Virus record (IMG/VR): IMGVR_UViG_3300042090_000783
Coordinates: 1-60,348 of that record
Strand: one strand, 5' to 3'
Source of the DNA: a virus
DNA length: 60,348 bases
Shown here: positions 1 to 60,348 of the stretch, in pieces
How positions within the stretch are numbered: the stretch's first letter is position 1
How the letters are laid out: each line of letters begins with the position of its first letter
The notes under the pieces: model-generated
The model's input: the letters and a program-made list of their open reading frames with translations, nothing else
Databases searched by the model: none
Told to the model about the DNA's origin: nothing
Position numbers and translations under genes: made by a program

Positions 1-97
1 GGCGAGGACGAGCTCGCCGTGCTGACCAGCTCGGGCATCGACGTGATCTGCAACCCGATCCCGGCCGGTTCTCAGTTCGGCATGCGGATCGGCGTCA
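1..97. repeat. Left copy of 97-bp terminal direct repeat
   Basis: Bases 1-97 are identical to 60252-60348. The sheath reading frame continues across the junction without a break, so this is the overlap of a circular or circularly permuted molecule and not two biological copies. The unique genome length is therefore 60,251 bp. Confidence 0.95.
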
Positions 98-495
98 ATG
101 CCTCGGCCAACGTTGCGATCCAGGGCGACGAATGGCCCCGGCTCACCAGCTTCCTGGCGCGGTCATTGTCCGGCCCCGGCGCGCTCGGGGCGCTGATCGG
201 GCTGGAGATCACCGACACTTATTACACCGACGCGACGGCGCTGCTCGACGCCTTCTTCGAGCCCATGACGACGGCCGAGGGCGGCAACGCGCAGATGATC
301 CAGGCGTTCCAGGTCAGCTTTCCGTCTCAGGGCAACCAGTCGCAGACCGCGAAGGGCATCGTCATCTGCCAGGTGCTGGTCCAGTTCCTGGGCATCGCCC
401 GGATCTTCCTCGTGAACATGCAGACGGGCGCAACCGTGGTGATCCCGGCGAACGGCAATGTCGGCTCGGCCGCCGCCGCGCTCGCCGCCGCCTGA
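1..495 (+). CDS. Tail sheath protein, C-terminal part (gene wraps round the origin)
   Basis: This is the last 164 codons of the sheath gene that starts at 58818. The frame is open from base 1 to the TGA at 493-495, and joining the two parts gives a 642-residue protein. The C-terminal part of a contractile sheath carries the conserved core that binds the tube and forms the inter-subunit mesh. The tube gene follows after 36 bases, which is the usual sheath-tube order. No start codon should be called here, because Met codons in this part are internal. Confidence 0.85.
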   Translation, partial: GEDELAVLTSSGIDVICNPIPAGSQFGMRIGVNASANVAIQGDEWPRLTSFLARSLSGPGALGALIGLEITDTYYTDATALLDAFFEPMTTAEGGNAQMIQAFQVSFPSQGNQSQTAKGIVICQVLVQFLGIARIFLVNMQTGATVVIPANGNVGSAAAALAAA

Positions 496-531
496 TCAGC
501 CCGCCCCGATTAGACCAGGAGACATCGCACC

Positions 532-960
532 ATGGCGCAAAATTACAACGTCGGGTCGGACACCACGATCGTCATCACGGCGAACGGCACGACGCTGGTG
601 TCGCTTATCCTGACCAGCTTCGAGGCGAAGCAGATCACGACGCGGCTCAAATCCGTGGCGATCACCGGCGTCAACCGGTATCGCGAGCTGGAAGAGGGCT
701 GGGAGGGCACGCTCGATTGGGACCGTGCCGATAGCTCGCTCGACGATTTTTTCGCCGCGAAGGAAGCCGGGCGGTACGCGGGCCAGGAGCCGCCGGTCAT
801 TCAGTTCAACGAGACGACGGTAAACCCGGACGGCTCGATCAGCCAGTTCCGGTATGTGGGCGTCACGTTGAAATTCGAGTCGATCGGCAAGCGCAGCGGC
901 GACGCGAAGGTCGATCAGCGCGTGACCTGGGCGTGCTCAAGGCGGAAGGCGGTTAGCTGA
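532..960 (+). CDS. Tail tube protein
   Basis: The 142-residue product follows the sheath gene, as in P2, Mu and most contractile phages. It begins MAQNYNVGSDTT, is rich in beta-prone residues, and has a central acidic stretch (ELEEGWEGTLDWDRAD) like many myovirus tube proteins. It would polymerise into the inner tube through which DNA passes. A Shine-Dalgarno sequence (aggaga) lies 10 bases before the ATG. The family call rests mainly on position, size and composition. Confidence 0.72.
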   Translation: MAQNYNVGSDTTIVITANGTTLVSLILTSFEAKQITTRLKSVAITGVNRYRELEEGWEGTLDWDRADSSLDDFFAAKEAGRYAGQEPPVIQFNETTVNPDGSISQFRYVGVTLKFESIGKRSGDAKVDQRVTWACSRRKAVS

Positions 961-1007
961 CCGGCCGACGGTAGGAGGCGCCAGAAGATCAATCACGAAG
1001 GTGGCAG

Positions 1008-1394
1008 ATGACGGACGATTTCAAGGTAACGATGAACGAACCGGCCGCGCCGAAACCGGCGCCCCGGGCGCTGGCCGAGGGCAACGTCGTGACGGACTCG
1101 GCCGGCCGCCGCATCGGCATTCGCCGGCTCTCGGCTCTCGACAAGGCCCGCATCTTCCGTGCGATCGGCGGCGACGGCGCGGACAATAATCGCTATCTCG
1201 GCATGGTACTTGCCGCGGCCTCGGTCAGCAGCATCGACGGCGAGCCGCAGCCACCGGCGACCGCACTCGGCCTGCGCCAGATCGAGGCCATGATCGGGCG
1301 GCTCGATGATCACGGTATCCAGGCCGTCGGCGACGGCATGCAGGAACTCTATGGCGCCAGCCAAGCAGACGAGCTGGCCATCGCAAAAAAATAG
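1008..1394 (+). CDS. Tail assembly chaperone, short (frame-0) product
   Basis: The 128-residue product lies between tube and tape measure, where dsDNA tailed phages keep the chaperone that coats the tape measure protein during tail assembly. It is soluble with an Ala/Pro-rich N-terminus and a helical centre. The last codons are GCA AAA AAA TAG, so the stop follows directly on a run of seven A. That run forms a -1 slippery site leading into a second, longer product. AAGGTGG before the ATG is the ribosome binding site. Confidence 0.75.
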   Translation: MTDDFKVTMNEPAAPKPAPRALAEGNVVTDSAGRRIGIRRLSALDKARIFRAIGGDGADNNRYLGMVLAAASVSSIDGEPQPPATALGLRQIEAMIGRLDDHGIQAVGDGMQELYGASQADELAIAKK

Positions 1395-1567
1395 CCGCCG
1401 ACCCCGAAATCCAGCAGATGATCCTCCTATGCAAGAACGGGGTCGGCGATTTGGAGTACGTGTCGACACTCGGCGTCGGCGAGCGGCTGGGTATGGCGGT
1501 GATCTGCGGGATGCTCGACGGCGGCGAGTTCGATTGGAAGGCCATGCGGTGGCGGCAGAGGGCCTAG
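1008..1567 (+). CDS. Tail assembly chaperone, long product by -1 frameshift
   Basis: A one-base slip back on A AAA AAA (1385-1391) carries the ribosome into a frame that continues from ATA at 1391 to TAG at 1565-1567. It adds 58 residues to give about 186. The extension has normal coding character (for example ILLCKNGVGDLEYV and GMLDGGEFDWKAM), contains Cys, Trp and acidic residues, and ends just before the next gene. It matches the general arrangement of lambda gpG/gpGT and P2 E/E'. No independent start with a good ribosome site was found for this frame. Confidence 0.8.
1385..1448 (+). promoter_or_regulatory. Programmed -1 ribosomal frameshift signal
   Basis: The heptamer A AAA AAA is at 1385-1391 in the correct phase, directly before the frame-0 TAG. 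A perfect 11-bp inverted repeat begins four bases later: arm 1396-1406 (cgccgaccccg) pairs with 1438-1448, leaving a 31-base loop. A GC-rich stem at this distance is a typical frameshift stimulator, and the large loop could also form a pseudoknot. Confidence 0.8.
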
Positions 1568-1568
1568 A

Positions 1569-1781
1569 CTACCTGGCCTTCTTCGCCGGCTTTGGAGCCT
1601 CAAGGCCGGCCTCGATCAGGCGGCGGATGGCTTCGGGGCGATTAGGAACATCAGGTTGGGCGGCGCGCCACCCGTCGATCGCGGAGAGAAGATCGGGCTC
1701 AAGTCGAACGCCGACAGACTGATTAACCCCGGTCGCCGGGCGCCCGCGTGATTTTTTTGATTGCATAAAATCAGATTTCAT
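1569..1781 (-). CDS. Ribbon-helix-helix (Arc/Mnt-like) repressor
   Basis: The product is about 70 residues from the ATG at 1781, or 65 from the ATG at 1766. A basic N-terminus (KKSRGRP) precedes a beta strand (SVGVRLEP) and two helices (DLLSAIDGWRAAQP and NRPEAIRRLIEAGLEA), which is the Arc/MetJ ribbon-helix-helix pattern. Such dimers bind DNA with the beta ribbon. The gene faces the tail genes and diverges from an antirepressor, as mnt does in P22 immI. A 10-bp inverted repeat lies over its start codons and is a likely autoregulatory operator. A TTG at 1826 would extend the frame but would read through the operator. Confidence 0.72.
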   Translation of the reverse strand: MKSDFMQSKKSRGRPATGVNQSVGVRLEPDLLSAIDGWRAAQPDVPNRPEAIRRLIEAGLEAPKPAKKAR

Positions 1782-1790
1782 GATTTTATG
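1764..1790. promoter_or_regulatory. Candidate RHH operator (10-bp inverted repeat)
   Basis: CATAAAATCA (1764-1773) and TGATTTTATG (1781-1790) are perfect inverted copies separated by 7 bases. They sit in an AT-rich patch that stands out in this GC-rich genome. Both possible RHH start codons lie inside the element, so a bound repressor would block its own gene. Confidence 0.55.
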
Positions 1791-1805
1791 ATGCCACAAA
1801 ACAAC

Positions 1806-1841
1806 GGGCCGGACAAGAGGCGGCAACCTCTCATCCGGCCC
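1806..1841. other. Long hairpin in the RHH / S24-like divergent region
   Basis: GGGCCGGA (1806-1813) pairs with TCCGGCCC (1834-1841). Inside it AGAGG (1816-1820) pairs with CCTCT (1827-1831), with two unpaired bases on each side and a 6-base loop. On the minus strand it is followed by a T-rich stretch. It could be a terminator or attenuator in the RHH leader, or protein-binding DNA. Confidence 0.5.
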
Positions 1842-1864
1842 TAACCCCAGCCACGGAGTGACCC

Positions 1865-2248
1865 ATGGCCGAAGCTAAGCCTATTCCTAGCATTTTCCCG
1901 TCCCTCCCGGAACCCGGCCACGAGGTGGCGGCGCTCACCGAGCACCCGGCAAGCCGCCCGCGGCTCTTCCCGGTTCACGGCGACTATATGACGCCGACAT
2001 TCGAGCCGAATGGCTTCGCGATCGTGGTGCCTGTCGACCGTTACGAGGGCTCGCAGGTCTACGTGTGCGACTTCGGCATTGGCCCCGCGCTCTGGCGTGC
2101 CGAACATTGGCACGGTCAGGTGCGATGCTGGCACACTCACCCGCGGTACACGCCGCATACTGTCACGCTCGACGAGTTCAACCGTTGCGTGGTTGGGCTG
2201 GCCGTTGCCGCGATCGATGTTCTCGACCATCGAATTCTCCGCATCTGA
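1865..2248 (+). CDS. S24/LexA-fold-like protein with Tyr in place of catalytic Ser
   Basis: The 127-residue product contains VHGDYMTPTFEPNGFAIVV near residues 37-55. This closely follows the LexA/CI peptidase consensus GDSMxPT, but Tyr replaces the nucleophilic Ser, and no HTH domain is present. A later Cys/His/Trp-rich stretch (HGQVRCWHTHPRYTP) is unusual for S24. The gene starts ATG with GGAG six bases before it. It would keep a repressor-like oligomerisation fold without self-cleavage, perhaps interacting with a repressor. The fold assignment is an inference from one motif. Confidence 0.5.
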   Translation: MAEAKPIPSIFPSLPEPGHEVAALTEHPASRPRLFPVHGDYMTPTFEPNGFAIVVPVDRYEGSQVYVCDFGIGPALWRAEHWHGQVRCWHTHPRYTPHTVTLDEFNRCVVGLAVAAIDVLDHRILRI

Positions 2249-2250
2249 AT

Positions 2251-2358
2251 ACCCGCTTGGCAGCGGGTTCTAGCGCGGCAACCGATTCCACCGCTTCTCG
2301 GTGGCCGGGAGCCGCTTACGGGCGGCTGCCCGAACCGCGCCGGGTCTGCCAACCCGGT
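2251..2358 (+). promoter_or_regulatory. Four tandem hairpins in the antirepressor leader
   Basis: Four consecutive 6-bp stems with 5-6 base loops fill the gap before the antirepressor: 2251-2256/2263-2268, 2288-2293/2299-2304, 2310-2315/2322-2327 and 2340-2345/2352-2357. None has a terminator-like T tract. The last ends just before the GAGGAG ribosome site. A structured leader or small RNA controlling antirepressor translation is possible. Confidence 0.5.
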
Positions 2359-2374
2359 CACCGAGGAGACTGAA

Positions 2375-2953
2375 ATGAGCAACATCGTTACCGTGGACTT
2401 CCGAAACGACACGCTTTTCGCCGTCGAAAGGGATGATGGCGTCTTCGTCGCGGTCAAGCCGATCTCGGATGCGCTTGGTTTGAAGTGGGCTTCACAGCAT
2501 GACCGGCTCAATCGAGACCCGATTTTGAGCGAAGGTATCCTCGTCATGGGGATACCTTCGGTCGGCGGCATGCAGGAAACGACCTGTTTGAAGCTCGAAC
2601 TCGTCAACGGGTGGCTCTTCACGATCGACGAGAGCCGCGTGAAGGACGAGGAGACCCGGCAAAAGGTGCTCGCCTACAAGCGGGAGTGCTATCAGACGCT
2701 CTTCCGGCACTTCTACGGGCACGGCAAACGAGCCCAGGGCGAGACGATTAATCCGCCGCAGGACACCGAGGAGGCGGAGGGGCCGAAGGTCAGGCTCGTC
2801 ACCGAGGCGCGCCACACCTTCGGCATCCAGTCGGCGGCGCAACTCTGGTTCAAGCTCGGGCTGCCTGTCGTGCCGGCGATGCTGCATGACCCGCGGCAGA
2901 TATCGATCGACTATTCCGGGATCAAGCCGGCCGAGGAAAAGCCCGCAGCCTGA
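2375..2953 (+). CDS. Phage antirepressor, P22_AR_N family
   Basis: The N-terminal 110 residues match the P22 Ant N-terminal family: an FRNDTLFAVERDDGVFVAVKP start, then ISDALGLKWASQHDRL, then KLELVNGWLFTIDESRVKDEETRQKV. The C-terminus (residues 130-192) differs from P22 Ant and likely sets partner specificity. P22 Ant binds the C2 repressor and blocks it. Here the probable target is the CI-like repressor at 38946-39650 or a superinfected prophage repressor. GAGGAG lies 6 bases before the ATG. Confidence 0.85.
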   Translation: MSNIVTVDFRNDTLFAVERDDGVFVAVKPISDALGLKWASQHDRLNRDPILSEGILVMGIPSVGGMQETTCLKLELVNGWLFTIDESRVKDEETRQKVLAYKRECYQTLFRHFYGHGKRAQGETINPPQDTEEAEGPKVRLVTEARHTFGIQSAAQLWFKLGLPVVPAMLHDPRQISIDYSGIKPAEEKPAA

Positions 2954-2980
2954 CCGGCAGCGGAATAGATGACGCGAAAC

Positions 2981-3009
2981 GGGCGGCCTTCGGGGCGCCC
3001 TTCGCTTTT
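2981..3009 (+). terminator. Rho-independent terminator after antirepressor
   Basis: A GC-rich stem spanning 2981-3000 closes on a TTCG tetraloop with one G-G mismatch and is followed by ttcgctttt. It would end the antirepressor transcript. A near copy of this stem and tail occurs at 19656-19680. Confidence 0.75.
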
Positions 3010-3031
3010 GAGCGCAGGTGCCGTCTGCTAC

Positions 3032-3056
3032 CCTCATCCGGTTAACTCGGATGAGG
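3032..3056 (+). promoter_or_regulatory. Hairpin beside the ribosome site of the zinc-ribbon gene
   Basis: CCTCATCCG (3032-3040) and CGGATGAGG (3048-3056) form a perfect 9-bp stem with the loop gttaact. The 3' arm overlaps the GAGG of the ribosome binding site for the ATG at 3066, so folding would hide the site. It may alternatively be a dyad operator. Confidence 0.5.
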
Positions 3057-3065
3057 AGAAAGTGC

Positions 3066-3623
3066 ATGGCGTTGGCACCATGCCCCGAATGTGGGCGCGA
3101 AATAAGCGCGGAGGCGGCGAGTTGTCCGAATTGCGGCGCCCCGCGGAAGCCGTCGCTTCGATCGGCGGGGCCAATGATTTTTGCTGCCATTGTGGTGGTT
3201 GTCGTGGTTTGGGCGGCGATGCATCGCGGCAGCTCACCAAGTGACGGCGCATTAACCAATGTGATGGGGGCGCCTCCTGCCGCGGCCGGCGCATCAGCCG
3301 GCGCCACTCGGGGCTGGCCGCCCGTCAATCCAGACGAGGAATCGACGCCTGTCGATTTCACCTTGTCATGGGCAGGGCGCCTCAAAGGGTTCCACGATCT
3401 CGCCGATTTGCAGCGCTTGGCGGGCTCAAGAGGCGCGATCACGGAGATGACGGGCACCGCCGTCGGCTACCATTGGGACAGCGCCGCCGCACCCCCGGGC
3501 GGCGGCTACATGCTCGCAATCGTAAACCGGGACGGGGCTATCGGAGTGACCATCCTGACCGATAGAGGGGTGAGGGTGACGGTCAACAATCGCGGCGAAT
3601 TTCTTTGCGACGCTTGCCAGTAG
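3066..3623 (+). CDS. Zinc-ribbon, single-pass membrane protein
   Basis: From the ATG at 3066 (GAGGAG before it) the product is 185 residues. Residues 6-24 form a zinc ribbon with two CxxC pairs (CPECG and CPNCG). A hydrophobic segment near residues 37-51 (IFAAIVVVVVVWAAM) predicts one membrane span. A Gly/Ala/Pro linker and a compact C-terminal domain ending in CDAC follow. The Met codon at 3018 lies before the hairpin and has no ribosome site. Function is unknown. It sits in the accessory island, so a prophage-expressed host-modifying role is possible. Confidence 0.65.
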   Translation: MALAPCPECGREISAEAASCPNCGAPRKPSLRSAGPMIFAAIVVVVVVWAAMHRGSSPSDGALTNVMGAPPAAAGASAGATRGWPPVNPDEESTPVDFTLSWAGRLKGFHDLADLQRLAGSRGAITEMTGTAVGYHWDSAAAPPGGGYMLAIVNRDGAIGVTILTDRGVRVTVNNRGEFLCDACQ

Positions 3624-3645
3624 CTGCAAGGAAGCAGCCAAATAA

Positions 3646-4131
3646 ATGCGCCAGTTCTCATCGTTCGGCGACCTGGCGGCATACCTCCGGCGCGTTGCGC
3701 GCGCCGTCCCGCGCGAGACCGAGGCGGCCCTGCATCGGATCGGCAACCGCGTCGAGACCGTGGCCAAGGGCAAGATCGGGCACTATCAGGAAGGCATCTT
3801 CCCAGGCGAAGGCGCCGACCCGTTCCCGGCCTGGGCAGAGCTTGCGCCGTCGACCATCGACGAGAAGACGCGGCTCGGCTACGCGCCGCCTGACAATCCG
3901 CTTTTGCGACGCGGAGAGCTTCGCGACAGCATCGGCCACGAGGTCGGCGGCACGTACACGGCGGAGCGCGTCACGCTCGGCAGCACGTCGCCGATCATGC
4001 CCTATCACGAACACGGCACCGACAAGATGCCGCCGCGCCCCGTCATCGGCGCGGCGATGGCGCAGGAGATGCCCGAGAATATGACCGACCTGCAGCGGGC
4101 CATCGCAAACGCTTTCGAGAAGACGAACTGA
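3646..4131 (+). CDS. Tail completion / virion morphogenesis protein (Mu gpG / HK97 gp10-like)
   Basis: The 161-residue product has the pattern of this family: a basic N-terminal helix, a central LLRRGELRDSI motif and a later YHEHGTDKMPPRPVIG stretch, which is characteristic of the gp10/gpG family. These proteins complete the head-proximal end of the tail. It overlaps nothing and is followed after 3 bases by the tape measure gene. Its position after the chaperone is unusual, because the accessory island separates the two. Confidence 0.68.
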   Translation: MRQFSSFGDLAAYLRRVARAVPRETEAALHRIGNRVETVAKGKIGHYQEGIFPGEGADPFPAWAELAPSTIDEKTRLGYAPPDNPLLRRGELRDSIGHEVGGTYTAERVTLGSTSPIMPYHEHGTDKMPPRPVIGAAMAQEMPENMTDLQRAIANAFEKTN

Positions 4132-4134
4132 CCG

Positions 4135-6540
4135 ATGGAATCCTTCACCGTCAGCTCGACGCTCACCGTCAAGGACGAGCTGACCGTCGCCCTCGAGCGC
4201 ATCGCCGAACTCGCGATCGGCACGGGCAAGGCGGTGGCGTCGGTTCAGAGCAGCATGGCCGGCTGGGCCAGGTTCGCGCAGACCATCGACCGGCTCGCGC
4301 CAGCCTTCAATCGGGCGACAGCGGCCGTCGACAAGTTCAACGCCGCTCAGGCCTCGGCGCTCAACAATGCCTCGTCGCGGCTCGACATGGTGCTGCGCCA
4401 GGCGGATCGCGCGGCGGACGTTGCTGCGGCTGCGGTCGCAGGCCGCTCGCGCCGGCAGATCGTGCAGAGCGTCCCGCTCGCGGCGCCGGTGGGCGAGCCC
4501 TACGGCGAACCGTCGCGGCCGACCCCCTATTGGCGCCCCCAGATCCCCTACATGGGCGCGCCGCTCGCGGAGCCGGTCGGGCGCCCTTCCTTTGGCATGC
4601 CGGCGGTTCCGCCGCCGGTCTACGGACCCCCGACGATCAACGGCGCGGGCAGAGAAATCGCGCCTTATCGGTGGAATTTCTCCGGCGGCGGTCCCGGCGG
4701 CGGGAGCGGTCAGGTGCCTGCGCCCGGCATCCCTGGCGGCGGATACGGCGCCGGCGCGACCGTCGCTGGTGGCTACGTGCTGCGCCAGGCCGGCGAGGAA
4801 ACGCTCGGGTTCCTGGGGAAGACTTACGAGGCAGCGAAGGGCTACGAGCAAGCGCTCGCGCGCTTCAAAACGCTCGATCTCGGAGATGCGATTAACCAGG
4901 ACGCCGACAGGTTTGCGCAGGGCTCCGGCGTCATGGGCGCGAGCGCGACCGACCTGATCACAACCCTGACGGACTTGCACACCGTCATGGGAGACTACGC
5001 AAACGCGAAGGCCGTCACGCCGCTCATCGCCAGGATGGAATTCGCCAACAAAGCCGTGTTCGACGCCAATTCCAAGTTCGACGAGGGACAGGCGCTCGCG
5101 CTGGCGAAAGTCATTGAACTGCGCGGCGGCTTCCGTTCGCAAGACGAGATGATGACGCAAGCCGATTTTATGCAGCATGTGCTTAGCGGGACCGGTGGCC
5201 GGGTCACGCCGAAAGACTACCTCGCCTTCATGAAGACGGGCGGCGTCGCGGCTCGGCTGCAGTCGAACGAAGTTTTCTATTACGAGATGGAGCCCCTGAT
5301 CCAGGAGATAGGGGGAATGCGCGCCGGCACGGGCCTCATGAGCGCATACCAAAACCTAGGGCAGGGGCGAACGACTTTGCGCGCGGCGAGGGAGCTGGAA
5401 AGGCTTGGCCTCGTCGACCCGAAATTGGCCGAGTATGACAAGCTCGGGCACCTTCTGCAGATCAAGCCGGGCGGCGTGCGCGGCGGCGATCTCGCTGGCT
5501 CCGATCCGATGAAGATGCTGACCGACGTGCTGCTGCCCGCGTTCAAGGCGCACGGGATCGACATCACTGACAACAAGGCCGTCATCAACGAGCTGAGCAC
5601 GGTCATTACGAACCGGACGGCATCGGCGCTCTATGCCACGCTCTTCCAGCAGATGGACAAGATCGCCAAAAACATGGCCGTCGACGCCAAGGCGATGGGG
5701 ATAAAGGGGCTCGAGGAAAAAGCGGAGGGCACGCCGGCGGCGGCCGAGATTAAGGCCAGCAACGCATGGAAAGATCTCCGCATCCAGATGGGGCTCGACA
5801 TCATCCCGATCATTATTCCGATGCTGAACGGTCTGGCTGGCGGGTTGAAGGCCTTGGCGACCGCAGCCCACGATCACCCCATAATCACGAGCGGGCTTCT
5901 CCTTGTCGCGGGCGCGATCGGCGCCCTGGCGGCCGTCGGTGGCACGGTCGTTCTCGCGGTGGCGGGCCTCAAGGCGCTGGCTTTCGTCTTTACGCTTCCC
6001 GGCTTTGCCGGCGCGTCGCTCACCGGCCTGGCGGGCAATCTCGGGCTCGTTGCTCGCGGCATGCTCGGCATGCTCGGGCCGATCGCCGCGGTCGTCGCCG
6101 CGCTCGCCTACTTCAAACCGCCCGACGACGTGGTCGAAAAGCGCCTGAAGGATGCCCAGAAGAACCCGTTGGGGGTCGGGAAGCCAGGCGAAGGCTGGCT
6201 CGATAATCTGTTCGGGTTCGAAGCTGAGCCCGACGACGAGAGTGCCGGCCTCAACACAAATCGCTGGGCCCCCCCTGAACCGCGAGTCTACGGGAAGGTG
6301 ACGGCACCCCTGCCGCCGCTATCGTCATCGTCTGCCCAGCCATCTCCGGCCGCCGACCCGGGCCTCGTCGATCGCATCGCTGCCGCCATCAAGGCCGCCC
6401 TCCACGGCACCGCCGTCATGATGGATGGGCAGACGGTAGGCCGCCTCGTCACCGACCACCAGGCTCGCGAAGGCGACCGGCCGCCGTCCTCGTCCAGCCT
6501 TTTCGATATGCGCATGGCGCCGCTCTACCCGAACCAATAG
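4135..6540 (+). CDS. Tape measure protein
   Basis: At 801 residues this is the longest gene in the genome, lying between the chaperone and the baseplate hub genes. The first 100 residues are helical and Ala-rich. Residues 120-210 are Pro/Gly-rich. The middle is helical, and hydrophobic segments occur near residues 560-660 (IIPIIIPMLNGLAGG and LLLVAGAIGALAAVGGTVVLAVAGL), as expected for a protein that threads the tube and enters the inner membrane. The C-terminus is Pro/Ser-rich. The length would set the tail length. Confidence 0.8.
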   Translation: MESFTVSSTLTVKDELTVALERIAELAIGTGKAVASVQSSMAGWARFAQTIDRLAPAFNRATAAVDKFNAAQASALNNASSRLDMVLRQADRAADVAAAAVAGRSRRQIVQSVPLAAPVGEPYGEPSRPTPYWRPQIPYMGAPLAEPVGRPSFGMPAVPPPVYGPPTINGAGREIAPYRWNFSGGGPGGGSGQVPAPGIPGGGYGAGATVAGGYVLRQAGEETLGFLGKTYEAAKGYEQALARFKTLDLGDAINQDADRFAQGSGVMGASATDLITTLTDLHTVMGDYANAKAVTPLIARMEFANKAVFDANSKFDEGQALALAKVIELRGGFRSQDEMMTQADFMQHVLSGTGGRVTPKDYLAFMKTGGVAARLQSNEVFYYEMEPLIQEIGGMRAGTGLMSAYQNLGQGRTTLRAARELERLGLVDPKLAEYDKLGHLLQIKPGGVRGGDLAGSDPMKMLTDVLLPAFKAHGIDITDNKAVINELSTVITNRTASALYATLFQQMDKIAKNMAVDAKAMGIKGLEEKAEGTPAAAEIKASNAWKDLRIQMGLDIIPIIIPMLNGLAGGLKALATAAHDHPIITSGLLLVAGAIGALAAVGGTVVLAVAGLKALAFVFTLPGFAGASLTGLAGNLGLVARGMLGMLGPIAAVVAALAYFKPPDDVVEKRLKDAQKNPLGVGKPGEGWLDNLFGFEAEPDDESAGLNTNRWAPPEPRVYGKVTAPLPPLSSSSAQPSPAADPGLVDRIAAAIKAALHGTAVMMDGQTVGRLVTDHQAREGDRPPSSSSLFDMRMAPLYPNQ

Positions 6541-6549
6541 GCGTGCGTC

Positions 6550-7038
6550 ATGGCAGATTTCGTGCTCTCCCTCGGCGGCGTCGAGTTCCAGTCGTTCGAG
6601 ATCCCGGAAGACATCAAGGCCGGCGGCGCGCAAGCGCTCTTCATCCACAAGTACCCCGGCGGCGCGCGCACGATCGACACGACCGGGCCGGACGACGACG
6701 ACATCCCGTGGTCGGGATGGTTCGAGGGACCGACGGCGCTCGACCGCTGCCAGCAACTCGACACCATGCGGCGGCAGGGGCAGGCGGTCACGCTGGCCTG
6801 GTCGGGCTACCAATTTTCTGTCGTTATCCGCGAATTCAAATGGAAGTTTCAGCGCTACTACCACATCGCGTACTCGATCGCGCTGGCGGTGGTGCAGGAC
6901 CTGAACAATCCGGTCCCGCAAGCTTCGCAGGATGTCGACAGCCAGATTACGAGCGACGCCAACGACGCCACCAACGACGCCGCGACGCTGAACGAAACCA
7001 CCGGCGACGCCGTCGCCGACGGCAACGCGCCGGCCTGA
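6550..7038 (+). CDS. Tail protein, DNA-circularisation N-terminal-like (Mu gp43-like)
   Basis: The 162-residue product begins with a beta-rich domain (LGGVEFQSFEIPEDIKAGG), contains HKYPGGARTIDTTGPDDDDIPWSGWF, and continues with LAWSGYQFSVVIREFKW. This resembles the N-terminal domain of the so-called DNA circularisation proteins, which are really tail hub components. It follows the tape measure gene, as in Mu. The C-terminal 45 residues are Asp/Asn/Thr-rich and probably disordered. Confidence 0.6.
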   Translation: MADFVLSLGGVEFQSFEIPEDIKAGGAQALFIHKYPGGARTIDTTGPDDDDIPWSGWFEGPTALDRCQQLDTMRRQGQAVTLAWSGYQFSVVIREFKWKFQRYYHIAYSIALAVVQDLNNPVPQASQDVDSQITSDANDATNDAATLNETTGDAVADGNAPA

Positions 7039-7041
7039 CCG

Positions 7042-7392
7042 ATGGCAACCGACATCGCGGGCCTGACGACAAGCCTCGCCACAGCGCTCGCCACGGTGCA
7101 GGCAAGCATCGCCTCCGTGCCATCGGTCAGCGGCGCGTCTCAGTCGTTCCTGCAGACGCTGGCGACACAGGTCTCGACCGCGCTCGGCCTCGCGCAACAG
7201 GTGCTGGCTTATTGGGACACGACCCTTGCCGCGGCGGGCGCGCCGGCGAATTTCGCGAGCGGGGCCGACCCGGCCGACATGGTGGCGAGCGTCGACGCGC
7301 TGCTGCTGGCCTCGACCAACATCACGTGGGCCTTCGACTGCGCGAACAAGCTGGGGCGGCTCCTGAGCAACATCGAAGCGATCGGAACCTGA
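7042..7392 (+). CDS. Small helical tail protein
   Basis: The 116-residue Ala/Ser/Thr-rich helical product starts 3 bases after the previous stop and lies between two tail hub genes. It may be the split-off C-terminal half of the longer circularisation-type protein of related phages. I do not recognise a specific family. Confidence 0.55.
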   Translation: MATDIAGLTTSLATALATVQASIASVPSVSGASQSFLQTLATQVSTALGLAQQVLAYWDTTLAAAGAPANFASGADPADMVASVDALLLASTNITWAFDCANKLGRLLSNIEAIGT

Positions 7393-7393
7393 C

Positions 7394-7618
7394 ATGGCGG
7401 TCACCACCTTGACGGTCGCGCCGGGCGACGACCTGTACAGGTTGGCGGCCGAATACTACGGCGACGCCTCGGCGTGGACGCTGATCGCCGCCGCCAATCC
7501 GGCGGTCAACGGCGACCCGCTGATCCAAACCGACATGACGATCGGCATCCCGCTCTACAACGCCACCCGAGCAAACGACGGCGTCTTCACCGTTCCGGTT
7601 CCGGCGCCCTCGACATGA
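7394..7618 (+). CDS. LysM-like tail protein (P2 gpX-like)
   Basis: The 74-residue product has the LysM pattern: TLTVAPGDDLYRLAAEYYGDAS, then WTLIAAANP, then an IPLY end. In P2 and Mu-like phages this small protein sits next to the hub gene and is thought to help join the tube to the baseplate. Its stop overlaps the hub start in ATGA. Confidence 0.78.
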   Translation: MAVTTLTVAPGDDLYRLAAEYYGDASAWTLIAAANPAVNGDPLIQTDMTIGIPLYNATRANDGVFTVPVPAPST

Positions 7619-8751
7619 GCGACGCGCTCATCGGTCCCTCGACGCCGCGGCCGAGTCAGGTCCGGCGGCCCAGGGGCATCGTCAGAATCGGCGGCACCCC
7701 GGTGTCGTTCCTGTCGTTCAGCGTGACCAACAAGGGCCACTTCACGGCGGACACCTTCCGGGTCGAGCTCGAGTGCTGGCAGCAGCCACAGGGCTTCGGC
7801 CTCGCCTATTGGGCCGGCGCGCCGATGGGCACGACGCTCGAGGTGCTGATCGGCGAGCTGGGGCCACAAGACGATGTCGGCGCGGTGCCGTCAAACGTCA
7901 CATCGCTTATCCTGGGCCAGATCGACGACGTCGAGCCGGAGCTGATCGGCGGCAAGCTCACGCTCACCGGCCGCGACCTGTCGGCGCTCTTCATCGACAC
8001 AAAGACCACGAACAAATGGCCGACCAAAACGGCCTCTGAAATCGTGACACTGCTCGCGCAGGCCGCGGGGCTCACGCCCAATGTGACGGCGACGACCGGC
8101 TCGGTCGGCGAACTGATCAATAGTCAATGGGCGAGCCTGACCCGCGACATCCCGCAGTGGGATCTGATGGTCTTCCTGGCGCAACAGGAGGGTTTCGATC
8201 TCTACGTGACAGGCTCGACGCTCTATTTCGGGCCGGCCGAAGATGATCCGAGCCCCTATCCCGTGACGGTCGGCACGGATGCCTTCGGCCGCATCTGGTC
8301 GAACGCGAAGCAGATACGGCCGAAGCGCTCGTTGACGCTGGCGAAGGACATCTCGGTCACGGTCATGAGCCATGGCGTCCAGTCGGGCCGCGCCATCCAT
8401 GCCGTCGCCACGCGGGCGGGCACGAAGGGCGGCGGCACATCGCATGCGAAGAGTGCCGGGAACGTGCAGAACTACGTGATCCGCCGGCCGAATCTGACGA
8501 TGGAGCAGGCGCAGCAACTGGCCAATCAGACGCTGGCCGAGCTGACCAAGTGGGAAAAGACGCTCGAGGTGTCGATGGAAGGGGATCCGACCATCACCGT
8601 CCAGCGCATGCTGCACCTGACCGGCACGGGAAGCGTCTTCGATCAAGACTATTACATCGACCAGATCACGCGGTCCTACGCCTTCAATGGTTCATTCGAC
8701 ATGACGATCCACGCCAAGAACTCGCCCGTCGTCAGCCAGCCGAACGTTTGA
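7615..8751 (+). CDS. Baseplate hub protein (P2 gpD / Mu gp44-like)
   Basis: The product is 378 residues from the ATG at 7615, chosen because ATGA couples it to gpX. An open frame extends upstream to 7474 but runs inside the LysM gene. It has beta-rich domains, a segment WASLTRDIPQWDLMVFLAQQ typical of the hub family, and a central region (NVQNYVIRRPNLTMEQAQQL) seen in gpD-like proteins. The trimeric hub joins tube and spike. Confidence 0.75.
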   Translation: MSDALIGPSTPRPSQVRRPRGIVRIGGTPVSFLSFSVTNKGHFTADTFRVELECWQQPQGFGLAYWAGAPMGTTLEVLIGELGPQDDVGAVPSNVTSLILGQIDDVEPELIGGKLTLTGRDLSALFIDTKTTNKWPTKTASEIVTLLAQAAGLTPNVTATTGSVGELINSQWASLTRDIPQWDLMVFLAQQEGFDLYVTGSTLYFGPAEDDPSPYPVTVGTDAFGRIWSNAKQIRPKRSLTLAKDISVTVMSHGVQSGRAIHAVATRAGTKGGGTSHAKSAGNVQNYVIRRPNLTMEQAQQLANQTLAELTKWEKTLEVSMEGDPTITVQRMLHLTGTGSVFDQDYYIDQITRSYAFNGSFDMTIHAKNSPVVSQPNV

Positions 8752-8753
8752 CC

Positions 8754-9470
8754 ATGGATCGCCACCTCAACCGCATGCGCGCGGAGGCGATGCGAGCGAT
8801 GCGCGTTGCCGCCGTGCCGCGACAGGCGATCGTGACCTCGTACGATCCGACGCACCACATGGCCAAGGTGATCATCATGCCCGAGGGCGGCGTGCCCTCG
8901 GATCAGGATGGCGTGGTCGAGACGAGCGATGACCCCAGCTCGCCGTCGTCGACGATTAACCTCAATGGGCAGCCGCTCTATGCGAACGCCGAGAGCGGAT
9001 GGCTGCCGATCCTCGTGCAGTGGTCGGGCCCAGGATGGGGCATCTACTCGCCGCCGACGCCGGGCGATCAGGTGACCGTGCTGCACCTCGAGGAGCACTC
9101 AGGCTCGGGTCTCATCATCGGCCGATGCTACGACATCAACCACTTGCCGCTCGCGGTCAACTCCGGCGAGTGGTGGCTGGTACATGCAACCGGCTCGTTC
9201 ATCAAGCTCACCAACGACGGGAAGCTCTCGTTGAACGGCGACACTGAAATCGTCGCAACCGGGCCGACGATCGACATCACGGCCGGCACGGTCTGCACCG
9301 TGTCGGGGCCAACGATCAACGTGAGCGGCGGCGACGTGGTCAACGTGAATGCCCCGACGATCAATCTTGCCGGCGGCGGTCCCGATGTGGCGCGCGTTGG
9401 TGACCAGGTCGTGGTCGGCGGCAGCACGGGTACGATCACGACCGGCTCGAGCAAGGTGAATAGCGGCTGA
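8754..9470 (+). CDS. Baseplate spike (gpV / Mu gp45-like)
   Basis: The 238-residue product starts at the ATG 8754, three bases after the hub stop. The N-terminal part is an OB-fold candidate (ending GDQVTVLHLEEHSGSGLIIG). The C-terminal 80 residues are short beta repeats (GPTIDITAG, GPTINVSGG, APTINLAGG) that predict a triangular beta-helix ending in a pointed tip. This is the membrane-puncturing needle of contractile tails. Confidence 0.82.
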   Translation: MDRHLNRMRAEAMRAMRVAAVPRQAIVTSYDPTHHMAKVIIMPEGGVPSDQDGVVETSDDPSSPSSTINLNGQPLYANAESGWLPILVQWSGPGWGIYSPPTPGDQVTVLHLEEHSGSGLIIGRCYDINHLPLAVNSGEWWLVHATGSFIKLTNDGKLSLNGDTEIVATGPTIDITAGTVCTVSGPTINVSGGDVVNVNAPTINLAGGGPDVARVGDQVVVGGSTGTITTGSSKVNSG

Positions 9471-9859
9471 TGGGCGTTCTTTCCGATATCGCGCATCTCT
9501 TCGGCGGCGACGTCGGCGTCACGCCATCGGGCGACCTCGCCGTCGTCTCGGGGTCGGCGCGCACCACTCAACGGGTGATCCGCCGGCTCCTCTCGACGCC
9601 GACCGTCATCGGCAACTCGGCCTACCCCTGGGAACCGCCCTATGGCGCTGGGCTCGCGGCGCTGATCGGCGGCAATCCGACCGCGCAGCAGATCCAGGCG
9701 AACGTCTCGGCGCAGATGCGGCAAGAGGCCTCGGTGGCGCCGTTGCCGGCGCCGGTCACGACGGTGACGCCGATCGCCGGCGGCGGCGACACGATCGACA
9801 TCGTCTACACCGACCTGAGCGGGACACCTCAGAACTTCTCGTTCAATCTGACCCCATAG
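9470..9859 (+). CDS. Baseplate wedge protein (gpW / gp25 / Mu gp46-like)
   Basis: The 129-residue product starts in a TGATG overlap with the spike gene. It has the pattern of the short gpW/Mu gp46 proteins: an N-terminal GDVGVTPSGDLAVVSGSART segment, then TTQRVIRRLLSTPTVI and a GAGLAALIG helix. gp25-like proteins nucleate the baseplate wedge and start sheath assembly. Confidence 0.75.
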   Translation: MGVLSDIAHLFGGDVGVTPSGDLAVVSGSARTTQRVIRRLLSTPTVIGNSAYPWEPPYGAGLAALIGGNPTAQQIQANVSAQMRQEASVAPLPAPVTTVTPIAGGGDTIDIVYTDLSGTPQNFSFNLTP

Positions 9860-9869
9860 GGCGCACCGA

Positions 9870-11051
9870 ATGGCATCCGTCACCTGGCAGGGCCTGACCG
9901 GCTTCGTCCAGACCCAGGTCGCTGCGCTACAGGCGGCGGCGAATGCCGTCATCGACGCGACAAAGGGCTCGATCACGCTGGCCTGGGCGCAAGCGGTCAG
10001 CGGCGTCGCGCTGTGGCTCCAGGCACAGGTGGCGCAAGCCATCGCGTTGACGCGGTTCCAGACGAGCTACGGCGCCGACGCCGATAGCTGGGGCGCCCAA
10101 TTCGGCTTTGAGCGGCTGCCGGCCGTCGCCGCGACGAGCACGGTCACCTTCGGGCGCTTTACGCCGACGGTGCAGGCTGTCGTCCCGGCCGGGACGGCAT
10201 CTAGCGGCACGCTGAGCGGCGGCGCTGTCGTCTCGACCGGTCCCGGCGGCGTCCAGTTCATGGTGACGGTCGACACGACCAACCCGCTCTACAGCGCGGC
10301 CGCGGGCGGCTATGTCCTGCCGCCCGGGACCGCTTCGGCAACGGCGCCGATCCAGGCGCTCGTCGCCGGCTCGAGCGGCAACGTGCTGGCGAATACCATC
10401 ACGTCTTTCGTGCAGCCCATCATCGGGATCGACACCGTGGCGAATGGCGCGCCCGTGACCAACGGCGTCAACGCCGAGGTCGACCCGACCTATAAGGCGC
10501 GTTTCCCGGTTTGGCTCGCTGGACTCGCATCATCCGACGAAGCCGCGATCGAGGCGGCCATTCAGGGCGTGCAGCAGGGCCTGCAGTACCTGATCGTCCA
10601 AAACGTCGATTATCCCGGCCTCGGCGCCGACAACGGCAACTTCTTCGTCATCATCAACGATGGATCGGGCAGCCCACCGACATCGCTATTGAACCTCGTC
10701 TCGGCGGCCGTCCAGGCCGTGCGCGGCTTCACGATCCGGTTCCAAGGCGCCTTTGCGCCGAGCCTTGTCGCACCGGCAATCGCGCTGAACGTCCGCGCCG
10801 CACCGGGCTATACGCAAGGCGCGATCGAGACGCTCGTGCAGGCGGCAATCGTCGAGGCGGTCAACGCCGTGCCACTCGACAGCCCCACCCTCTTCGTCGC
10901 GGTGATCGAGGCGGCGGCCATGTCGGTTCCAGGATGCGCAGGCGTGCAGCCGGGTGCGACCACGATCAACGGCGCGAATGCGGATCTCCCGTTGACTGAG
11001 CTCCAACTGCCGCTGATCGGCACGAGCAACGTATCGATCGGCTCTTACTAA
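9870..11051 (+). CDS. Baseplate J protein (P2 gpJ / Mu gp47-like)
   Basis: The 393-residue product has the Baseplate_J signature order: an N-terminal helical region ending ADADSWGAQFGFER, a beta domain with VPAGTASSGT, a GSSGNVLANTIT stretch, EVDPTYKARFPVWLAGLASS, and a C-terminal region with VRAAPGYTQGAI. J-like proteins form the wedge body with gpW and gpI. The stop overlaps the next start (TAATG). Confidence 0.85.
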   Translation: MASVTWQGLTGFVQTQVAALQAAANAVIDATKGSITLAWAQAVSGVALWLQAQVAQAIALTRFQTSYGADADSWGAQFGFERLPAVAATSTVTFGRFTPTVQAVVPAGTASSGTLSGGAVVSTGPGGVQFMVTVDTTNPLYSAAAGGYVLPPGTASATAPIQALVAGSSGNVLANTITSFVQPIIGIDTVANGAPVTNGVNAEVDPTYKARFPVWLAGLASSDEAAIEAAIQGVQQGLQYLIVQNVDYPGLGADNGNFFVIINDGSGSPPTSLLNLVSAAVQAVRGFTIRFQGAFAPSLVAPAIALNVRAAPGYTQGAIETLVQAAIVEAVNAVPLDSPTLFVAVIEAAAMSVPGCAGVQPGATTINGANADLPLTELQLPLIGTSNVSIGSY

Positions 11052-12055
11052 TGGCGACCGGTTCGATCGCCGACATCACCTCGCGGCTGCAGCGGTGGCT
11101 CCCGGCCCGGTGGTTCCCGACGCAAGCGGTCAACAGCGATGGCACCGTGCCGCGCGTCTATGCTCAACTGGTGAGTTGGGCGACGGGCCTGCAAGCGATC
11201 TGGACGCAGATCCAATACACGATCGCTCAGACGCGGCTCGGCACGTCGACCGATGGCTGGCTCGACCTCCTGTCGCAGGACTATTTCGGCGGCGACCTGC
11301 CCAGGCTCTCCGGCGAGACCGATGCGGCGTTTCAGGCGCGCATCGCTGCGAACCTGTTCCTGCCGGCGAACACACCAGCGGCGATACAGAGCGCCGTCGA
11401 GAGCGTCACGGGCTACCCAGCGCGGCTCATCGAGCCCTGGCAGCCGGCGCAGACCTTTGTGTGGGGCCGGTCGTTCTGGGGCGTCAACACGGCGGCCAAT
11501 CCAGGTCAGTGGGCGAACGGCAATCAGCGGTATCAGGGGCTGATCCAGTGCGCGCTCCCGGCCGCGACGGGCTCCGGCGGCAATCCGCGGTTCGGCTGGG
11601 GCAATTTCTTCTGGGGCTCAGGCCTGGCGAACGCCGTGGCGCTCGGCGCGTGGTGGACGAGCTTCTCGGGGGAGAACGGCGCCAACCTCGTCTATGCGAT
11701 CGTCAACCGCCTCAAGATGGTCGGCACGACGATTTACGTGCAGTTCGTGCCGCCCTCGCAGCTCCTGCCACCCAGCCAGACGCTCATCAACGACGAGGGT
11801 TGGGTCCTTCTGTCGAATGCGGGCGCCTATCCGACCTCGCCGACCGGCCTCGCCGCCGGCGCGCTATGGAGCAACGGGCTCGTCGTTTCGATCGTCCCGG
11901 GCGCCACACCCAATCCCGCCGCGCCGGCGGTGTTCTTCGTGAACATGATGCCCGCGTCGCTGCTCGCGCTCGGCGGCGGCAATCTCCCGTTGTCCCAGCC
12001 GACTCCGGGTAGCGGCCAGCTTTGGAACGACGGCGGCATCGTCGCGGTCGCCTGA
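11051..12055 (+). CDS. Baseplate protein I-like (Mu gp48 / P2 gpI position)
   Basis: The 334-residue product lies directly after gpJ. The start (ITSRLQRWLPARWFP) and the DGWLDLLSQDYFG motif near residues 70-85 fit the DUF2313/gpI type. The C-terminus carries beta-rich, Trp/Gly-rich modules (FVWGRSFWGVN and RFGWGNFFWGSG are near repeats). These may be fibre-attachment or carbohydrate-binding elements added to the usual 200-residue protein. Confidence 0.7.
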   Translation: MATGSIADITSRLQRWLPARWFPTQAVNSDGTVPRVYAQLVSWATGLQAIWTQIQYTIAQTRLGTSTDGWLDLLSQDYFGGDLPRLSGETDAAFQARIAANLFLPANTPAAIQSAVESVTGYPARLIEPWQPAQTFVWGRSFWGVNTAANPGQWANGNQRYQGLIQCALPAATGSGGNPRFGWGNFFWGSGLANAVALGAWWTSFSGENGANLVYAIVNRLKMVGTTIYVQFVPPSQLLPPSQTLINDEGWVLLSNAGAYPTSPTGLAAGALWSNGLVVSIVPGATPNPAAPAVFFVNMMPASLLALGGGNLPLSQPTPGSGQLWNDGGIVAVA

Positions 12056-12080
12056 CCTTCAAACATCGGAGAGACACCGC

Positions 12081-13775
12081 ATGCGTCGTCTGATCGCCGC
12101 GGCCCTGCTGTTGCTCGCGCCGCTCTCAGCGGCGGCGCAGGTATCAGGCATCAACCCGACCGTCAACACGCTCACGTTGCAGCCGGGGTCGGCGCCGACG
12201 AGCCCGGTCAACGGACAGATGTGGTCGACCTCGACCGGCTTCTACGGCTACGTCAATGGTGCCACCGTCGGGCCGTTCGGCACCGGCGGCGGTTCCGGCA
12301 CGGTCACGACCCTGTCGGTGGCGAGTGCCAACGGCCTCGCTGGCACGGTCGCCAACCCGACCACGACGCCCGCCATTACTCTCTCGACCACGATCAGCGG
12401 AATGCTGAAGGGCTCCGGCGGCGCCCTCGCCGCGGCCACGGCCGGCACCGACTATCTCACGCCGACGGGATCGGGCGCGTCGCTCACCGGCCTGACCTGG
12501 TCGCAGATCGGCTCGACCCCGACCACACTCTCGGGCTACGGCATCACGAACGGCCTGACCACGTCGCTGGCCAGCGCCGATATCATCGTCGGCAACGGGT
12601 CCGGTGTCGCTGCGCCGGTCGCGGTGTCCGGTGACTGCACGATCAGCAATGCAGGCGCGCTCACCTGCACCACGACGAACGGCACGGCTTTCGCCGCGAG
12701 CGCCACGACGAACGCGCTCAATGCCTCGAACATCAACGCTGGCACGCTTGGCGCGGGCCGTCTGCCCGCCTTCACCGGCGACGTGACCAGCCCGTCCGGC
12801 TCGAGCGTCAACACGATCGCGGCAAATGCCGTGACCCTCTCGAAATTCCAACAGGGTGGCGCCAACACCATCGTTGGCAACGCGACGAGCTCGACGGCGA
12901 ACGACACCAACTTGTCGATCCCGTCCTGCTCCGGGGCGTCCAACGCGCTGACATGGACGAGCGGCACCGGCTTCGGCTGCAACACGATCTCCGGCAGCGG
13001 CTCGGGGACCGTGACGAGCGTCGGCTTGGCGCTGCCGTCGATCTTCACCGTCTCCGGCTCTCCGGTCACGGGGTCGGGCACGCTCACCGGCACGCTGGCG
13101 ACCGAGACGGCGAATTACGGTTTCTTCGGCCCGACGACGGGAAGCGCGGCCGCGCCGACGTTCCGCGCGATGGTGTCCGCCGATATCCCGGCCGGCATCG
13201 TCGCCAACTCGTCGCTGGCGAACTCCTCGACCACCGTCAACGGCGTCGCCTGCACGCTGGGCTCGACCTGCACGGCGACCGCGGCGGCCGGCACGCTCAC
13301 CGGAACGACGCTCAACAGCACGGTGACGAGCTCGTCGCTCACGAGTCTCGGATTTCTCACCGCCCTCAATGTCACGGGCACCGTCAACCTGTACGGGTAT
13401 TCGATCGTTCAGCTTGGCGAGATCAGCATGAACAATCCGCTGATCTATTCGGGCAGCGGCTACTCCAGCGCCCCGTCGATCTCGTCGGGCTTCGGGACCG
13501 GCGCTTCGGTCACGCAGAACAACGGCACCGCAGCCTTTCAGATCAATGTCGGCACCGGCGGCTCGGCAACGAGCGGCGTCATCGGACTACCAGGGGCTGC
13601 GAACGGCTGGAACTGCTTTGCAAACGACATCACGACGGAAAGCTCGACCGTCTTCATGACCAAGCAAACCGCCGGCACTACGACAACCGTGACCATCAAA
13701 AATTTCAACGACACCGGCTCCGCGGCGGCGTGGGCGGCGAGCGACGTGCTCGCGGTCGAGTGCATGGCCTACTGA
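12081..13775 (+). CDS. Tail fibre-like protein with a predicted signal peptide
   Basis: The 564-residue product is Gly/Ser/Thr-rich with repeated beta-type units (GSGTVTTLSVASANGLAGTV, then GSGTVTSVGLALP), as in phage fibres. The N-terminus, however, is a textbook Sec signal peptide: MRRL, a hydrophobic core AALLLLAPLS, then an AAA cleavage site before QVS. That is unexpected for a virion protein assembled in the cytoplasm. GGAGAG precedes the ATG. It follows the gpI gene, where Mu-like phages have fibres. Confidence 0.65.
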   Translation: MRRLIAAALLLLAPLSAAAQVSGINPTVNTLTLQPGSAPTSPVNGQMWSTSTGFYGYVNGATVGPFGTGGGSGTVTTLSVASANGLAGTVANPTTTPAITLSTTISGMLKGSGGALAAATAGTDYLTPTGSGASLTGLTWSQIGSTPTTLSGYGITNGLTTSLASADIIVGNGSGVAAPVAVSGDCTISNAGALTCTTTNGTAFAASATTNALNASNINAGTLGAGRLPAFTGDVTSPSGSSVNTIAANAVTLSKFQQGGANTIVGNATSSTANDTNLSIPSCSGASNALTWTSGTGFGCNTISGSGSGTVTSVGLALPSIFTVSGSPVTGSGTLTGTLATETANYGFFGPTTGSAAAPTFRAMVSADIPAGIVANSSLANSSTTVNGVACTLGSTCTATAAAGTLTGTTLNSTVTSSSLTSLGFLTALNVTGTVNLYGYSIVQLGEISMNNPLIYSGSGYSSAPSISSGFGTGASVTQNNGTAAFQINVGTGGSATSGVIGLPGAANGWNCFANDITTESSTVFMTKQTAGTTTTVTIKNFNDTGSAAAWAASDVLAVECMAY

Positions 13776-13807
13776 GCCCGCGCGGATTTCTGCTGTAGGA
13801 GGCTATC

Positions 13808-16117
13808 ATCGATCTCCCGATCATCTATGACCAGGCGCAGGGCCGGGACTATGACATCCTGCACGGCTGGCGCGGCATCAAGATCGCGGCGGCGGCGCTG
13901 GGCTCCGACCTGCTCGGCAGCACCACGACGCTCGTCACTGGCCTTGCCGCGACGCAAACCGCGACGGCGAGCCTGACGATCAACCTGGCGGCTGGCGACA
14001 TCTACCAACTCGCCGACGTCGATGCGACGGCCTATGGCTCGCTTTCCAGCGACCTCGCGCAGATCCTGCAACAGGGCTTCGCGGCAGCTCAGCAGGTCAC
14101 GCTCTCGACGGCCGGCCTCTCCTCGGGTCAATCGCGCTGGGCGCTCATCCAGGCACAATTCTCGTCGGTCGACGACATCCCGAGCGATGATCCGAACGGC
14201 GGCATCCTGCCGTACCTCAATGCCGCCAACCCGGCGGGCGCGCCGTGGAGCGGGCCGAATAACTCGGGGTCGGCGCAGAACACGCAGCGTAAAGGCATCT
14301 GCGCGATCGCCGTCATCTACGGCACGGTGGCGACGACGGGCTCGGAAGTGCCTCCGGCTGCGACGAGCGGCTGGGTCGGCCTCTACATGGTCGATCTCGC
14401 CTACGGTCAGACAGCGGTCGCGCAAAGCCAGATCAAGACCTGCGGGCCATCGGTCGGAACCGGCGTGCCGACGAACTATCCCGTGGCGCCGTTTCTCGCA
14501 GGCCTGCTGAATTCGCACCACGGCGGCGTCGCGGGCCAGGCGCCGCAGATCAAGATGACCGAGCTCGCGAGCGTGTCGAGCGCCAACGCGGGCGGCGGCA
14601 TCGCGACGGTCTATGCCTATGCCGGCAATCCGAACGGTTTCGTGGCGGGTGTGGCGGCCGTTCCCGGCGTGTCGCCGCCCGATCTCTGCATCAATACGCT
14701 CAATGGCCAGATCTATGCCTGCACTTCGACAGGCCCGGCGAGCGGTACCGGCGCGGCCGTCTGGACCCCGGCCGGCAGCGGCGGGTCTGTCACCAGCGTC
14801 GGCATCGCGGACGCGGCAAACGGCGGCATCGCCGTCACCGGCTCGCCCGTCACCGGCGCCGGCACGATCACACTCAACCTGAGCCCCGGCACGCTGCTGA
14901 CCAAAGCGACGCCGACTACGTCCGATGGCGTGCTCATCATGGACAATGCCGCGTCGGGCGCGGCCAAGACGGCGACCATTGCGGAGATCTTGGGCGCCGG
15001 CGCGGTCACGAACGTCGCCGACGCGACCAATGGTGGCCTGTCCTTCTCGACGTCGGCCGGCGTGGTCACCGCCAGCCTCGCGCCGAACAACCTTGTCAAC
15101 AAGGCATCCCCGGTCGTGGGGGACCTTGTGCTGATCGGCGATTCCGCCGCGAGCGATGCACCGAAGGCGACGACGCTGTCGGCCATCGCGGCGCTCCTCG
15201 GCGGTGGCACCGGCACCGTCACGACTGGCGCGGTCAATGACCTCGCGTACTATGCGTCGGCCGGCAACGCCGTTTCAGGTCTCGCCACGGCCAACAATGG
15301 GGTGCTGGTCACCAGCGCGAGCGGCGTGCCGTCGATCGGCACGACCCTGCCGGCGCAGGTGCAGAGCAACATCACATCGCTCGGCACGGTCACCAGCGGC
15401 ACATGGAGCGCCGGCGCCATCGCCGTAGCTCATGGCGGCACGGGGCAGACCAGCTTCACGGCCAACAGCCTGCTCCTCGCCAACAGCGCATCCTCGACCG
15501 CGTCGCTGGGTGCTGCGACCAACGGCCAAATTCCCATCGGCTCGACCGGCCTGGCGCCGGCGCTTTCGACGCTCGCCGGCAGCAGCGGCGTCTCGGTCAC
15601 GAATGGAGCGGGCTCGGTCACGCTTGGGCTTTCGCCAGGGAGCTTGGCCGCGAAGGCTTCTCCGGTCAGCGCCGACTTGGTTGTGATCGGTGACTCTGCG
15701 GCGGGCGACGCGGCAAAGACCACGACCATCTCGAACCTCGCCTCGACGATACTCGCGTCCGCGCCGTTCTCGGCGAAATTCACCTCATCGGCTCAGGCGA
15801 TGCCAGCCGCCGGCTCGACACTCACCGTCGCTCACGGCCTCGGCGCGGTCCCGTTCGGGTATCAGGTCTATCTCCAGTGCGTGACGGCGGAAAATGGCTG
15901 GTCGGTCGGCGACACGGTGCAAATTGCACAGGGAACCAACGGCGTGTCCGGCACATCCAACTCCCTCGATCAGATCTTCTATGCCGATGCGACCAACATT
16001 CACGTCCTTCTGAGCGCGAACGCAGGCAGCCAATATGTATGGATGAATAAATCGACAGGCGCCACGGTCGGATTGACGATCGCCAACTGGAACATCCTTA
16101 TCAAGGCATGGCTCTAA
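13808..16117 (+). CDS. Tail fibre protein, probable ATC start codon
   Basis: The coding frame is open from 13799 to 16117 and reads as protein throughout, but it contains no in-frame ATG, GTG or TTG before the GTG at 14327. AGGAGG lies at 13797-13802, and an ATC at 13808 is 5 bases downstream, so ATC is the likely start (769 residues). An in-frame TAG at 13796 rules out a longer form. The N-terminal domain (GYD-free, with SSGQSRWALIQAQFSSVDD) is a fibre attachment domain. The C-terminal 400 residues hold three variants of a KASPVxxDLVxIGDSAA repeat. Confidence 0.7.
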   Translation: MDLPIIYDQAQGRDYDILHGWRGIKIAAAALGSDLLGSTTTLVTGLAATQTATASLTINLAAGDIYQLADVDATAYGSLSSDLAQILQQGFAAAQQVTLSTAGLSSGQSRWALIQAQFSSVDDIPSDDPNGGILPYLNAANPAGAPWSGPNNSGSAQNTQRKGICAIAVIYGTVATTGSEVPPAATSGWVGLYMVDLAYGQTAVAQSQIKTCGPSVGTGVPTNYPVAPFLAGLLNSHHGGVAGQAPQIKMTELASVSSANAGGGIATVYAYAGNPNGFVAGVAAVPGVSPPDLCINTLNGQIYACTSTGPASGTGAAVWTPAGSGGSVTSVGIADAANGGIAVTGSPVTGAGTITLNLSPGTLLTKATPTTSDGVLIMDNAASGAAKTATIAEILGAGAVTNVADATNGGLSFSTSAGVVTASLAPNNLVNKASPVVGDLVLIGDSAASDAPKATTLSAIAALLGGGTGTVTTGAVNDLAYYASAGNAVSGLATANNGVLVTSASGVPSIGTTLPAQVQSNITSLGTVTSGTWSAGAIAVAHGGTGQTSFTANSLLLANSASSTASLGAATNGQIPIGSTGLAPALSTLAGSSGVSVTNGAGSVTLGLSPGSLAAKASPVSADLVVIGDSAAGDAAKTTTISNLASTILASAPFSAKFTSSAQAMPAAGSTLTVAHGLGAVPFGYQVYLQCVTAENGWSVGDTVQIAQGTNGVSGTSNSLDQIFYADATNIHVLLSANAGSQYVWMNKSTGATVGLTIANWNILIKAWL

Positions 16118-16647
16118 TCATGACCCAAATGTTCTTCGCCGACAGCAACGGCAACTATCTCGGCTCTTTCGACGGCGGCGACGCGGGAGAATATTGGGAT
16201 GGCGAGGCATGGGGCGCGCCGCCGGCTGGCGTCGTCGCGGTACCCTCGCAGCCCGCGGTCGCCGGGCAGACCTGGAACGGCAGCGCATGGGTGGATACGT
16301 CCACGAGCCTGACCAACAAGGCGCAGGCGACCTATAACGGGCTCATCAACGGCGGCCTCGCCATCACGAGCGCCAGCACGCCCGCGCTGAACGGTACCTA
16401 CGACGTGTCGATCGCCGGCCAGCAGCGAATCACGGCGATGCAAGCGGCGATCCTGACGAGCGCGGCGCTCTTTCCAGGTTACTGGCATCCGACCCTGACC
16501 GGCGCGCCGGTCACGATGACGGTGGCGCAATTCACCGAGATCGCCGAGGCGGCGCTGGCCTTCGTCGCGGAGTGCGTCGCTGCCCTCTCGACCATCACGG
16601 CAGGTGGCACGGCGACGTTTCCGAGCGCGAGCGCCACAGTCGCCTAG
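16108..16647 (+). CDS. Fibre-associated / fibre assembly protein
   Basis: The 179-residue product overlaps the fibre gene by 10 bases. A second ATG at 16120 would give 175 residues. The N-terminal half (FFADSNGNYLGSFDGGD, then TWNGSAWVDTS) resembles short tip or adhesin modules. The C-terminal half (QQRITAMQAAIL, then MTVAQFTEIAEAALAFVAEC) resembles DUF4376-type domains at the end of tail-fibre operons. The stop overlaps that of the convergent methyltransferase gene. Confidence 0.55.
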   Translation: MALIMTQMFFADSNGNYLGSFDGGDAGEYWDGEAWGAPPAGVVAVPSQPAVAGQTWNGSAWVDTSTSLTNKAQATYNGLINGGLAITSASTPALNGTYDVSIAGQQRITAMQAAILTSAALFPGYWHPTLTGAPVTMTVAQFTEIAEAALAFVAECVAALSTITAGGTATFPSASATVA

Positions 16648-17390
16648 CTTTTAACGTGCCGCTTTGATTTCAGACTGCGTCGCACCACAGCAGGCGCCAT
16701 CTTGATCCAGCGTCCTATCCTCGGGCGCGCGGCACGCAAGGTGTTTCTAAACAGATCGGGGTGCACCAAAGCCGGCGGTGCGGCCGATGACGCTGCCTCG
16801 GCCAGTCGTGGATAAGAGGCAAGAGCGTCGCGTGCGGCATATACCAGCACGTTTTGCTTGTACCACCACGTCACTTTTGGGTTTTCCCAAACCCGCATGC
16901 GAATGGCGTCGATCGGAACATACCCTCGCGCGACGAAGAGGTCGGCCCAGTATGCGGGCCATTGTTCATTGACGTGGTGGAGGCCGCCCTGCCCAGGTAT
17001 GGCGGCGGCGAATAGCACGATAGGAGCAAGACGGGTCAACTCGCTGACGAAATTCTCCGCCACTTCCGGCGGCAGATGTTCTGCGACTTCCAGGCTCATC
17101 GCGAGGTCGAAGCGACGATCAATCGGCAGCGCTGCGCCGAGTTCCGCACGTTGGAACTTGTCCCGGCCAATCTTCAGCAAGTCGTCGTCGATCCACGGTC
17201 CGTCGAGCCCAAGAATATCGGTAATCCCATGCGCCGCGAACACGGATAGCCAGCCGCCGTCGCCGCATCCGACATCGATGACGCTTCGAGCGCCAGTTAG
17301 ATCGAGCGCCAGGGGCACGATTTCTCGTGCCGAAATCTCGGCTGTCGTGTCGAGGTCGCGATAGAATTTGCGGTCGTATCTGGTCTTCAT
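16644..17390 (-). CDS. Class I SAM-dependent methyltransferase (moron)
   Basis: The 248-residue product has a Rossmann methyltransferase core: motif I VIDVGCGDGGWLSVF (about residues 37-51), an acidic LGLDGPWID motif II, motif IV RFDLAMSLEVAEHLP, and a later HHVNEQWPAYWADLF typical of small-molecule or glycan methyltransferases. It is transcribed against the fibre operon and ends convergent with it. The position beside the fibres suggests modification of a surface sugar or other host target, perhaps excluding other phages. The substrate is unknown. Confidence 0.78.
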   Translation of the reverse strand: MKTRYDRKFYRDLDTTAEISAREIVPLALDLTGARSVIDVGCGDGGWLSVFAAHGITDILGLDGPWIDDDLLKIGRDKFQRAELGAALPIDRRFDLAMSLEVAEHLPPEVAENFVSELTRLAPIVLFAAAIPGQGGLHHVNEQWPAYWADLFVARGYVPIDAIRMRVWENPKVTWWYKQNVLVYAARDALASYPRLAEAASSAAPPALVHPDLFRNTLRAARPRIGRWIKMAPAVVRRSLKSKRHVKS

Positions 17391-17528
17391 GAGCGCCCCT
17401 TTATTCCCCGAAAAGTCGTATAGCCCGCGTCGTCCCTGCTGTCACGGAAGAGGCCAAACTAGGACCCCCGCGCGGCCGAACGCGAGCATCGCCATCATCT
17501 GATCATCTCAATCACCTGTTGTTGTCCC

Positions 17529-17552
17529 AGGCCGTCAGCACGCGGCCTTTTT
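17529..17552 (+). terminator. Rho-independent terminator
   Basis: AGGCCG (17529-17534) pairs with CGGCCT (17543-17548) over an 8-base loop and is followed by a run of five T. The rest of 17391-17575 holds no gene and separates the leftward methyltransferase from the rightward lysis cassette. Confidence 0.65.
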
Positions 17553-17575
17553 CATGTCCAAGGAGACTTCGCCGA

Positions 17576-17995
17576 ATGCCCGACGCCAAAGAAACAGAAA
17601 CGTCCACCAACCCCATCGTCTGGCTGCTACGCGCCATTGGCCGCAACGGGCCGACGGCCGGCTCCTACCGGCTCGTCACCGGCCTCTTCCTCGCGTCGCT
17701 CAGTGGCGTGAGCATTCTCGGGTATCGCGAGCTGACCCAATACGACGACCGGCAGGCATCGATCCTGCGGCTCGAGCAAGCCAACGCCATCGAGATCGCG
17801 ACCGTGACGGCGGCGCTGAGAGAGCGGTCGGACGATTGGGACCGGCAGCGCCGCGAGATCGTGGAGGCGCTCAATGCGATGCGGCTGTCGATCGGCGACG
17901 TCGAGCGGCGGCAGGCCGCATCTGACGGACGCCTGAACGCGGTCGAGGGCGAGATGCAGTATTGGCGCTCGCCGGCGAGCAACGCGCACCGATGA
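17576..17995 (+). CDS. Membrane-anchored coiled-coil protein of the lysis cassette
   Basis: The 139-residue product starts at the ATG 17576 with AAGGAGA before it. Residues 30-49 are hydrophobic (YRLVTGLFLASLSGVSILGY) and predict one membrane span. Residues 55-130 are charged and helical (LRLEQANAIEIATVTAALRE), fitting a periplasmic coiled coil. It could be a holin partner or an inner-membrane spanin-like protein. The stop overlaps the next start (ATGA). Confidence 0.55.
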   Translation: MPDAKETETSTNPIVWLLRAIGRNGPTAGSYRLVTGLFLASLSGVSILGYRELTQYDDRQASILRLEQANAIEIATVTAALRERSDDWDRQRREIVEALNAMRLSIGDVERRQAASDGRLNAVEGEMQYWRSPASNAHR

Positions 17996-18270
17996 CCGGG
18001 CGCCTCGATCGGGTCACCACGGGCAGCCTTCTTCGCGCCCTTCGACGCGTCGAGTTCGGCCCCGTCTCGATCGCGATCCTGGGCGCTCTCGCCGAGCGGC
18101 CCGGCCGCATCTGCACTTATGCCGAAATGGCCGAGAGGGTGTGGGGCGCCGACGGCGGCCCTGACGACTGCCTCGATAATTTCCGCGTCCTGATCGGTCG
18201 CATGCGCAAGCGCGGCGTCCCGATCGTGGCGCACAAGGGGCGCGGCTACAGCTTGGAGCGTGCGGCATGA
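17992..18270 (+). CDS. Stand-alone OmpR/PhoB-type winged-helix DNA-binding protein
   Basis: The 92-residue product is almost entirely a Trans_reg_C winged helix: GPVSIAILGALAERPGR, then CTYAEMAERVWGADGGPDD, then NFRVLIGRMRKRG, then VAHKGRGYSL, which is the wing end typical of OmpR-type domains. There is no receiver domain. It is translationally coupled on both sides (ATGA) inside the lysis cassette, suggesting a late or lysis-timing regulator. Confidence 0.75.
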   Translation: MTGRLDRVTTGSLLRALRRVEFGPVSIAILGALAERPGRICTYAEMAERVWGADGGPDDCLDNFRVLIGRMRKRGVPIVAHKGRGYSLERAA

Positions 18271-18428
18271 GCGCCGAGGACAAGATCTTCAAGCGCCTCG
18301 ACCCGCCGAAGCCCAAACCGCGGCCCGAACCAAAGTCGCATTGGGTCTGCATCAACGGGCATCGCCGCTGGGCACATGAGCCGCTGTGCCCGCTGTGCGG
18401 CGCCGACAATGCGAAAGGTGAGCCATGA
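18267..18428 (+). CDS. Small CxxC / His zinc-binding-like protein
   Basis: The 53-residue product starts in ATGA overlap and ends in ATGA overlap with the next gene. A Lys/Pro-rich N-terminus is followed by WVCINGHRRWAHEPLCPLCG, which has Cys, His and a CxxC pair that could form a zinc knuckle. Function is unknown. The four-base overlaps support it as real. Confidence 0.6.
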   Translation: MSAEDKIFKRLDPPKPKPRPEPKSHWVCINGHRRWAHEPLCPLCGADNAKGEP

Positions 18429-19012
18429 GCGATGAGCCGACGCGCGGGGAACGCAACAATAACCCCGGCAACATCAATTTCACGCCATCTGTCCAGTATG
18501 TCGGCCAGCTCGGCATCGAGATCGTGCCGCCCGGCGAGCATTACGCGCCCCGCTTTGCCCGCTTCGACACGCCGCAGAATGGGCTCCGCGCTTTGTGCGT
18601 GCTGCTCAAAGTCTATTACCAGCGACACGGCCTGCACACCGTCGCCGGCATCATCACGCGATGGGCGCCGGCAAGCGACCACAACCCGACGCGGGCCTAC
18701 ACCGGCGACGTGGCGAAGGAGATGGGCGTCGCACCCGATGCCGTCATCCTACTGAGCCAACCCGACGTGATGGCGTCTATGGCGACCGCGATCGTCCGGC
18801 AGGAGAACGACCGCGTCATCTACCCGGCCGCGATGATCCATGCCGCGGCCGAGAACGCGCTCGGCACGACAACACCGGAAGCGCCGCGATCGGTCGCTTT
18901 GCCGCCGCTTCCAGAGCCTCATGCCGCGATCGTCGAGCAGGCGCTGGCAGAGCCGGCGCCGTCGCTATGGCAGCGCTTCACGAATACCCTATCGAAATGG
19001 AGATCATCATGA
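18425..19012 (+). CDS. Putative virion or lysis muralytic protein (ERNNNPGNI family)
   Basis: The 195-residue product begins with the RGERNNNPGNI motif of a widespread phage family annotated as structural or lysozyme-like. Further family features are APRFARFDTPQNGLRALCVLL, then RHGLHTVAGIITRWAP. Members probably contact peptidoglycan. Catalytic residues cannot be assigned with certainty. It is the best endolysin candidate in the cassette, since no other lysozyme or amidase is present. The C-terminus is a Pro/Ala-rich linker and a short amphipathic helix. Confidence 0.58.
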   Translation: MSDEPTRGERNNNPGNINFTPSVQYVGQLGIEIVPPGEHYAPRFARFDTPQNGLRALCVLLKVYYQRHGLHTVAGIITRWAPASDHNPTRAYTGDVAKEMGVAPDAVILLSQPDVMASMATAIVRQENDRVIYPAAMIHAAAENALGTTTPEAPRSVALPPLPEPHAAIVEQALAEPAPSLWQRFTNTLSKWRSS

Positions 19013-19242
19013 TCGATCCCACGGGCGGTTTCATCGACCTCGCGTGCGACAACCGCCAACTCCTCTATTGGCTGGCCGCAGCCGTGATTGCGCTGCTGGT
19101 GCACTTCGGCTGCTCGATCGCGACAGCGACAACGAAGACGCCAGATCCGAGCACCCGTGCCGGCAAGGCGTACAAGCTCCTCGAGGCCATCGCTCTCATT
19201 ACGCAGCGGGCGAAAGACACCGGCACGCCGCCGGCCGCCTAA
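19009..19242 (+). CDS. Small single-span membrane protein, holin candidate
   Basis: The 77-residue product starts in an ATGA overlap with the endolysin candidate. Residues 18-41 (LLYWLAAAVIALLVHFGCSIATA) predict one membrane span, and the C-terminus is a charged helix. Size, span and position suit a holin or a related lysis protein. The hydrophobic region could also be read as a signal anchor. Confidence 0.6.
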   Translation: MIDPTGGFIDLACDNRQLLYWLAAAVIALLVHFGCSIATATTKTPDPSTRAGKAYKLLEAIALITQRAKDTGTPPAA

Positions 19243-19322
19243 ATCCCTTTGCGAGCGGCGCTAAGCCGTCGCGGCTCGCTCCGACCAATCACAACGGCTG
19301 CCCCCTACTTAAGGACTCTCCG

Positions 19323-19628
19323 ATGACCGATGTTATTGGCACCATTGGCGCCGACGCGAAGACGCTGTTCAACGATTTCGTCACCGACGCTTTGCCAGTC
19401 GCCGTTCCGGCGATCGAGACTTTCAATACCGAGATGGCGGGCACGCCGTCGGCAACTGAGTTCGCCGCCGCGTCGGCGCAGCTCGAGGCCACTTTGATCG
19501 CCCAGGGCCCAGCCGTGCTGCAAGCCTGGGTCAAGCAGGTCAACGCGATGATCTCGGGTCTTGCCAGCAAATTCGAAGCGTCAGTCTCGGCTGGGGCGTC
19601 GAGCGGCACCACGTCCACCGGTTCCTGA
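19323..19628 (+). CDS. Small Ala-rich helical protein
   Basis: The 101-residue product starts at the ATG 19323 with AAGGA before it and ends just before a strong terminator. It is helical, Ala/Thr-rich, acidic near the N-terminus and has a Ser/Thr/Gly tail. No membrane span is evident. Function is unknown. The preceding 80 bases hold no gene. Confidence 0.55.
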   Translation: MTDVIGTIGADAKTLFNDFVTDALPVAVPAIETFNTEMAGTPSATEFAAASAQLEATLIAQGPAVLQAWVKQVNAMISGLASKFEASVSAGASSGTTSTGS

Positions 19629-19655
19629 CCGACCATCCACCACGCCCTTGCGACG

Positions 19656-19680
19656 GGGCGCCTTCGGGCGCCCTTTCGCT
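19656..19680 (+). terminator. Strong rho-independent terminator
   Basis: GGGCGCC (19656-19662) pairs perfectly with GGCGCCC (19667-19673) around a TTCG tetraloop, followed by tttcgctt. It separates the first lysis operon from the lipase-spanin genes and closely resembles the terminator at 2981-3009. Confidence 0.8.
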
Positions 19681-19700
19681 TCACAGAAGGGAATTTGACG

Positions 19701-19943
19701 ATGCACTACAGGAACGGCCGCGAGGCCAAGAATGGCGACAAGATCGTGAAACTTGAAGGCGGCAAGGTTGTCGCTTTCGGCGTTCTGCACAGCGCCACTC
19801 CGGGGGACGACTACTGCAACGGCAATATCGCAGTCATTCAGCAGGCAACCGACTACGCCTGCATGGTCGATTGCATCCATGTTGACGACTTGGCGGAGAT
19901 CCTGGCGGCGAACGGTCTCGATCATCGCCCTGAGGGCAAGTAG
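19701..19943 (+). CDS. Small soluble protein of unknown function
   Basis: The 80-residue product starts at the ATG 19701; a TTG six bases earlier is less likely. GAAGGG lies upstream. The sequence (HYRNGREAKNGDKIVKLEGG) predicts a small beta-rich domain of the kind common in phage accessory proteins. It follows the terminator, so it may start a new transcript. Confidence 0.55.
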   Translation: MHYRNGREAKNGDKIVKLEGGKVVAFGVLHSATPGDDYCNGNIAVIQQATDYACMVDCIHVDDLAEILAANGLDHRPEGK

Positions 19944-19960
19944 GAAAGCGAGGCCGCGCC

Positions 19961-20617
19961 ATGTTGACCGACCTCGACGCCGTCGACCTGATCCAGCTCA
20001 GCTACCAGGCCGACAGCAAGTGGGACTTCCTGTGGCGCGGCCCCTCTGATGACGACCTGACCGTCTGCGTCCTGCGTATCGGTGGCCTGACCGCAATCGT
20101 CTTCCCTGGCACAACCGACGTGCAGGGATGGCTCCGCGACTTCGAGGCGGTCGATGCTACGCCGCACGATCATCCTCAGCTCGGGCCTGTCCATGTCGGC
20201 TTCTGGGCCGGGATGGATCAGGCCTACCAGATCCTCGATCAACAGCGATTCCTCGACGGGCCGCTGCTCGTCGCCGGTCACTCCCTCGGTGCTGCGCGCG
20301 CCATCCTGTTCTCGGGCCTGCTGACCGCCGCTGGCAAGCCACCTCTGGCTATCGTGACGTGCGGCGAGCCGCGCGCTGGCATGGCGGCCTTGGTCAGGCT
20401 GCTCGAGCCCGTGCCCATCCGCTCGTATCGCAACCGGGAAGACCCGGTGTGGGCGGTGCCGTTCCATCTGCCTTTGTTCGGCTACGACCACCCGCGCCCG
20501 CCGATCGCGCTCGATGCGGCGCCGATGGCCAATGATCCCTGGGGCCCGCTCGCCGATCATCACATCGAGCTCTATGCGGCCGGTGTCGGCGCGCTCGACC
20601 CGGCGCCATCAATATGA
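19961..20617 (+). CDS. Lipase class 3-like alpha/beta hydrolase
   Basis: The 218-residue product shows the lipase pattern: IVFPGTTDVQGWLRDF (oxyanion region), LVAGHSLGAARAIL with the nucleophile Ser in GHSLG near residue 109, a probable catalytic Asp in NREDPVWAVP, and a likely His in DHHIELY near the C-terminus. It has no obvious signal peptide. It overlaps the spanin-like genes by ATGA, so it probably acts in lysis or release, perhaps on membrane lipids or esterified surface polymers. This recalls LysB in mycobacteriophages, but the sequence is not clearly LysB. Confidence 0.8.
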   Translation: MLTDLDAVDLIQLSYQADSKWDFLWRGPSDDDLTVCVLRIGGLTAIVFPGTTDVQGWLRDFEAVDATPHDHPQLGPVHVGFWAGMDQAYQILDQQRFLDGPLLVAGHSLGAARAILFSGLLTAAGKPPLAIVTCGEPRAGMAALVRLLEPVPIRSYRNREDPVWAVPFHLPLFGYDHPRPPIALDAAPMANDPWGPLADHHIELYAAGVGALDPAPSI

Positions 20618-20865
20618 GCGGCCTCATCACCGGCGCCGGTGCGATCGGCGCGATTGCCAGCGCCATCTCGGCCGTCACGGGAGCGTTCTCGGCGCTCGCC
20701 GGGCTCGTGACCAACCTCGCCATCTTCAAGGCCGGCCAGCAGAAGCAAGCCGCCGCCGATTCAGCCAGGACCGTCGATGTCGTCGAGGCTGAGCGGCAGG
20801 CCGATCTCGCGGCGCCGACGACGCGGCAGGGGTTCGAGGAAGCGGGGGAGCGGCACGAGCTATGA
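20614..20865 (+). CDS. Small membrane protein, inner-membrane spanin candidate
   Basis: The 83-residue product starts in ATGA overlap with the lipase gene. A hydrophobic, Gly/Ala-rich N-terminal region (residues 2-37) is followed by a charged helical C-terminus (KAGQQKQAAADSARTVDVVE). Paired with the lipoprotein gene immediately downstream it fits an Rz-like role, though it is shorter than most Rz proteins. Confidence 0.55.
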   Translation: MSGLITGAGAIGAIASAISAVTGAFSALAGLVTNLAIFKAGQQKQAAADSARTVDVVEAERQADLAAPTTRQGFEEAGERHEL

Positions 20866-21107
20866 GACAGGCGATAGCGATCGGCGCAGCCGTGGCGATG
20901 GCGGTCGGCGAACTGGTGGCGTGTGGCGTGTCCGTCCCCAGCCCGGCGGCGACCTGCGGCTACGTGACGCCGCTGCCCGATCAGCAACAGGACGCCATCG
21001 TCGCTGCGGAGAGAAAGCTGCCTGACGATTCCCCGCTGATCCCGGCGCTCGTTGACTGGCACCGGATGCGGGACGAGGCGCGGGCGTGTGCGAAGGCGGC
21101 GCGGTGA
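20862..21107 (+). CDS. Lipoprotein, Rz1-like outer-membrane spanin candidate
   Basis: The 81-residue product starts in ATGA overlap. Its N-terminus is a signal peptide with a lipobox-like LVAC at residues 18-21, so Cys21 would be lipidated. The mature protein has Pro and Cys residues and a charged C-terminal helix. Position after a membrane protein gene supports an o-spanin role. Confidence 0.6.
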   Translation: MRQAIAIGAAVAMAVGELVACGVSVPSPAATCGYVTPLPDQQQDAIVAAERKLPDDSPLIPALVDWHRMRDEARACAKAAR

Positions 21108-21277
21108 GGCGGCTCGCTCTCCTGGCGCTTGTCCTGTGCGCCGTCCCAGCCGCGGCGCGGGAGCATCGGACGCGCATGGCGAGCTGCCCCGACGACGGCT
21201 ACGAGGCGGTCATGCGCGACGATTTCTCGATGGCGTGCGCGCCGTCGGCGACGCTGATCCCGATGCGGGAGGAGTGA
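21104..21277 (+). CDS. Small secreted protein with two Cys
   Basis: From a GTG at 21104 that overlaps the previous stop (GTGA) the product is 57 residues. Residues 1-18 (VRRLALLALVLCAVPAAA) form a signal peptide with an AAA site. The mature part is about 39 residues with two Cys that could form a disulphide. This is an extra exported gene behind the spanin-like pair. Function is unknown. Confidence 0.58.
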   Translation: MRRLALLALVLCAVPAAAREHRTRMASCPDDGYEAVMRDDFSMACAPSATLIPMREE

Positions 21278-21350
21278 GGCTGCCGCACGGCTGATCCATT
21301 GGAATGCCACTGCAATGGCATTGTAATTCCCCCGAATCGGAGGGGAGGGA

Positions 21351-21386
21351 AGGGCGGTCGCTCCGAGAGGGGTGGCCGCCCTTTTT
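21351..21386 (+). terminator. Rho-independent terminator ending the late operon
   Basis: AGGGCGG (21351-21357) pairs with CCGCCCT (21376-21382), followed by TTTTT. A second, short dyad (aatgcca/tggcatt) lies about 30 bases upstream. It closes the rightward lysis transcripts before attP. Confidence 0.8.
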
Positions 21387-21459
21387 GCGTTTCAGGTGAT
21401 GTTTCGTCCACATAACGCACACCTTGATTTCCGCATTGTGCGCTAAGTGCTTGAAATCG

Positions 21460-21512
21460 TGGTGGGCGCTAGAGGGATTGAACCTCTGACCCCTTCCATG
21501 TCAAGGAAGTGC
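21460..21512 (-). other. Phage attachment site attP, tRNA-Val(GAC) 3' half
   Basis: Read on the minus strand this is the 3' part of a tRNA. It has an anticodon stem (cttcc/ggaag) with loop TTGACAT (anticodon GAC, Val), a variable loop gggtc, a T arm (agagg, loop ttcaatc, cctct), a 7-base acceptor strand agcgccc, a discriminator A and CCA. The 5' half is absent, so it is not a functional tRNA gene. Integration here would rebuild the host tRNA-Val gene. The integrase gene lies next to it. Confidence 0.85.
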
Positions 21513-21565
21513 GTCCGCCGCAAATGGCGGATTTCCGCGGCGGCGGGTGTCGCCGTTCGCGGAAC

Positions 21566-21606
21566 GTGTGCAGAACCGGCGACGGTAGCGCACACATTCT
21601 GCACAC
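21566..21606. repeat. Inverted repeat between attP and integrase, possible arm sites
   Basis: GTGTGCAGAA (21566-21575) and TTCTGCACAC (21597-21606) are perfect inverted 10-mers separated by 21 bases, lying between the attP core and the int stop codon. They are good candidates for integrase or excisionase binding sites. Confidence 0.5.
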
Positions 21607-21619
21607 ATGAAATCGTCGT

Positions 21620-22726
21620 TCACGATTTGCGCTCCATCGCCGCCCGAGCCTCGCTCAGATAGTCCGGGTGGTGATGGGCATAGAGCTCGGTCGTGCGCGC
21701 CACGCTGTGGCCCAGGTAGCCGCTGATCTGCCACATCGGCACGCCGCGCTGCGCCATCCAGGTCCCGGCCGTATGCCGCAAGGTGTGGCTTGTGCAGTCC
21801 GGGATGTCGGCGCGCGCCGCCGCTCCGTTGAACCCCGTCTTCACGTCGGCCACCCTCTCGCCGCGGTAGGCGATGACATGCTCGGACGCAGCCCGCTTGT
21901 GGGCTCGCCGAAGGGCGGCGAGGAGCGACCGCGGCACCGGGATGATGGGACGCCGCTTGTTGGTCTGGAGCCGGCTGGGCGGGTTGAAGTCGATGACGCC
22001 GGCCACCAGGTCGACCTGGCGCCATTTCAGATCCAGGATGGCGCCGCGCCGCTGGCCGCTGTAGAGCGCCACCAGGATGTAGAGGGGCAGGTGCAGGCGC
22101 CCCTGGGGGCTCTTGCGCGCTTCGCGAAGCAGCGCCGCAGCCTGGGCGCGGGTGATCCAAAAATCGCGACCCCTGGGCGCCTGGGGCACCGGGACGTGAT
22201 AGTCGCCGGGCTGCAGGCGCTTTTGCTGGACGGCATGGCGGATCGCCGGACGCAGGGTCCCGGCCAGCTCGCGGATGATGGTGCCGTCGCTCACCCCGCG
22301 CGGCACTTCCTCGAGCGTCCCGTCCGCCGTCGTCCTGACCGTGTTGGTCCGGCGCCACGTCCAGTATTCCTTGACGCGGCCGGAGGTCAGGGCCTCGATC
22401 GTGTCGCCGTGGAAGAAGTAGGCGAGGGGCTGGACGAGGTGCTTGATCGTGTCGGGCGACGCGACCTCGCCGCCGTGGTCTTCCGAATAGCCCCTCAGGA
22501 CGTCGGAGACGAGGACCGCAGCGGGATCACCTGAGCGGGCTGCGCGCCGCCTGTGGCGTTCGGCGAGCCATGCCTCGAAGGCTTCCTGGGCTCGCCCTGG
22601 GTCTTGATGGCCTGTACTCGCTTTCCGGCGCCGCCCGGCCTCGGTCCAGACGATGTAATAGGTGGCCTGGGTCCAGCCGGCATTTCTGATGGCGACGAGA
22701 CGCGGTCCGAGGTTGGGGCGGGGCAT
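21620..22726 (-). CDS. int: Tyrosine-family site-specific integrase
   Basis: The 368-residue product has an N-terminal SAM-like arm domain and a C-terminal catalytic domain. The active-site residues are visible: Arg in YSGQRRGAILDLKW (near 243), a beta-hairpin Lys region, HTLRHTAGTW (about 315) with His and Arg, GHS (His near 339), and the nucleophile Tyr in TTELYAHHHPDY. It ends 108 bases from the attP core. Its 5' end is overlapped by the excisionase-like gene, so the two are made from one leftward transcript. Confidence 0.93.
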   Translation of the reverse strand: MPRPNLGPRLVAIRNAGWTQATYYIVWTEAGRRRKASTGHQDPGRAQEAFEAWLAERHRRRAARSGDPAAVLVSDVLRGYSEDHGGEVASPDTIKHLVQPLAYFFHGDTIEALTSGRVKEYWTWRRTNTVRTTADGTLEEVPRGVSDGTIIRELAGTLRPAIRHAVQQKRLQPGDYHVPVPQAPRGRDFWITRAQAAALLREARKSPQGRLHLPLYILVALYSGQRRGAILDLKWRQVDLVAGVIDFNPPSRLQTNKRRPIIPVPRSLLAALRRAHKRAASEHVIAYRGERVADVKTGFNGAAARADIPDCTSHTLRHTAGTWMAQRGVPMWQISGYLGHSVARTTELYAHHHPDYLSEARAAMERKS

Positions 22727-22926
22727 TGGCGGGCGATCTCCAGGAAGGCGAGCACGTCGGCCCTACGATACAGCCATTTGCCGGCGACGCGAGTGCCGAT
22801 GAGCCGGCCCGCCTCGCGCTCCGACCGGATCGACCGGGGCTTGATATGGCGGCCGCTCGGGTCGAGCAGCGCCGCGACCTCGGCGTCGGTGTAGTAGGGG
22901 TCGATGTCGCGGGCGGCTTCGGTCAC
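22495..22926 (-). CDS. Excisionase-like MerR-type helix-turn-helix protein, overlapping int
   Basis: The 143-residue product starts with a GTG in a GTGA overlap with the upstream gene. Residues 10-63 form a winged HTH (YYTDAEVAALLDPSG, then RSIRSEREAGRLIGTRV, then WLYRRADVLAFLE), typical of recombination directionality factors. The Pro/Ser-rich C-terminal 75 residues lie out of frame over the first 232 bases of int. The position beside int supports control of excision. Confidence 0.72.
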   Translation of the reverse strand: MTEAARDIDPYYTDAEVAALLDPSGRHIKPRSIRSEREAGRLIGTRVAGKWLYRRADVLAFLEIARQCPAPTSDRVSSPSEMPAGPRPPITSSGPRPGGAGKRVQAIKTQGEPRKPSRHGSPNATGGAQPAQVIPLRSSSPTS

Positions 22927-23507
22927 GCTGCCTCCAGCTTATCGATGTTCCGCCGCTCGACGCGGAAGGTGAGCGCTACCACCTCGGGGTTGGCATCCCA
23001 GGAATCGCCGCTGTGCAGCTTGATCCAATAAGCGCCGAATGCGGTCCGCGCCGAAGATAGGCATTCCCCTGTGTCGCCGGGCTCTTCCATCGACCATCGA
23101 TCGGCGTTTGTCGGGTACTGCGACTGATATTTTGAGATGGGGATGTCATCGAAGCGCTTGGCGCCTTCCGCCATTGCGTCTGCTGGCGAAATGTCGTTCA
23201 GCCGCTCGATCCGATTCGCGGTGACGATCAGCGTCAGACGGCTCGCCCAGCGCGGCATGTGGATCGAGGGGCGAGGCTTCGTCCAGTCGCCACCCTCCGG
23301 GTTACCATCGGCCCAATACCATGGCGGCAGAATGCCACCGCGGTCGCAGTCCAGGCCGTCGTAAGAGAACGTCTCGCGCACCCAAAGCCGGTCGCCCGGC
23401 TTGCACCTTGCCAGCGGGCTCGTCGCCAGTCGGCGCGTCATGGTCTTTCGGCCGGCGAGCAGCGCGCGCACCATCGGGCCGCTGAAGATGATGGGGCGGT
23501 CAGCCAC
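22923..23507 (-). CDS. ASCH-like phage early protein
   Basis: The 194-residue product begins ADRPIIFSGPMVRALLAGRKTMTRR, continues with PGDRLWVRETF and RPSIHMPRWASRLTL, and ends SWDANPEVVALTF. This is a family found in many temperate phages next to Gp37/Gp68-type genes. It resembles the ASCH fold (RNA- or modified-base-binding). The true role is unknown. It overlaps the next gene by 8 bases. Confidence 0.65.
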   Translation of the reverse strand: MADRPIIFSGPMVRALLAGRKTMTRRLATSPLARCKPGDRLWVRETFSYDGLDCDRGGILPPWYWADGNPEGGDWTKPRPSIHMPRWASRLTLIVTANRIERLNDISPADAMAEGAKRFDDIPISKYQSQYPTNADRWSMEEPGDTGECLSSARTAFGAYWIKLHSGDSWDANPEVVALTFRVERRNIDKLEAA

Positions 23508-24417
23508 GCGCCACCACCGGCATCCCGTTGTGCTCGACGCCGTCGAGAAGGCGCCCGGCGGCTTTCTTGCCGACGCGGAAACTCAAACGACCATCGCTCG
23601 TCGACGAGAACTCGACGCCCTTTTCGGCGAAAGCGTATTTCGGGCATTGCTCTGACGTTCCGGCGAGGTGAAGCTTCATCCGCCCCGCCATGACAGCGGT
23701 CCCACCGTTGACCTTGCCGGCGCTGGGTAGGCATTGGCCGACCGGCAGAAACTCGCCCCACTGCTTGAAGAAAAACTGCACCCCAGCCGCGGCGCATTGA
23801 TCGCGCAGCGAGCGCGGCCAGGCGGAGTTCATCGGCCGGGCGTAGGGCCCGCTCTCGCCACCGCAGATGACCTGATCCGGCATGTACTGCCGAATGTCCA
23901 TCGGACCCAGCATCGGCTCGATGCTGGCAAAGGTGAACAGCGGCCCGAGCGCGTGCTTGGCGGCGTCGAGCTTTGGCGCGTCGCGGTCCCACTCCTCCTG
24001 ATTGACCATGGTGGCGCCGAGCGCCGCGTTTTTCGGCAAGCCGCGCTCGCACATCTTCACCGCGTTGCCGATGCGCTTGGACAGCAACAGCCAGATGAGA
24101 TTCGGCGTCGCCTCGATCCTATCGAACAGGTCGCGCCGCCAGATCTCGTTGGCATCCTTGTCCCAGATGTCGCCGAGCGAGAGGCAGAAGACGGTCTCGC
24201 GCCGGCCGGTGCCGTCGAGGCGAGCGTTCCACTTCAGTGGCTGGCGCCAATTCTCGGCGGTGGTGCGGCGGCGGTTGCCTTCCCAGAGATAGGCTTGCCC
24301 GGTGCGCGCGGCCCAGGCCTCGGCATAGCAGTGCGCGCACGCGGGGCTGATCGGCGTGCAGCCGAGCCACGGGTTGAACGTGTGGTCGGCCCATTCGATC
24401 TTAGTGTCAGCGCCCAT
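23500..24417 (-). CDS. Phage Gp37/Gp68 family protein (DUF5131)
   Basis: From the ATG at 24417 (GGAGGGG upstream) the product is 305 residues. It begins KIEWADHTFNPWLGCTPISP and has a conserved Cys cluster (GC, then PACAHCYAE) that may bind an Fe-S cluster, as proposed for this family. LSLGDIWDK, LLLSKRIGN and VICGGESGPYARPMN follow. The 42-codon frame extension upstream is the out-of-frame end of the next gene. The reaction is not established. Confidence 0.82.
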   Translation of the reverse strand: MGADTKIEWADHTFNPWLGCTPISPACAHCYAEAWAARTGQAYLWEGNRRRTTAENWRQPLKWNARLDGTGRRETVFCLSLGDIWDKDANEIWRRDLFDRIEATPNLIWLLLSKRIGNAVKMCERGLPKNAALGATMVNQEEWDRDAPKLDAAKHALGPLFTFASIEPMLGPMDIRQYMPDQVICGGESGPYARPMNSAWPRSLRDQCAAAGVQFFFKQWGEFLPVGQCLPSAGKVNGGTAVMAGRMKLHLAGTSEQCPKYAFAEKGVEFSSTSDGRLSFRVGKKAAGRLLDGVEHNGMPVVARG

Positions 24418-24418
24418 C

Positions 24419-24749
24419 CTACCCCTCCACCGCCCGGAGAAACGCGCCGATCGCGGCGCGGGCTTCCCCCCCGATAGGCTTCTTTGCCGTCCGCCGGCCA
24501 GCCATCGACCTGTCGGATGCCGTTCTCGTGCAGCGCTGCCCATCGCTTATCCCAAACATCGTTCGATGGCCCGAACATCGTGCGAGCCATCTTTTCGATT
24601 ATCCCCGGCGTCACCTCGAACGGAGGCGCGGCGGCGAGCATTGAGAGATAGATGCTGTGTCCAGTGGAATCTTCTTCCTGTGCCGCCTCCCACCCAGCTT
24701 CGATCATGTCGGTGGTGGGGGATTTTGGAACGACTTTAAAACCCGTCAT
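24419..24749 (-). pseudogene. Phage protein with an apparent +1 frameshift at a G7 tract
   Basis: The ATG at 24749 encodes about 94 normal residues (MTGFKVVPKSPTTDMIEAG, then MARTMFGPSNDVWDKRWAA). At a run of seven G (24466-24472 on the minus strand) the frame then runs into basic, Ser/Pro-rich nonsense. With six G it would instead continue with EARAAIGAFLRAVEG and stop at 24419, just before the DUF5131 start. This may be a homopolymer sequence error, a true mutation or a slippage-controlled gene. Confidence 0.65.
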
Positions 24750-24994
24750 TTGACCACCTTCAATCTGGGCTCCCCCGGAGAGAACATATTGTATGTCATC
24801 GGCCTCATTCTAAACTCTGCCGCCACACACCCACCCGGTATCTTCTGGCTTATCGGGAAAACGAACTGAAATAGCATTTCCTCGGCGATTTCCCTTTGAA
24901 AAAGGCCGCGTTCGATTTCATACCTCAATTCAAATAATAGCTTCTCGATGCGCTCTAGCCGGAAATTTGTCGGTTCACCTTTGTCTTCATCCAT
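24746..24994 (-). CDS. Small early protein of unknown function
   Basis: The 82-residue product starts ATG and overlaps its downstream neighbour by ATGA. The N-terminal half is a charged helix (RLERIEKLLFELRYEIERG). The C-terminal part is hydrophobic and Pro/Met-rich. It has lower GC than its neighbours, which hints at recent acquisition. Confidence 0.55.
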   Translation of the reverse strand: MDEDKGEPTNFRLERIEKLLFELRYEIERGLFQREIAEEMLFQFVFPISQKIPGGCVAAEFRMRPMTYNMFSPGEPRLKVVK

Positions 24995-25043
24995 TCCACA
25001 TCTCCTCCGTCGCCGTCGTCGGCACCAGCTTCCAGGCGGTCAT
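24987..25043 (-). CDS. Micro-ORF resembling the N-terminus of the 24749 gene
   Basis: An 18-codon frame starts in an ATGA overlap and reads MTAWKLVPTTATEEMWNG. This parallels MTGFKVVPKSPTTDMIEAG of the gene at 24749. It looks like the truncated start of a duplicate copy, or a translated leader that couples genes on either side. Confidence 0.3.
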   Translation of the reverse strand: MTAWKLVPTTATEEMWNG

Positions 25044-25216
25044 TCGGGGTGGTCCTTGGATAGTTTCGTGGCCCTATCCATTCGCTCGATCGCGCGGGCC
25101 GCATTGACGTACTGAGCCGCCAAGATGATGAGCCTGATGGCATACTCGTTGTCGCCGCCGGCAAGCGCCCTGTCGGCCTCCTCGGCGCATCGTTTGGCAG
25201 CGTCGGCATACGTCAT
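25040..25216 (-). CDS. Small helical early protein
   Basis: From the ATG at 25216 (ATGA overlap with the upstream gene) the product is 58 residues and wholly helical, with TPR-like composition (AAKRCAEEADRALAGGDNEY, then AIRLIILAAQYVNAARAIE). The frame extends further upstream but inside the neighbour. Function is unknown. Confidence 0.58.
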   Translation of the reverse strand: MTYADAAKRCAEEADRALAGGDNEYAIRLIILAAQYVNAARAIERMDRATKLSKDHPE

Positions 25217-25755
25217 TCCCCCCGCTCCATCGCCTGCCGCGCGCGGAGAGCGGCGATGCAGAGGGCAAGCGGCAGTGTCCATGCGCCGCCAAAAGCACCC
25301 CACAACGCCCGGGTAGTCTCGTCAATATATAGGCCGCTTTCGCCCCGACAGACGTATTTGATGGGGATGTGTTCATGGCCGTCTTTGTGGATGGCTGCAT
25401 CGCACGGGAATTTGTTCGGGTTAGGGCGTCCGTCGCTCGTCGGGTTAAGCCACCACGGTTCTCGGCGAATTTCAACGCTTGACCATCCCTCTGGCACGAG
25501 CGTTAAGGCATCATCAACAGAAGTGGTAAAGCGCGGCAAGTATCGGTCACTCGCGCAAATGTTCAGCGGCGACCGAGCGATTTCCAGAAGTTCAGACGGA
25601 GAAGATCCCCGCACCGTGCGCCCATCATCGATGCCGCTGAGCACCCGCCAAGGGATCGTGACACTCCCGATGGCGGCGGCGATCGCATCGTCCAACTGCC
25701 GCGATCCTTCCTGTGCCTTCTCCAGTTCCTCGATCAGCGCGGCGAGGTCAGTCAT
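25213..25755 (-). CDS. Conserved phage early protein
   Basis: The 180-residue product begins LAALIEELEKAQEGSRQLDDAIAAA and includes FTTSVDDALTLVPEGW and a C-terminal WTLPLALCIAALRARQAME. This order recurs in proteins of temperate phages of alphaproteobacteria. No enzymatic motif is visible. It overlaps both neighbours. Confidence 0.65.
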   Translation of the reverse strand: MTDLAALIEELEKAQEGSRQLDDAIAAAIGSVTIPWRVLSGIDDGRTVRGSSPSELLEIARSPLNICASDRYLPRFTTSVDDALTLVPEGWSSVEIRREPWWLNPTSDGRPNPNKFPCDAAIHKDGHEHIPIKYVCRGESGLYIDETTRALWGAFGGAWTLPLALCIAALRARQAMERGE

Positions 25756-25984
25756 GGTCGGCCCTCATATCAATCTCGCACGGCGACTTGCGCTCTTCGG
25801 CGATGCCGCGAACGCAGTCGTCGCACAGGTGGTTGTTGGCGGCCTCGATCAGTTTGAACGAAATCGCCGTGCCGGCAAACGACGCCGCTCGGAATTCGAT
25901 GCCGACGCCATGCTTGCCGGGCTTCTCCGGCGAGACGATCTCGTCGCGGCACAGGTTGCAGTGATAGCGGGATTGCGTAGTCAT
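25748..25984 (-). CDS. Small Cys-rich zinc-finger-like protein
   Basis: From the ATG at 25984 (ATGA overlap) the product is 78 residues with two CxxC pairs (YHCNLCRDE near residue 8 and NHLCDDCVRG near residue 55). These fit a split zinc ribbon. It is likely a small DNA- or protein-binding factor. Confidence 0.6.
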   Translation of the reverse strand: MTTQSRYHCNLCRDEIVSPEKPGKHGVGIEFRAASFAGTAISFKLIEAANNHLCDDCVRGIAEERKSPCEIDMRADHD

Positions 25985-26340
25985 GTGCTCTCCGCCCGGA
26001 AGCCGGCCAGCGTGTTGACGGCGCAGATGATCCACATCGCTGTTTCGGTCGAAAGTTGGTCGCGGTCTGCGTCAACGGCATCGAGCGCGCGACAAGCGAT
26101 TGCCTTGTTTGCGGCAAGGACTTCGCCGGGCCATTCGTCCGAGAGAGCCCACGGCGCGGGTGCGCCAAGCCTTCCCAGATGAGCCGCGAATGCCTCACTG
26201 CCGGTCGGATGCCTGATGCCGCTCAGAGCTTCGGCAGCCTTCCGCAGCAGCACGGCGAGTGCGTCGGCGTCGCGGCCTGAGATAGGCCCGAGCCGGTTGT
26301 CAATCTTGTCGGCCCAGGCGGTTAGGTCCTCGGGGCTCAT
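25981..26340 (-). CDS. Small helical early protein
   Basis: The 119-residue product is helical and Ala-rich (EDLTAWADKIDNRLGP, then ADALAVLLRKAAEALSG). It lies in the run of overlapping leftward genes. Function is unknown, with no membrane span or metal site. Confidence 0.6.
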   Translation of the reverse strand: MSPEDLTAWADKIDNRLGPISGRDADALAVLLRKAAEALSGIRHPTGSEAFAAHLGRLGAPAPWALSDEWPGEVLAANKAIACRALDAVDADRDQLSTETAMWIICAVNTLAGFRAEST

Positions 26341-26768
26341 TCTTCGATTCCTTCGTCTTCTTCCTCAGGCTCATACACGGCAGACGCCGGCCGCTCGATA
26401 TAGGCCACCGCTGCTCGTGAGATCTGGCCGATGAGCGGCGCATTCGCTGGGTCGTTCGCAAGGATCGAGATCACGCGCAGCGCTCGATCGAGGACTGGCG
26501 TCGCCGTCAGCCCCATGGCGATATCGCCTTCGAGACTGTCGCCCATGTCGCCGCGCGCGTTGACGATCGCGACTTCCATGTGTTGCCAGACGATAGAGCG
26601 CGTCATGGCGCCATCGGCGACAACGCATTGCCAGTCGCCGCCGGGCGGCACGAGCGCGGCTTGGATGCGCTTGTCGAACCCGGGACGCATGCCGAGGCGG
26701 GAGATGCTGCCTTCCTCTTCCCAAGCATCGCGGATTTTCTGGATGTCGGCGTCGATGGTGTCAGTCAT
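26337..26768 (-). CDS. Early protein of unknown function
   Basis: The 143-residue product starts at the ATG 26768, overlapping the upstream stop by 8 bases. The core (GDWQCVVADGAMTRSIV, then DSLEGDIAMGLTATPVLDRAL) appears folded. The C-terminus is highly acidic (EPEEEDEGIEE). No family was recognised. Confidence 0.58.
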   Translation of the reverse strand: MTDTIDADIQKIRDAWEEEGSISRLGMRPGFDKRIQAALVPPGGDWQCVVADGAMTRSIVWQHMEVAIVNARGDMGDSLEGDIAMGLTATPVLDRALRVISILANDPANAPLIGQISRAAVAYIERPASAVYEPEEEDEGIEE

Positions 26769-27102
26769 GGTCGGGCTCCGGCGTGAGGGCTTCGATGCCC
26801 TTGGCAATTACCTCGCTCCAGTCGCGGAGCCGATGCGCCATCGAGCGAGCGTTTCCGTGATTGAACGCCTCAGCCGCGCGCGCGCCGAGTTCGGACTCGT
26901 CATCAGCGGCGGCGACTTGCCGCACTAGGGCAGCGCAACGCCTCCGCTCCTCCTCGCGCGCGGCGGCGAGGGCGGCGGCGATGAGCCTTGTCCCCTCATC
27001 GAAGCCCAACGAAGACCCGTGGCAAGCGCCAATAACCAGTATCGCGGTCTCTTGCGCCTTCTCTCTGTCGCGCTCGGTCGCGGCGGGGGTGTCGTCAGGC
27101 AT
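26761..27102 (-). CDS. Helical early protein
   Basis: From the ATG at 27102 the product is 113 residues, predicted mostly alpha-helical with a long charged central helix (LAAAREEERRRCAALVRQVA). The frame also continues upstream, but the start at 27102 places it 8 bases from the preceding gene. Function is unknown. Confidence 0.58.
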   Translation of the reverse strand: MPDDTPAATERDREKAQETAILVIGACHGSSLGFDEGTRLIAAALAAAREEERRRCAALVRQVAAADDESELGARAAEAFNHGNARSMAHRLRDWSEVIAKGIEALTPEPDHD

Positions 27103-27110
27103 GGGCGGCC

Positions 27111-27557
27111 TCAGCTTGGCAAACGCTCGAGAATGGACAATCCATTTTGAGTTTTCCCAGCGCTTTTCCAGCCAGCTTGTTTGAAGCAATATCCAGGATT
27201 TGCGCTCCTAATTGCCGCCGGACGGATCTTGGTGTAATGCCTCTGACTAGGCCAGCAGAAATCAGCGATGGCGTCAGCCTGTCTGATAAGCTCGGACGAG
27301 AGATAGGATCGGCTGTTTTCGTTCCGAAAGATGGCGCATTCAATTCCGTCTTGATGCGGGATGGTGTCGTCGATGTATTGCCGCCAGACAAACATGGCAT
27401 CCCCTGCGCCTGTTCTAAGGACGATGTGTTGCCCTGGCCCAACGAATTGGTACCTCTTCCGGCCATCGGCGTACCGATAGGCGCTATAGTGTCGTTCGTA
27501 CATTGCGAGGCAGGATTTATCACCATCTTTTGTCAGCCACCAAAAAGCCTTGCACAT
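27111..27557 (-). CDS. Conserved phage protein, possible GNAT-like fold
   Basis: From the ATG at 27557 the product is 148 residues. Motifs in order are MYERHYSAYRY, FVGPGQHIVLRTGAGDAMFVW, CAIFRNENSRSYLSSELI and YTKIRPAAIRSANPGYCFKQ, ending AGWKSAG. The final NPGYCFKQAGW recalls motif B of GNAT acetyltransferases and of Mom-type DNA modification enzymes. This is only a suggestion. GC is lower than in the flanking genes. Confidence 0.55.
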   Translation of the reverse strand: MCKAFWWLTKDGDKSCLAMYERHYSAYRYADGRKRYQFVGPGQHIVLRTGAGDAMFVWRQYIDDTIPHQDGIECAIFRNENSRSYLSSELIRQADAIADFCWPSQRHYTKIRPAAIRSANPGYCFKQAGWKSAGKTQNGLSILERLPS

Positions 27558-27564
27558 TTCATCC

Positions 27565-27945
27565 TCACGCTCCCTCGACCTTGCCGGCGACTGTCGTTGG
27601 TACGTTGGGCGCCGGCCTTGGTATATCTGCCTCAACGAAATAGACGACGTCTCCCCATTCAGGCTGAAGTCCTTCTTCAATGGCCTCGCGGTCGGTTTTG
27701 TACCGCGAGCAGCCGCCGCAATCCCACCGGCCCTTACTATCGATGCCCACCGCGATCCTCACGCGCACTGTCGGCACTGAAGCCGGCGAGAGAGCTGCCG
27801 AAGCCCGGCTCTCACGGCCAAGCTTCATCTCGGCGCGCACCCAGCTTTCCCGCTGGTCCCGCATCATGGCCTCCTGGGCTTCCGGCGGCAGCGCGTTGAA
27901 CGCGGCAAATGCTTTCCGAATCAGCGCGTCGAGATCGTCAGCCAC
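27565..27945 (-). CDS. Early protein with a Cys pair
   Basis: A GTG start at 27945 is chosen because GAGGAGACGG lies directly upstream; the longer frame has an Arg/Pro-rich non-coding look. The 126-residue product has an N-terminal helix (DDLDALIRKAFAAFNALPPE) and a WDCGGCSRYK motif that may bind metal. It overlaps the frameshifted gene upstream by 8 bases. Confidence 0.55.
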   Translation of the reverse strand: MADDLDALIRKAFAAFNALPPEAQEAMMRDQRESWVRAEMKLGRESRASAALSPASVPTVRVRIAVGIDSKGRWDCGGCSRYKTDREAIEEGLQPEWGDVVYFVEADIPRPAPNVPTTVAGKVEGA

Positions 27946-28208
27946 GGTCCGTCTCCTCGACCTTGCCGGCGACGTCCTCATCGGGGGCGGCCGGACAGTT
28001 GGAACGGTGGGCCTCCGGGGCGTTGTCGAGCCATATTGCCCAACATTCTTTGCAAACCGTCCGATGCCCATACGTCGTTGAATACCCCCGCTCGACAACG
28101 GCCTTCCGCAGCGTCGCCCTCGTCGCGGCCAGCTTGGCGCGGAGCTTGGTGATTGTGGCGTCACGGTCGGCGATTTCGCGCCCATACCCACTGAAAGTCG
28201 TCGCTCAT
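27938..28208 (-). pseudogene. Coiled-coil / Cys protein with an apparent single-base frameshift
   Basis: The ATG at 28208 (ATGA overlap) encodes MSDDFQW and then meets a stop eight codons later. Removing one G from the GGG at 28187-28189 joins it to an 82-codon coding frame with a clear helix (REIADRDATITKLRAKLAAT), a Cys/His region (CKECWAIWL, later NC) and a stop at 27938 overlapping the next gene. That frame has no ATG, GTG or TTG of its own. An error or real one-base insertion is the simplest reading. Confidence 0.6.
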
Positions 28209-28564
28209 CTCCCCTGCGCCTCCTTCGCGCGCGATGCGTGTCGGGCGAGGGCTTCGTTGCGTTCTTTGTAGTATTTGTACAGCGTGCCTTCTGCAATCAC
28301 CGCATCCGCCTCCGCGAGCCTCGCCAGCGCCGCATTGAGTGCCGCTCGGCTAGCCACCGAAGACAACGCAAGCAACTTCCTCATATCGTCTAATTTCGCC
28401 TCGCACTCGCGCCTCGTGCGCTGGTCCTGGTCGGCGAGGGCGCGGACAATCATCGCGGCAAAAGTTCGTTTAGAGTCGGCGACAAGCCCGCTACATTCCG
28501 CAAGAGCAGTGCTGACGCGAAGCATCTCCTCGCTCGGCGGCGGCGCGGTCGGGGCGGCGGTCAT
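28205..28564 (-). CDS. Helical early protein
   Basis: From the ATG at 28564 (ATGA overlap) the product is 119 residues, almost fully alpha-helical and coiled-coil-like (RRECEAKLDDMRKLLALSS, then ALNAALARLAEADAVIAEG). Function is unknown. Confidence 0.58.
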   Translation of the reverse strand: MTAAPTAPPPSEEMLRVSTALAECSGLVADSKRTFAAMIVRALADQDQRTRRECEAKLDDMRKLLALSSVASRAALNAALARLAEADAVIAEGTLYKYYKERNEALARHASRAKEAQGR

Positions 28565-28866
28565 GGTGACATCTCCGAAGTGCCCCGTTGCTGGTCCCAA
28601 TGCCGGCCGACGTTGCCGGCGTCGAGCCACGTGAGGTAAGCCTCGGCCTCGGCGCGCGTCAGCGTCGTCGTGCCCTGGAAGGAAACATAGCGCACCGATA
28701 CACGCGAGCCGCCGCGGCCGGCGTAGGGATGCCAATAGAGCGTCGTGCTGCGCTTCTGCCCGTTCCCATCCACCCATTCAGTCTGATTGAGCTGTGGGTC
28801 AGCAGCGAATCGTTGCAGGTGCTCGTAGATCGCCCGCGCGATCTCGGTCAGCGTGCGCGCGGTCAT
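28561..28866 (-). CDS. Small early protein
   Basis: The 101-residue product starts in ATGA overlap. It has an N-terminal helix (TLTEIARAIYEHLQRFAAD), a beta-rich centre with WHPYAGRGGSRVSVRYVS and a C-terminal helix. A compact domain is likely. No family was recognised. Confidence 0.58.
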   Translation of the reverse strand: MTARTLTEIARAIYEHLQRFAADPQLNQTEWVDGNGQKRSTTLYWHPYAGRGGSRVSVRYVSFQGTTTLTRAEAEAYLTWLDAGNVGRHWDQQRGTSEMSP

Positions 28867-29129
28867 GTCCTGGGCTCCTGCGCGGTGAGTGCTGCGGCTA
28901 GGGCAGCAAGCATCGCGGTGAACGATATGCTTGACTCATAGATCGGTGATCTCGCTGCTGCCAAAGCTTCCTTGACCATCCATTCCGTCACCGCCGGCTC
29001 GACCATATGGCGAAGGGCGGCGATTGCCAAGTCAAGGCTGTCGCCGTCGATGCTTGCGGTCCACCCGCGCGTCTGCACCTTCTCAAAGTACGTCAGCAGC
29101 GCCTTGGCGTCGGCGAGTTGTTGGGTCAT
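28863..29129 (-). CDS. Small early protein
   Basis: The 88-residue product starts at the ATG 29129; a GTG one codon earlier is also possible. It overlaps the XRE-type gene stop. It is helical (QLADAKALLTYFEKVQTRGW, then LDLAIAALRHMVEPAV). Function is unknown. Confidence 0.55.
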   Translation of the reverse strand: MTQQLADAKALLTYFEKVQTRGWTASIDGDSLDLAIAALRHMVEPAVTEWMVKEALAAARSPIYESSISFTAMLAALAAALTAQEPRT

Positions 29130-29407
29130 CACCGTGTCTCCGGTATCAGGTCGTGGATAGAACAGTCGAGCGCTTCCGCGAATAGCATCAGCGTTTTGAT
29201 GGGCAGATCGCTACGGCCACCTTCGATGTTGGCAATCTGAGCGCGCGAGCGGCCAACTTTGAGGGCGAGTGTTTCCTGCGTCATCTTGGCGATCTTGCGG
29301 CGCGCCAAGATCATGTCGCCCACGGATGCGCGCTCTAGCGATAGTTTGCCAGTGCCATCACAATGTGGGCATTTGACGTGAAGTCCTGTCTTGCGCGGCG
29401 CCCTCAC
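29129..29407 (-). CDS. XRE-family HTH regulator with N-terminal zinc knuckle
   Basis: The 92-residue product begins with a Cys motif (KCPHCDGTGKL, of DnaJ zinc-finger type) followed by a full Cro/CI-type HTH: ILARRKIAKMTQETLALKVG, then RSRAQIANIEGGRSDL, then TLMLFAEALDCSIHDLIP. The knuckle plus HTH pairing is distinctive. It lies far inside the PL operon, so it may be a delayed early regulator. Confidence 0.8.
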   Translation of the reverse strand: MRAPRKTGLHVKCPHCDGTGKLSLERASVGDMILARRKIAKMTQETLALKVGRSRAQIANIEGGRSDLPIKTLMLFAEALDCSIHDLIPETR

Positions 29408-29823
29408 CTCCCGCCTTCCTCGCCCGCCGCGCGGTCGAGGAGCGCTGCATGTAGCTTGTCGTAGGCGTCTTTCATGTGCCCGACGATGATCGCGTCATCG
29501 GACGGGGCGACCTGTGACAAAGCTGCGCCCAATTCGCCGGCCGCTTCCAGCATCACATTGCGTAATCGGCCGCGTTCGGCAATCCAACCGTCCTCGTCGT
29601 CGGGAAAGTTCGTGACTTCCTCGATGGCGGTTTTCCACGCCGCTCTGATAGCCTCGGCTGCGGAGTCGGTCATCGCGCGGCCAAAGTGAACCTGACCTTG
29701 CTCGTTAGCTGGGAATGCTTCCGGTCCCCACTTTTCGAGCATGATGGCGGTTTGCTCCAAGCCACGAAGGGCGCGGATAACGGCACGTGCGGATGCGCGT
29801 TCAAACTCATGGCTGACAGTCAT
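29404..29823 (-). CDS. Helical early protein
   Basis: From the ATG at 29823 (TGATG overlap) the product is 139 residues, helical and acidic (FERASARAVIRALRGLEQTA, then AAEAIRAAWKTAIEEVTNF). The open frame continues upstream only within the neighbouring gene. Function is unknown. Confidence 0.58.
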   Translation of the reverse strand: MTVSHEFERASARAVIRALRGLEQTAIMLEKWGPEAFPANEQGQVHFGRAMTDSAAEAIRAAWKTAIEEVTNFPDDEDGWIAERGRLRNVMLEAAGELGAALSQVAPSDDAIIVGHMKDAYDKLHAALLDRAAGEEGGR

Positions 29824-30374
29824 CACCGTCCATCCTTCTTCTGGTCGAGGAGCGCGGCGTAACCCGAAAATCTCTTTGCAAAGTCGTCGCGCCAGTCCTT
29901 CCACCGATAGGGGTCCATATAGGACTTGGCGGAATGCAGCATTGCCCCTACCTGATCCGGGTCGATGCCGGCGGGGGTGAGTTGGCGGTAATCGCCGATA
30001 CCTTCCCTCGCTCTGCGGCGCCAAATATTTCGGCCATACTCGCTCATATTGACCCACTTGACGGAACTCCCGCGGGTCGCAGCCCGAATTGCGCACTCCT
30101 CGACAATCTCCTCCTCCGACATCGCCGGGGCGACTCTAGTAATACACACATGTGCAGTACCGTGATGCGGACAACCTTCGTCATCGCACAACTCTTCCGA
30201 CGGCCGCTCCGCCTGCGCGGCGTCGTGGGCGCGGGCGTGCAGCACGTCGAAGGCGGCGACGAGCCTTGCGGCGTCCCATTCAAATTGTAGTGTTTGAGGA
30301 ACGGCACCGTATCGCTTTGCGTGGAGAACCTCCAACGCCTCAGCCACAGCTTTGATCCTCACTTCGTCGGGCAT
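29823..30374 (-). CDS. Early protein with a Cys/His motif
   Basis: From the ATG at 30374 the product is 183 residues. The central segment CDDEGCPHHGTAHVC could bind zinc. The C-terminal part contains WVNMSEYGRNIWRRRAREGI and a Trp-rich WKDWRDDF. It overlaps the exonuclease fragment by 16 bases. Function is unknown. Confidence 0.58.
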   Translation of the reverse strand: MPDEVRIKAVAEALEVLHAKRYGAVPQTLQFEWDAARLVAAFDVLHARAHDAAQAERPSEELCDDEGCPHHGTAHVCITRVAPAMSEEEIVEECAIRAATRGSSVKWVNMSEYGRNIWRRRAREGIGDYRQLTPAGIDPDQVGAMLHSAKSYMDPYRWKDWRDDFAKRFSGYAALLDQKKDGR

Positions 30375-30685
30375 GTCAGTCCTCCGTCGTGCGAGACGGT
30401 GAGCCGCGCTTGCGAGCGCAGGCAGATGAACGGCCAGATCGCCGCCGACAGCGGCACGCCGCAGCGCTTCGCCGTCTCGGTGTCGATGCCGTGGACGGCC
30501 GACGCAGCCTCGGGAATCTGCCAGCCTTCCGGCTCGATGATGACCGACAGCGAGGCGCGCTCCTGCCATGTCTCCTCGTCGATCAGCACGGCGGCGAGCT
30601 GCACCAGGTGCGGCTGCGACGGGTGGTCCGACGGCATCCGAAAATCAACGAGCCCCGTCGTCTCAGTGTCGAAAGCCAACAGCAT
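30359..30685 (-). pseudogene. Truncated DnaQ-like 3'-5' exonuclease
   Basis: From the ATG at 30685 (GGGAGGG upstream) the 108-residue product begins LLAFDTETTGLVDF, the ExoI motif of DEDD exonucleases, and continues with HLVQLAAVLIDEE and VHGIDTETAKRCGVP. Full-length relatives are near 180 residues and continue with an AHN-type ExoII motif and a C-terminal ExoIII. Here the frame ends after LTVSHDGG. No remnant of the missing half follows, so it is probably a deletion derivative without nuclease activity. Confidence 0.72.
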
Positions 30686-30712
30686 TTCTTGATCCCTCCC
30701 TTCGGCCGTCAA

Positions 30713-32398
30713 CTATGCGGCCGCCTTTCGAACCGCCGACAGCGGCGCTGCGATGCCGGCCTCGACCCACCAGGTCTGCCCCATCTCTGCTGTGGTGAGG
30801 TCCGGCGCCTGGTCGACCTTGCTGAGCGTCATGCCGACGATCACCGGCATATCGAGGCCAGCGAGGAGGCCGAACAGCCCGTTGCGGCCGGGATTGTCGA
30901 GCACGTCGGCGGCGTCGATGATGGCGAGCACGGAACCGTCGAGCTGCGCCATAGCGACCTGGAACAGCACGCGGACCCGATATTGCTCGGAAACGCTCAA
31001 CAGCGGGTAGGGACGCCCACCATAGGTCGCGCCGAGATTGTCGCCGAGGGCGACGACGCGCCAGCCGGCTTGCTCCGAGAGCGTGCCGAGTTGACGGTTG
31101 AACACCTCGAGGATCCGCAGCAGCTTGGTCCGTCTCACGCCGTCGTCCGCCAGCGCGTCGACGATGGCGATCTGACGCAGCACGCGATAGTGCATGTCCT
31201 CGGCTCTGCGCTTGCGGTCGATCATCTTCTGCACAGCCTCGGCCTGGACAACGGCCTGACGTGCCGTTGCAACCCCGTTGGCATCTCCGCTCTTGCTCCG
31301 CGCCGCGGCGAGGTCGGCCTGGGCCCGGCACGCCGTGTTGTGCGCTTCTTCCGCCTCGCGCAGCGCCCGGCGCGCAGCGGCGAGCGCCGTCTTGGCGCTG
31401 GTGTGCCTGCCTTCTGCGGTGGCGAGCGCGGTGCGGCGTTGCTGCAGTTCTTTTTCCGGTAGCCCAACGAAGGGCTCAATATGCCACTCGGCCGGCTTGA
31501 CCTGGCGCATGTGGACGAGGCCCTTGCAGTGCGGGCAGGGCAGGCCATGGCCCTGGGGCACGGCGGGGAGCGCGTCGAGGGCGGCCTTGGCCGCTGCCTC
31601 GGCTTTCTCGGCAGGGTCGACCGCGGCGAACGTTTCGTTGTAGCGTTTGCCCACCGCATCGGCGTCGGCCGCGGCCTGCTCCAGGCGCGCGATCTCGGCG
31701 TCGGAGAGGGCGGCGTTGACGAGCGCGCGCTCGAGCGCCCCGCGCGCATCAGCGACGCGCTGCGATGCCTTCTCGAGCGTCACGGCCTGAAGGTCGATCG
31801 ACCAGCCCTCGGGCTCCCAGCTCGCAGCGATCCTCGAACCGTAGCGTGCGTCGGTGATGTTCTCCCATTGACCCTTGAGCTTCGCGCCTTCTTCCTTGGC
31901 GGCGGCATGGGCGCCGTCCCAGCCGCGTTCCTCGATCAGCTTCCAAACCCGGTCGACCACGATCTCGCCGCAGCCGGAGTCGGCCAGAGCGAAGCCAAGA
32001 TCCTGGCGAGACGGTTCCGTCTTCAGATATTGGCCGATCACCTTGGCGCGCATCTTTTCGTCGAAGTCGAGCACGTGCGCGAGCCCGACGGCGAAGACGC
32101 TGGCGTGCGGCGGATCACCGTCGCTCATCAGGTCCGCCTTGGGATAGGAGAGCGCGACCTTGCCGCCATCGTCGGCGACTGTCACCGAGCCCTGTTGCGC
32201 GCCGGACCGGACGAGGCCCGACGCCCCCTTCTTGCCGAGCTCGGGCAAGATCAGCGCCTGCCCCGCGACCGCGCAGCCGATCGCCTGCAGGATCGACGAC
32301 TTGCCGGCACCGTTGGCGCCGACGATAAGCGCGATGCGCGAGACCTGCAGGTCAGCGCGCTCGCAGCCACGGATGTCTCTGACTTTGGCCTGGATCAT
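30713..32398 (-). CDS. SMC/Rad50-like ATPase with zinc hook
   Basis: The 561-residue product has a Walker A GANGAGKSSI near residue 28, long coiled coils, and a CPHCKG hook motif near residue 305, as in Rad50 and SbcC. The C-terminal ATPase half has a signature-like LLSVSEQYRVRVLFQ and a Walker B-like VLAIIDAADVLD. In the latter Ala stands where the catalytic Glu is normal. It probably works with the neighbouring annealing protein and Cas4-like nuclease in end processing or recombination. Confidence 0.82.
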   Translation of the reverse strand: MIQAKVRDIRGCERADLQVSRIALIVGANGAGKSSILQAIGCAVAGQALILPELGKKGASGLVRSGAQQGSVTVADDGGKVALSYPKADLMSDGDPPHASVFAVGLAHVLDFDEKMRAKVIGQYLKTEPSRQDLGFALADSGCGEIVVDRVWKLIEERGWDGAHAAAKEEGAKLKGQWENITDARYGSRIAASWEPEGWSIDLQAVTLEKASQRVADARGALERALVNAALSDAEIARLEQAAADADAVGKRYNETFAAVDPAEKAEAAAKAALDALPAVPQGHGLPCPHCKGLVHMRQVKPAEWHIEPFVGLPEKELQQRRTALATAEGRHTSAKTALAAARRALREAEEAHNTACRAQADLAAARSKSGDANGVATARQAVVQAEAVQKMIDRKRRAEDMHYRVLRQIAIVDALADDGVRRTKLLRILEVFNRQLGTLSEQAGWRVVALGDNLGATYGGRPYPLLSVSEQYRVRVLFQVAMAQLDGSVLAIIDAADVLDNPGRNGLFGLLAGLDMPVIVGMTLSKVDQAPDLTTAEMGQTWWVEAGIAAPLSAVRKAAA

Positions 32399-32413
32399 GG
32401 GGAAGATGTCCTT

Positions 32414-33484
32414 TCAGCTAAAGAGGGCGGGGCGGGGCTTGGTGTCGGGCGCGGCCTGCTGCTGGGGCTGAGGCTGTGACTGGCCCTGCGGCGGCTGACC
32501 GTCATCATCGATCGGCGGCTCGGGGCGCTGGTCTCCGGGCGGTTCAGTCTGCGGCTGGCTCGGCGGCGGGGCATCAGCCTTCGGAGCGCGGGCGCGTCGC
32601 TGGCGCTGTTGATCTTCGATCGCTGCGGGCTTCGGGTCTTGGCTGGGCGCGCCGCCGTCAGTTGCCGGGCTTGGCTCGGCGCGTTCCACCACGATGCCGA
32701 TGGCCTGAGCCGCCTGGGCGAATGCCGGCACCTTGCCCTCATGAGATGCCTGAGCAAGGCCGGAGATCTGATCCATCGTCAGATCGTTGACACGCTCCCG
32801 CAGCAACGGGATCGCGTGCTTGGTCGCGAATTGCAGGACAACCGAACGCTTCTGGTCGATGACGCTGTCTGTGATCGTGTCGTTCTTGCGCAGCTTCAAC
32901 ATCTCCTCCTTCCACCGGATCTGGACGTCCTGGGGGATGAGCGACAGGATCGCGTTGCGGTAGGCCTTGCTCTGCGCGATCGTCGAATAGTTCGGTCGTT
33001 CGTAGAGTTCGCCGTTCCGCTTGCGCTCGAAGCGGTTCTCACGGCGTTCGATCTGGACCGAATTGCCGGTCTTGATGTCGGCGATCTCGACGACCGCGCC
33101 GTAGAAATCCGGCTCATCGGCCAAATCGGGGATGACAGCGCAGCGCATCTCCATCGGCATGCCCTGTTGGGGGTAGCTGGTGAAGGTGAACAGCGCATCG
33201 ACCTTCTGCACGCTGGCGATCAGCCGGTGCTTCAAGCCGCCATAATGGGCCGCGAGATGGCGAGCGCCGATGACGCTGATGCCAGCGACTGTCGTGCCGG
33301 CGATCTCGAAGTTGTAGACGAACTTCGACGATCCAGCGCCGTGCAGGATCTCATCTTCGATGAGCTGGTTGTCGCGCTCGTCCATAACGTGGAACGCGTC
33401 GACGTCAAAGCCGCCAGAGGCATTGCGGACGGCCTCCAAAGTCTGGACGGAACGCGGGGAAACGAGTTGCGGTCGGGCGGACAT
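32414..33484 (-). CDS. Putative single-strand annealing / recombination protein
   Basis: From the ATG at 33484 (GAGGAG upstream) the product is 356 residues. The N-terminal 240 residues form one domain (FVYNFEIAGTTVAGISVIGA, then RENRFERKRNGELYERPN, then TIAQSKAYRNAILSLIP). The C-terminal 100 residues are Pro/Gln-rich and disordered, as in phage annealing proteins. The pattern resembles Rad52/RecT-type proteins only loosely. Position between SMC and nuclease supports the recombination role. Confidence 0.5.
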   Translation of the reverse strand: MSARPQLVSPRSVQTLEAVRNASGGFDVDAFHVMDERDNQLIEDEILHGAGSSKFVYNFEIAGTTVAGISVIGARHLAAHYGGLKHRLIASVQKVDALFTFTSYPQQGMPMEMRCAVIPDLADEPDFYGAVVEIADIKTGNSVQIERRENRFERKRNGELYERPNYSTIAQSKAYRNAILSLIPQDVQIRWKEEMLKLRKNDTITDSVIDQKRSVVLQFATKHAIPLLRERVNDLTMDQISGLAQASHEGKVPAFAQAAQAIGIVVERAEPSPATDGGAPSQDPKPAAIEDQQRQRRARAPKADAPPPSQPQTEPPGDQRPEPPIDDDGQPPQGQSQPQPQQQAAPDTKPRPALFS

Positions 33485-33491
33485 GCTGCTT

Positions 33492-34346
33492 CTACTCCTC
33501 TTCGATCTCTTGATGTTCGCGACAGAAGGTCGTGCCGAAGGCGGTGCACCATTTCGCGGAGCACAGCATCGACGATGGATTTGCCGGAAAGGCCCAGGGG
33601 TCGCCGGGCAGCACACCGCGCACCGGGTCGCCGCGCCGGAACGTCTGAAGATCGTCTTGGATATGCCGGATGATGTTGGTTGCGGCCGTCTCGGCGGCGG
33701 CGACGTCGTGCACCTGGCTGACCGCCCCCGGCTGCGGCTTCTTCAGGGGCACGCGCTGGACGAAGTCGATCCCGGCTTCCGTCACATCGATGCCGTTGCT
33801 GCGGCCGAGCAACGAATAGGCGCCAAGCTGGGGCTTGTGGTTGCCCAGCATCTTGCCGGTCTTCAGGTCGCGCACGCGGCCGGGCTCGCGCGCGATGACG
33901 TCCGATTGCCCGGACAGCACCACGCCTGGCGCGACGTCTGCCTCCATCCGCTCCTCGACGATCAGCGGCTGAATGTCGGGCGCGACGTCGTGGTGATAGA
34001 CGGTCGCCATCCGCACGACCTGGGTCTGCGCCTCGTTCAGCGCCGGTGTCTCGCGGTCGTAGAGCATGCCGTCCGCGGCTTCGGCCTTGACCGTCTCGAC
34101 CGCGGCGTCGTGGCAGGTGCTGAGCGGCGGCAGCGAGCCGGTCTTCGCCTTTTCGATCAGCATGACCGATGCGGCCTTGTGCACGGCCGTCCCGACGGCA
34201 GCGCCGATCGAGCGGGGCGAGTCCCTGAGGTCGTGGCCGGCGGCGATGATCTCGGCGCGGAACATGCGCGCTGCGCTGCGCCGCGGGCAATCGGGATAGC
34301 CGGAGAGCGACGAGGCGCGGATGATGGTCGGTGTTGCGGTGGTCAT
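33492..34346 (-). CDS. PD-(D/E)XK nuclease, Cas4/AddB-like with Fe-S cysteines
   Basis: The 284-residue product has the nuclease motifs GTAVHKA (His), VVLSGQSDVIAREPG and VRDLKTGKMLG (catalytic Asp and Lys), and QLGAYSLLG. One Cys lies near residue 20 (YPDCPRR) and three near the C-terminus (CSAKWCTAFGTTFC), which is the four-Cys Fe-S arrangement of Cas4 and AddB. It likely resects DNA for the annealing protein. Confidence 0.83.
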   Translation of the reverse strand: MTTATPTIIRASSLSGYPDCPRRSAARMFRAEIIAAGHDLRDSPRSIGAAVGTAVHKAASVMLIEKAKTGSLPPLSTCHDAAVETVKAEAADGMLYDRETPALNEAQTQVVRMATVYHHDVAPDIQPLIVEERMEADVAPGVVLSGQSDVIAREPGRVRDLKTGKMLGNHKPQLGAYSLLGRSNGIDVTEAGIDFVQRVPLKKPQPGAVSQVHDVAAAETAATNIIRHIQDDLQTFRRGDPVRGVLPGDPWAFPANPSSMLCSAKWCTAFGTTFCREHQEIEEE

Positions 34347-34465
34347 GCTGCGATCTCCGAAAGCAGTTGAGCGGTGTGGGCGAGCGTCCCGCCGATGCCG
34401 TTGCGCGCCAGGCGCTCGCCGGCGATGTCGTCGATGACGCGCAGCTTGCGAGGCGGCTTCGTCAC
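34343..34465 (-). CDS. Short early protein
   Basis: From a GTG at 34465 (GTGA overlap with the microprotein) the product is 40 residues (VTKPPRKLRVIDDIAGERLA). Its stop overlaps the nuclease start in ATGA. Coupling on both sides supports translation. Function is unknown. Confidence 0.5.
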   Translation of the reverse strand: MTKPPRKLRVIDDIAGERLARNGIGGTLAHTAQLLSEIAA

Positions 34466-34551
34466 AGCACCACCATGGCCACGATCGCCACCAGCACGAT
34501 GCCGGCGAAGGTCTGCGCGGCCCAATCGAAGATCTGCATCCCGCCGCTCAT
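34462..34551 (-). CDS. 29-residue single-span membrane microprotein
   Basis: ATG at 34551 overlaps the upstream stop, and the TGA overlaps the next GTG. The product is a short polar start (MSGGMQIFDWAAQ) followed by 15 hydrophobic residues (TFAGIVLVAIVAMVVL), so it should insert in the inner membrane. Lying just before the nuclease gene, it may be a host membrane effector. Confidence 0.5.
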   Translation of the reverse strand: MSGGMQIFDWAAQTFAGIVLVAIVAMVVL

Positions 34552-34745
34552 CGCATCGCGCTCCTCTCGGCCGCGTGATGCAGATGCACCGCGAGGCACC
34601 GCTGAAACGTCGTGGGCTCCGGCGCGCGCAGGTGAAGCGCGACCAGGACGCGGCGGACCACGGCCGGCCAGCGCGGCGGCTGGGCGCCCGGCTTACGGGG
34701 CCGGGGCGGGATGCGGAGGGATGAGCTTGGTGAGGGGAAGGTCAT
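34548..34745 (-). CDS. Short basic early protein
   Basis: The 65-residue product starts in ATGA overlap at 34745. It is Pro/Arg-rich at the N-terminus and has an amphipathic helix (RWPAVVRRVLVALHLRAP) with two His residues. Function is unknown. Confidence 0.5.
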   Translation of the reverse strand: MTFPSPSSSLRIPPRPRKPGAQPPRWPAVVRRVLVALHLRAPEPTTFQRCLAVHLHHAAERSAMR

Positions 34746-35284
34746 GGTGCCGGCTCCTCGATGTGCGTTGGAAGCGCGTAAAAGAGGGGCATCAGGACAC
34801 CCTCGCCGCCGTCGTCGAACCGAAAAGGCATCGGTTCCCTGACTTTGAGGTCGGCGCCGACCTCGATCTTCGGCAGACATTGCAGCAGGCGCACATATTT
34901 CGCGGAAAATGGCACGCCGCCGATGCCGACAGAGACAGACTCGGCCGGGACAGCGACGCCGGTGCCCTCGCAAGCCTCGCACTCGCAGGTGCATTGCGGG
35001 CAGTCGTGCTCGGTGCCTCGGCCGTCGCACTTTGAACACTCGGTCTCGCTGTCTGCGGGAGGCGGCACGTCGATGTTGCGAAGGGGTCGGAAGGTTACGC
35101 CATCAAGAGCGCGGACGACCCCTTTTATGTCCGGCGCGCTCGGGTTCTCGGCAATGTCGTCGCGTCGTGGGACGCGGACCAGAATGTGCCCGTTGGTCGC
35201 GATACTCCACCGTCCGGCGGACCACGGCCTATGAAGGGAGGGCCGCAACTTGTTGGTCGAACAAAACGGTTGCAGGTCGATCAT
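34742..35284 (-). CDS. Conserved phage protein with DnaJ-type Cys motifs
   Basis: The 180-residue product begins LQPFCSTNKLRPSLHRP and includes SIATNGHILVRVP, which recalls a sliding-clamp-like fold. A central Cys-rich stretch CSKCDGRGTEHDCPQCTCEC, then CEGTG, is a zinc-binding module inserted in that fold. It could load on DNA or bind replication proteins. Precise function is unknown. Confidence 0.62.
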   Translation of the reverse strand: MIDLQPFCSTNKLRPSLHRPWSAGRWSIATNGHILVRVPRRDDIAENPSAPDIKGVVRALDGVTFRPLRNIDVPPPADSETECSKCDGRGTEHDCPQCTCECEACEGTGVAVPAESVSVGIGGVPFSAKYVRLLQCLPKIEVGADLKVREPMPFRFDDGGEGVLMPLFYALPTHIEEPAP

Positions 35285-35406
35285 GGCGTCACCCGCTCGC
35301 CCAGCCGCACGATCTCGGCCGCCATCCGCTCGACGCTTCGGCCCAGGATCTCGGTCACCAGCGCGGCGGCGGACGTTGCGCGCTCGGCCAGCAGCGGGCG
35401 GCTCAT
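35281..35406 (-). CDS. Short helical early protein
   Basis: From the ATG at 35406 the product is 41 residues and helical (ATSAAALVTEILGRSVERMA). Its stop overlaps the next start (ATGA). Function is unknown. Confidence 0.5.
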   Translation of the reverse strand: MSRPLLAERATSAAALVTEILGRSVERMAAEIVRLGERVTP

Positions 35407-35407
35407 G

Positions 35408-35701
35408 TCAAAACTCGGTCTCTTCGACTGCCGGCACGGGCGTCGGCGGTTGTTCTGGCGCGGGCTCAACCTCTTCCTCGGCCGGCGCATCCAGCACACG
35501 GAACTCGATCTCCTCGCGGTCCGGTCCCACCTCCCAACGGGCGTATTTCAGCGGGTTCTTGTCGCTGTAGTCGCCGAACGCCGCGCCGACGCGGGCATAA
35601 GCGAGCGCGTCAAGCGGGTTGTCGGTCGGCAGGTCGACGACCTTCTCCGTCGTGCTGATGGTCGTGACCGTCTTCGTCGCCTTGATCAGGTAGCGGGTCA
35701 T
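35408..35701 (-). CDS. Small acidic early protein
   Basis: From the ATG at 35701 the product is 97 residues. The N-terminal half is a beta-rich domain (TRYLIKATKTVTTISTTEKV). The C-terminal 25 residues are acidic and Pro-rich (EEEVEPAPEQPPTPVP). It may bind DNA-associated host proteins. No family was recognised. Confidence 0.55.
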   Translation of the reverse strand: MTRYLIKATKTVTTISTTEKVVDLPTDNPLDALAYARVGAAFGDYSDKNPLKYARWEVGPDREEIEFRVLDAPAEEEVEPAPEQPPTPVPAVEETEF

Positions 35702-35711
35702 GCTCTGCCTC

Positions 35712-35936
35712 CTACGCCGCGATATCCGAGCTACGGCCAATCGCCGCCTTGCTCGGCAGCCAGAACCCGCCCGCGTCATCGCCGCGCGCCGGCATCTCGT
35801 TGCCCATCGTCGACAGCTCGGCGCCGTGCCAGTCGGTGGCGAACTCGGCGTTCAACCACTCCGCGGCTTCGGCCCAGGACGCGACGCGGGTGACGGGGAT
35901 GTCGTTGAGGTAGAGCGGTTTAAGGGTCGCGCTCAT
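35712..35936 (-). CDS. Small early protein
   Basis: The 74-residue product starts with an ATG overlapping its upstream neighbour. It has TRVASWAEAAEWLNAEFATD and a polar C-terminus. Function is unknown. Confidence 0.55.
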   Translation of the reverse strand: MSATLKPLYLNDIPVTRVASWAEAAEWLNAEFATDWHGAELSTMGNEMPARGDDAGGFWLPSKAAIGRSSDIAA

Positions 35937-36226
35937 GGCGTGTCCTGCGGGAGAAAGGATTTCAGGAAGGCGAGTTCCTCGACGGCCGCTCGGCGCTTCT
36001 CATCGCCTTCTTCTGGGGCATATTCCCATTTCTCATAGGGTGTTCTCACACAATACCGCCGCCCGGTTTTCTCTTTGATGGGACAGCCGTCGCACCGCTC
36101 TTCGTCGGGCATACCCGCGTAGTTGAACAGGTCACACAGCGAACAGTTGGAGTAACCTTTGCCGGCGACGACGCCTTCCCAATTCGCGATGCTGCCTTTG
36201 AGTGCGGCAAGCGTCTTCTTGTCCAT
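35933..36226 (-). CDS. Cys-rich small early protein
   Basis: The 97-residue product starts at the ATG 36226; a GTG one codon earlier is also possible. Five Cys are spread as CSLC, CDGC and a later C (RRYCVRTPYEKWEY), fitting a metal-bound domain. Similar small proteins occur in early regions of many temperate phages. Function is unknown. Confidence 0.6.
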   Translation of the reverse strand: MDKKTLAALKGSIANWEGVVAGKGYSNCSLCDLFNYAGMPDEERCDGCPIKEKTGRRYCVRTPYEKWEYAPEEGDEKRRAAVEELAFLKSFLPQDTP

Positions 36227-36543
36227 CACGCCGCCTCCCCTTTCCCCGCCATCCGCCCCCGCAACACCCGCGCCGACCGCTCCACATCCCAGCCCAACAG
36301 CAGATGCTCCCGCGCGAGCATCGCCAGCTCCTCGGAGCGCGACACGTCGATGCCGAGCCGGGCCAGCGCGTCGAAGCGATCGATGTCGCTCTCGGGCGGC
36401 GCGGTGAAGGCGCTCAGGATGTCGGCGACGGAGGCGCGGTCGAAGTCGGCGAAGGTCTCGGGGCGCTTGCGGGGCGGCAGATGCCGACGGGCGGACTCGG
36501 CGATGGCGAGCTCGGCGGCGGCCATGATGGATGCGAGGGACAT
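36226..36543 (-). CDS. Helical early protein
   Basis: From the ATG at 36543 the product is 105 residues, predicted wholly helical (SIMAAAELAIAESARRHLPP, then RLGIDVSRSEELAMLAREH). It overlaps the Cys-rich gene downstream. Function is unknown. Confidence 0.58.
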   Translation of the reverse strand: MSLASIMAAAELAIAESARRHLPPRKRPETFADFDRASVADILSAFTAPPESDIDRFDALARLGIDVSRSEELAMLAREHLLLGWDVERSARVLRGRMAGKGEAA

Positions 36544-36545
36544 GG

Positions 36546-37409
36546 TTAGGCGCTCCGCTTCAATTCGGTGCCGACGTTCAGCGTCGGGAATTCCTCGGGC
36601 GTCTTGCCCTGGCTGCGCCAACTCAAGGACTGGATTTTCTTCCCCTCTTTCGCCGCGTTCAGCGCCTTGAAGGTCAGCGCGATCGTCATCAGCGCTTCCT
36701 TGCGCTTGTGATGATCGGACGCGAAGTAGCAGCGCAGCCGGAAGAAGGGGTCGTTCACGCCGATGCCGGACGGGTCGATCAGTGTCTCGACCATCTGTTC
36801 GGCGAGCGCTTCGTTCCGATTTGCGGTGGCGTAGTAGGCGAAAGCCAGGATCGATGGATTGACTAGGTCTCGCAACTTCATGACGCGCTCAACCGCGCGC
36901 GCGATGCCGGGGTGGGCCTGAAAGGCTTCCTCGATATCCGAATTCTCGATCTTGTTCTGCGGCGCGGTGTAGCCTTCGAGAGCGCCCCGTTGCCACCGCA
37001 GCATCCAAGTCAAGGCCGACGCGATGATGTTGCGGTATCGGCTCGCTCCGTTGAGCGCGATCGTGTCGGCACCGGAACGCGGCTTGCGCAGCGTGTCGAT
37101 CGTTGCGAATGCGTCGCGCTCGATGCCATGGACGACGATGGTCTCGACGGCGATCTTCGATTCGATGATCGCCCAAAGACGGTGCTGCCCGTCGAGCACG
37201 TCGCCGCTGTCGGCGATTTTGATCGTGTCGCCATTGAAGCGCCATTTCCCGGCGGTGATCTGCCGCGAGATGCGCTGGACATGCTGATCGTTCAGCGGCC
37301 GGTTCAGTTGGTTGTGCTCAAGCATCGCCATCGCCATCTCGGGCGTCAGCGTCACGATCTTTGGGCCGTCGTTCTTACGCGGCAGTTTGGTCACGGTTGC
37401 TCCAGGCAT
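36546..37409 (-). CDS. ParB-like protein (DGQHR motif)
   Basis: The 287-residue product has the ParB/Srx nucleotide-binding core: LNRPLNDQHVQRISRQITAG, then GDVLDGQHRLWAIIES, then VHGIERDAFATIDTLRKP. The remaining 170 residues are helical. Such phage proteins are often called ParB-like nucleases. It is one of two adjacent ParB-type genes transcribed first from PL. A role in DNA binding or plasmid-like partition of the phage is possible. Confidence 0.75.
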   Translation of the reverse strand: MPGATVTKLPRKNDGPKIVTLTPEMAMAMLEHNQLNRPLNDQHVQRISRQITAGKWRFNGDTIKIADSGDVLDGQHRLWAIIESKIAVETIVVHGIERDAFATIDTLRKPRSGADTIALNGASRYRNIIASALTWMLRWQRGALEGYTAPQNKIENSDIEEAFQAHPGIARAVERVMKLRDLVNPSILAFAYYATANRNEALAEQMVETLIDPSGIGVNDPFFRLRCYFASDHHKRKEALMTIALTFKALNAAKEGKKIQSLSWRSQGKTPEEFPTLNVGTELKRSA

Positions 37410-38169
37410 GTTCGAACTCCTTCAGCCAAGCGCTGGCTTTGGTGAGGCGCGCGTCGACGAGGCCAGTCCGGTCGTGGCTGCGCGCGATCGACGCGACATC
37501 GGAGGGGAGGGGGAGGCTGGTAAGTTGGATCAGGGCCTCTTTGACGCGGCCCCAGACTTCGGCGTGCATTTGTTGGCGCTGGATGCGCTCAGGGTTCTTG
37601 CCGGCTAGCGCCATCGGCGTATCGCGTTTTTTGGTGCGAGCCTCCCTCGACTCGCCTTTGCGGATTTGGTTGGCGACGGTGCTAACTGCGGCGTCGCCGC
37701 GCTCGATGGCGGCAATCTCCTCGGCCGTACCCTCCGCAAGAACCTTCTTCGCACTCTGAACGGTGTGCCGATTAACATTGAGAAGAGCCGCGCTTTGGGC
37801 CGCCGTAAGCGCTCCCGGGGAAATTGGTGAAATTTCCCCATTTTCATTTTCGTGTCTGGTCGGGCGCCCAACTGGCCGCGTCGCCAGTCGCGCCGCGATC
37901 ATCGCCCGCTGGCTTTCGTTCAAATGCCGGCGATGCAGATTCATCGAAATGACGAAGGCTTCAGGGGAGCCCTCGCCATCCCATTCGACGACACGCGGCT
38001 CGATGCCGATTTCTTGGCAGGCGCGGAAGCGGTGGCGCCCGTCGAGGATCAGGCCCTCATGAACGACGATCGGTTCGCGCTGCCCGTGGTCGATGATGTC
38101 CTCGACGAGCGCCAGGAACTCGGCGTCCGTCATCGGGGGGATCAGTTCGGCGGCGGGATGCGGTTGCAC
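37375..38169 (-). CDS. ParB N-terminal-domain protein
   Basis: A GTG start at 38169 with GGAGAC before it is chosen because the longer frame would begin upstream of the PL -10 box. The product is 264 residues with ParB core motifs DGRHRFRACQEIG and SMNLHRRHLNESQRAMI, then an HTH region (TAAQSAALLNVNRHTVQSAKK). It resembles a real ParB more closely than its neighbour. As the first PL gene it may control replication or transcription. Confidence 0.75.
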   Translation of the reverse strand: MQPHPAAELIPPMTDAEFLALVEDIIDHGQREPIVVHEGLILDGRHRFRACQEIGIEPRVVEWDGEGSPEAFVISMNLHRRHLNESQRAMIAARLATRPVGRPTRHENENGEISPISPGALTAAQSAALLNVNRHTVQSAKKVLAEGTAEEIAAIERGDAAVSTVANQIRKGESREARTKKRDTPMALAGKNPERIQRQQMHAEVWGRVKEALIQLTSLPLPSDVASIARSHDRTGLVDARLTKASAWLKEFEHAWSNRDQTAA

Positions 38170-38199
38170 GAGGCTGTCTCCAGTGGGTGGCTGGAGAGA

Positions 38200-38240
38200 A
38201 CAATACATATCGTATCGGATCATGTCAATACAAAATGTAT
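38200..38240 (-). promoter_or_regulatory. PL promoter with operators O1 and O2
   Basis: On the minus strand TTGACA (38228-38223) and TATTGT (38205-38200) are separated by exactly 17 bases. Two identical-form dyads ATAC-N5-GTAT lie at 38203-38215 (O1, over the -10 edge and spacer) and 38228-38240 (O2, at and upstream of the -35). Their centres are 25 bp apart. Repressor binding would block the leftward early operon. Confidence 0.8.
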
Positions 38241-38299
38241 CGACCACAGGCGCAGCCGTGCTACCGTCGCCCCGTCAGAGCAACCTTTAGGAGCGGATC

Positions 38300-38572
38300 A
38301 TGGGCGAAGCGACGGACGGGACCATCCCGGTCAGCGCGGCGGACATTCTCGCGGAGCTAGCCGAGCGGGCCGCGCGCAGCGTCGATGCTCGCGCACGCCT
38401 GGGCGAGTTTCTGGATACGAAACCCATTATCGCCGCTTTGGAGATCGATGACGTCGCCACAATGCGGGCAGGGCGTACTATTGTGAACGATAAGCCAACT
38501 CAGCAGCTTATCGATTGTCTGCTGGCAATTCGCGCACTGGACAAGCAAGGAGACGGTTTCGGCGGCGTTTAG
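38300..38572 (+). CDS. Alternative rightward ORF antisense to the zinc-ribbon gene
   Basis: The 90-residue frame starts ATG with AGGAG before it. The first 30 codons have high-GC third positions, and the N-terminus is helical (SAADILAELAERAARSVDAR). The rest overlaps the better-supported minus-strand gene. Only one is likely to be real. Confidence 0.3.
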   Translation: MGEATDGTIPVSAADILAELAERAARSVDARARLGEFLDTKPIIAALEIDDVATMRAGRTIVNDKPTQQLIDCLLAIRALDKQGDGFGGV

Positions 38573-38578
38573 GCCCAT
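38357..38578 (-). CDS. Zinc-ribbon protein
   Basis: The 73-residue product has two CxxC pairs (VQCANCQQT and TPCPHCGDV) and a C-terminal GDNGFRIQKLAQACASIDAA segment that reads like a conserved domain. AAAGG precedes the ATG. Codon third positions are GC-rich throughout. It lies between the CI operon and PL on the same strand as both. Function is unknown. Confidence 0.6.
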   Translation of the reverse strand: MGLNAAETVSLLVQCANCQQTIDKLLSWLIVHNSTPCPHCGDVIDLQSGDNGFRIQKLAQACASIDAARGPLG

Positions 38579-38628
38579 GCCAGCCCTTTCTTTAATTTCT
38601 GCTGACGGCGCCCGTTATTTAACTCCCG

Positions 38629-38955
38629 TCATTTTGGGGCGCCTCGTGACGGCGAAAGCGACGGCATCGCAAGCTCGGCTTGATGGTCTGAAAACAAAAC
38701 CGGGTGCCATTCGTAGGTGAATGTCGCAGGTTCGTCCTTTTTCGCCGCTGCCACGGGCGCACGCACCAGGACCCAACTATGGCCGTTGCACTGATCGATG
38801 AGAATGTAGTCCGGCTCTATGTCGGACACGCGTTTGGTCGCGATCTCGAAACATCGGGACTGCTGGCTTTGCCCCGGATCGGTCGGCTCATCGGCGAGCG
38901 CGGCGACAGGCGCTCCCGCCAAGGCAGCCGCCAGGAAGAACGCCCTCACGTCCAT
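38629..38955 (-). CDS. Exported protein downstream of the CI-like repressor
   Basis: The 108-residue product starts near 38955 (ATG at 38961 or GTG at 38949 are alternatives) and overlaps the repressor stop. Residues 1-22 (RAFFLAAALAGAPVAALA) are a signal peptide. Two Cys follow in the mature protein (SRCFEIATKR and DQCNGHSW). As it is co-transcribed with the repressor it should be made in the lysogen, so superinfection exclusion or host modification is possible. Confidence 0.65.
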   Translation of the reverse strand: MDVRAFFLAAALAGAPVAALADEPTDPGQSQQSRCFEIATKRVSDIEPDYILIDQCNGHSWVLVRAPVAAAKKDEPATFTYEWHPVLFSDHQAELAMPSLSPSRGAPK

Positions 38956-39650
38956 AGCCATTTCCCGATGACCCGACCCTGGATGTAGGCCTCGCCAAGG
39001 ACGCGGTCGTAAGGGTCGTACTTCGTGTTGTCCGACGACATTCGAACCGTCGGCGGGTCCGAATGCGGCAGGTATCTGATCCGCTTGATGACGAAGCCGA
39101 GCCCATCCCAGACGACGAAGACGCCTTCTGGGGAGGGGATTCGATCGGCGGTGTCGACCATGACCCGATCGACCGGGCTGTATGTCGGCACCATGCTGTC
39201 ACCCTTGACCCTGAGAAGCTTGATGCTCTCGATCGGCGAGTCCGTGGCTACCTCGGCAAGGTCTCTGGGGACGCGCCATCGATGCAACACGGCGACGTCG
39301 CCGACCTCGCCTCCAGCGCCGGCGGATGCGGTCAAGTCGAGTTCGTCGACGCCGACCATGCGTGCGTCGCGCACCCGGGGCGAAAGGATGTTGACGGGCT
39401 CGCCCGCGGTCGCTGGCAGCTCGCTCGCCTCCTTCAGCTCGTCGCCAAAGAGGATCCAGTGCCACGGTCGCGGCAGATGCCTCGCGAGCTGGCGCGCAAC
39501 GTTATCGGTGATCGTCCGTGTGCCGTTCTCGTAGGAGCGATACGTCGCCTCTGGAACGTCGGCCGCATCCGCGAACGCAGCGGCGCTGTCAAACCCAGCC
39601 TCTTCTCGAGCGCGCTTGAGGCGGTTGGCGCGAAGTTTCTTCTCGTCCAT
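38946..39650 (-). CDS. CI-like repressor: HTH plus S24 peptidase domain
   Basis: From the ATG at 39650 the product is 234 residues. The N-terminal HTH is LRANRLKRAREEAGFDSAAA, then DVPEATYRSYENGTRTITD. The C-terminal S24 domain has VKGDSMVPTYSPVD with catalytic Ser and a Lys in GFVIKRIRYL, so it can self-cleave on RecA activation. It lies between the two operator pairs and should repress PL and PR to maintain lysogeny. The frame extends to 39695, but those codons overlap operator O3. Confidence 0.9.
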   Translation of the reverse strand: MDEKKLRANRLKRAREEAGFDSAAAFADAADVPEATYRSYENGTRTITDNVARQLARHLPRPWHWILFGDELKEASELPATAGEPVNILSPRVRDARMVGVDELDLTASAGAGGEVGDVAVLHRWRVPRDLAEVATDSPIESIKLLRVKGDSMVPTYSPVDRVMVDTADRIPSPEGVFVVWDGLGFVIKRIRYLPHSDPPTVRMSSDNTKYDPYDRVLGEAYIQGRVIGKWLWT

Positions 39651-39676
39651 GGCGTTGCACATCGTATCGGATGGGG

Positions 39677-39727
39677 TTGAATTTGTCCGATACAATTGGT
39701 ATTGCCATTAAGCGATACCCGCTGTAT
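39677..39727 (+). promoter_or_regulatory. PR promoter with operators O3 and O4
   Basis: TTGAAT (39677-39682) and TATTGC (39700-39705) are 17 bases apart. ATAC-N5-GTAT dyads lie at 39690-39702 (O3) and 39715-39727 (O4), with centres again 25 bp apart. O3 covers the spacer and first three bases of the -10, exactly as O1 does at PL. The repressor's own promoter must lie on the opposite strand here but is not clear. Confidence 0.75.
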
Positions 39728-39737
39728 CGTCTCTGGC

Positions 39738-39968
39738 ATGGAGACCTTCGCCGACGTCATTTCGCGGTGGGAGACCGCCGAGGAGCTTGGCTCCGACCTC
39801 GGCGAGGTTGGCGTCACCGTCCGCGCGTGGCGCAACCGCAACAGCATCCCGGCGAGTAAATGGGCGGCCGTTGTTGCAGCGGCCGAGAAACGGCAATTCG
39901 CTGACATCACCTTGGAGCTGCTGGCGCGGATCGCCGCGAAGAAACCCGCGTCGGGGAGGGCCGCCTGA
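39738..39968 (+). CDS. Cro-like HTH protein
   Basis: The 76-residue product starts at the ATG 39738 just after O4. It has a short HTH (TAEELGSDLGEVGVTVRAW, then RNRNSIPASKWAAVVAAAE) like Cro-type YdaS/CII regulators. It is the first gene on the PR transcript, divergent from the CI-like gene. No strong ribosome site precedes the ATG, so translation may be weak or leaderless. Confidence 0.72.
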   Translation: METFADVISRWETAEELGSDLGEVGVTVRAWRNRNSIPASKWAAVVAAAEKRQFADITLELLARIAAKKPASGRAA

Positions 39969-40228
39969 TGCGCGATTGGGCGATCTCCGCCATCCTCGTA
40001 ACAGTCGCCGTCCCATCCTTTGCGATCACGGTGATGGCCGATGACGTTTGGCTCTGCGCCGTCGCGGCGGGAGTATTCGGCTTTTCATTCACCTTTGCCT
40101 TCGCACTCCCACTCATTATCGCCGACCGGGCTGCGAAGAAGCGCGCCCCACCCATCGTCCGGCGTCGGCGCCACAGGTCGGCCGCCGAAATTGCCGCGCT
40201 CGAAGCAACGAACCGGACGAGGCTGTGA
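39968..40228 (+). CDS. Small two-span membrane protein
   Basis: The 86-residue product starts in a TGATG overlap with cro. Two hydrophobic stretches (AISAILVTVAVPSFAITVMA, then AVAAGVFGFSFTFAFALPLI) are followed by a basic tail (RRRRHRS). It should sit in the inner membrane with the C-terminus inside. It may be an exclusion or host-membrane effector. Confidence 0.62.
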   Translation: MRDWAISAILVTVAVPSFAITVMADDVWLCAVAAGVFGFSFTFAFALPLIIADRAAKKRAPPIVRRRRHRSAAEIAALEATNRTRL

Positions 40229-40248
40229 TGCCGCGCGCCTCCATCCCC

Positions 40249-40524
40249 TCAACCCCTCGGCCACAGCCACGCGAGGCACGTGATGACGATGCCGATTATC
40301 GCGATAACGTTCGCGACGATAGCGGCGATTGCAGCGACGATCGCCGCCTGTTTCGCGATCAGGGCGGTGCGCGCCTGCGAGGCCTGGGCCGCGTCGCTAC
40401 GCTCTCGCGACAACTGATCCTTCTCGGCAAGCCACGTGAGCGCCGCGCCGCTCAGATGCGTCGGAAATTGTCCGCTCGTGGGCGCCCGGCGGCACAGCGC
40501 AAGCCGTCCGCCGGGCATCACCAT
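40249..40524 (-). CDS. Leftward small membrane protein
   Basis: The 91-residue product (ATG 40524, alternative 40518) has a polar helical part (LTWLAEKDQLSRERSDAAQA) and a C-terminal hydrophobic segment (AAIVAAIAAIVANVIAIIG, then IVITCLAWLW). It lies against the rightward PR transcript. A longer plus-strand frame (40228-40737) over it is Arg/Pro-rich and less credible. Confidence 0.55.
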   Translation of the reverse strand: MVMPGGRLALCRRAPTSGQFPTHLSGAALTWLAEKDQLSRERSDAAQASQARTALIAKQAAIVAAIAAIVANVIAIIGIVITCLAWLWPRG

Positions 40525-40847
40525 CCCCGCATCGCATCCCCCTTCCTCGCGCCGGGCTTCCACTCCCTGGGCCACGGCGCCAACCTCGCCGCCGGCCTTG
40601 CGCTGGCGGTTCTTTCTTCATCGGCATACCCGGAGAGCGGTCTGGTACGGCTCGCGAGGCCCCCAGCACCTTTTAGGGACGGCACGACCGTAGGCCCCCA
40701 GGGCGCCGCTCGAACTCTTTCCGCCACCAGCGCCTAGGCACGTCGATGACATCCTCCGACGTCACATCCGCATGCCTTCGCCCTCAACCCCCGGCGACAT
40801 TGCCGGCGCACCGGGCGCGCCGCTTTTCAGCCGATCGGGTGTGCACG
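40525..40847. other. Intergenic region without a convincing gene
   Basis: I see no protein-like frame here on either strand. GC-rich short dyads (ccggcg/gccgg near 40795 and ggcgc/gcgcc near 40808-40825 followed by gcttttc) could form a weak terminator or leader structure before the HTH gene. Confidence 0.4.
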
Positions 40848-41168
40848 ATGAACCGCGCTACCCGAAACGGCATCATCCTCGCCCGATATGAGGTTGGCGC
40901 GTCCTTCGGCGAGTTGGCGTTCCGCTTCGGCCTCTCGCCGAACCGCGTGCGCCGCATCGTCCATCGCTGGGCGCCCGAGCTGGTGCGTCCCGCGCTGAAG
41001 CGCCGCGGCAAGCCGCATGATGCCGATCGCATCGACGACATCGTGACATCGGCGGCGAGCGGACATCCGGTCGAGCGTATCGCCGCGGCCTGCGGTGTGA
41101 CCCCCCGCGCCGTCCGATACGTGCTCGATCGATATGGGCCGCGGCATTGGCGGAGGAGGGCGGCGTGA
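40848..41168 (+). CDS. Double helix-turn-helix DNA-binding protein
   Basis: The 106-residue product starts at the ATG 40848. It has two HTH segments of similar length: GASFGELAFRFGLSPNRVRR, then GHPVERIAAACGVTPRAVRY. These resemble resolvase/Hin-type or sigma-like HTHs, each followed by a basic helix. It probably regulates early or replication genes. The stop overlaps the next GTG. Confidence 0.7.
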   Translation: MNRATRNGIILARYEVGASFGELAFRFGLSPNRVRRIVHRWAPELVRPALKRRGKPHDADRIDDIVTSAASGHPVERIAAACGVTPRAVRYVLDRYGPRHWRRRAA

Positions 41169-41485
41169 GCGGATGGCGTCGCATCTCGACCGCGCCGCGC
41201 GACGGCACGCATGTGCTCTTGCTGACGAGCGACTTTGGCGCCGTTGAAGGCTGGTGGAACGCCAACATTCCGAATTTCTACAAGAGCCAAGAGGGCTGGG
41301 CCAGCTACGACCCCGAGAACGCCCAGGGCGACTGGGTTTCCGAATGGTCGGTCGGCGAGCCCCCCGATAAGCATCATCGCCTCTTCTGCGGCGAAACGCC
41401 GGTCGCCTGGAAACCGCTTGAGGCAATCTCGCGTGAGGGCGTCGAGCGATTGCGCGACCGCATGTTCGCCGAGGGTCCAGCATGA
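41165..41485 (+). CDS. DUF551-like protein
   Basis: From a GTG at 41165 (GTGA overlap) the product is 106 residues. It begins SGWRRISTAPRDGTHVLLLT, then VEGWWN, and ends with TPVAWKPLEAI, which is the DUF551 pattern common in phages. Function is unknown. Confidence 0.7.
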   Translation: MSGWRRISTAPRDGTHVLLLTSDFGAVEGWWNANIPNFYKSQEGWASYDPENAQGDWVSEWSVGEPPDKHHRLFCGETPVAWKPLEAISREGVERLRDRMFAEGPA

Positions 41486-41754
41486 TCGGGCGCCTGTCCG
41501 TCGCGCACCGCCGGCCGTTCCATGCCGGCGATGATCTCGCCCAATCGTCTGAAATTTCGCTGTCTCTTCCCGCGCAAGAGAGCGGGGCCGCGTTGCAGCG
41601 CGTCCCTGTCTTCGCTCTCGGTCGTCGGGTCGTTTGTGTCCATAGCAATCAGTCTCCGTTGCACGCCCCGACAATCTCACCGGAGCGTGCGCAGTGTCCT
41701 CACCGAACCCTGACAACATTCGTCGCGCCAAAACGAACAGAGTTCCCCGCATGA
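41482..41754 (+). CDS. Uncertain ORF after the DUF551 gene
   Basis: The 90-residue frame starts in ATGA overlap, which favours it. Its second half has weak coding character and overlaps the next gene. A minus-strand frame from an ATG at 41643 with GGAG upstream reads almost as well (MDTNDPTTESEDRDALQRGP). The strand is undecided. Confidence 0.35.
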   Translation: MIGRLSVAHRRPFHAGDDLAQSSEISLSLPAQESGAALQRVPVFALGRRVVCVHSNQSPLHAPTISPERAQCPHRTLTTFVAPKRTEFPA

Positions 41755-42083
41755 ACGCGATGGCCCCCGCGCTGAGCCTCACGCAACGCGATGCCGAGTC
41801 GGCCGTCTCGCAGGCCCTGACTGCGGCCTTCGGCTTCGGCCGCCGTGCCGCGCGTGCGGTCGCGGATGTCGCCGCCTGCAACGAGCGCACGGCGCTTGCG
41901 TGGCTCAACGGCACGTCGACACCCGATTTCGTGCACACGATGCGGCTCATGGCCGCGGTGCCGGAATTCGCCGCCGAGGCGCGCCGCCTCGCCGGCATGG
42001 CGACCGATCTCGACCCCGAGCTCGAGCGCGATCTCTCGGACTTCGTGAGCCGCATCCAGCGGCGCATGGCGATGGACCGATGA
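41694..42083 (+). CDS. Helical HTH-like regulator
   Basis: The product is 129 residues from a GTG at 41694, or 110 from the ATG at 41751. An HTH-like segment (ARAVADVAACNERTALAWL, then NGTSTPDFVHTMRLMAAVPE) is followed by a charged helical tail. It resembles small phage replication or lysogeny regulators. It ends in ATGA overlap with the next gene. Confidence 0.58.
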   Translation: MSSPNPDNIRRAKTNRVPRMNAMAPALSLTQRDAESAVSQALTAAFGFGRRAARAVADVAACNERTALAWLNGTSTPDFVHTMRLMAAVPEFAAEARRLAGMATDLDPELERDLSDFVSRIQRRMAMDR

Positions 42084-42259
42084 GATGGGCATGGCGACGG
42101 CTCTGCGACGCGATGATGGCCTACCACCACTGGCGGGCGGATCGGCATACCGAGATCGCCGGACGCTGGTTTCGGCGCAAGCATCGGAAGCAGACGCTCA
42201 TCCCGAGGCTGATCCGTGCCGCGCGCGACTGGCGCGACGGGCAGAGGCCGCTGCTGTGA
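42080..42259 (+). CDS. Small basic protein
   Basis: The 59-residue product starts in ATGA overlap. It is rich in Arg, His and Trp ([20 protein letters not shown]), so it probably binds nucleic acid. Function is unknown. Confidence 0.5.
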
Positions 42260-42453
42260 GGCCGCGCGCTCTTCGGGAGCCAGCCGAGATGATCAACGAG
42301 CTTCACGCCCAGCGGCGTGCAGGTGCGGCCGGCGCACTCTCGCCGGTACGTCTTCTAGGCGTTTCCTCCCAACCTCGGCCGGTCCTGCGCTTGGGCGTGG
42401 GGCCGGCACTTTACCAACCTTGGAGCATCACATGCCCGATGTCGGCGGCGTAG
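42256..42453 (+). CDS. Weak ORF before the GapR-like gene
   Basis: A GTG at 42256 overlaps the previous stop. The 65-residue product ([20 protein letters not shown]) has poor coding character after the first 30 residues. Otherwise the gap 42260-42431 holds only the GGAG ribosome site of the next gene. Confidence 0.28.
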
Positions 42454-43061
42454 CAGGCGAGAGGCTCAAATCCTTCATCGAGCGGATCGAGCGGCTCGAG
42501 GAGGAAAAGAAGTCGATCGCCGAGGGCATCAAAGAGGTCTACGCCGAGGCCAAGGGCACCGGTTTCGACACGAAGACCATGCGCGCCATCGTGCGGTTGC
42601 GGCGTCTTTCGCAGGAGGAGCGCGACGAGCAGGAGGCATTGCTCGATCTCTACAAGGCGGCGCTCGGGATGCTGTCCGACACCCCGCTCGGCGAGGCCGC
42701 GATCCGCCGCGCCTCCGGTCAACCGCCCGCGAGCCAGCCGCCATCGCCGCCAAACCCCGACGACGATGAAGGTGCCGCCGGCGCGCCCGAGGCGCCCCCA
42801 GAGTCGCCAGATCCAGCCGAGCCGACGGCACCCGAAGACACGGTCGACGATGCGCGCGCGAAGGGCCGCGAGGCCGCTCAGCAAGGCATTGCCGTGACGG
42901 CCAACCCCTATCCGGCCCGCGACCCGCGCCGCGCCGCCTGGGATGAGGCGTGGTGCGCCGCTGCCGGATCGGACGGCATGGAAATCCCAGCCTTCCTGCG
43001 TCGCAAAAAGCCTGAGAAGCCCGCAAAACCGGCCGCATCCGACGACAAGCGCGCCGCCTGA
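42432..43061 (+). CDS. GapR-like (DUF2312) nucleoid protein fused to an RMF/CrpP-like domain
   Basis: The 209-residue product has an N-terminal DUF2312 domain (residues 8-75: [20 protein letters not shown], then [19 protein letters not shown], then [16 protein letters not shown]). This is the GapR family, which clamps overtwisted DNA. A Pro/Glu linker of about 60 residues follows. Near residue 140 comes a second small domain ([20 protein letters not shown], then AAWDEAW) matching the ribosome modulation factor/CrpP pattern. GGAG precedes the ATG. It sits before replication genes. Confidence 0.82.
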
Positions 43062-43075
43062 TCGAGGGTTGCGAT

Positions 43076-43978
43076 ATGGAGCCGCAGGGGCTGAAGCCTG
43101 TCCAGGCCATCACCGATTACGCAACGATCCTGCCGCCGGAGGAGTCGGACGCGCCCATCCTCGCTCCCGCGGTGCGATCCGCGATGCACCAGTGGCTCGT
43201 CGAGCTCGGCGCGGAAGAGGTGCTTGCCGCCGTCGGCCTCAAGGCGCGCCGCACCATGCTCCTGTCGGGGCCGCCCGGCTGCGGGAAGACCACGCTGGCG
43301 CACCATCTCGCGGCGCGCCTGGGCCTGCCGCTTGTCCTGATCGACATGGGCGCGCTGCGCAGCCAGTACGTCGGCGAGACCGGCCGCAACATCGTCCGGC
43401 TCTTCGCCGCGGTGCGCGAACAGCAGGACAGCCTTGTCCTGTTCCTCGACGAGTTCGACGGCATCGCTCAGGCACGATCGCGGGACGGGCAGGCAGCGGG
43501 GCGCGAGGCCAATGCGATCGTCGTCTCGCTGCTCCAGCATATCGACCGGTTCTCGGGCGTCATGCTGGCCGCGACGAACAAGCCGGACGGGATAGACCCG
43601 GCGATCTGGCGCCGTTTCGGTGCCCAAATCACGATCGACATCCCAGGCGATGAGGAGCGCTTCGCCATCCTGAAGCGCTACCTCGCCCCGCTGACGCTGC
43701 CCGACGAGGCGATGGACGAGATCTGCGGGCTCTGTGCCGGCGCCACGCCAGCGCTGCTGCGCCAGCTCATGGAGGGCGTCAAGCGCGACATCATCCTGGC
43801 GCCTCGGCTCAGGCACGCGGCCGACGCGCGCTCGGTGTTCGCCCGCGTGGTCGGAACGACCCGGCCGCATGAGGACGCGACCATGCCCGAGCTTTGGGAG
43901 GGTGGCTGGGCGATCGACCGCGTCGCAAAGCTGCCGTGGCCGCCGGTGATGGCTGATGAGCAGGAGGCCGCAGAATGA
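43076..43978 (+). CDS. AAA+ ATPase
   Basis: The 300-residue product has a Walker A GPPGCGKTTLAHHLA near residue 65, pore-loop-like MGALRSQYVGETGRNI, Walker B SLVLFLDEFDGIA near residue 120, sensor 1 MLAATNKPD and an arginine-finger region (IDPAIWRRFG). It resembles FtsH/CDC48-type single AAA domains. It precedes the VRR-NUC and DnaB genes, so it may load helicase or remodel replication proteins. Confidence 0.83.
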   Translation: MEPQGLKPVQAITDYATILPPEESDAPILAPAVRSAMHQWLVELGAEEVLAAVGLKARRTMLLSGPPGCGKTTLAHHLAARLGLPLVLIDMGALRSQYVGETGRNIVRLFAAVREQQDSLVLFLDEFDGIAQARSRDGQAAGREANAIVVSLLQHIDRFSGVMLAATNKPDGIDPAIWRRFGAQITIDIPGDEERFAILKRYLAPLTLPDEAMDEICGLCAGATPALLRQLMEGVKRDIILAPRLRHAADARSVFARVVGTTRPHEDATMPELWEGGWAIDRVAKLPWPPVMADEQEAAE

Positions 43979-44328
43979 GAGAGGCCGAGTTGCACGGCGC
44001 CGTCGTCGCATTTCTCCGCTATGCGCTGCCGCGGGGCGCGATGGTCCACCACAGCCCGAACGAAGGCAAGCGCGGCGTCCAGGCGCAGCGCGACCTCAAG
44101 CGGCACGGCGTGCGGACCGGCTGGCCCGACCTGGAGATTATTCACCAGGGACGCGCCTATTTCATCGAATTGAAGGCGCCGCAGCGCGACACGACGCCCG
44201 AGCAAAAGGAAGTTCACCGGCAGCTTCGCGCGGCCGGCTGCCACGTTGGCGTGTGCCGGTCGGTGATCGATGTCGAGTTGACGCTCCAAGGGTGGGGCTT
44301 TGTGCTGAGCGGGGGCGTCGCGGCATGA
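43975..44328 (+). CDS. VRR-NUC domain nuclease
   Basis: The 117-residue product starts in ATGA overlap. It has REAELHGAVVAFLRYALP, then RTGWPDLEIIHQGRAYFIELKA with the PD...(D/E)xK catalytic residues, and LRAAGCHVGVCRSVID. Stand-alone VRR-NUC proteins are PD-(D/E)XK nucleases acting on branched DNA. It likely supports replication or recombination. Confidence 0.85.
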   Translation: MREAELHGAVVAFLRYALPRGAMVHHSPNEGKRGVQAQRDLKRHGVRTGWPDLEIIHQGRAYFIELKAPQRDTTPEQKEVHRQLRAAGCHVGVCRSVIDVELTLQGWGFVLSGGVAA

Positions 44329-45749
44329 CCGCTGAAATCGTGCCGTTCGGCAACCCGGACCCGGCCCCGTTGCCACACAACGACGAGGCCGAACAATCCC
44401 TGCTCGGCGCGATCTTCGCCAATAACCGCGCGTTCCATCTGGTGGCGGATCTGGTCAGGCCTGAGCATTTCTTCGTCGGGGTGCATGGCCGGATCTACGA
44501 GGCGATCGAGGCGATGATCCTGGCCGGCCACGTCGCCACGCCCGTGACGCTCAAGGGCGCGTTCGACCGGGACGGCTCGCTTGCTGAGATCGGCGGCGCA
44601 CAATATCTGGCGCGCCTCGCCGCATCGGCCGTGACGATCGTCGGCGCGAGGGACTATGCCGCGGCCGTGGTCGAGTGCTGGAAGCGGCGGCGCCTGATCG
44701 ACATCGCGGCGCGATTGGCCGAGGCGGCATCCGACGAGGGCCTGGACAACACGTCGGACCAGGCCATTTACGCCGCCGAGGAGCAGTTCCACCAACTCTC
44801 CGCGATCAGCGGCGGCGCGCTCGTGCCGCTCGGCAGCAGCCTCGATCGGGCGATCGTCGCGGCAGAGGAGGGCTACAAGGCCGGCGGCAAGCCGCGGGGG
44901 CTTCTGACCGGCCTGGCTGACCTCGACGACGCGCTCGGCGGCCTCCACAAGGGAACCCTCGTCATCGTCGCCGGACGGCCTAGCATGGGCAAGACGGCGC
45001 TCGCGGCCAACATCGCCCGGCACGTCGCGCAGAACGGCGCACCGGCGATCTTCGCGAGCCTGGAGATGTCGGGCGAGCAGCTCGCCCAGCGCATCCTGGC
45101 TGGGGACACGGGCGTCTCGGCCGACCTGCAGCAACGCGGCCAGATCGACGCCGATCAGATGGCGGCGCTGATCGACGCGCGCGCCAGGCTCTCAGACATC
45201 CCGCTCTATATCGACGACACGCCGGCCGTATCCGTCCTACAGCTCCGAGCCAGGGCGATCCGTCACCAGCGCCGGCATGGTCTCGCCCTCGTCGCGGTCG
45301 ACTACCTGCAGCTCATGATCGGCGGCCGCGAGGAAAACCGGACGCAGGAGATATCGAAGATCACCCGCGACTTGAAGGTCATGGCCAAGGAGCTCGGTGT
45401 CCCGGTCGTGGCGCTGTCCCAGCTCTCGCGTGCGGTCGAGCAGCGCGAGGACAAGCGCCCGCAGCTCTCCGACCTCCGGGAGTCGGGCTCAATCGAGCAG
45501 GACGCCGACGTCGTCATGTTCGTCTACCGCGACGAGTATTACCTGAAGAACGCCGAGCCCAAGGCCGGCGATTTCGACGACGACGAGCGCTTCAACAAGA
45601 GATGGGCCGTGTGGTCCGAGCGGCTTCACAAGGCCCGCGGCGTGGCCGAGGTGCTGATCCGCAAGAACCGGCAGGGGCCGACGCCGACGGTGCGGCTGCA
45701 TTTCGACGGGGCGCGGGCGCGGTTCGGGAATTTGGCGAGGGGGGAATGA
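44325..45749 (+). CDS. dnaB: Replicative DNA helicase, DnaB family
   Basis: From the ATG at 44325 (ATGA overlap) the product is 474 residues. The N-terminal domain begins PLPHNDEAEQSLLGAIFANN. The RecA-like domain has Walker A VIVAGRPSMGKTALAANIAR, FASLEMSGEQLAQRI, Walker B-type LALVAVDYLQLMIGG, then VALSQLSRAVEQREDKRP and DLRESGSIEQDADVVMF. The order is complete, so it is likely active and drives phage replication. Confidence 0.95.
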   Translation: MTAEIVPFGNPDPAPLPHNDEAEQSLLGAIFANNRAFHLVADLVRPEHFFVGVHGRIYEAIEAMILAGHVATPVTLKGAFDRDGSLAEIGGAQYLARLAASAVTIVGARDYAAAVVECWKRRRLIDIAARLAEAASDEGLDNTSDQAIYAAEEQFHQLSAISGGALVPLGSSLDRAIVAAEEGYKAGGKPRGLLTGLADLDDALGGLHKGTLVIVAGRPSMGKTALAANIARHVAQNGAPAIFASLEMSGEQLAQRILAGDTGVSADLQQRGQIDADQMAALIDARARLSDIPLYIDDTPAVSVLQLRARAIRHQRRHGLALVAVDYLQLMIGGREENRTQEISKITRDLKVMAKELGVPVVALSQLSRAVEQREDKRPQLSDLRESGSIEQDADVVMFVYRDEYYLKNAEPKAGDFDDDERFNKRWAVWSERLHKARGVAEVLIRKNRQGPTPTVRLHFDGARARFGNLARGE

Positions 45750-46717
45750 CGGAAGCATTGCCGGAGCCGATGGTGCCAGCGGGCGTCGACCTGACCGGAC
45801 AGCCCTGGATGCCGCTTTACGGCCACAAGCTGTTTGGCTCGGAGTTCAATGCCGCGTGCAACGACAGCGAGTGGCGGGCCGGCGTGACGCTCTGGTGGGC
45901 AGCGTGGAATCAGGTGCCGGCAGCAAGCCTGCCGGATGACGACGTGCAGCTCTGCCGGCTGGCCGATTTGGGCCGCGACATCAAGGCGTGGAAGAAGATG
46001 AGGCCGCGCGCGCTGCACGGATTCGTCAAGTGCAGTGACGGGCGGCTTTACCACCGAGCTCTCGCCGCATTGGCCCTCGACGCATGGGACAGGCGCGTCA
46101 AGGAACGGGAACGGAAGGCGCGAATGAGGGCGGGACAAAACAGGGATGTCCCGCGGACAGAGACGGGGACAGAGACGGGGACAAGCCAAGGGACAGACCA
46201 GGGTCAACCCCCTGGGACAACGACGGGACAGGCCGCGGATGTCCCAGATAGACACGACACGACACGACACGACACGACACGACAAGCTAGCCCACCATCC
46301 AGCTCCGACCCCGACGAGCGCGCGCGCCGGGCTGGGCTGAGATGCCTCGAAATCCTCGGCCGATCCGATGATCCGACATGGGCATGGGGCGTCGTCCACC
46401 AGTGGCTTGCCGACGGCTGCGACCCGGAAAAGCACATCTTTCCGACGCTCAGAGCGATGGTCCAGGATGGACGGGCGGCGCGAGCTAAAAGCTTGAAGTA
46501 CTTCACGGATGCGGTGATGGAGGCGCGCGACCGGCGGGCGAAAGCGCAAGGCCGAGACAACGCGCCGACCGAAGAAACCGTCGACCGGCTGAGGCGCGAT
46601 CACCTCGAGCGCACCGGCGAGTGGCTGCCCGAGTGGGGACCGATGCCGAAGGCTGACAAACCTTGGCCGCCGCGCCCCGGACTTTCCGGGGATGAGCCCA
46701 TGGAGGGGCGGCCTTGA
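45746..46717 (+). CDS. DUF1376-type replication protein carrying the candidate origin
   Basis: From the ATG at 45746 (ATGA overlap) the product is 323 residues. The N-terminal 110 residues match DUF1376 (QPWMPLYGHKLFGSEFNAAC, then WWAAWNQVPAASLPDDDVQL). A Gly/Thr/Gln-rich linker (residues 130-185) coincides with dense DNA repeats. The C-terminal part is helical (TWAWGVVHQWLADGCDPEKH). By analogy with lambda O, an initiator whose gene contains the origin is suggested. It follows the helicase. Confidence 0.65.
   Translation: MTEALPEPMVPAGVDLTGQPWMPLYGHKLFGSEFNAACNDSEWRAGVTLWWAAWNQVPAASLPDDDVQLCRLADLGRDIKAWKKMRPRALHGFVKCSDGRLYHRALAALALDAWDRRVKERERKARMRAGQNRDVPRTETGTETGTSQGTDQGQPPGTTTGQAADVPDRHDTTRHDTTRQASPPSSSDPDERARRAGLRCLEILGRSDDPTWAWGVVHQWLADGCDPEKHIFPTLRAMVQDGRAARAKSLKYFTDAVMEARDRRAKAQGRDNAPTEETVDRLRRDHLERTGEWLPEWGPMPKADKPWPPRPGLSGDEPMEGRP
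46086..46245. repeat. Iteron-like GGGACA cluster, candidate replication origin
   Basis: Seven direct copies of GGGACA begin at 46086, 46132, 46166, 46178, 46190, 46214 and 46225. Two inverted copies (TGTCCC) are at 46147 and 46240. Copies at 46166, 46178 and 46190 are spaced 12 bases apart. The cluster lies inside the initiator-like gene and encodes its low-complexity linker. Confidence 0.55.
46251..46284 (+). repeat. GACAC pentanucleotide tandem repeat
   Basis: Six full copies of GACAC and a partial seventh run from 46251 to 46284. They encode RHDTT-type repeats in the linker. Because the unit is not a multiple of three, gain or loss of one copy would shift the frame of the DUF1376-type protein. 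Confidence 0.85.
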
Positions 46718-46881
46718 AAATCTGCATCCGATATTGGGAGCCGGACTCGAAAGACTGGCACGAGAAGACCGCCGACATGCCGGCCGCGGTCGAGTCGGGC
46801 ACGTCAACGGAGCGATCGGCATGGGCGTGGGAGCAGGTGCCGAAAGCCGCTACGGCGATCGTGTGGGAGCAGGCGAAGTGA
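46714..46881 (+). CDS. Short protein with TTG start
   Basis: A TTG at 46714 overlaps the previous stop (TTGA) and gives 55 residues (ICIRYWEPDSKDWHEKTADM, later SAWAWEQVPKAATAIVWE). It has strong coding character and ends in a GTGA overlap. Function is unknown. Confidence 0.55.
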   Translation: MKICIRYWEPDSKDWHEKTADMPAAVESGTSTERSAWAWEQVPKAATAIVWEQAK

Positions 46882-47102
46882 ACCCCGCGCTCGCCCGCCG
46901 CACCCCGATCGCATCGCGCCACGCGATCCACGCGACCGAGTCCGGCCTCGTCGTGCTCGAGCTTTTCGATTGCGCCGGCCGTCCGATCGTCCGGTACGAG
47001 CGGCTGCCGGAGGGCGAGGCGCACGAGTTCATCGCGGCGTTCGAGGAGGCGTGGGCCGAGGCGCGGAGGGCGTATCACAGGCCGAGTTGGGAGAGGCGAT
47101 GA
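46878..47102 (+). CDS. Small early protein
   Basis: From a GTG at 46878 (GTGA overlap) the product is 74 residues (GLVVLELFDCAGRPIVRYER, then AHEFIAAFEEAWAEARR). Function is unknown. The longer open frame upstream lies inside other genes. Confidence 0.55.
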   Translation: MNPALARRTPIASRHAIHATESGLVVLELFDCAGRPIVRYERLPEGEAHEFIAAFEEAWAEARRAYHRPSWERR

Positions 47103-47554
47103 TGGGCGACGAGACCGCAATCCTGGATGCTGTCGTCGCTGCGCATCGCCCTGGCGCGCCGCCGACGATGGCCGACATCTGCGCGTCGCTCGATCATCTC
47201 GACCCGACGATCGTCGCAGCGTTCCTCGACAAGCTCGTCGCCGCCGACAAGATCGGCACCGGGCGTCGGCCGATTACCGGCAGCAAGGGAGCTTTCCGGC
47301 GCGTCTACTGGCCGACGGGGGCGATGGCGCAGCAGCCTGAACAGCGTCGCCGAGGGCGCCCACCAACACTTCGGCAGCCGGGCGAGCCCGAATCACCAAC
47401 GGGCGCGCCGCCAGCATGGAGCGACGATGCGTGGCAAGACGACAAGCCGCCGGGCTGGCTCGTCACGGAAGCGCGCATGACGAAAATCTACGCGGGCCGA
47501 CGATATCAGGACGTGCCGATGCGGCGTGTCTGGCGGCCGAGGAGCGCGGCGTGA
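47099..47554 (+). CDS. Winged-helix-like protein
   Basis: From the ATG at 47099 (ATGA overlap) the product is 151 residues. The N-terminal 75 residues look like a winged helix (ILDAVVAAHRPGAPPTMADI, then PTIVAAFLDKLVAADKIGTG, ending AFRRVYW). The rest is basic and Pro-rich, with a C-terminal AGRRYQDVPMRRVWRP. It probably binds DNA. Confidence 0.58.
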   Translation: MMGDETAILDAVVAAHRPGAPPTMADICASLDHLDPTIVAAFLDKLVAADKIGTGRRPITGSKGAFRRVYWPTGAMAQQPEQRRRGRPPTLRQPGEPESPTGAPPAWSDDAWQDDKPPGWLVTEARMTKIYAGRRYQDVPMRRVWRPRSAA

Positions 47555-47584
47555 TGAGCAACGAGGCGCGAGCTGCTGACGGCG

Positions 47585-47761
47585 GTGACGCTGTTGAGCG
47601 AAAGACTCAAGCTCCACGCGGCGATGTTGATGCCCAAAAACGTGCCGGTTGATGACGCCTACCGGGCGGTGGTCGCCTCGTGGGCCAGCACAGACGAAGC
47701 CCTCACCCGCGCCCGCGCCGCCCTCGAATCCCTCAACCCCACCAGCGGAGACAGGACATGA
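47585..47761 (+). CDS. Small helical protein, start uncertain
   Basis: From a GTG at 47585 the product is 58 residues (LSERLKLHAAMLMPKNVPVD, then WASTDEALTRARAALESLN). The frame has good coding character. Just upstream an ATG at 47554 overlaps the previous stop and reads MSNEA in another frame. Skipping one base near 47569 would join the two as MSNEA-ELLTAV. It is either a GTG start or a one-base frameshift. Confidence 0.5.
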   Translation: MTLLSERLKLHAAMLMPKNVPVDDAYRAVVASWASTDEALTRARAALESLNPTSGDRT

Positions 47762-47961
47762 CCGTCGACGAGTTGCGCAGGGCGCTGGAGGGTGTGCGGG
47801 GCGGTGTTGAGGTTGTGCGACGTGAGGCCGGAAACCTATGGGTGCAAGTTGAGCGGATCAGGGCCGCTCACCTATGCCATAGCCCCGACGATTTCGAATC
47901 GGTCGGGCATGAATGCGGCCCGGCAGACACGGGCGCCAAGCCCTATTTCGTGATCGATTGA
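47758..47961 (+). CDS. Small early protein
   Basis: The 67-residue product starts in ATGA overlap. It is helical and then polar (TVDELRRALEGVRGGVEVVR, with CHSPDDFESVGHECG). Two Cys and two His could bind metal. Function is unknown. Confidence 0.55.
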   Translation: MTVDELRRALEGVRGGVEVVRREAGNLWVQVERIRAAHLCHSPDDFESVGHECGPADTGAKPYFVID

Positions 47962-47978
47962 ACCAACGGAGACCCAAC

Positions 47979-48284
47979 ATGATCCGCACCATTGTCGTTG
48001 CCATCGCGCTCGCCGCCGCCCTCGCCGCCGCCCTCAACGGCATCGCGCTGGTATACGCCGAGCCGCCCCAGCCCTCAGCCGCCGACCTGCAGGCCCTCGC
48101 CGGTGTCATCCGTCAACAGCGCGACCAGAACGCCCAGGCCGCGAACGACGCCATCGCCGACCGCGCGGTGCTCCAGCAGCAGCTCGCCGCCGAGAGGGTG
48201 CGCGCAGCGGCGCTGGACAAGTATTGGGCGGATTATGTGGCGGGGCTGACGGCGCCGCCGCCGGCCGACGCTGCGGCGAAGTGA
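47979..48284 (+). CDS. Membrane-anchored or exported coiled-coil protein
   Basis: From the ATG at 47979 (ACGGAGAC upstream) the product is 101 residues. Residues 5-26 (IVVAIALAAALAAALNGIAL) are a signal anchor or signal peptide. The rest is Gln/Ala-rich and coiled-coil-like (AVLQQQLAAERVRAAALDKY). It may be a periplasmic phage protein. Function is unknown. Confidence 0.58.
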   Translation: MIRTIVVAIALAAALAAALNGIALVYAEPPQPSAADLQALAGVIRQQRDQNAQAANDAIADRAVLQQQLAAERVRAAALDKYWADYVAGLTAPPPADAAAK

Positions 48285-48886
48285 CGGGGAAAGACGATGG
48301 GGCAGCTTTGGCAAAGCGACGGGGGATACCGAAGATGACGAAGGTCGATGCTGATGTGCTGGGGCCGCCGCAGATCAGGCTCCAGCGCGGGGACGTCAAG
48401 CTGTCCCCCGAGACGCTGCTCGACGACAAGGGCGAGATCAGCCAGCCCTACCGGACGCGCGGCACGCTCCAGCGGCTCTACGAGGCCGGCACGATCACGG
48501 CCGAGATGCTGGCGGCCGGCGACCGGTTCCACGGCGATTTCATTCGGGCCGGCTTCGAGGGGTTGAAGGCGGCGGACATGGGCGGCGTGATCGGCGCCGG
48601 CCGTGGTGGTGGGGTCCCGTTTCAGCTTGTTGACGCCAGGGAATCGGTATGGGCGGCGCTCCAAGCCCTGGGCGGCATCGGCTCGCCGGCGGGGTGCTGC
48701 GCCTGGCAGGTGCTGGGCCGGGAAACGACGATCCAGGGCTGGGCGCAGGCGGAGGGGTGGCGGGGCCGACCTATCCACGTCCATACCGCGTCGGGCATCC
48801 TAATAGGGGCGCTCGGAGTGCTTGCCACACAATATGGCTTGACGCAGGTGGCCAGCTACCATAACGTTCCCCACCAAGTTCGATAG
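48281..48886 (+). CDS. DUF6456-like regulator before terminase
   Basis: From a GTG at 48281 (GTGA overlap) the product is 201 residues; an ATG at 48335 is an alternative. It contains TRGTLQRLYEAGTITAEMLA, then RFHGDFIRAGFEG, which is the DUF6456 pattern, and a C-terminal SPAGCCAWQVLGRETTIQGW and HTASGILIGALGVLA with an HTH look. It ends the early operon just before terminase, so a late-gene activator role is possible. Confidence 0.6.
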   Translation: MTGKDDGAALAKRRGIPKMTKVDADVLGPPQIRLQRGDVKLSPETLLDDKGEISQPYRTRGTLQRLYEAGTITAEMLAAGDRFHGDFIRAGFEGLKAADMGGVIGAGRGGGVPFQLVDARESVWAALQALGGIGSPAGCCAWQVLGRETTIQGWAQAEGWRGRPIHVHTASGILIGALGVLATQYGLTQVASYHNVPHQVR

Positions 48887-48888
48887 TT

Positions 48889-48918
48889 GCGCCCGCCCGG
48901 CCCCGCCGCGGCGGGCGC
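48889..48918 (+). terminator. GC-rich hairpin before terminase
   Basis: GCGCCCGCC (48889-48897) pairs perfectly with GGCGGGCGC (48910-48918) over a 12-base loop. Only cgtcgtttc follows, so it may be a weak terminator between early and late genes. The rest of 48919-49012 has no gene and could hold the late promoter or the packaging site. Confidence 0.45.
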
Positions 48919-49012
48919 CGTCGTTTCAGCCCTGGACAATTCCATGACTGCCAAGCCGCGCCGACGCGGCAACCGCGCGTTCTGAGCCGCCCACCACACC
49001 GGACCCTAGGAG

Positions 49013-49585
49013 ATGGCAACCAAGTGCGGCGCCAAGAACCGCGCCGGCCAGCCGTGTCAGAAATGGGCGATCAAGGGCAAGCGGCGCTGCGCCAACCATG
49101 GCGGCAAGAGCGTCGGGCCGCCGAAGGGCACTCGGAACAATCTTAAGCACGGCATCTACAGCAGCGGCCTGATGCCGGGCGAGGCTCAGATCTGGGGCGA
49201 CATTCCGGTCGGCTCGCTCGACGACGAAATCAAGCTCGCGAAGCTGCAGCTCCGGCGCGCTCTGATGGCGCAGCAGAAGATCAACGAGCAGCCCCGAACC
49301 GAGCGCGGCCTTGAAAACGATGCCGCGCCGGTCGGCATGGAGTTGTCGGAGATACGGGACGAACCGGTCCGCGAGAACAGCGGCGGCCGGACTGTCACAC
49401 ACAAGCGCCCGGACTATCGATCGGAAATCTATCGTCTCCTGGGCCGCGTCAAAGACCTCGAAGCGGCGCGCGCGCTGATCCTTCAGGCGAACGGCGGCGG
49501 CGGCGACGCGAAGACGCTGGCCGAAGAGCTCCGCGAGTTCCAGCGCGAAGCGGAGCGGGTGACGAGTGGCCCTGCTGACGCCTAG
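49013..49585 (+). CDS. terS: Terminase small subunit
   Basis: The 190-residue product has an N-terminal Cys/His motif (CGAKNRAGQPCQKW, then RCANHGGKS) and the characteristic GPPKGTRNNLKHGIYSSG. A helical C-terminal part is likely the oligomerisation and large-subunit-binding region. It is followed by the large subunit with a 20-base overlap. It would recognise the packaging site. Confidence 0.78.
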   Translation: MATKCGAKNRAGQPCQKWAIKGKRRCANHGGKSVGPPKGTRNNLKHGIYSSGLMPGEAQIWGDIPVGSLDDEIKLAKLQLRRALMAQQKINEQPRTERGLENDAAPVGMELSEIRDEPVRENSGGRTVTHKRPDYRSEIYRLLGRVKDLEAARALILQANGGGGDAKTLAEELREFQREAERVTSGPADA

Positions 49586-50885
49586 ATGGACGCCGTTGCG
49601 CGCGCACGCGGTGCAGCGCGCCTATTGGACGAGTCCGCACCGCTTCAACACGGTCCCGGCCGGGCGCCGATCGGGCAAGACCGAACTCGCCAAACGCAAG
49701 CTCGTGCTGCGGACCATCAAAGGGACCGACTTTGTCCGGCCGCGCTTCTTCGCCGGCGCGCCGACCAGGGACCAGGCGAAGCGCATCTATTGGGATGACC
49801 TGAAGGCCATGGTACCGCGCCGCTTCATGGCGAAGCCGCCCAGCGAAACCGAGCTGACCATCTGGCTGGTGAACGGCGGCGAGATGCACGTGATCGGCCT
49901 CGACAAGCCGGCAAGGATCGAGGGCGCGCCCTGGGACGGCGGCATCCTCGACGAATACGCCAACATGAAGCCTGGGGCCTGGCAGGAGAATGTCCTGCCG
50001 GCGCTGTCCGATCGCAAGGGCTGGTGCGATCTGATCGGCGTACCGGAGGGTCGGAACCACTATTACGAGGCCGACAAGAAGGCCAAGGCCTTCATGGCCG
50101 AGTTCGGCGCGGCGAGCGAGTGGGGATCGTTCCATTGGGTGTCGGCCGACATCCTGCCGCCGGAGGAGATCGCCGCGCGGCGCCTCGACATGGACCCGCT
50201 GACGTTTCAGCAGGAGTACGAGGCGAGCTTCATCAATTTCGAGGGCCGGGCCTATTACCCGTTCCTGGAATCGACGCACTGCGCCAGGCTCGACTACATC
50301 CCATCGGTGCCGCTGGCGTTCTGTTTCGACTTCAACGTCGATCCGGGCATCGCCGTCATCGTCCAGGAGCAATTGCTGCCGTCGGGCGAGGTCGGCACCG
50401 CGGTCATCGGCGAGGTGCACATCCCGCGCAACAGCAACACGCCGGCGGTTTGCCGGAAGCTGATCGCGGATTGGGGCCACCACGCGGGACGCGTCACATG
50501 CTATGGCGACGCGACCGGCGGTGCGCGCGGCACGGCGCAGGTGGCGGGCTCCGACTGGGACATCATCCGCGACGAGTTGCGGCCGACCTTCGGCGAGCGG
50601 CTGCGTTTCCTGGTGCCGGCCGCCAACCCGCCTGAGCGCTCGCGCATCAACGCCGTCAACACGCGGCTGCTGAGTGGCGCGGGCGCCATACGCCTGATGG
50701 TCGACCCGGCCAAGGCGCCCAATGTCGTGAAGGATTTCGAGGGTGTGTCGCTGCTCAAGGGCGGTTCCGGCGAGATCGACAAGAAGGCTGATCCGATGCT
50801 GACGCACTTGACCGACGGGCTCGGCTACTACGTCGTGCGCGAGTTCCCGATCGGCGAGCCGAGCATCACCTTCGGCGCGCACTGA
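49566..50885 (+). CDS. terL: Terminase large subunit
   Basis: From a GTG at 49566 the product is 439 residues. The ATPase has an atypical Walker A AGRRSGKTELAK near residue 33 and Walker B DGGILDEYANMKP. The RNase H-like nuclease has Asp motifs in FCFDFNVDPG, TCYGDATGG and a late HLTDGLGYYV. It powers DNA packaging and cuts the concatemer. Packaging type (cos or headful) is not evident, and the terminal overlap of the window does not prove either. Confidence 0.92.
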   Translation: MALLTPRWTPLRAHAVQRAYWTSPHRFNTVPAGRRSGKTELAKRKLVLRTIKGTDFVRPRFFAGAPTRDQAKRIYWDDLKAMVPRRFMAKPPSETELTIWLVNGGEMHVIGLDKPARIEGAPWDGGILDEYANMKPGAWQENVLPALSDRKGWCDLIGVPEGRNHYYEADKKAKAFMAEFGAASEWGSFHWVSADILPPEEIAARRLDMDPLTFQQEYEASFINFEGRAYYPFLESTHCARLDYIPSVPLAFCFDFNVDPGIAVIVQEQLLPSGEVGTAVIGEVHIPRNSNTPAVCRKLIADWGHHAGRVTCYGDATGGARGTAQVAGSDWDIIRDELRPTFGERLRFLVPAANPPERSRINAVNTRLLSGAGAIRLMVDPAKAPNVVKDFEGVSLLKGGSGEIDKKADPMLTHLTDGLGYYVVREFPIGEPSITFGAH

Positions 50886-50892
50886 TCCCGCA

Positions 50893-52221
50893 ATGGCATT
50901 GCTGCACCAGCGGCCCCGCCCATCGCTCTGGCGCCGCGCCTGGCAGAGCTTCGCGCTCCGCGCCGGCCGGCGACGGATGGAGCCGCAGCGCAAGACCGAC
51001 ATCTATGCTCGCCTCAAACAGATCGGGTCGTGGAACCTTCGGGACAGCCGGCCGACCATCAAGCCGGTGCCCGCCAATCTCCGGTATTTCAGCCGGACGC
51101 CGTACGCGACGCGTGCCATCTCGCTTTATTCGCGTCCGATTTCGATGCTCGACTGGCAGGTCGTGCCGCGCGAGGGCGTGAAAGAGAACTCGGAGATCAA
51201 GCGTCAGATCGAGATCGCGACGGCCTGCCTGCACAGTCCGAACCACGATGACTCGCTGGTCTCGCTACTGCAGCAGATCGTCGAGGACATCTGCGTGTGT
51301 GGCGCCGGCGCGATCGAGCAACAGCCCGGCGGCGATAAGATCCGCCCCCTGTGGCTTTGGCCAGTCGACGCGCTGTCGATCCAGATCTACGCAGATTGGG
51401 ACGGCGATGCGAATCGGCCGCGATATTGCCAGACCTACGGCTACGGCAATGTCGGCGTGGCCCAGGGCAAGGATTTGCTCAACCGCGAGCTGATCTACAT
51501 GCGGGAGCGGCCGACCACCGATACCCCGTTTGCCGTCGGCGCGCTTGAGGTGGCTTTCCAGACGATCAACCGCCAGCTCGGCGTCGCCGAGTATTCGGGC
51601 AACGTCGCGGCCAACGCTCATCCGGCCAACATCCTCTGGATGAAGGGCGCGAGCGTCGACGAGCGCGAGGCGTTCCGGGCCTATTGGCGCAACGAGATCG
51701 AGGGACAGGGCCAGGTGCCGATCGTCGGCAGCGAGGACGCCAAGGTCCTGGCGCTTCGCGAGGCGACCGACAACGGTCTCTTCCTGAAATACCAGCAATT
51801 CGTCATCCGCGAGATAGCGACCGCTTTCGGGATCAGCCCGCAGAACCTCGGCATCGAAGCTGACGTAAACCGCAACACGTCGGAGGTCGCGGAAGATCGG
51901 GACTGGGACCTCGGCATCAAGCCGATGGCGAAGATGATCGCGCGGTACATCAATCGCGAAGCCATCTGGGGGTCGCTCGGCTTCTCTCAGATCGAGCTCA
52001 CGCCCGGCGGCCTCGATCGAGAGGACGAAAAGGCGTCGGCCGACATCTTCAAGATCGAGTACGAGGGGAATGCGATCACCCCGAACGAATATCGGGCGCG
52101 CCGCAACCTGCCGCCGCTCGAAAGCGCGTGGGGCGACATGGTCTATGCGGATGCTCAGATCGCGATCAAGGGCGCGCAGGGCGCCAAGCAAGTCAACCCC
52201 GACCTGGTCGACAAGGAGTAA
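50893..52221 (+). CDS. Portal protein
   Basis: The 442-residue product lies directly after terminase. Features of HK97-type portals are LRYFSRTPYATRAISLYSRP, then LVSLLQQIVEDICVCGAGAI, then IREIATAFGISPQNLGIEA and a C-terminal YEGNAITPNEYRARRNLPPL, the typical portal stretch before the crown. It forms the dodecameric DNA gate. Confidence 0.88.
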   Translation: MALLHQRPRPSLWRRAWQSFALRAGRRRMEPQRKTDIYARLKQIGSWNLRDSRPTIKPVPANLRYFSRTPYATRAISLYSRPISMLDWQVVPREGVKENSEIKRQIEIATACLHSPNHDDSLVSLLQQIVEDICVCGAGAIEQQPGGDKIRPLWLWPVDALSIQIYADWDGDANRPRYCQTYGYGNVGVAQGKDLLNRELIYMRERPTTDTPFAVGALEVAFQTINRQLGVAEYSGNVAANAHPANILWMKGASVDEREAFRAYWRNEIEGQGQVPIVGSEDAKVLALREATDNGLFLKYQQFVIREIATAFGISPQNLGIEADVNRNTSEVAEDRDWDLGIKPMAKMIARYINREAIWGSLGFSQIELTPGGLDREDEKASADIFKIEYEGNAITPNEYRARRNLPPLESAWGDMVYADAQIAIKGAQGAKQVNPDLVDKE

Positions 52222-52226
52222 TCGCC

Positions 52227-52535
52227 ATGGGTTTTGACCTTCACACGGTCGAGGTTCCGAACGGCAGCTCGCCGCTGTCAAACCCCGATCGCATCAAGCT
52301 GGCGCCGCTCATGGGCGTGGCGACCACGGCTGCGGCCAGCGAGGGCGCCGCGGTCACGGTCGCGGTGAGCGGCCTCGAGCTGCCGGCGACCTATGGCGTC
52401 GTGGCGACCCCGAGCCAGCCGGCGCTCGTCTCGGTCGGCAGCAAGACCAACACCGGCTTCACCGTGACGCTCACCCCGCCGTCCGCGACCGTCACGCTCT
52501 CGGCCGGCACGGTCGACATCCTCGTGATGGCCTGA
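52227..52535 (+). CDS. Small beta-rich head protein
   Basis: The 102-residue product starts at the ATG 52227. It is Thr/Val-rich and beta-sheet-like (GLELPATYGVVATPSQPALV, then TVTLTPPSATVTLSAGTVDI). It may be a head decoration or minor capsid protein. Function is inferred from position. Confidence 0.5.
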   Translation: MGFDLHTVEVPNGSSPLSNPDRIKLAPLMGVATTAAASEGAAVTVAVSGLELPATYGVVATPSQPALVSVGSKTNTGFTVTLTPPSATVTLSAGTVDILVMA

Positions 52536-52573
52536 CCGGGTACCGCGCAATCCCACCCTGAGAGGAGCTTTCC

Positions 52574-52783
52574 ATGGGCGTTCGCACCAATATTCTCGCT
52601 ATCACCCCGCTTTCTGCCGAGACGTCGACCTGCGCCACCAACGGCCAGGATCTGCCTGGCATGCTCAACTTCGCGGCCGAAAAGGTCGCCGACGCGATCC
52701 AGGTGCTGAACGCCATCAACGATTTCATTCCGGCGGGGTCGAACAAGACCGCGATCGGGACTGCGATCACCGCGCTGACCTGA
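52574..52783 (+). CDS. Small head-region protein
   Basis: The 69-residue product has AGGAG before the ATG. It is mostly helical (GMLNFAAEKVADAIQVLNAI). No family was recognised. Position suggests a minor head protein. Confidence 0.5.
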   Translation: MGVRTNILAITPLSAETSTCATNGQDLPGMLNFAAEKVADAIQVLNAINDFIPAGSNKTAIGTAITALT

Positions 52784-52788
52784 CGATC

Positions 52789-53136
52789 ATGGCTAAGGGT
52801 AAGCGGCGGCCGAAGGGTGCCGCGGGCGAGACCGGATCGACCGGCGCCGCAGCCGCGCCCGGCGCCGTCGAAGACATCGTCGCCGCGGAAGACACCTCGG
52901 CGGCGTTTGACGCGTCGGTCCAGGATCAGCCGTCCAACCCTCCGCCAGCGCCGTTGCATGTGCGGATCGCGCAGATGGTCCGCGCCACCGAACGGACCGC
53001 TCCCGCCGAAAGCGCTGCGCTCCATCACGTCCTAGTCGACCTGCAAGCCGCCCGACGCAAGGCCGCGCACGGGCTGGCCGAGCATGTCGTTACGCCTGTG
53101 GCGCGGGCTCTCCTCCTCGAGATCGAGACGCTCTAG
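52789..53136 (+). CDS. Small head-region protein
   Basis: The 115-residue product has a basic, Ala/Gly-rich N-terminal 45 residues and a helical C-terminus (ALHHVLVDLQAARRKAAHGL). It lies between portal and protease. A morphogenesis or scaffold role is possible. Confidence 0.48.
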   Translation: MAKGKRRPKGAAGETGSTGAAAAPGAVEDIVAAEDTSAAFDASVQDQPSNPPPAPLHVRIAQMVRATERTAPAESAALHHVLVDLQAARRKAAHGLAEHVVTPVARALLLEIETL

Positions 53137-53145
53137 GCCCTCCCC

Positions 53146-54567
53146 ATGCCCCTGACCAAGGAACAGCGGAACGGGCTGCCGCCCGAGATGTTCGCCGTTC
53201 CGGGCAAGCGCAAGCTGCCGATCCACGACGACGAGCACACACGGCTCGCCTGGGACATGGTCGACAACACGAAGGGGCTGACCGACGCCGAGCGCGTCGA
53301 GGCGCGCCGGCGCATCAAGGCGCGGGCCAAGGAACTCGGCATCGACACGAGCGATTGGGACAAGCGGCTCCAGCATGCCGCAGTTCTGTCGCTCTTCGCT
53401 ATGTCGCTCGAACTGCCGGACATAGAGGATCATCCGAACCGGATGCCGTTCTCCGGCGTGCTGACCCGGATCGACACGCCGTCCGACCAGGCCGTCGGCG
53501 GCTCCGGCGGCAAGCGGACCTATCTGCCGCACGCGGTGGCCGAGAAGGCGCTGCCGTCGCTGCTCGGTATGCCGATCGACTTCACGCCCAACTTCGATGG
53601 GCACGACGTCAAGCGGAAGATCGGAACGATCACCGCCGCGACGATCGAAGGTGACGCTCTGAAGATCGAGGGCTTTTTCTACGCTGCGGACTTTCCGCAG
53701 GAATGCGAGCGCATCAAGGTCGAGAAAGAGGCCCTGGGGTTCTCCTACGAGATCCAGGCTCAAACTCTGCCCATGGGCCGCGACCTGCTTCAGATCGTCG
53801 GCGGGACGTTCACCGGCGCGGCCGTCCTCTACAAGGACAAAGCGGCCTACCAATCCACATCTTTGGCAGCCCGCGGGGCTGAGGAGATCGACATGACGAA
53901 AGAAGAGCTCGAGGCCCTGCTCGCCGCCGCGATGGGTCCGATCAACACGCAGATCGCCACCCTGGGCGCATCGCTCGAGGCGCTGAAGGCCAGCGCCGCC
54001 GCGCCGCTCCAGGCGAACAAGGACATGCGCGAGCGGATCGCGCCGCACGCTGCCCGCCTGCGCGACTGCGCCGCGTCGATGGAAGCGGCCGGCATCGGCC
54101 TTCACTCCGAGCATGGCCACGTCCGCGTGCTGCACCACATGGCGGCGCACATGGAGGCGGCCGCGGCCCGCGGCGAGGTGCCATACATCTACCGCGATCA
54201 CGACTGGACGTTCCGCGCCGGCGCCGACAACCGCTCCGCCGCGATCGGGCCCCTCAAGATCGAGGAGAGCCCCGCGTTCAAGGAACTGGCGAAGCAGATC
54301 ACCGACTTGTCGGCGTCGATCGGCACGCAGCTCGCCGACCTGAAGGCGGCAGCCTTCAAGGCGGCCGAGGCACCAGCGCGCAAGACCGTCTCGGCCGAAT
54401 CCCTGCAACTCCTCGCCAAGGGGGGGATCGCTGAGGCTCCGAAAGACCCCATGACCGAGCATGCGGTCGACAAGATGCTCGAGGCCGCGGGCATCACCAG
54501 CACGGAGAAGCGCATCGCCGCGAAGCTCCAGCTCGCCCGCGACGGCCTGATGGTCCGCGCTCACTGA
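53146..54567 (+). CDS. Fused prohead protease-scaffold protein
   Basis: The 473-residue product has three parts. Residues 1-65 carry LPIHDDEHTRLAWDMVDNTK, a conserved leader seen in phage protease fusions. Residues 75-255 look like the protease core (MPFSGVLTRIDTPSDQAVGG, then GHDVKRKIGTIT, then FPQECERIKVEKEALGFSYE). Residues 260-473 are helical and scaffold-like. Cleavage would release the scaffold. Catalytic residues cannot be fixed by eye. Confidence 0.65.
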   Translation: MPLTKEQRNGLPPEMFAVPGKRKLPIHDDEHTRLAWDMVDNTKGLTDAERVEARRRIKARAKELGIDTSDWDKRLQHAAVLSLFAMSLELPDIEDHPNRMPFSGVLTRIDTPSDQAVGGSGGKRTYLPHAVAEKALPSLLGMPIDFTPNFDGHDVKRKIGTITAATIEGDALKIEGFFYAADFPQECERIKVEKEALGFSYEIQAQTLPMGRDLLQIVGGTFTGAAVLYKDKAAYQSTSLAARGAEEIDMTKEELEALLAAAMGPINTQIATLGASLEALKASAAAPLQANKDMRERIAPHAARLRDCAASMEAAGIGLHSEHGHVRVLHHMAAHMEAAAARGEVPYIYRDHDWTFRAGADNRSAAIGPLKIEESPAFKELAKQITDLSASIGTQLADLKAAAFKAAEAPARKTVSAESLQLLAKGGIAEAPKDPMTEHAVDKMLEAAGITSTEKRIAAKLQLARDGLMVRAH

Positions 54568-54607
54568 CCGCGGCGCCCGCCCCACGACGCACAGAAGGAT
54601 CACCGAC

Positions 54608-55642
54608 ATGAACCGTTCCACTCGTTGGCAGGCCGAGGCCGTGGGCTTCGACCATCCGGCCGTCGTCCAGCTTATGGCGGCGGCCGACTACAGCGGCCCA
54701 GGTGCACTCGAGGTGCCGGTGTTCGAGCGCGAGATCGTCGACATCATTCGCCGCGAATCGGTGGCGCTCGAACGCACCTCGCATGTGCCGGCAACCGGCC
54801 ATCCGCATCGCTATTTTGAGCAGACCGCCATTGCACAGGGCGCTCCGACCGACCCGCGCAACATCTCGGCGACCCCGACTGGTCCCACCCGCCAGGAGCG
54901 CGCCGCCTTCATCAAGGCGACCGTGGCGCAGAGCAACCTGTCGCTGTTCGACCGCGACGTCACGGAGCAGCAAGGCCAGTTTGCCGCGCTCCAGGCGAAG
55001 GACGTCGAGGATATCATTTCCGGTATCGTCGTCACCCGCGCCCAGATGTTCTGGGCGGGCACCGACACGTCGCTCCTCATTCCGACGACGCTCCAGTGGG
55101 TCGGCGCGCTAGAACAGATCACGCTGCAGGCGACGATCCCATTCGGCTCGTCCATCATCGACGGCCTCAAGACGATGGTCGCGGAGATGGTGGCCGACAC
55201 GGCGCACAGCGCGACCTTCAAACCGCGCCCGACGGCGATCTATCTGAACCCGCTTCTGATCGACAAGATCGAGAAGGAAGCGAAGGCATCACACATCGAG
55301 TTGAAGACGATGAACGTCACGGTTGGCGTGTCGGTCAAGGCGATCGCCACGCAAGCCGGCGACCTTCCCCTGATCCCCGACCCCTATATGCCGACGGATA
55401 CCGCCGCGAAATACGGCTTCAACGCGCCAGCCAGCGGCTACAGCAACTATTACGCCGTGATCACAACCGAGAACCTCCTCGAGATCCCCTATATCGGCAA
55501 GGGAACCGAGGGCAAGCCGCGCATCTTCCAGCTCGGCCTGGTCGGCAATCTGTCGGGCCAGTTCGTCGGCGTTCAGTTCGACGCGCTGGTGGTCAAGGGC
55601 TACTCCTATGCTCACGCTACGGTCGCCGTCGTCGGCACCTGA
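54608..55642 (+). CDS. Major capsid protein
   Basis: The 344-residue product follows the protease-scaffold gene. It has an HK97-like organisation: an N-arm, TGHPHRYFEQT, QEQ-type helix (DRDVTEQQGQFAALQAKDVE), and a C-terminal P-domain strand (GQFVGVQFDALVVKGYSYAH). AGAAGGA precedes the ATG. The gene is large and in the expected place, so the call is strong despite no alignment. Confidence 0.82.
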   Translation: MNRSTRWQAEAVGFDHPAVVQLMAAADYSGPGALEVPVFEREIVDIIRRESVALERTSHVPATGHPHRYFEQTAIAQGAPTDPRNISATPTGPTRQERAAFIKATVAQSNLSLFDRDVTEQQGQFAALQAKDVEDIISGIVVTRAQMFWAGTDTSLLIPTTLQWVGALEQITLQATIPFGSSIIDGLKTMVAEMVADTAHSATFKPRPTAIYLNPLLIDKIEKEAKASHIELKTMNVTVGVSVKAIATQAGDLPLIPDPYMPTDTAAKYGFNAPASGYSNYYAVITTENLLEIPYIGKGTEGKPRIFQLGLVGNLSGQFVGVQFDALVVKGYSYAHATVAVVGT

Positions 55643-55724
55643 CGCGCCTGACCCCTCTATCTCGGCCTGATTTGTCACGACCGCCGGCAACCCCGGCGGC
55701 CCTTCCTTTGCTCAAGGGGTAGCG

Positions 55725-56042
55725 ATGAAGCTCTATCTGCCGAACAGCCAGCGCGATCACCTGATGTTTCTGACGCCTGGCAATGAGAGCGAGGCATCGG
55801 ACTTCTGGATCAGGGACGAGAAGGGCGATCCGGCCCCGCGCCAGTTCACCGTGCGGTTCGTCGCCGGCGTCGCCGACATGAGCCGGCATCCATCGGCGCT
55901 CGCCAAATACATGCTCGACAAGGGTCTCGCGCGGAAGACGCCGCCGCTCATCGTCATGCCGTCGGCCCAGGCGATCCAGCCGGAAGCACGCCCGCGCAAT
56001 CACCGGATCCTGGGCGACGACTATCACGGCACGACGGCCTGA
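55725..56042 (+). CDS. Small post-capsid protein
   Basis: The 105-residue product (ATG 55725) begins LYLPNSQRDHLMFLTPGNES. It lies between capsid and neck genes. A GC-rich hairpin without a T tract (gccgg/ccggc near 55684-55698) lies before it. Function is unknown. Confidence 0.5.
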   Translation: MKLYLPNSQRDHLMFLTPGNESEASDFWIRDEKGDPAPRQFTVRFVAGVADMSRHPSALAKYMLDKGLARKTPPLIVMPSAQAIQPEARPRNHRILGDDYHGTTA

Positions 56043-56062
56043 TCTGACGGCGGAGACGCTCC

Positions 56063-56458
56063 ATGACGATGCGATCCGACAACAGCGGCGTCGGCGGGGA
56101 GCGCGCGCAGGTCCTGCAGGTCGCGCTGACCGCAGCGCAGCTCGGGCTTTCCGGCCCGATCCCGGCGAACGGCAACGTCCAAAGCCCGCTTTTGCCGTCG
56201 AACGGCTTCCTCGCCTTCGCGCTGGGCCTGACCAGCTCGGAAGGGGGCGAGATCAGCATCCAGCGCTACATCGACCAAGCGGGCGAGGTCGCCCAAGGCG
56301 CCGCGATCACGGGGTCAGTCACCGGCGGGACGGCCGTGGTGGTCAACGTGACGAACGACGGCAAGCCGTTCTCGTCGATGCAGATCACGGTGACCAACAC
56401 GACCGGCGCGGCGGCGACGATTACCAACGTCGCCGGGCTCTGGCAGAGCGCCACCTGA
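56063..56458 (+). CDS. Beta-rich head or neck protein
   Basis: The 131-residue product is beta-sheet-like and Thr/Val-rich in its C-terminal half (GSVTGGTAVVVNVTNDGKPF). It could be a head decoration or neck protein. No family was recognised. Confidence 0.5.
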   Translation: MTMRSDNSGVGGERAQVLQVALTAAQLGLSGPIPANGNVQSPLLPSNGFLAFALGLTSSEGGEISIQRYIDQAGEVAQGAAITGSVTGGTAVVVNVTNDGKPFSSMQITVTNTTGAAATITNVAGLWQSAT

Positions 56459-56462
56459 CCGC

Positions 56463-57368
56463 ATGCCGTCGGCATACCTGCAAACCGGCGACTATGCGAG
56501 CTACGGTCTCCCGTCGTCGACCACGGCCGCGCAGGTGCAGTCGGCTTCGATCCTGATCGACGCCTACCTGAAGCGTCCCGAGGGGCTGGTGTGGGTCCCC
56601 GACGCCAACGGCTACCCGACCTATATGGCGGCGCTAAGCGCCAGCATGCAATTCACCACGACGGCGGCATTCGAGCCCGGCCAGAACGTCGTGGTGCCGA
56701 TCAGCGGGCCGATCAATACGCTGGCGGTCGGCGAGGTGCTGATCGCCGATCTCGGCAATGCAGAGATGATGGAAGCGCTCGCTGTCGTCTCGATGCAGGG
56801 CAACACCGTGACGTTCCGGTGCGTGAATTTCAGCCATGCGTCGGGCTGCACGCTGAGCCGCGGCATGACGCTCCGCCAGCACAAATTCATGCCCCAGGGG
56901 CGGCCTCTGACCGCGCTCGCGTATACGCCCGTCGTCCGGCTCATCGCCGGCCAAGGGCGATATGGCTACGGCCGCCGCGGCGACGCGAGCCGATACATGG
57001 TCGACGAGTTCAACCTGCTGGCGTCGCTGTCCCACTTCGGCGGGCCGCCGGTGTGGGAGTTCTTTCCGATGGAGAACACCGGTGTCGATCCCGAATCCGG
57101 CCAGCTCTGGGTCCCGGCCGGCGTAATGCTGGCCTACTATTCCGAGATCAACATCTGGTACGTCGCCGGCTTCGCGCAGGCCAACCTGCCGAGCGCGGTT
57201 AAGCAGGCCTGTGCGCAGCTCATCACCGCGCGGGTCAACCTCCCCGAGATGGGCGCGGTGCGCTCCTACAAGGCCGGCGACACGGCAGTGCAGGCGTTCG
57301 CCGCATCGATCCTCTCCGATGACAGCAAGGACATGCTGGCGCCGTACCGCGCGAAGCTCAATTTCTGA
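56463..57368 (+). CDS. Head-tail connector (neck) protein
   Basis: The 301-residue product begins with the helical segment AAQVQSASILIDAYLKRPEG, found in gp6/gp15-type adaptor proteins, and ends with helices (VKQACAQLITARVNLPEMG). The middle is an inserted beta domain. It likely docks on the portal. The stop overlaps the next start. Confidence 0.6.
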   Translation: MPSAYLQTGDYASYGLPSSTTAAQVQSASILIDAYLKRPEGLVWVPDANGYPTYMAALSASMQFTTTAAFEPGQNVVVPISGPINTLAVGEVLIADLGNAEMMEALAVVSMQGNTVTFRCVNFSHASGCTLSRGMTLRQHKFMPQGRPLTALAYTPVVRLIAGQGRYGYGRRGDASRYMVDEFNLLASLSHFGGPPVWEFFPMENTGVDPESGQLWVPAGVMLAYYSEINIWYVAGFAQANLPSAVKQACAQLITARVNLPEMGAVRSYKAGDTAVQAFAASILSDDSKDMLAPYRAKLNF

Positions 57369-57709
57369 TGAGCTTCATCTATCCCCGCACGATCGCGATC
57401 ACGCGGCCCCAGCCGATCGCTGGCATCGGGCTCCAGTCCTACAGCGGGCTTGCCGAGAGCAACGAGACGCCGATCGCGGCGGGAGTCCCGGCGAGCATTC
57501 AACTGGACCGCGCCGGCCGCAAGCCACTGCCCAATGTGCCGGCCGACACGGATGGCCGCGGCACCTGGCGCATCTTCTTCGTCCTGCCGAACGGCACGGT
57601 CGAGAAGGACGACGTCATCACCGATGACCTTGGGATCCGCTACCAGGTCACCAACCCCTATTGGAACAGCCTGGGCTACGCCTGCCAGGTCGAAGAACTC
57701 GCGGCCTGA
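57368..57709 (+). CDS. Head closure-like protein
   Basis: The 113-residue product starts in TGATG overlap. It is beta-rich (YPRTIAITRPQPIAGIGLQS, then TDDLGIRYQVTNPYWN), which fits the HK97 gp7/SPP1 gp16 stopper type. Position in the neck cluster supports it. Confidence 0.55.
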   Translation: MSFIYPRTIAITRPQPIAGIGLQSYSGLAESNETPIAAGVPASIQLDRAGRKPLPNVPADTDGRGTWRIFFVLPNGTVEKDDVITDDLGIRYQVTNPYWNSLGYACQVEELAA

Positions 57710-57722
57710 AGGGGCGCCGGGC

Positions 57723-58604
57723 ATGGCCGACCTTTCCGACGTGATGCTGGCGCTGGCCCAGCTCATCAGCGGCACGATCTATCCGAACGGCACGGCGCAG
57801 CCCTCGGCCGTCATTGTCGGCGGCGCGGCAGTACCGGCGCGCATCTACCCGGGCTGGCCCATCCCGGCGCAGCTCGACGCTGACCTTGCTGCCGGCACAA
57901 TCAACGTCAGCGTCTTCGCCCCGCCCGGCACGGAGCGCAACACCACCCGCTACCCGCGCCAATGGGTCACGGCGACACCGGCAACGGTCACGCTGACGGC
58001 GACCGTCGACGCGACCGGAACGATGGTCACGCTCGGGGGCACCGTCTCGACACCGCAGAACGTCGCCATCATCGTCGATGGGCAGGCGGTCGTTTACAGC
58101 GTCCAGTCGTCCGACACGCTCGCCGCCATCGCGGCGTCGCTTGCGACGCTCCTCGCCGCCGCCGGCATCACGGCGACGTCTAGCGGTGCGGTCGTGACGA
58201 TCGTCGGCGCGCGCGGCCTGGTCGCCCGGGTCGGTGGCGTCGCGGGCGTGATCAAGGAGCTGAGCCGGCAGGACAGGCTCTTTCAGATCACCTTCTGGTG
58301 CTCGTCGCCGGCAGCGCGGGATGGAGCAGTCAAGCTCGTCGATCCGGTGCTACGCGGGACCAACTTCCTCGACCTCGTCGACGGCACGGGCGGCCGGCTC
58401 ATCTACCAGCGGACCTTCCTCGACGACGGCATCCAAAAGGTCGGCTGCTACCGGCGGGATCTCTTCTACACCGTCGAATATGGCACGACGATTGCTGAGG
58501 AAGCGCCGCAGGCAATCGTCGCCGAGACGAGCATTCAAGGCGCGGCTGCGCCCTTCGCGGACTTCACGACGAACGATCCGCCGCCCTTCACCGAACAGTC
58601 CTGA
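57723..58604 (+). CDS. Neck or tail terminator-like protein with inserted domain
   Basis: The 293-residue product starts at the ATG 57723. The ends (LSDVMLALAQLISGTIYPNG and a C-terminal YRRDLFYTVEYGTTIAEEAP) resemble tail terminator proteins. The middle 75 residues (TLAAIAASLATLLAAAGITA, then TSSGAVVTIVGARG) form an added domain that also occurs in the sheath protein. Confidence 0.55.
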   Translation: MADLSDVMLALAQLISGTIYPNGTAQPSAVIVGGAAVPARIYPGWPIPAQLDADLAAGTINVSVFAPPGTERNTTRYPRQWVTATPATVTLTATVDATGTMVTLGGTVSTPQNVAIIVDGQAVVYSVQSSDTLAAIAASLATLLAAAGITATSSGAVVTIVGARGLVARVGGVAGVIKELSRQDRLFQITFWCSSPAARDGAVKLVDPVLRGTNFLDLVDGTGGRLIYQRTFLDDGIQKVGCYRRDLFYTVEYGTTIAEEAPQAIVAETSIQGAAAPFADFTTNDPPPFTEQS

Positions 58605-58619
58605 TCCAAGGAGACAGAC

Positions 58620-58814
58620 ATGGCTTTGGAGCTCGTGGTCACCGAGCCCTTTGGGCTGCCCGGCGTCGGCCGGTTCGCGCGCGGAGCGGTTGTTACCGAG
58701 CCGGCGACCATCGCCACGATCCGCAAGGATTTTCCGCGGCATTTCGTGCAGCGCCACGCGCGCCCGGCGCCGGTGGCGTCGATCGTCCAGCCCGCGCCCA
58801 AGTCGGAGGCCTAA
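58620..58814 (+). CDS. Small protein before sheath (Mu gp38-like position)
   Basis: The 64-residue product (ATG 58620, AAGGAGA upstream) begins LELVVTEPFGLPGVGRFARG and has a basic C-terminus. Mu and relatives have a similar small gene (gp38) just before the sheath. Sequence similarity cannot be judged. Confidence 0.5.
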   Translation: MALELVVTEPFGLPGVGRFARGAVVTEPATIATIRKDFPRHFVQRHARPAPVASIVQPAPKSEA

Positions 58815-58817
58815 CGC

Positions 58818-60348
58818 ATGCCGCAAATCAGCTATTCCGGCGCATTCAACGCAGCGACCGAAGTTGTCCCGGATCTCTATCTCAACATCCAGACGCCGGG
58901 GCAGGGCGTCATCATGCCGGCGCCGTTCGGCCTCGTCGGCGTCGAGGGCGTCGCTAGCTGGGGTCCGGTCAACAAGACCACGCTGATCGGTTCGACCTCG
59001 CAATTCGCGCTCTATGGCAACCCGGTCAACCGCTCGAGCGATCTCGTCACGGCGGCGACGATCGTCGCGCAGGCACAGCAGGCGGCGGGCCTGGGCGCAA
59101 ACATGCTGTTCAACCGGGTGACGGATGGGACCGATACGGCGGCCTCGGGTAGCGTCGGCAGCACGCCTGCCAGCACGGAGACGGCGACGATTGGCGGCAC
59201 GCTCACGATCGGCGACACGCTTCACGTAACGTTGACGTCGACGGGCATCACGGGCTCGCCGGTCACCGCTACCTATACGACCAAGGCCAACGACACGCCG
59301 GCCACGATGGCGGCCGGTCTCGCCGCGGCGATCAACGCCAATACGAACCTGCAGGCGTCCAGCGTCAGCGCCACCTCGTCCGGCGCCGTCGTGAACACCG
59401 TCTATCCGTCGGCGATCACGATCACCTTTGCTGAAAACGTGACCGGCACCGCGACCGAGACGATCACGCTCGCGGCCGGCTCCGCCACGACCATCATCGG
59501 CCTCGACATCACGTCGATGTATACGGGTTCGCTCGGCAATGGCGAGACGTTGACGATCGCCGCCGGCTCCAACTCCACCACGGCCGTGCCGACCTGGCGC
59601 GCCACGGTCCAAATGCCTGGCTTCCCGTCCGAGATCTTCGACAATCTCGGCGCGGGGCTCACCGGCAAGGCCCTTTGGCAGGCCATCGCGTCGGCGATCA
59701 ACAACGGCACATCGCCGTTGCGCGGCCCCTCCAAGCTAGCCGTCGCGAGCGCGGGCGGCTCGACGGCGACGCCGACGGCCACGACCGTCACGCTCTCGGG
59801 CGGTACCGATGGCGCAGGCAACGTCACGTCGGCGGACTTCATCGGCACGGACACCGCGCCGCGAACCGGCATATATGCGTTCCGGTCGAGCGGCTGCACC
59901 GACATGTTCATCGCCGATTTCGACGACATCACCCAAGAGACCGATCTCATCGCGTTCGGTCAAAGCGAGGGCATCTACGTCCATAGCAACGGCGCCCCGG
60001 GCGAGACGCCGACCGCAGCGCAGACCAACAAACAGACGCAAGGCTCGTTCGGCAATTCGGCCGCGTGGCTGAAGCGCTATCTCGGCGATTGGGTCTACTG
60101 GAACGACAACTACAACGGCGTGCAGCGCCTGATCGGGCCGGCCACCTTTGGCGTCGCGCTCATCTCGACGCTGCAGCCGCAGCAGAACAGCCTGAACAAG
60201 GGCACCACGGGCGTGGTCGCGACGCAGCGCTCGCGCTCCGGCATCCCCTACGGCGAGGACGAGCTCGCCGTGCTGACCAGCTCGGGCATCGACGTGATCT
60301 GCAACCCGATCCCGGCCGGTTCTCAGTTCGGCATGCGGATCGGCGTCA
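58818..60348 (+). CDS. Tail sheath protein, N-terminal part (continues at base 1)
   Basis: The ATG at 58818 opens a frame that runs off the window end. Joined to 1-495 it gives 642 residues. The N-terminus (SYSGAFNAATEVVPDLYLNI, then APFGLVGVEGVASWGPVNK) is typical of sheath proteins. Residues 110-220 are a beta-rich insertion shared with the gene at 57723. Later RYLGDWVYWNDNYNGVQRLI and GVALISTLQPQQN lead to the conserved core. The sheath contracts to drive the tube through the cell envelope. Confidence 0.85.
   Translation, partial: MPQISYSGAFNAATEVVPDLYLNIQTPGQGVIMPAPFGLVGVEGVASWGPVNKTTLIGSTSQFALYGNPVNRSSDLVTAATIVAQAQQAAGLGANMLFNRVTDGTDTAASGSVGSTPASTETATIGGTLTIGDTLHVTLTSTGITGSPVTATYTTKANDTPATMAAGLAAAINANTNLQASSVSATSSGAVVNTVYPSAITITFAENVTGTATETITLAAGSATTIIGLDITSMYTGSLGNGETLTIAAGSNSTTAVPTWRATVQMPGFPSEIFDNLGAGLTGKALWQAIASAINNGTSPLRGPSKLAVASAGGSTATPTATTVTLSGGTDGAGNVTSADFIGTDTAPRTGIYAFRSSGCTDMFIADFDDITQETDLIAFGQSEGIYVHSNGAPGETPTAAQTNKQTQGSFGNSAAWLKRYLGDWVYWNDNYNGVQRLIGPATFGVALISTLQPQQNSLNKGTTGVVATQRSRSGIPYGEDELAVLTSSGIDVICNPIPAGSQFGMRIGV
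60252..60348. repeat. Right copy of 97-bp terminal direct repeat
   Basis: Identical to bases 1-97. It is an assembly overlap of a circular or permuted genome. Sheath codons are in phase at the join (60252 is a first codon position). Confidence 0.95.

Follow-up and report, generated by a model that had tools for sequence, protein, structure and literature searches.

Origin and setting of the island

Why does an antirepressor-type switch lie inside a phage tail operon, and how might such a switch be controlled? These questions are raised by a viral DNA of 60,348 nt (IMG/VR record IMGVR_UViG_3300042090_000783), the whole of which is referred to here as the window. The first ~98 bases of the record are repeated at its end, and from this terminal repeat we take the record to be a complete circular genome of ~60.25 kb whose linear record breaks within the tail sheath gene. 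The genome contains an integrase gene (21620-22726), DnaB-like helicase and terminase genes, and a gene for a CI-like repressor, which together indicate a temperate myovirus whose primary immunity region is of the ordinary kind and lies far away from the island analysed here. The host or phage lineage is likely alphaproteobacterial. The nearest relatives of the ribbon-helix-helix (RHH) protein encoded in the island are found in Bradyrhizobium, in Rhodoplanes (a phage), and in a Komagataeibacter phage (phiKM1).

The island consists of an RHH gene that reads leftward and two rightward genes, for an S24-like protein and then an antirepressor, and is flanked by a tail assembly chaperone gene and a neck/tape-measure module. 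The sequence-only reading of this DNA had placed the repressor and antirepressor genes as a pair that splits the tail genes, and this was borne out, with the sheath, tube, and chaperone genes to the left and the neck and tape measure genes to the right. The bipartite layout that it described was also found, in that the island is a second switch separate from the CI-like region. The flanking features and the primary repressor are as follows.

1008-1394, plus strand: tail assembly chaperone, 128 aa (phrog_20383, E 1e-17), the left flank of the island
To 1567, plus strand: putative -1 frameshift extension of the chaperone, read from the sequence, with an A7 slippery run at 1385-1391 linking the frames 1008-1394 and 1391-1567
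3018-3623, plus strand: moron-like zinc-ribbon membrane protein (Pfam Zn_Ribbon_1, E 1e-6), between the cassette and the tail genes
3646-4131: neck/HK97-gp10-like protein, right of the island
4135-6540, plus strand: tape measure protein (phrog_28, E 1e-20), with the cassette upstream
38946-39662, minus strand: CI-like primary repressor with HTH and S24 domains and an intact GDSM motif (phrog_4, E 1.6e-35; Pfam S24 and HTH_3)

A search of IMG/VR for close relatives of the tape measure protein found none.

The RHH gene, its dyad and a leader hairpin

1569-1781, minus strand: RHH repressor, 70 aa from ATG, opposite to the late operon (PHROG phrog_4738 'transcriptional repressor', E 1.4e-9)
1764-1790: perfect 10-bp dyad, CATAAAATCA-N7-TGATTTTATG, overlapping the RHH start codon
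1804-1868, plus strand: leader hairpin (stem 1806-1841) followed by CTAACC, between the operator and the first ORF

The leftward gene had been described as Arc/Mnt-like. Its RHH character is supported by the PHROG match, and the match to Pfam RHH_1 is below cutoff (E 0.027). The relation to Mnt and Arc of P22 was not upheld, because a profile of the RHH protein compared with both by hhalign gave a probability of only 0.1, and the RHH class is all that they have in common. The proposed operator-like dyad over the RHH start was confirmed. The 60.3 kb contain just two perfect inverted repeats with arms of at least 10 and a spacer of at most 9, of which this is one, and we presume this dyad to be the operator for divergent promoters. 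A scan of the island region for sigma-70 promoters yielded no match.

An alignment of the RHH protein retrieved 80 viral and 80 bacterial-genome loci, mostly from Bradyrhizobium, Sphingomonadales, and related groups. In a wider inverted-repeat test covering 144 loci, inverted repeats were enriched at RHH starts (mean 8.43 vs 7.02, p 2e-12), and perfect short palindromes with spacers of at most 9 were only slightly enriched there. The leader hairpin is shared by most of these loci. A model built from 18 sequences (R2) matched 60 of the 80 viral and 56 of the 80 genomic loci at E<=1e-3, and 58 of the 60 viral matches were within 250 nt of the RHH start. No Rfam family was found for the hairpin at 1804-1868; a role in antitermination or attenuation would fit.

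The S24-like protein

1865-2248, plus strand: orphan S24-like protein, 127 aa, no HTH (phrog_4, weak at E 1.7e-4; phrog_6201), in the Arc position

This gene had been regarded as an extra one. That description does not hold, because the gene occupies the position of Arc, and other cassettes have similar orphan S24-like or leader ORFs in that slot. Its assignment to S24 is weak but consistent. The ORF has 30% identity to the C-terminus of the CI-like protein of the same genome (E 2e-6), and in the alignment to CI the active-site Ser is replaced by Tyr and the catalytic Lys is also lost, so that the Ser-Lys dyad is absent and the protein is, as read from this alignment, catalytically dead. A related orphan in a Rhodoplanes serenus phage (E 5e-17) has Asn in place of the Ser, and another at locus L132 has Ala. 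Thus, three related HTH-less S24-like orphans occupy the first-gene slot, with Tyr, Asn, or Ala at the active Ser. The protein has no Pfam match, its profile matched no PDB sequence, no close relative was found in IMG/VR, and an AlphaFold model was unusable (pLDDT 42).

The antirepressor gene

2375-2953, plus strand: antirepressor Ant (P22_AR_N), 192 aa (Pfam PF10547, E 7e-28; phrog_524 anti-repressor Ant, E 6.5e-42)
2530-2560, plus strand: perfect 11-bp hairpin inside the ant codons

The rightward antirepressor described after the leftward RHH gene was confirmed. Over 120 aa the protein is 29% identical to P22 Ant (E 1e-15), and the homology is in the N-terminus; at 192 aa it is shorter than P22 Ant, which has 300 aa. 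From these sequence relations, it is plausible that Ant inactivates the CI of its own phage, and the CI-like protein is the presumed target.

The hairpin inside ant is retained with different letters in the ant genes of L015, L039, L085, and L090. It is stronger than in synonymous shuffles, with a p of 0.006 in the window and 0.02-0.13 in the others, but not so in L002. We considered it as a CI operator and rejected this, since its arm has no matching recurrence at the CI region.

Recurrence of the cassette upstream of tape measure genes

P22_AR, Bro-N, and Rha genes, and genes of an uncharacterised family, were found beside the RHH gene when neighbour families were sought with a small query set, and the orientation was almost always divergent, with one match otherwise oriented. 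Of 73 distinct viral loci, at least 20 carry a divergent antirepressor-type gene, and more carry the uncharacterised family. The count is a minimum, since many of the contigs break off close to the RHH gene. An alignment of two Ant sequences, used for an initial scan of genomes, gave no match. All 10 cassettes tested have a tape measure gene as the first long ORF beyond their second gene, and the encoded proteins belong to different families. Sheath or tail tube genes are often on the opposite flank.

The layout had been thought notable for an alphaproteobacterial myovirus. The phage is a myovirus and its alphaproteobacterial origin is likely, but the layout is not a one-off because it recurs before the tape measure gene. 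This preferred position prompts one to ask why a switch for induction should be in the tail operon. In phiKM1, the chaperone and tape measure genes are adjacent with no island between them, and an RHH/KilA-N pair is at a different late position.

These counts bear on the idea that the RHH and S24-like genes form a stand-alone two-gene unit, such as a toxin-antitoxin-like or addiction module, with ant as a neighbour by chance. RHH proteins are common as antitoxins, and related RHH genes occur on Bradyrhizobium plasmids without ant. However, 20 of the 73 viral loci have an antirepressor gene next to this RHH family, nearly always in divergent orientation, and no toxin family was matched, which makes this explanation very improbable.

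A C4-like RNA precedes the antirepressor gene

2250-2278, plus strand: a1b1 target, with a1 (TTGGCAG, 2257-2263) in a hairpin loop and b1 (GCGCGG, 2273-2278)
2294-2368, plus strand: C4-like antisense RNA domain, with b' (CCGCGC, 2335-2340) and a' (CTGCCAA, 2346-2352)

The S24-like gene and ant are separated by 126 nt, for which folding predicted a long hairpin with a three-way junction (z -2.1, modest alone). The Rfam C4 model (RF01695) matched at 2295-2367 with 25.6 bits (E 0.036 with all families, 3.3e-4 with C4 alone). This match directly before ant is the best in the genome, and it is under the Rfam gathering score (25.6 vs 45 bits, with P1 itself at 68.8). At the gathering threshold, Rfam gave no match in seven relatives, and other members of the new RNA family barely score as C4. 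Within the domain, GUCUGCCAACCC of the window matches GUCUGUCAACCC of P1. The a1 and b1 segments are perfect complements of a' and b', and the bipartite target occurs only twice in the 60 kb, as a1b1 (2257-2278, plus strand) and as its complement inside the C4-like domain (2335-2352, minus strand). The 3' arm of the domain ends in GGAG, which is the ant Shine-Dalgarno sequence, and this is inside the closing stem. No second target, a2b2, was found between the domain and ant, nor any second bipartite copy in the 60 kb. Other weak Rfam matches in the island (RAGATH-10, mir-612, Bp2_287) were taken as chance.

When other RHH-divergent cassettes were scanned for stems enclosing a Shine-Dalgarno sequence, similar elements were found, and nine of these were used to build a covariance model (R1). 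Application of R1 to the RHH locus set identified three further loci with a clean gap to background. In Bradyrhizobium it matched 19 loci in 17 of 266 genomes, and among sampled Alphaproteobacteria 2 of 385 genomes, which added one genome. Antirepressor loci L015, L039, L064, and others had no R1 match.

To measure the a/b pairing we swapped partners between loci. Cognate complementarity exceeded that of swapped partners among 30 loci (a1:a' 6.07 vs 4.23; b1:b' 5.50 vs 3.98; p 2e-4 each) and also in a blind set of 21 loci outside model building (a1:a' 5.76 vs 4.36; b1:b' 5.38 vs 3.84; p 2e-4 each). Crossed controls, a1:b' and b1:a', had no effect (p 0.97 and 0.72). Model R1 does not include the a/b pairing and therefore cannot have shaped the alignment to suit it. 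Covariation was seen as well: 27 of 35 pairs changed on both sides (0.464 vs 0.181 shuffled), and the a1:a' helix, treated as a pseudoknot, had 86.6% paired cells with 5 of its 7 pairs changed on both sides. For b1:b', where the alignment register shifts, the swap test replaced a count by columns.

It is possible, if doubtful, that the RNA before ant is no more than a strong hairpin acting in cis to mask the Shine-Dalgarno sequence, as a thermosensor, in a riboswitch-like way, or in processing, and that a1b1 pairs only within its own transcript, as a pseudoknot that does nothing in trans. Such a hairpin is consistent with the burial of the Shine-Dalgarno sequence in the closing stem of the nine loci used to build R1, with a1b1 being <45 nt upstream in the same transcript, and with the absence of a downstream a2b2. 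By contrast, the match to P1 C4 in both sequence and topology, a' segment included, argues for a C4-family RNA, as does the observation that the a and b letters differ among phages on a retained scaffold, which is expected of an immunity address.

The same results bear on whether the island might be a decaying insertion without function. Its position varies among phages and Ant is shorter than that of P22. Yet the ORFs are intact, the RNA pairing is conserved, the dyad is perfect, and the same operon site is used repeatedly, and of all the explanations considered we regard decay as the least probable.

Proposed mechanism

We favour the reading that the island is an autonomous immI-type switch for induction and immunity, carried as a late-operon moron and combining P22-like with P1-like control, and we give this function, which we infer, a probability of about 0.7. 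In the lysogen, the RHH protein would bind the dyad at its own start and repress both its own gene and the divergent rightward promoter. When this control fails, or just after infection, a transcript with the S24-like ORF, a1b1, the C4-like RNA, and ant would be made. The three-way junction of the C4-like domain has a closing stem of ~16 bp that contains the ant Shine-Dalgarno sequence and may thereby prevent translation. Pairing of a1/b1 with a'/b' would be a lock in cis. In trans, it could be an address that lets C4 or a1b1 RNA made by another copy recognise the transcript. The lack of a second target and the burial of the Shine-Dalgarno sequence in the C4 closing stem point to such a cis-acting lock with a trans-acting address. 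Opening of the lock would allow Ant to be made, and Ant, judging from its homology, would inactivate the CI-like repressor and lead to lytic growth. More speculatively, the dead S24-like protein might compete for, or heterodimerise with, the S24 domain of CI and so disturb CI dimers, or might be an Arc-like second regulator.

The direction of RNA control is the least certain step of this mechanism. In Gifsy-1 (isrK-orf45-anrP), a leader RNA holds translation of the antirepressor off and the short IsrK RNA turns it on in trans (PMC4825925). Since the Rfam IsrK match falls on a1b1 of P1, an activating role of a1b1 RNA is also possible.

Ant could instead act on other resident prophages rather than on its own CI, which would make the island a selfish or accessory regulatory moron that causes trans-induction. 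Cassettes with different Ant types are found in phages with unrelated tails, and trans-acting antirepressors are known from Gifsy phages (PMC4825925). We think this unlikely, because this genome has an intact S24-type CI and the Ant proteins of P22 and P1 target the repressor of their own phage.

Comparison with known immunity systems

The island had been called P22 immI-like. As in P22 immI (mnt/arc-sar-ant), there is a leftward repressor gene, an operator, here presumed, between divergent promoters, and a rightward small gene followed by an Ant with a homologous N-terminus, and both systems lie in a late region, which in P22 runs from gene 16 to gene 9, apart from the primary immunity region. 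Unlike in P22, the repressor has no detectable relation to Mnt or Arc, a dead S24-like protein takes the place of Arc, the cassette is before the tape measure gene, and the gap before ant has a sense-strand C4-like RNA of the P1/P7 type, whereas the P22 gap encodes sar, an antisense RNA over the start of ant, on the opposite strand. The cassette is thus more general than had been assumed, and the P22 label is half the story.

The other half resembles immI of P1 and P7 (c4-icd-ant). C4 antisense RNA is processed by RNase P to a trans-acting RNA of ~77 nt. In the deposited P1 annotation, a1 and b1 are upstream of C4 and a2 and b2 are downstream, where this second target overlaps with the ribosome-binding site of icd/ant. 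The likeness is in the C4 three-way junction, a' and b', the upstream a1b1, and the antirepressor downstream in the same transcript. The differences are that the presumed promoter here adjoins the RHH operator and is not under C1 control as in P1/P7, that the ant Shine-Dalgarno sequence is inside the C4 stem, that neither a2b2 nor icd was found, and that the score is below the Rfam cutoff. Gifsy-1 is similar in that a leader RNA holds the antirepressor off at translation, but it has no RHH protein and relies on an upstream ORF.

Among alphaproteobacterial elements, the Komagataeibacter phages phiKM1 and phiKX1 also have a leftward RHH gene and a divergent antirepressor-like KilA-N gene among late genes, with KilA-N in place of P22_AR_N and another insertion site. 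phiKX1 has two RHH-like genes and then KilA-N, a likeness to mnt-arc-ant in gene order. The R. serenus phage-plasmid NZ_LR026982 shares the RHH gene, the leader hairpin, the dead orphan S24-like protein, and the C4-like RNA, but its downstream gene is not ant and encodes an uncharacterised protein of a family with a RAMP-like predicted fold.

The island is best filed as a form of immI-type control of an antirepressor in which an RHH operator is accompanied by a C4-family RNA. Two classical immunity circuits, the P22 repressor-operator and the P1 C4 antisense RNA, are joined here in one portable cassette. Predicted C4 RNAs were listed only outside Alphaproteobacteria (PMC5320573), and the present RNA extends the C4 type to that class. 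The variable and mostly cognate a/b pairs make RNA-coded superinfection immunity directly testable.

A possible wider role of the unit, and associated genes

At L173-L192 in Bradyrhizobium genomes, the C4-like RNA and its a1b1 stand before small genes of the excisionase/AlpA-like and 'MSRGAHTFKQ' types, which look like parts of integrative elements. Because these are not antirepressor genes, the role of the RNA seems broader than immunity. We consider it an evenly balanced question whether there is a new control unit in alphaproteobacterial phages and integrative elements, made of the RHH gene, the leader hairpin, and a Shine-Dalgarno-burying C4-family RNA with a variable a1/b1 address. Such a unit would drive P22_AR, Rha, and Bro antirepressors, a RAMP-fold protein, and excisionase-like genes, would be preferentially before the tape measure gene, and would use the a/b letters to define immunity groups across unrelated phages.

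Several further genes were seen at these loci. A phage protein family is under the RHH/C4-like unit at L012:4699-5316, L053:4381-5133, L082:4637-5296, L091:4399-5154 (minus strand), and others. Its R. serenus member has no Pfam match. An AlphaFold model of the family (pLDDT 70) searched with Foldseek suggests a RAMP/Cas7 (Csm3-like) fold (E 4e-5, TM ~0.5); these are possibly RNA-binding proteins for induction or counter-defence. The divergent regions of L064, L077, L058, and L039 contain an ORF of ~120-210 aa with a Tat-signal-like start (RRxF), often between the leader ORF and the antirepressor gene. Acinetobacter phage ABMM1 (L007) has another late-operon antirepressor island, with antirepressor genes and a RelE/Phd-like pair between the sheath and tail tube genes.
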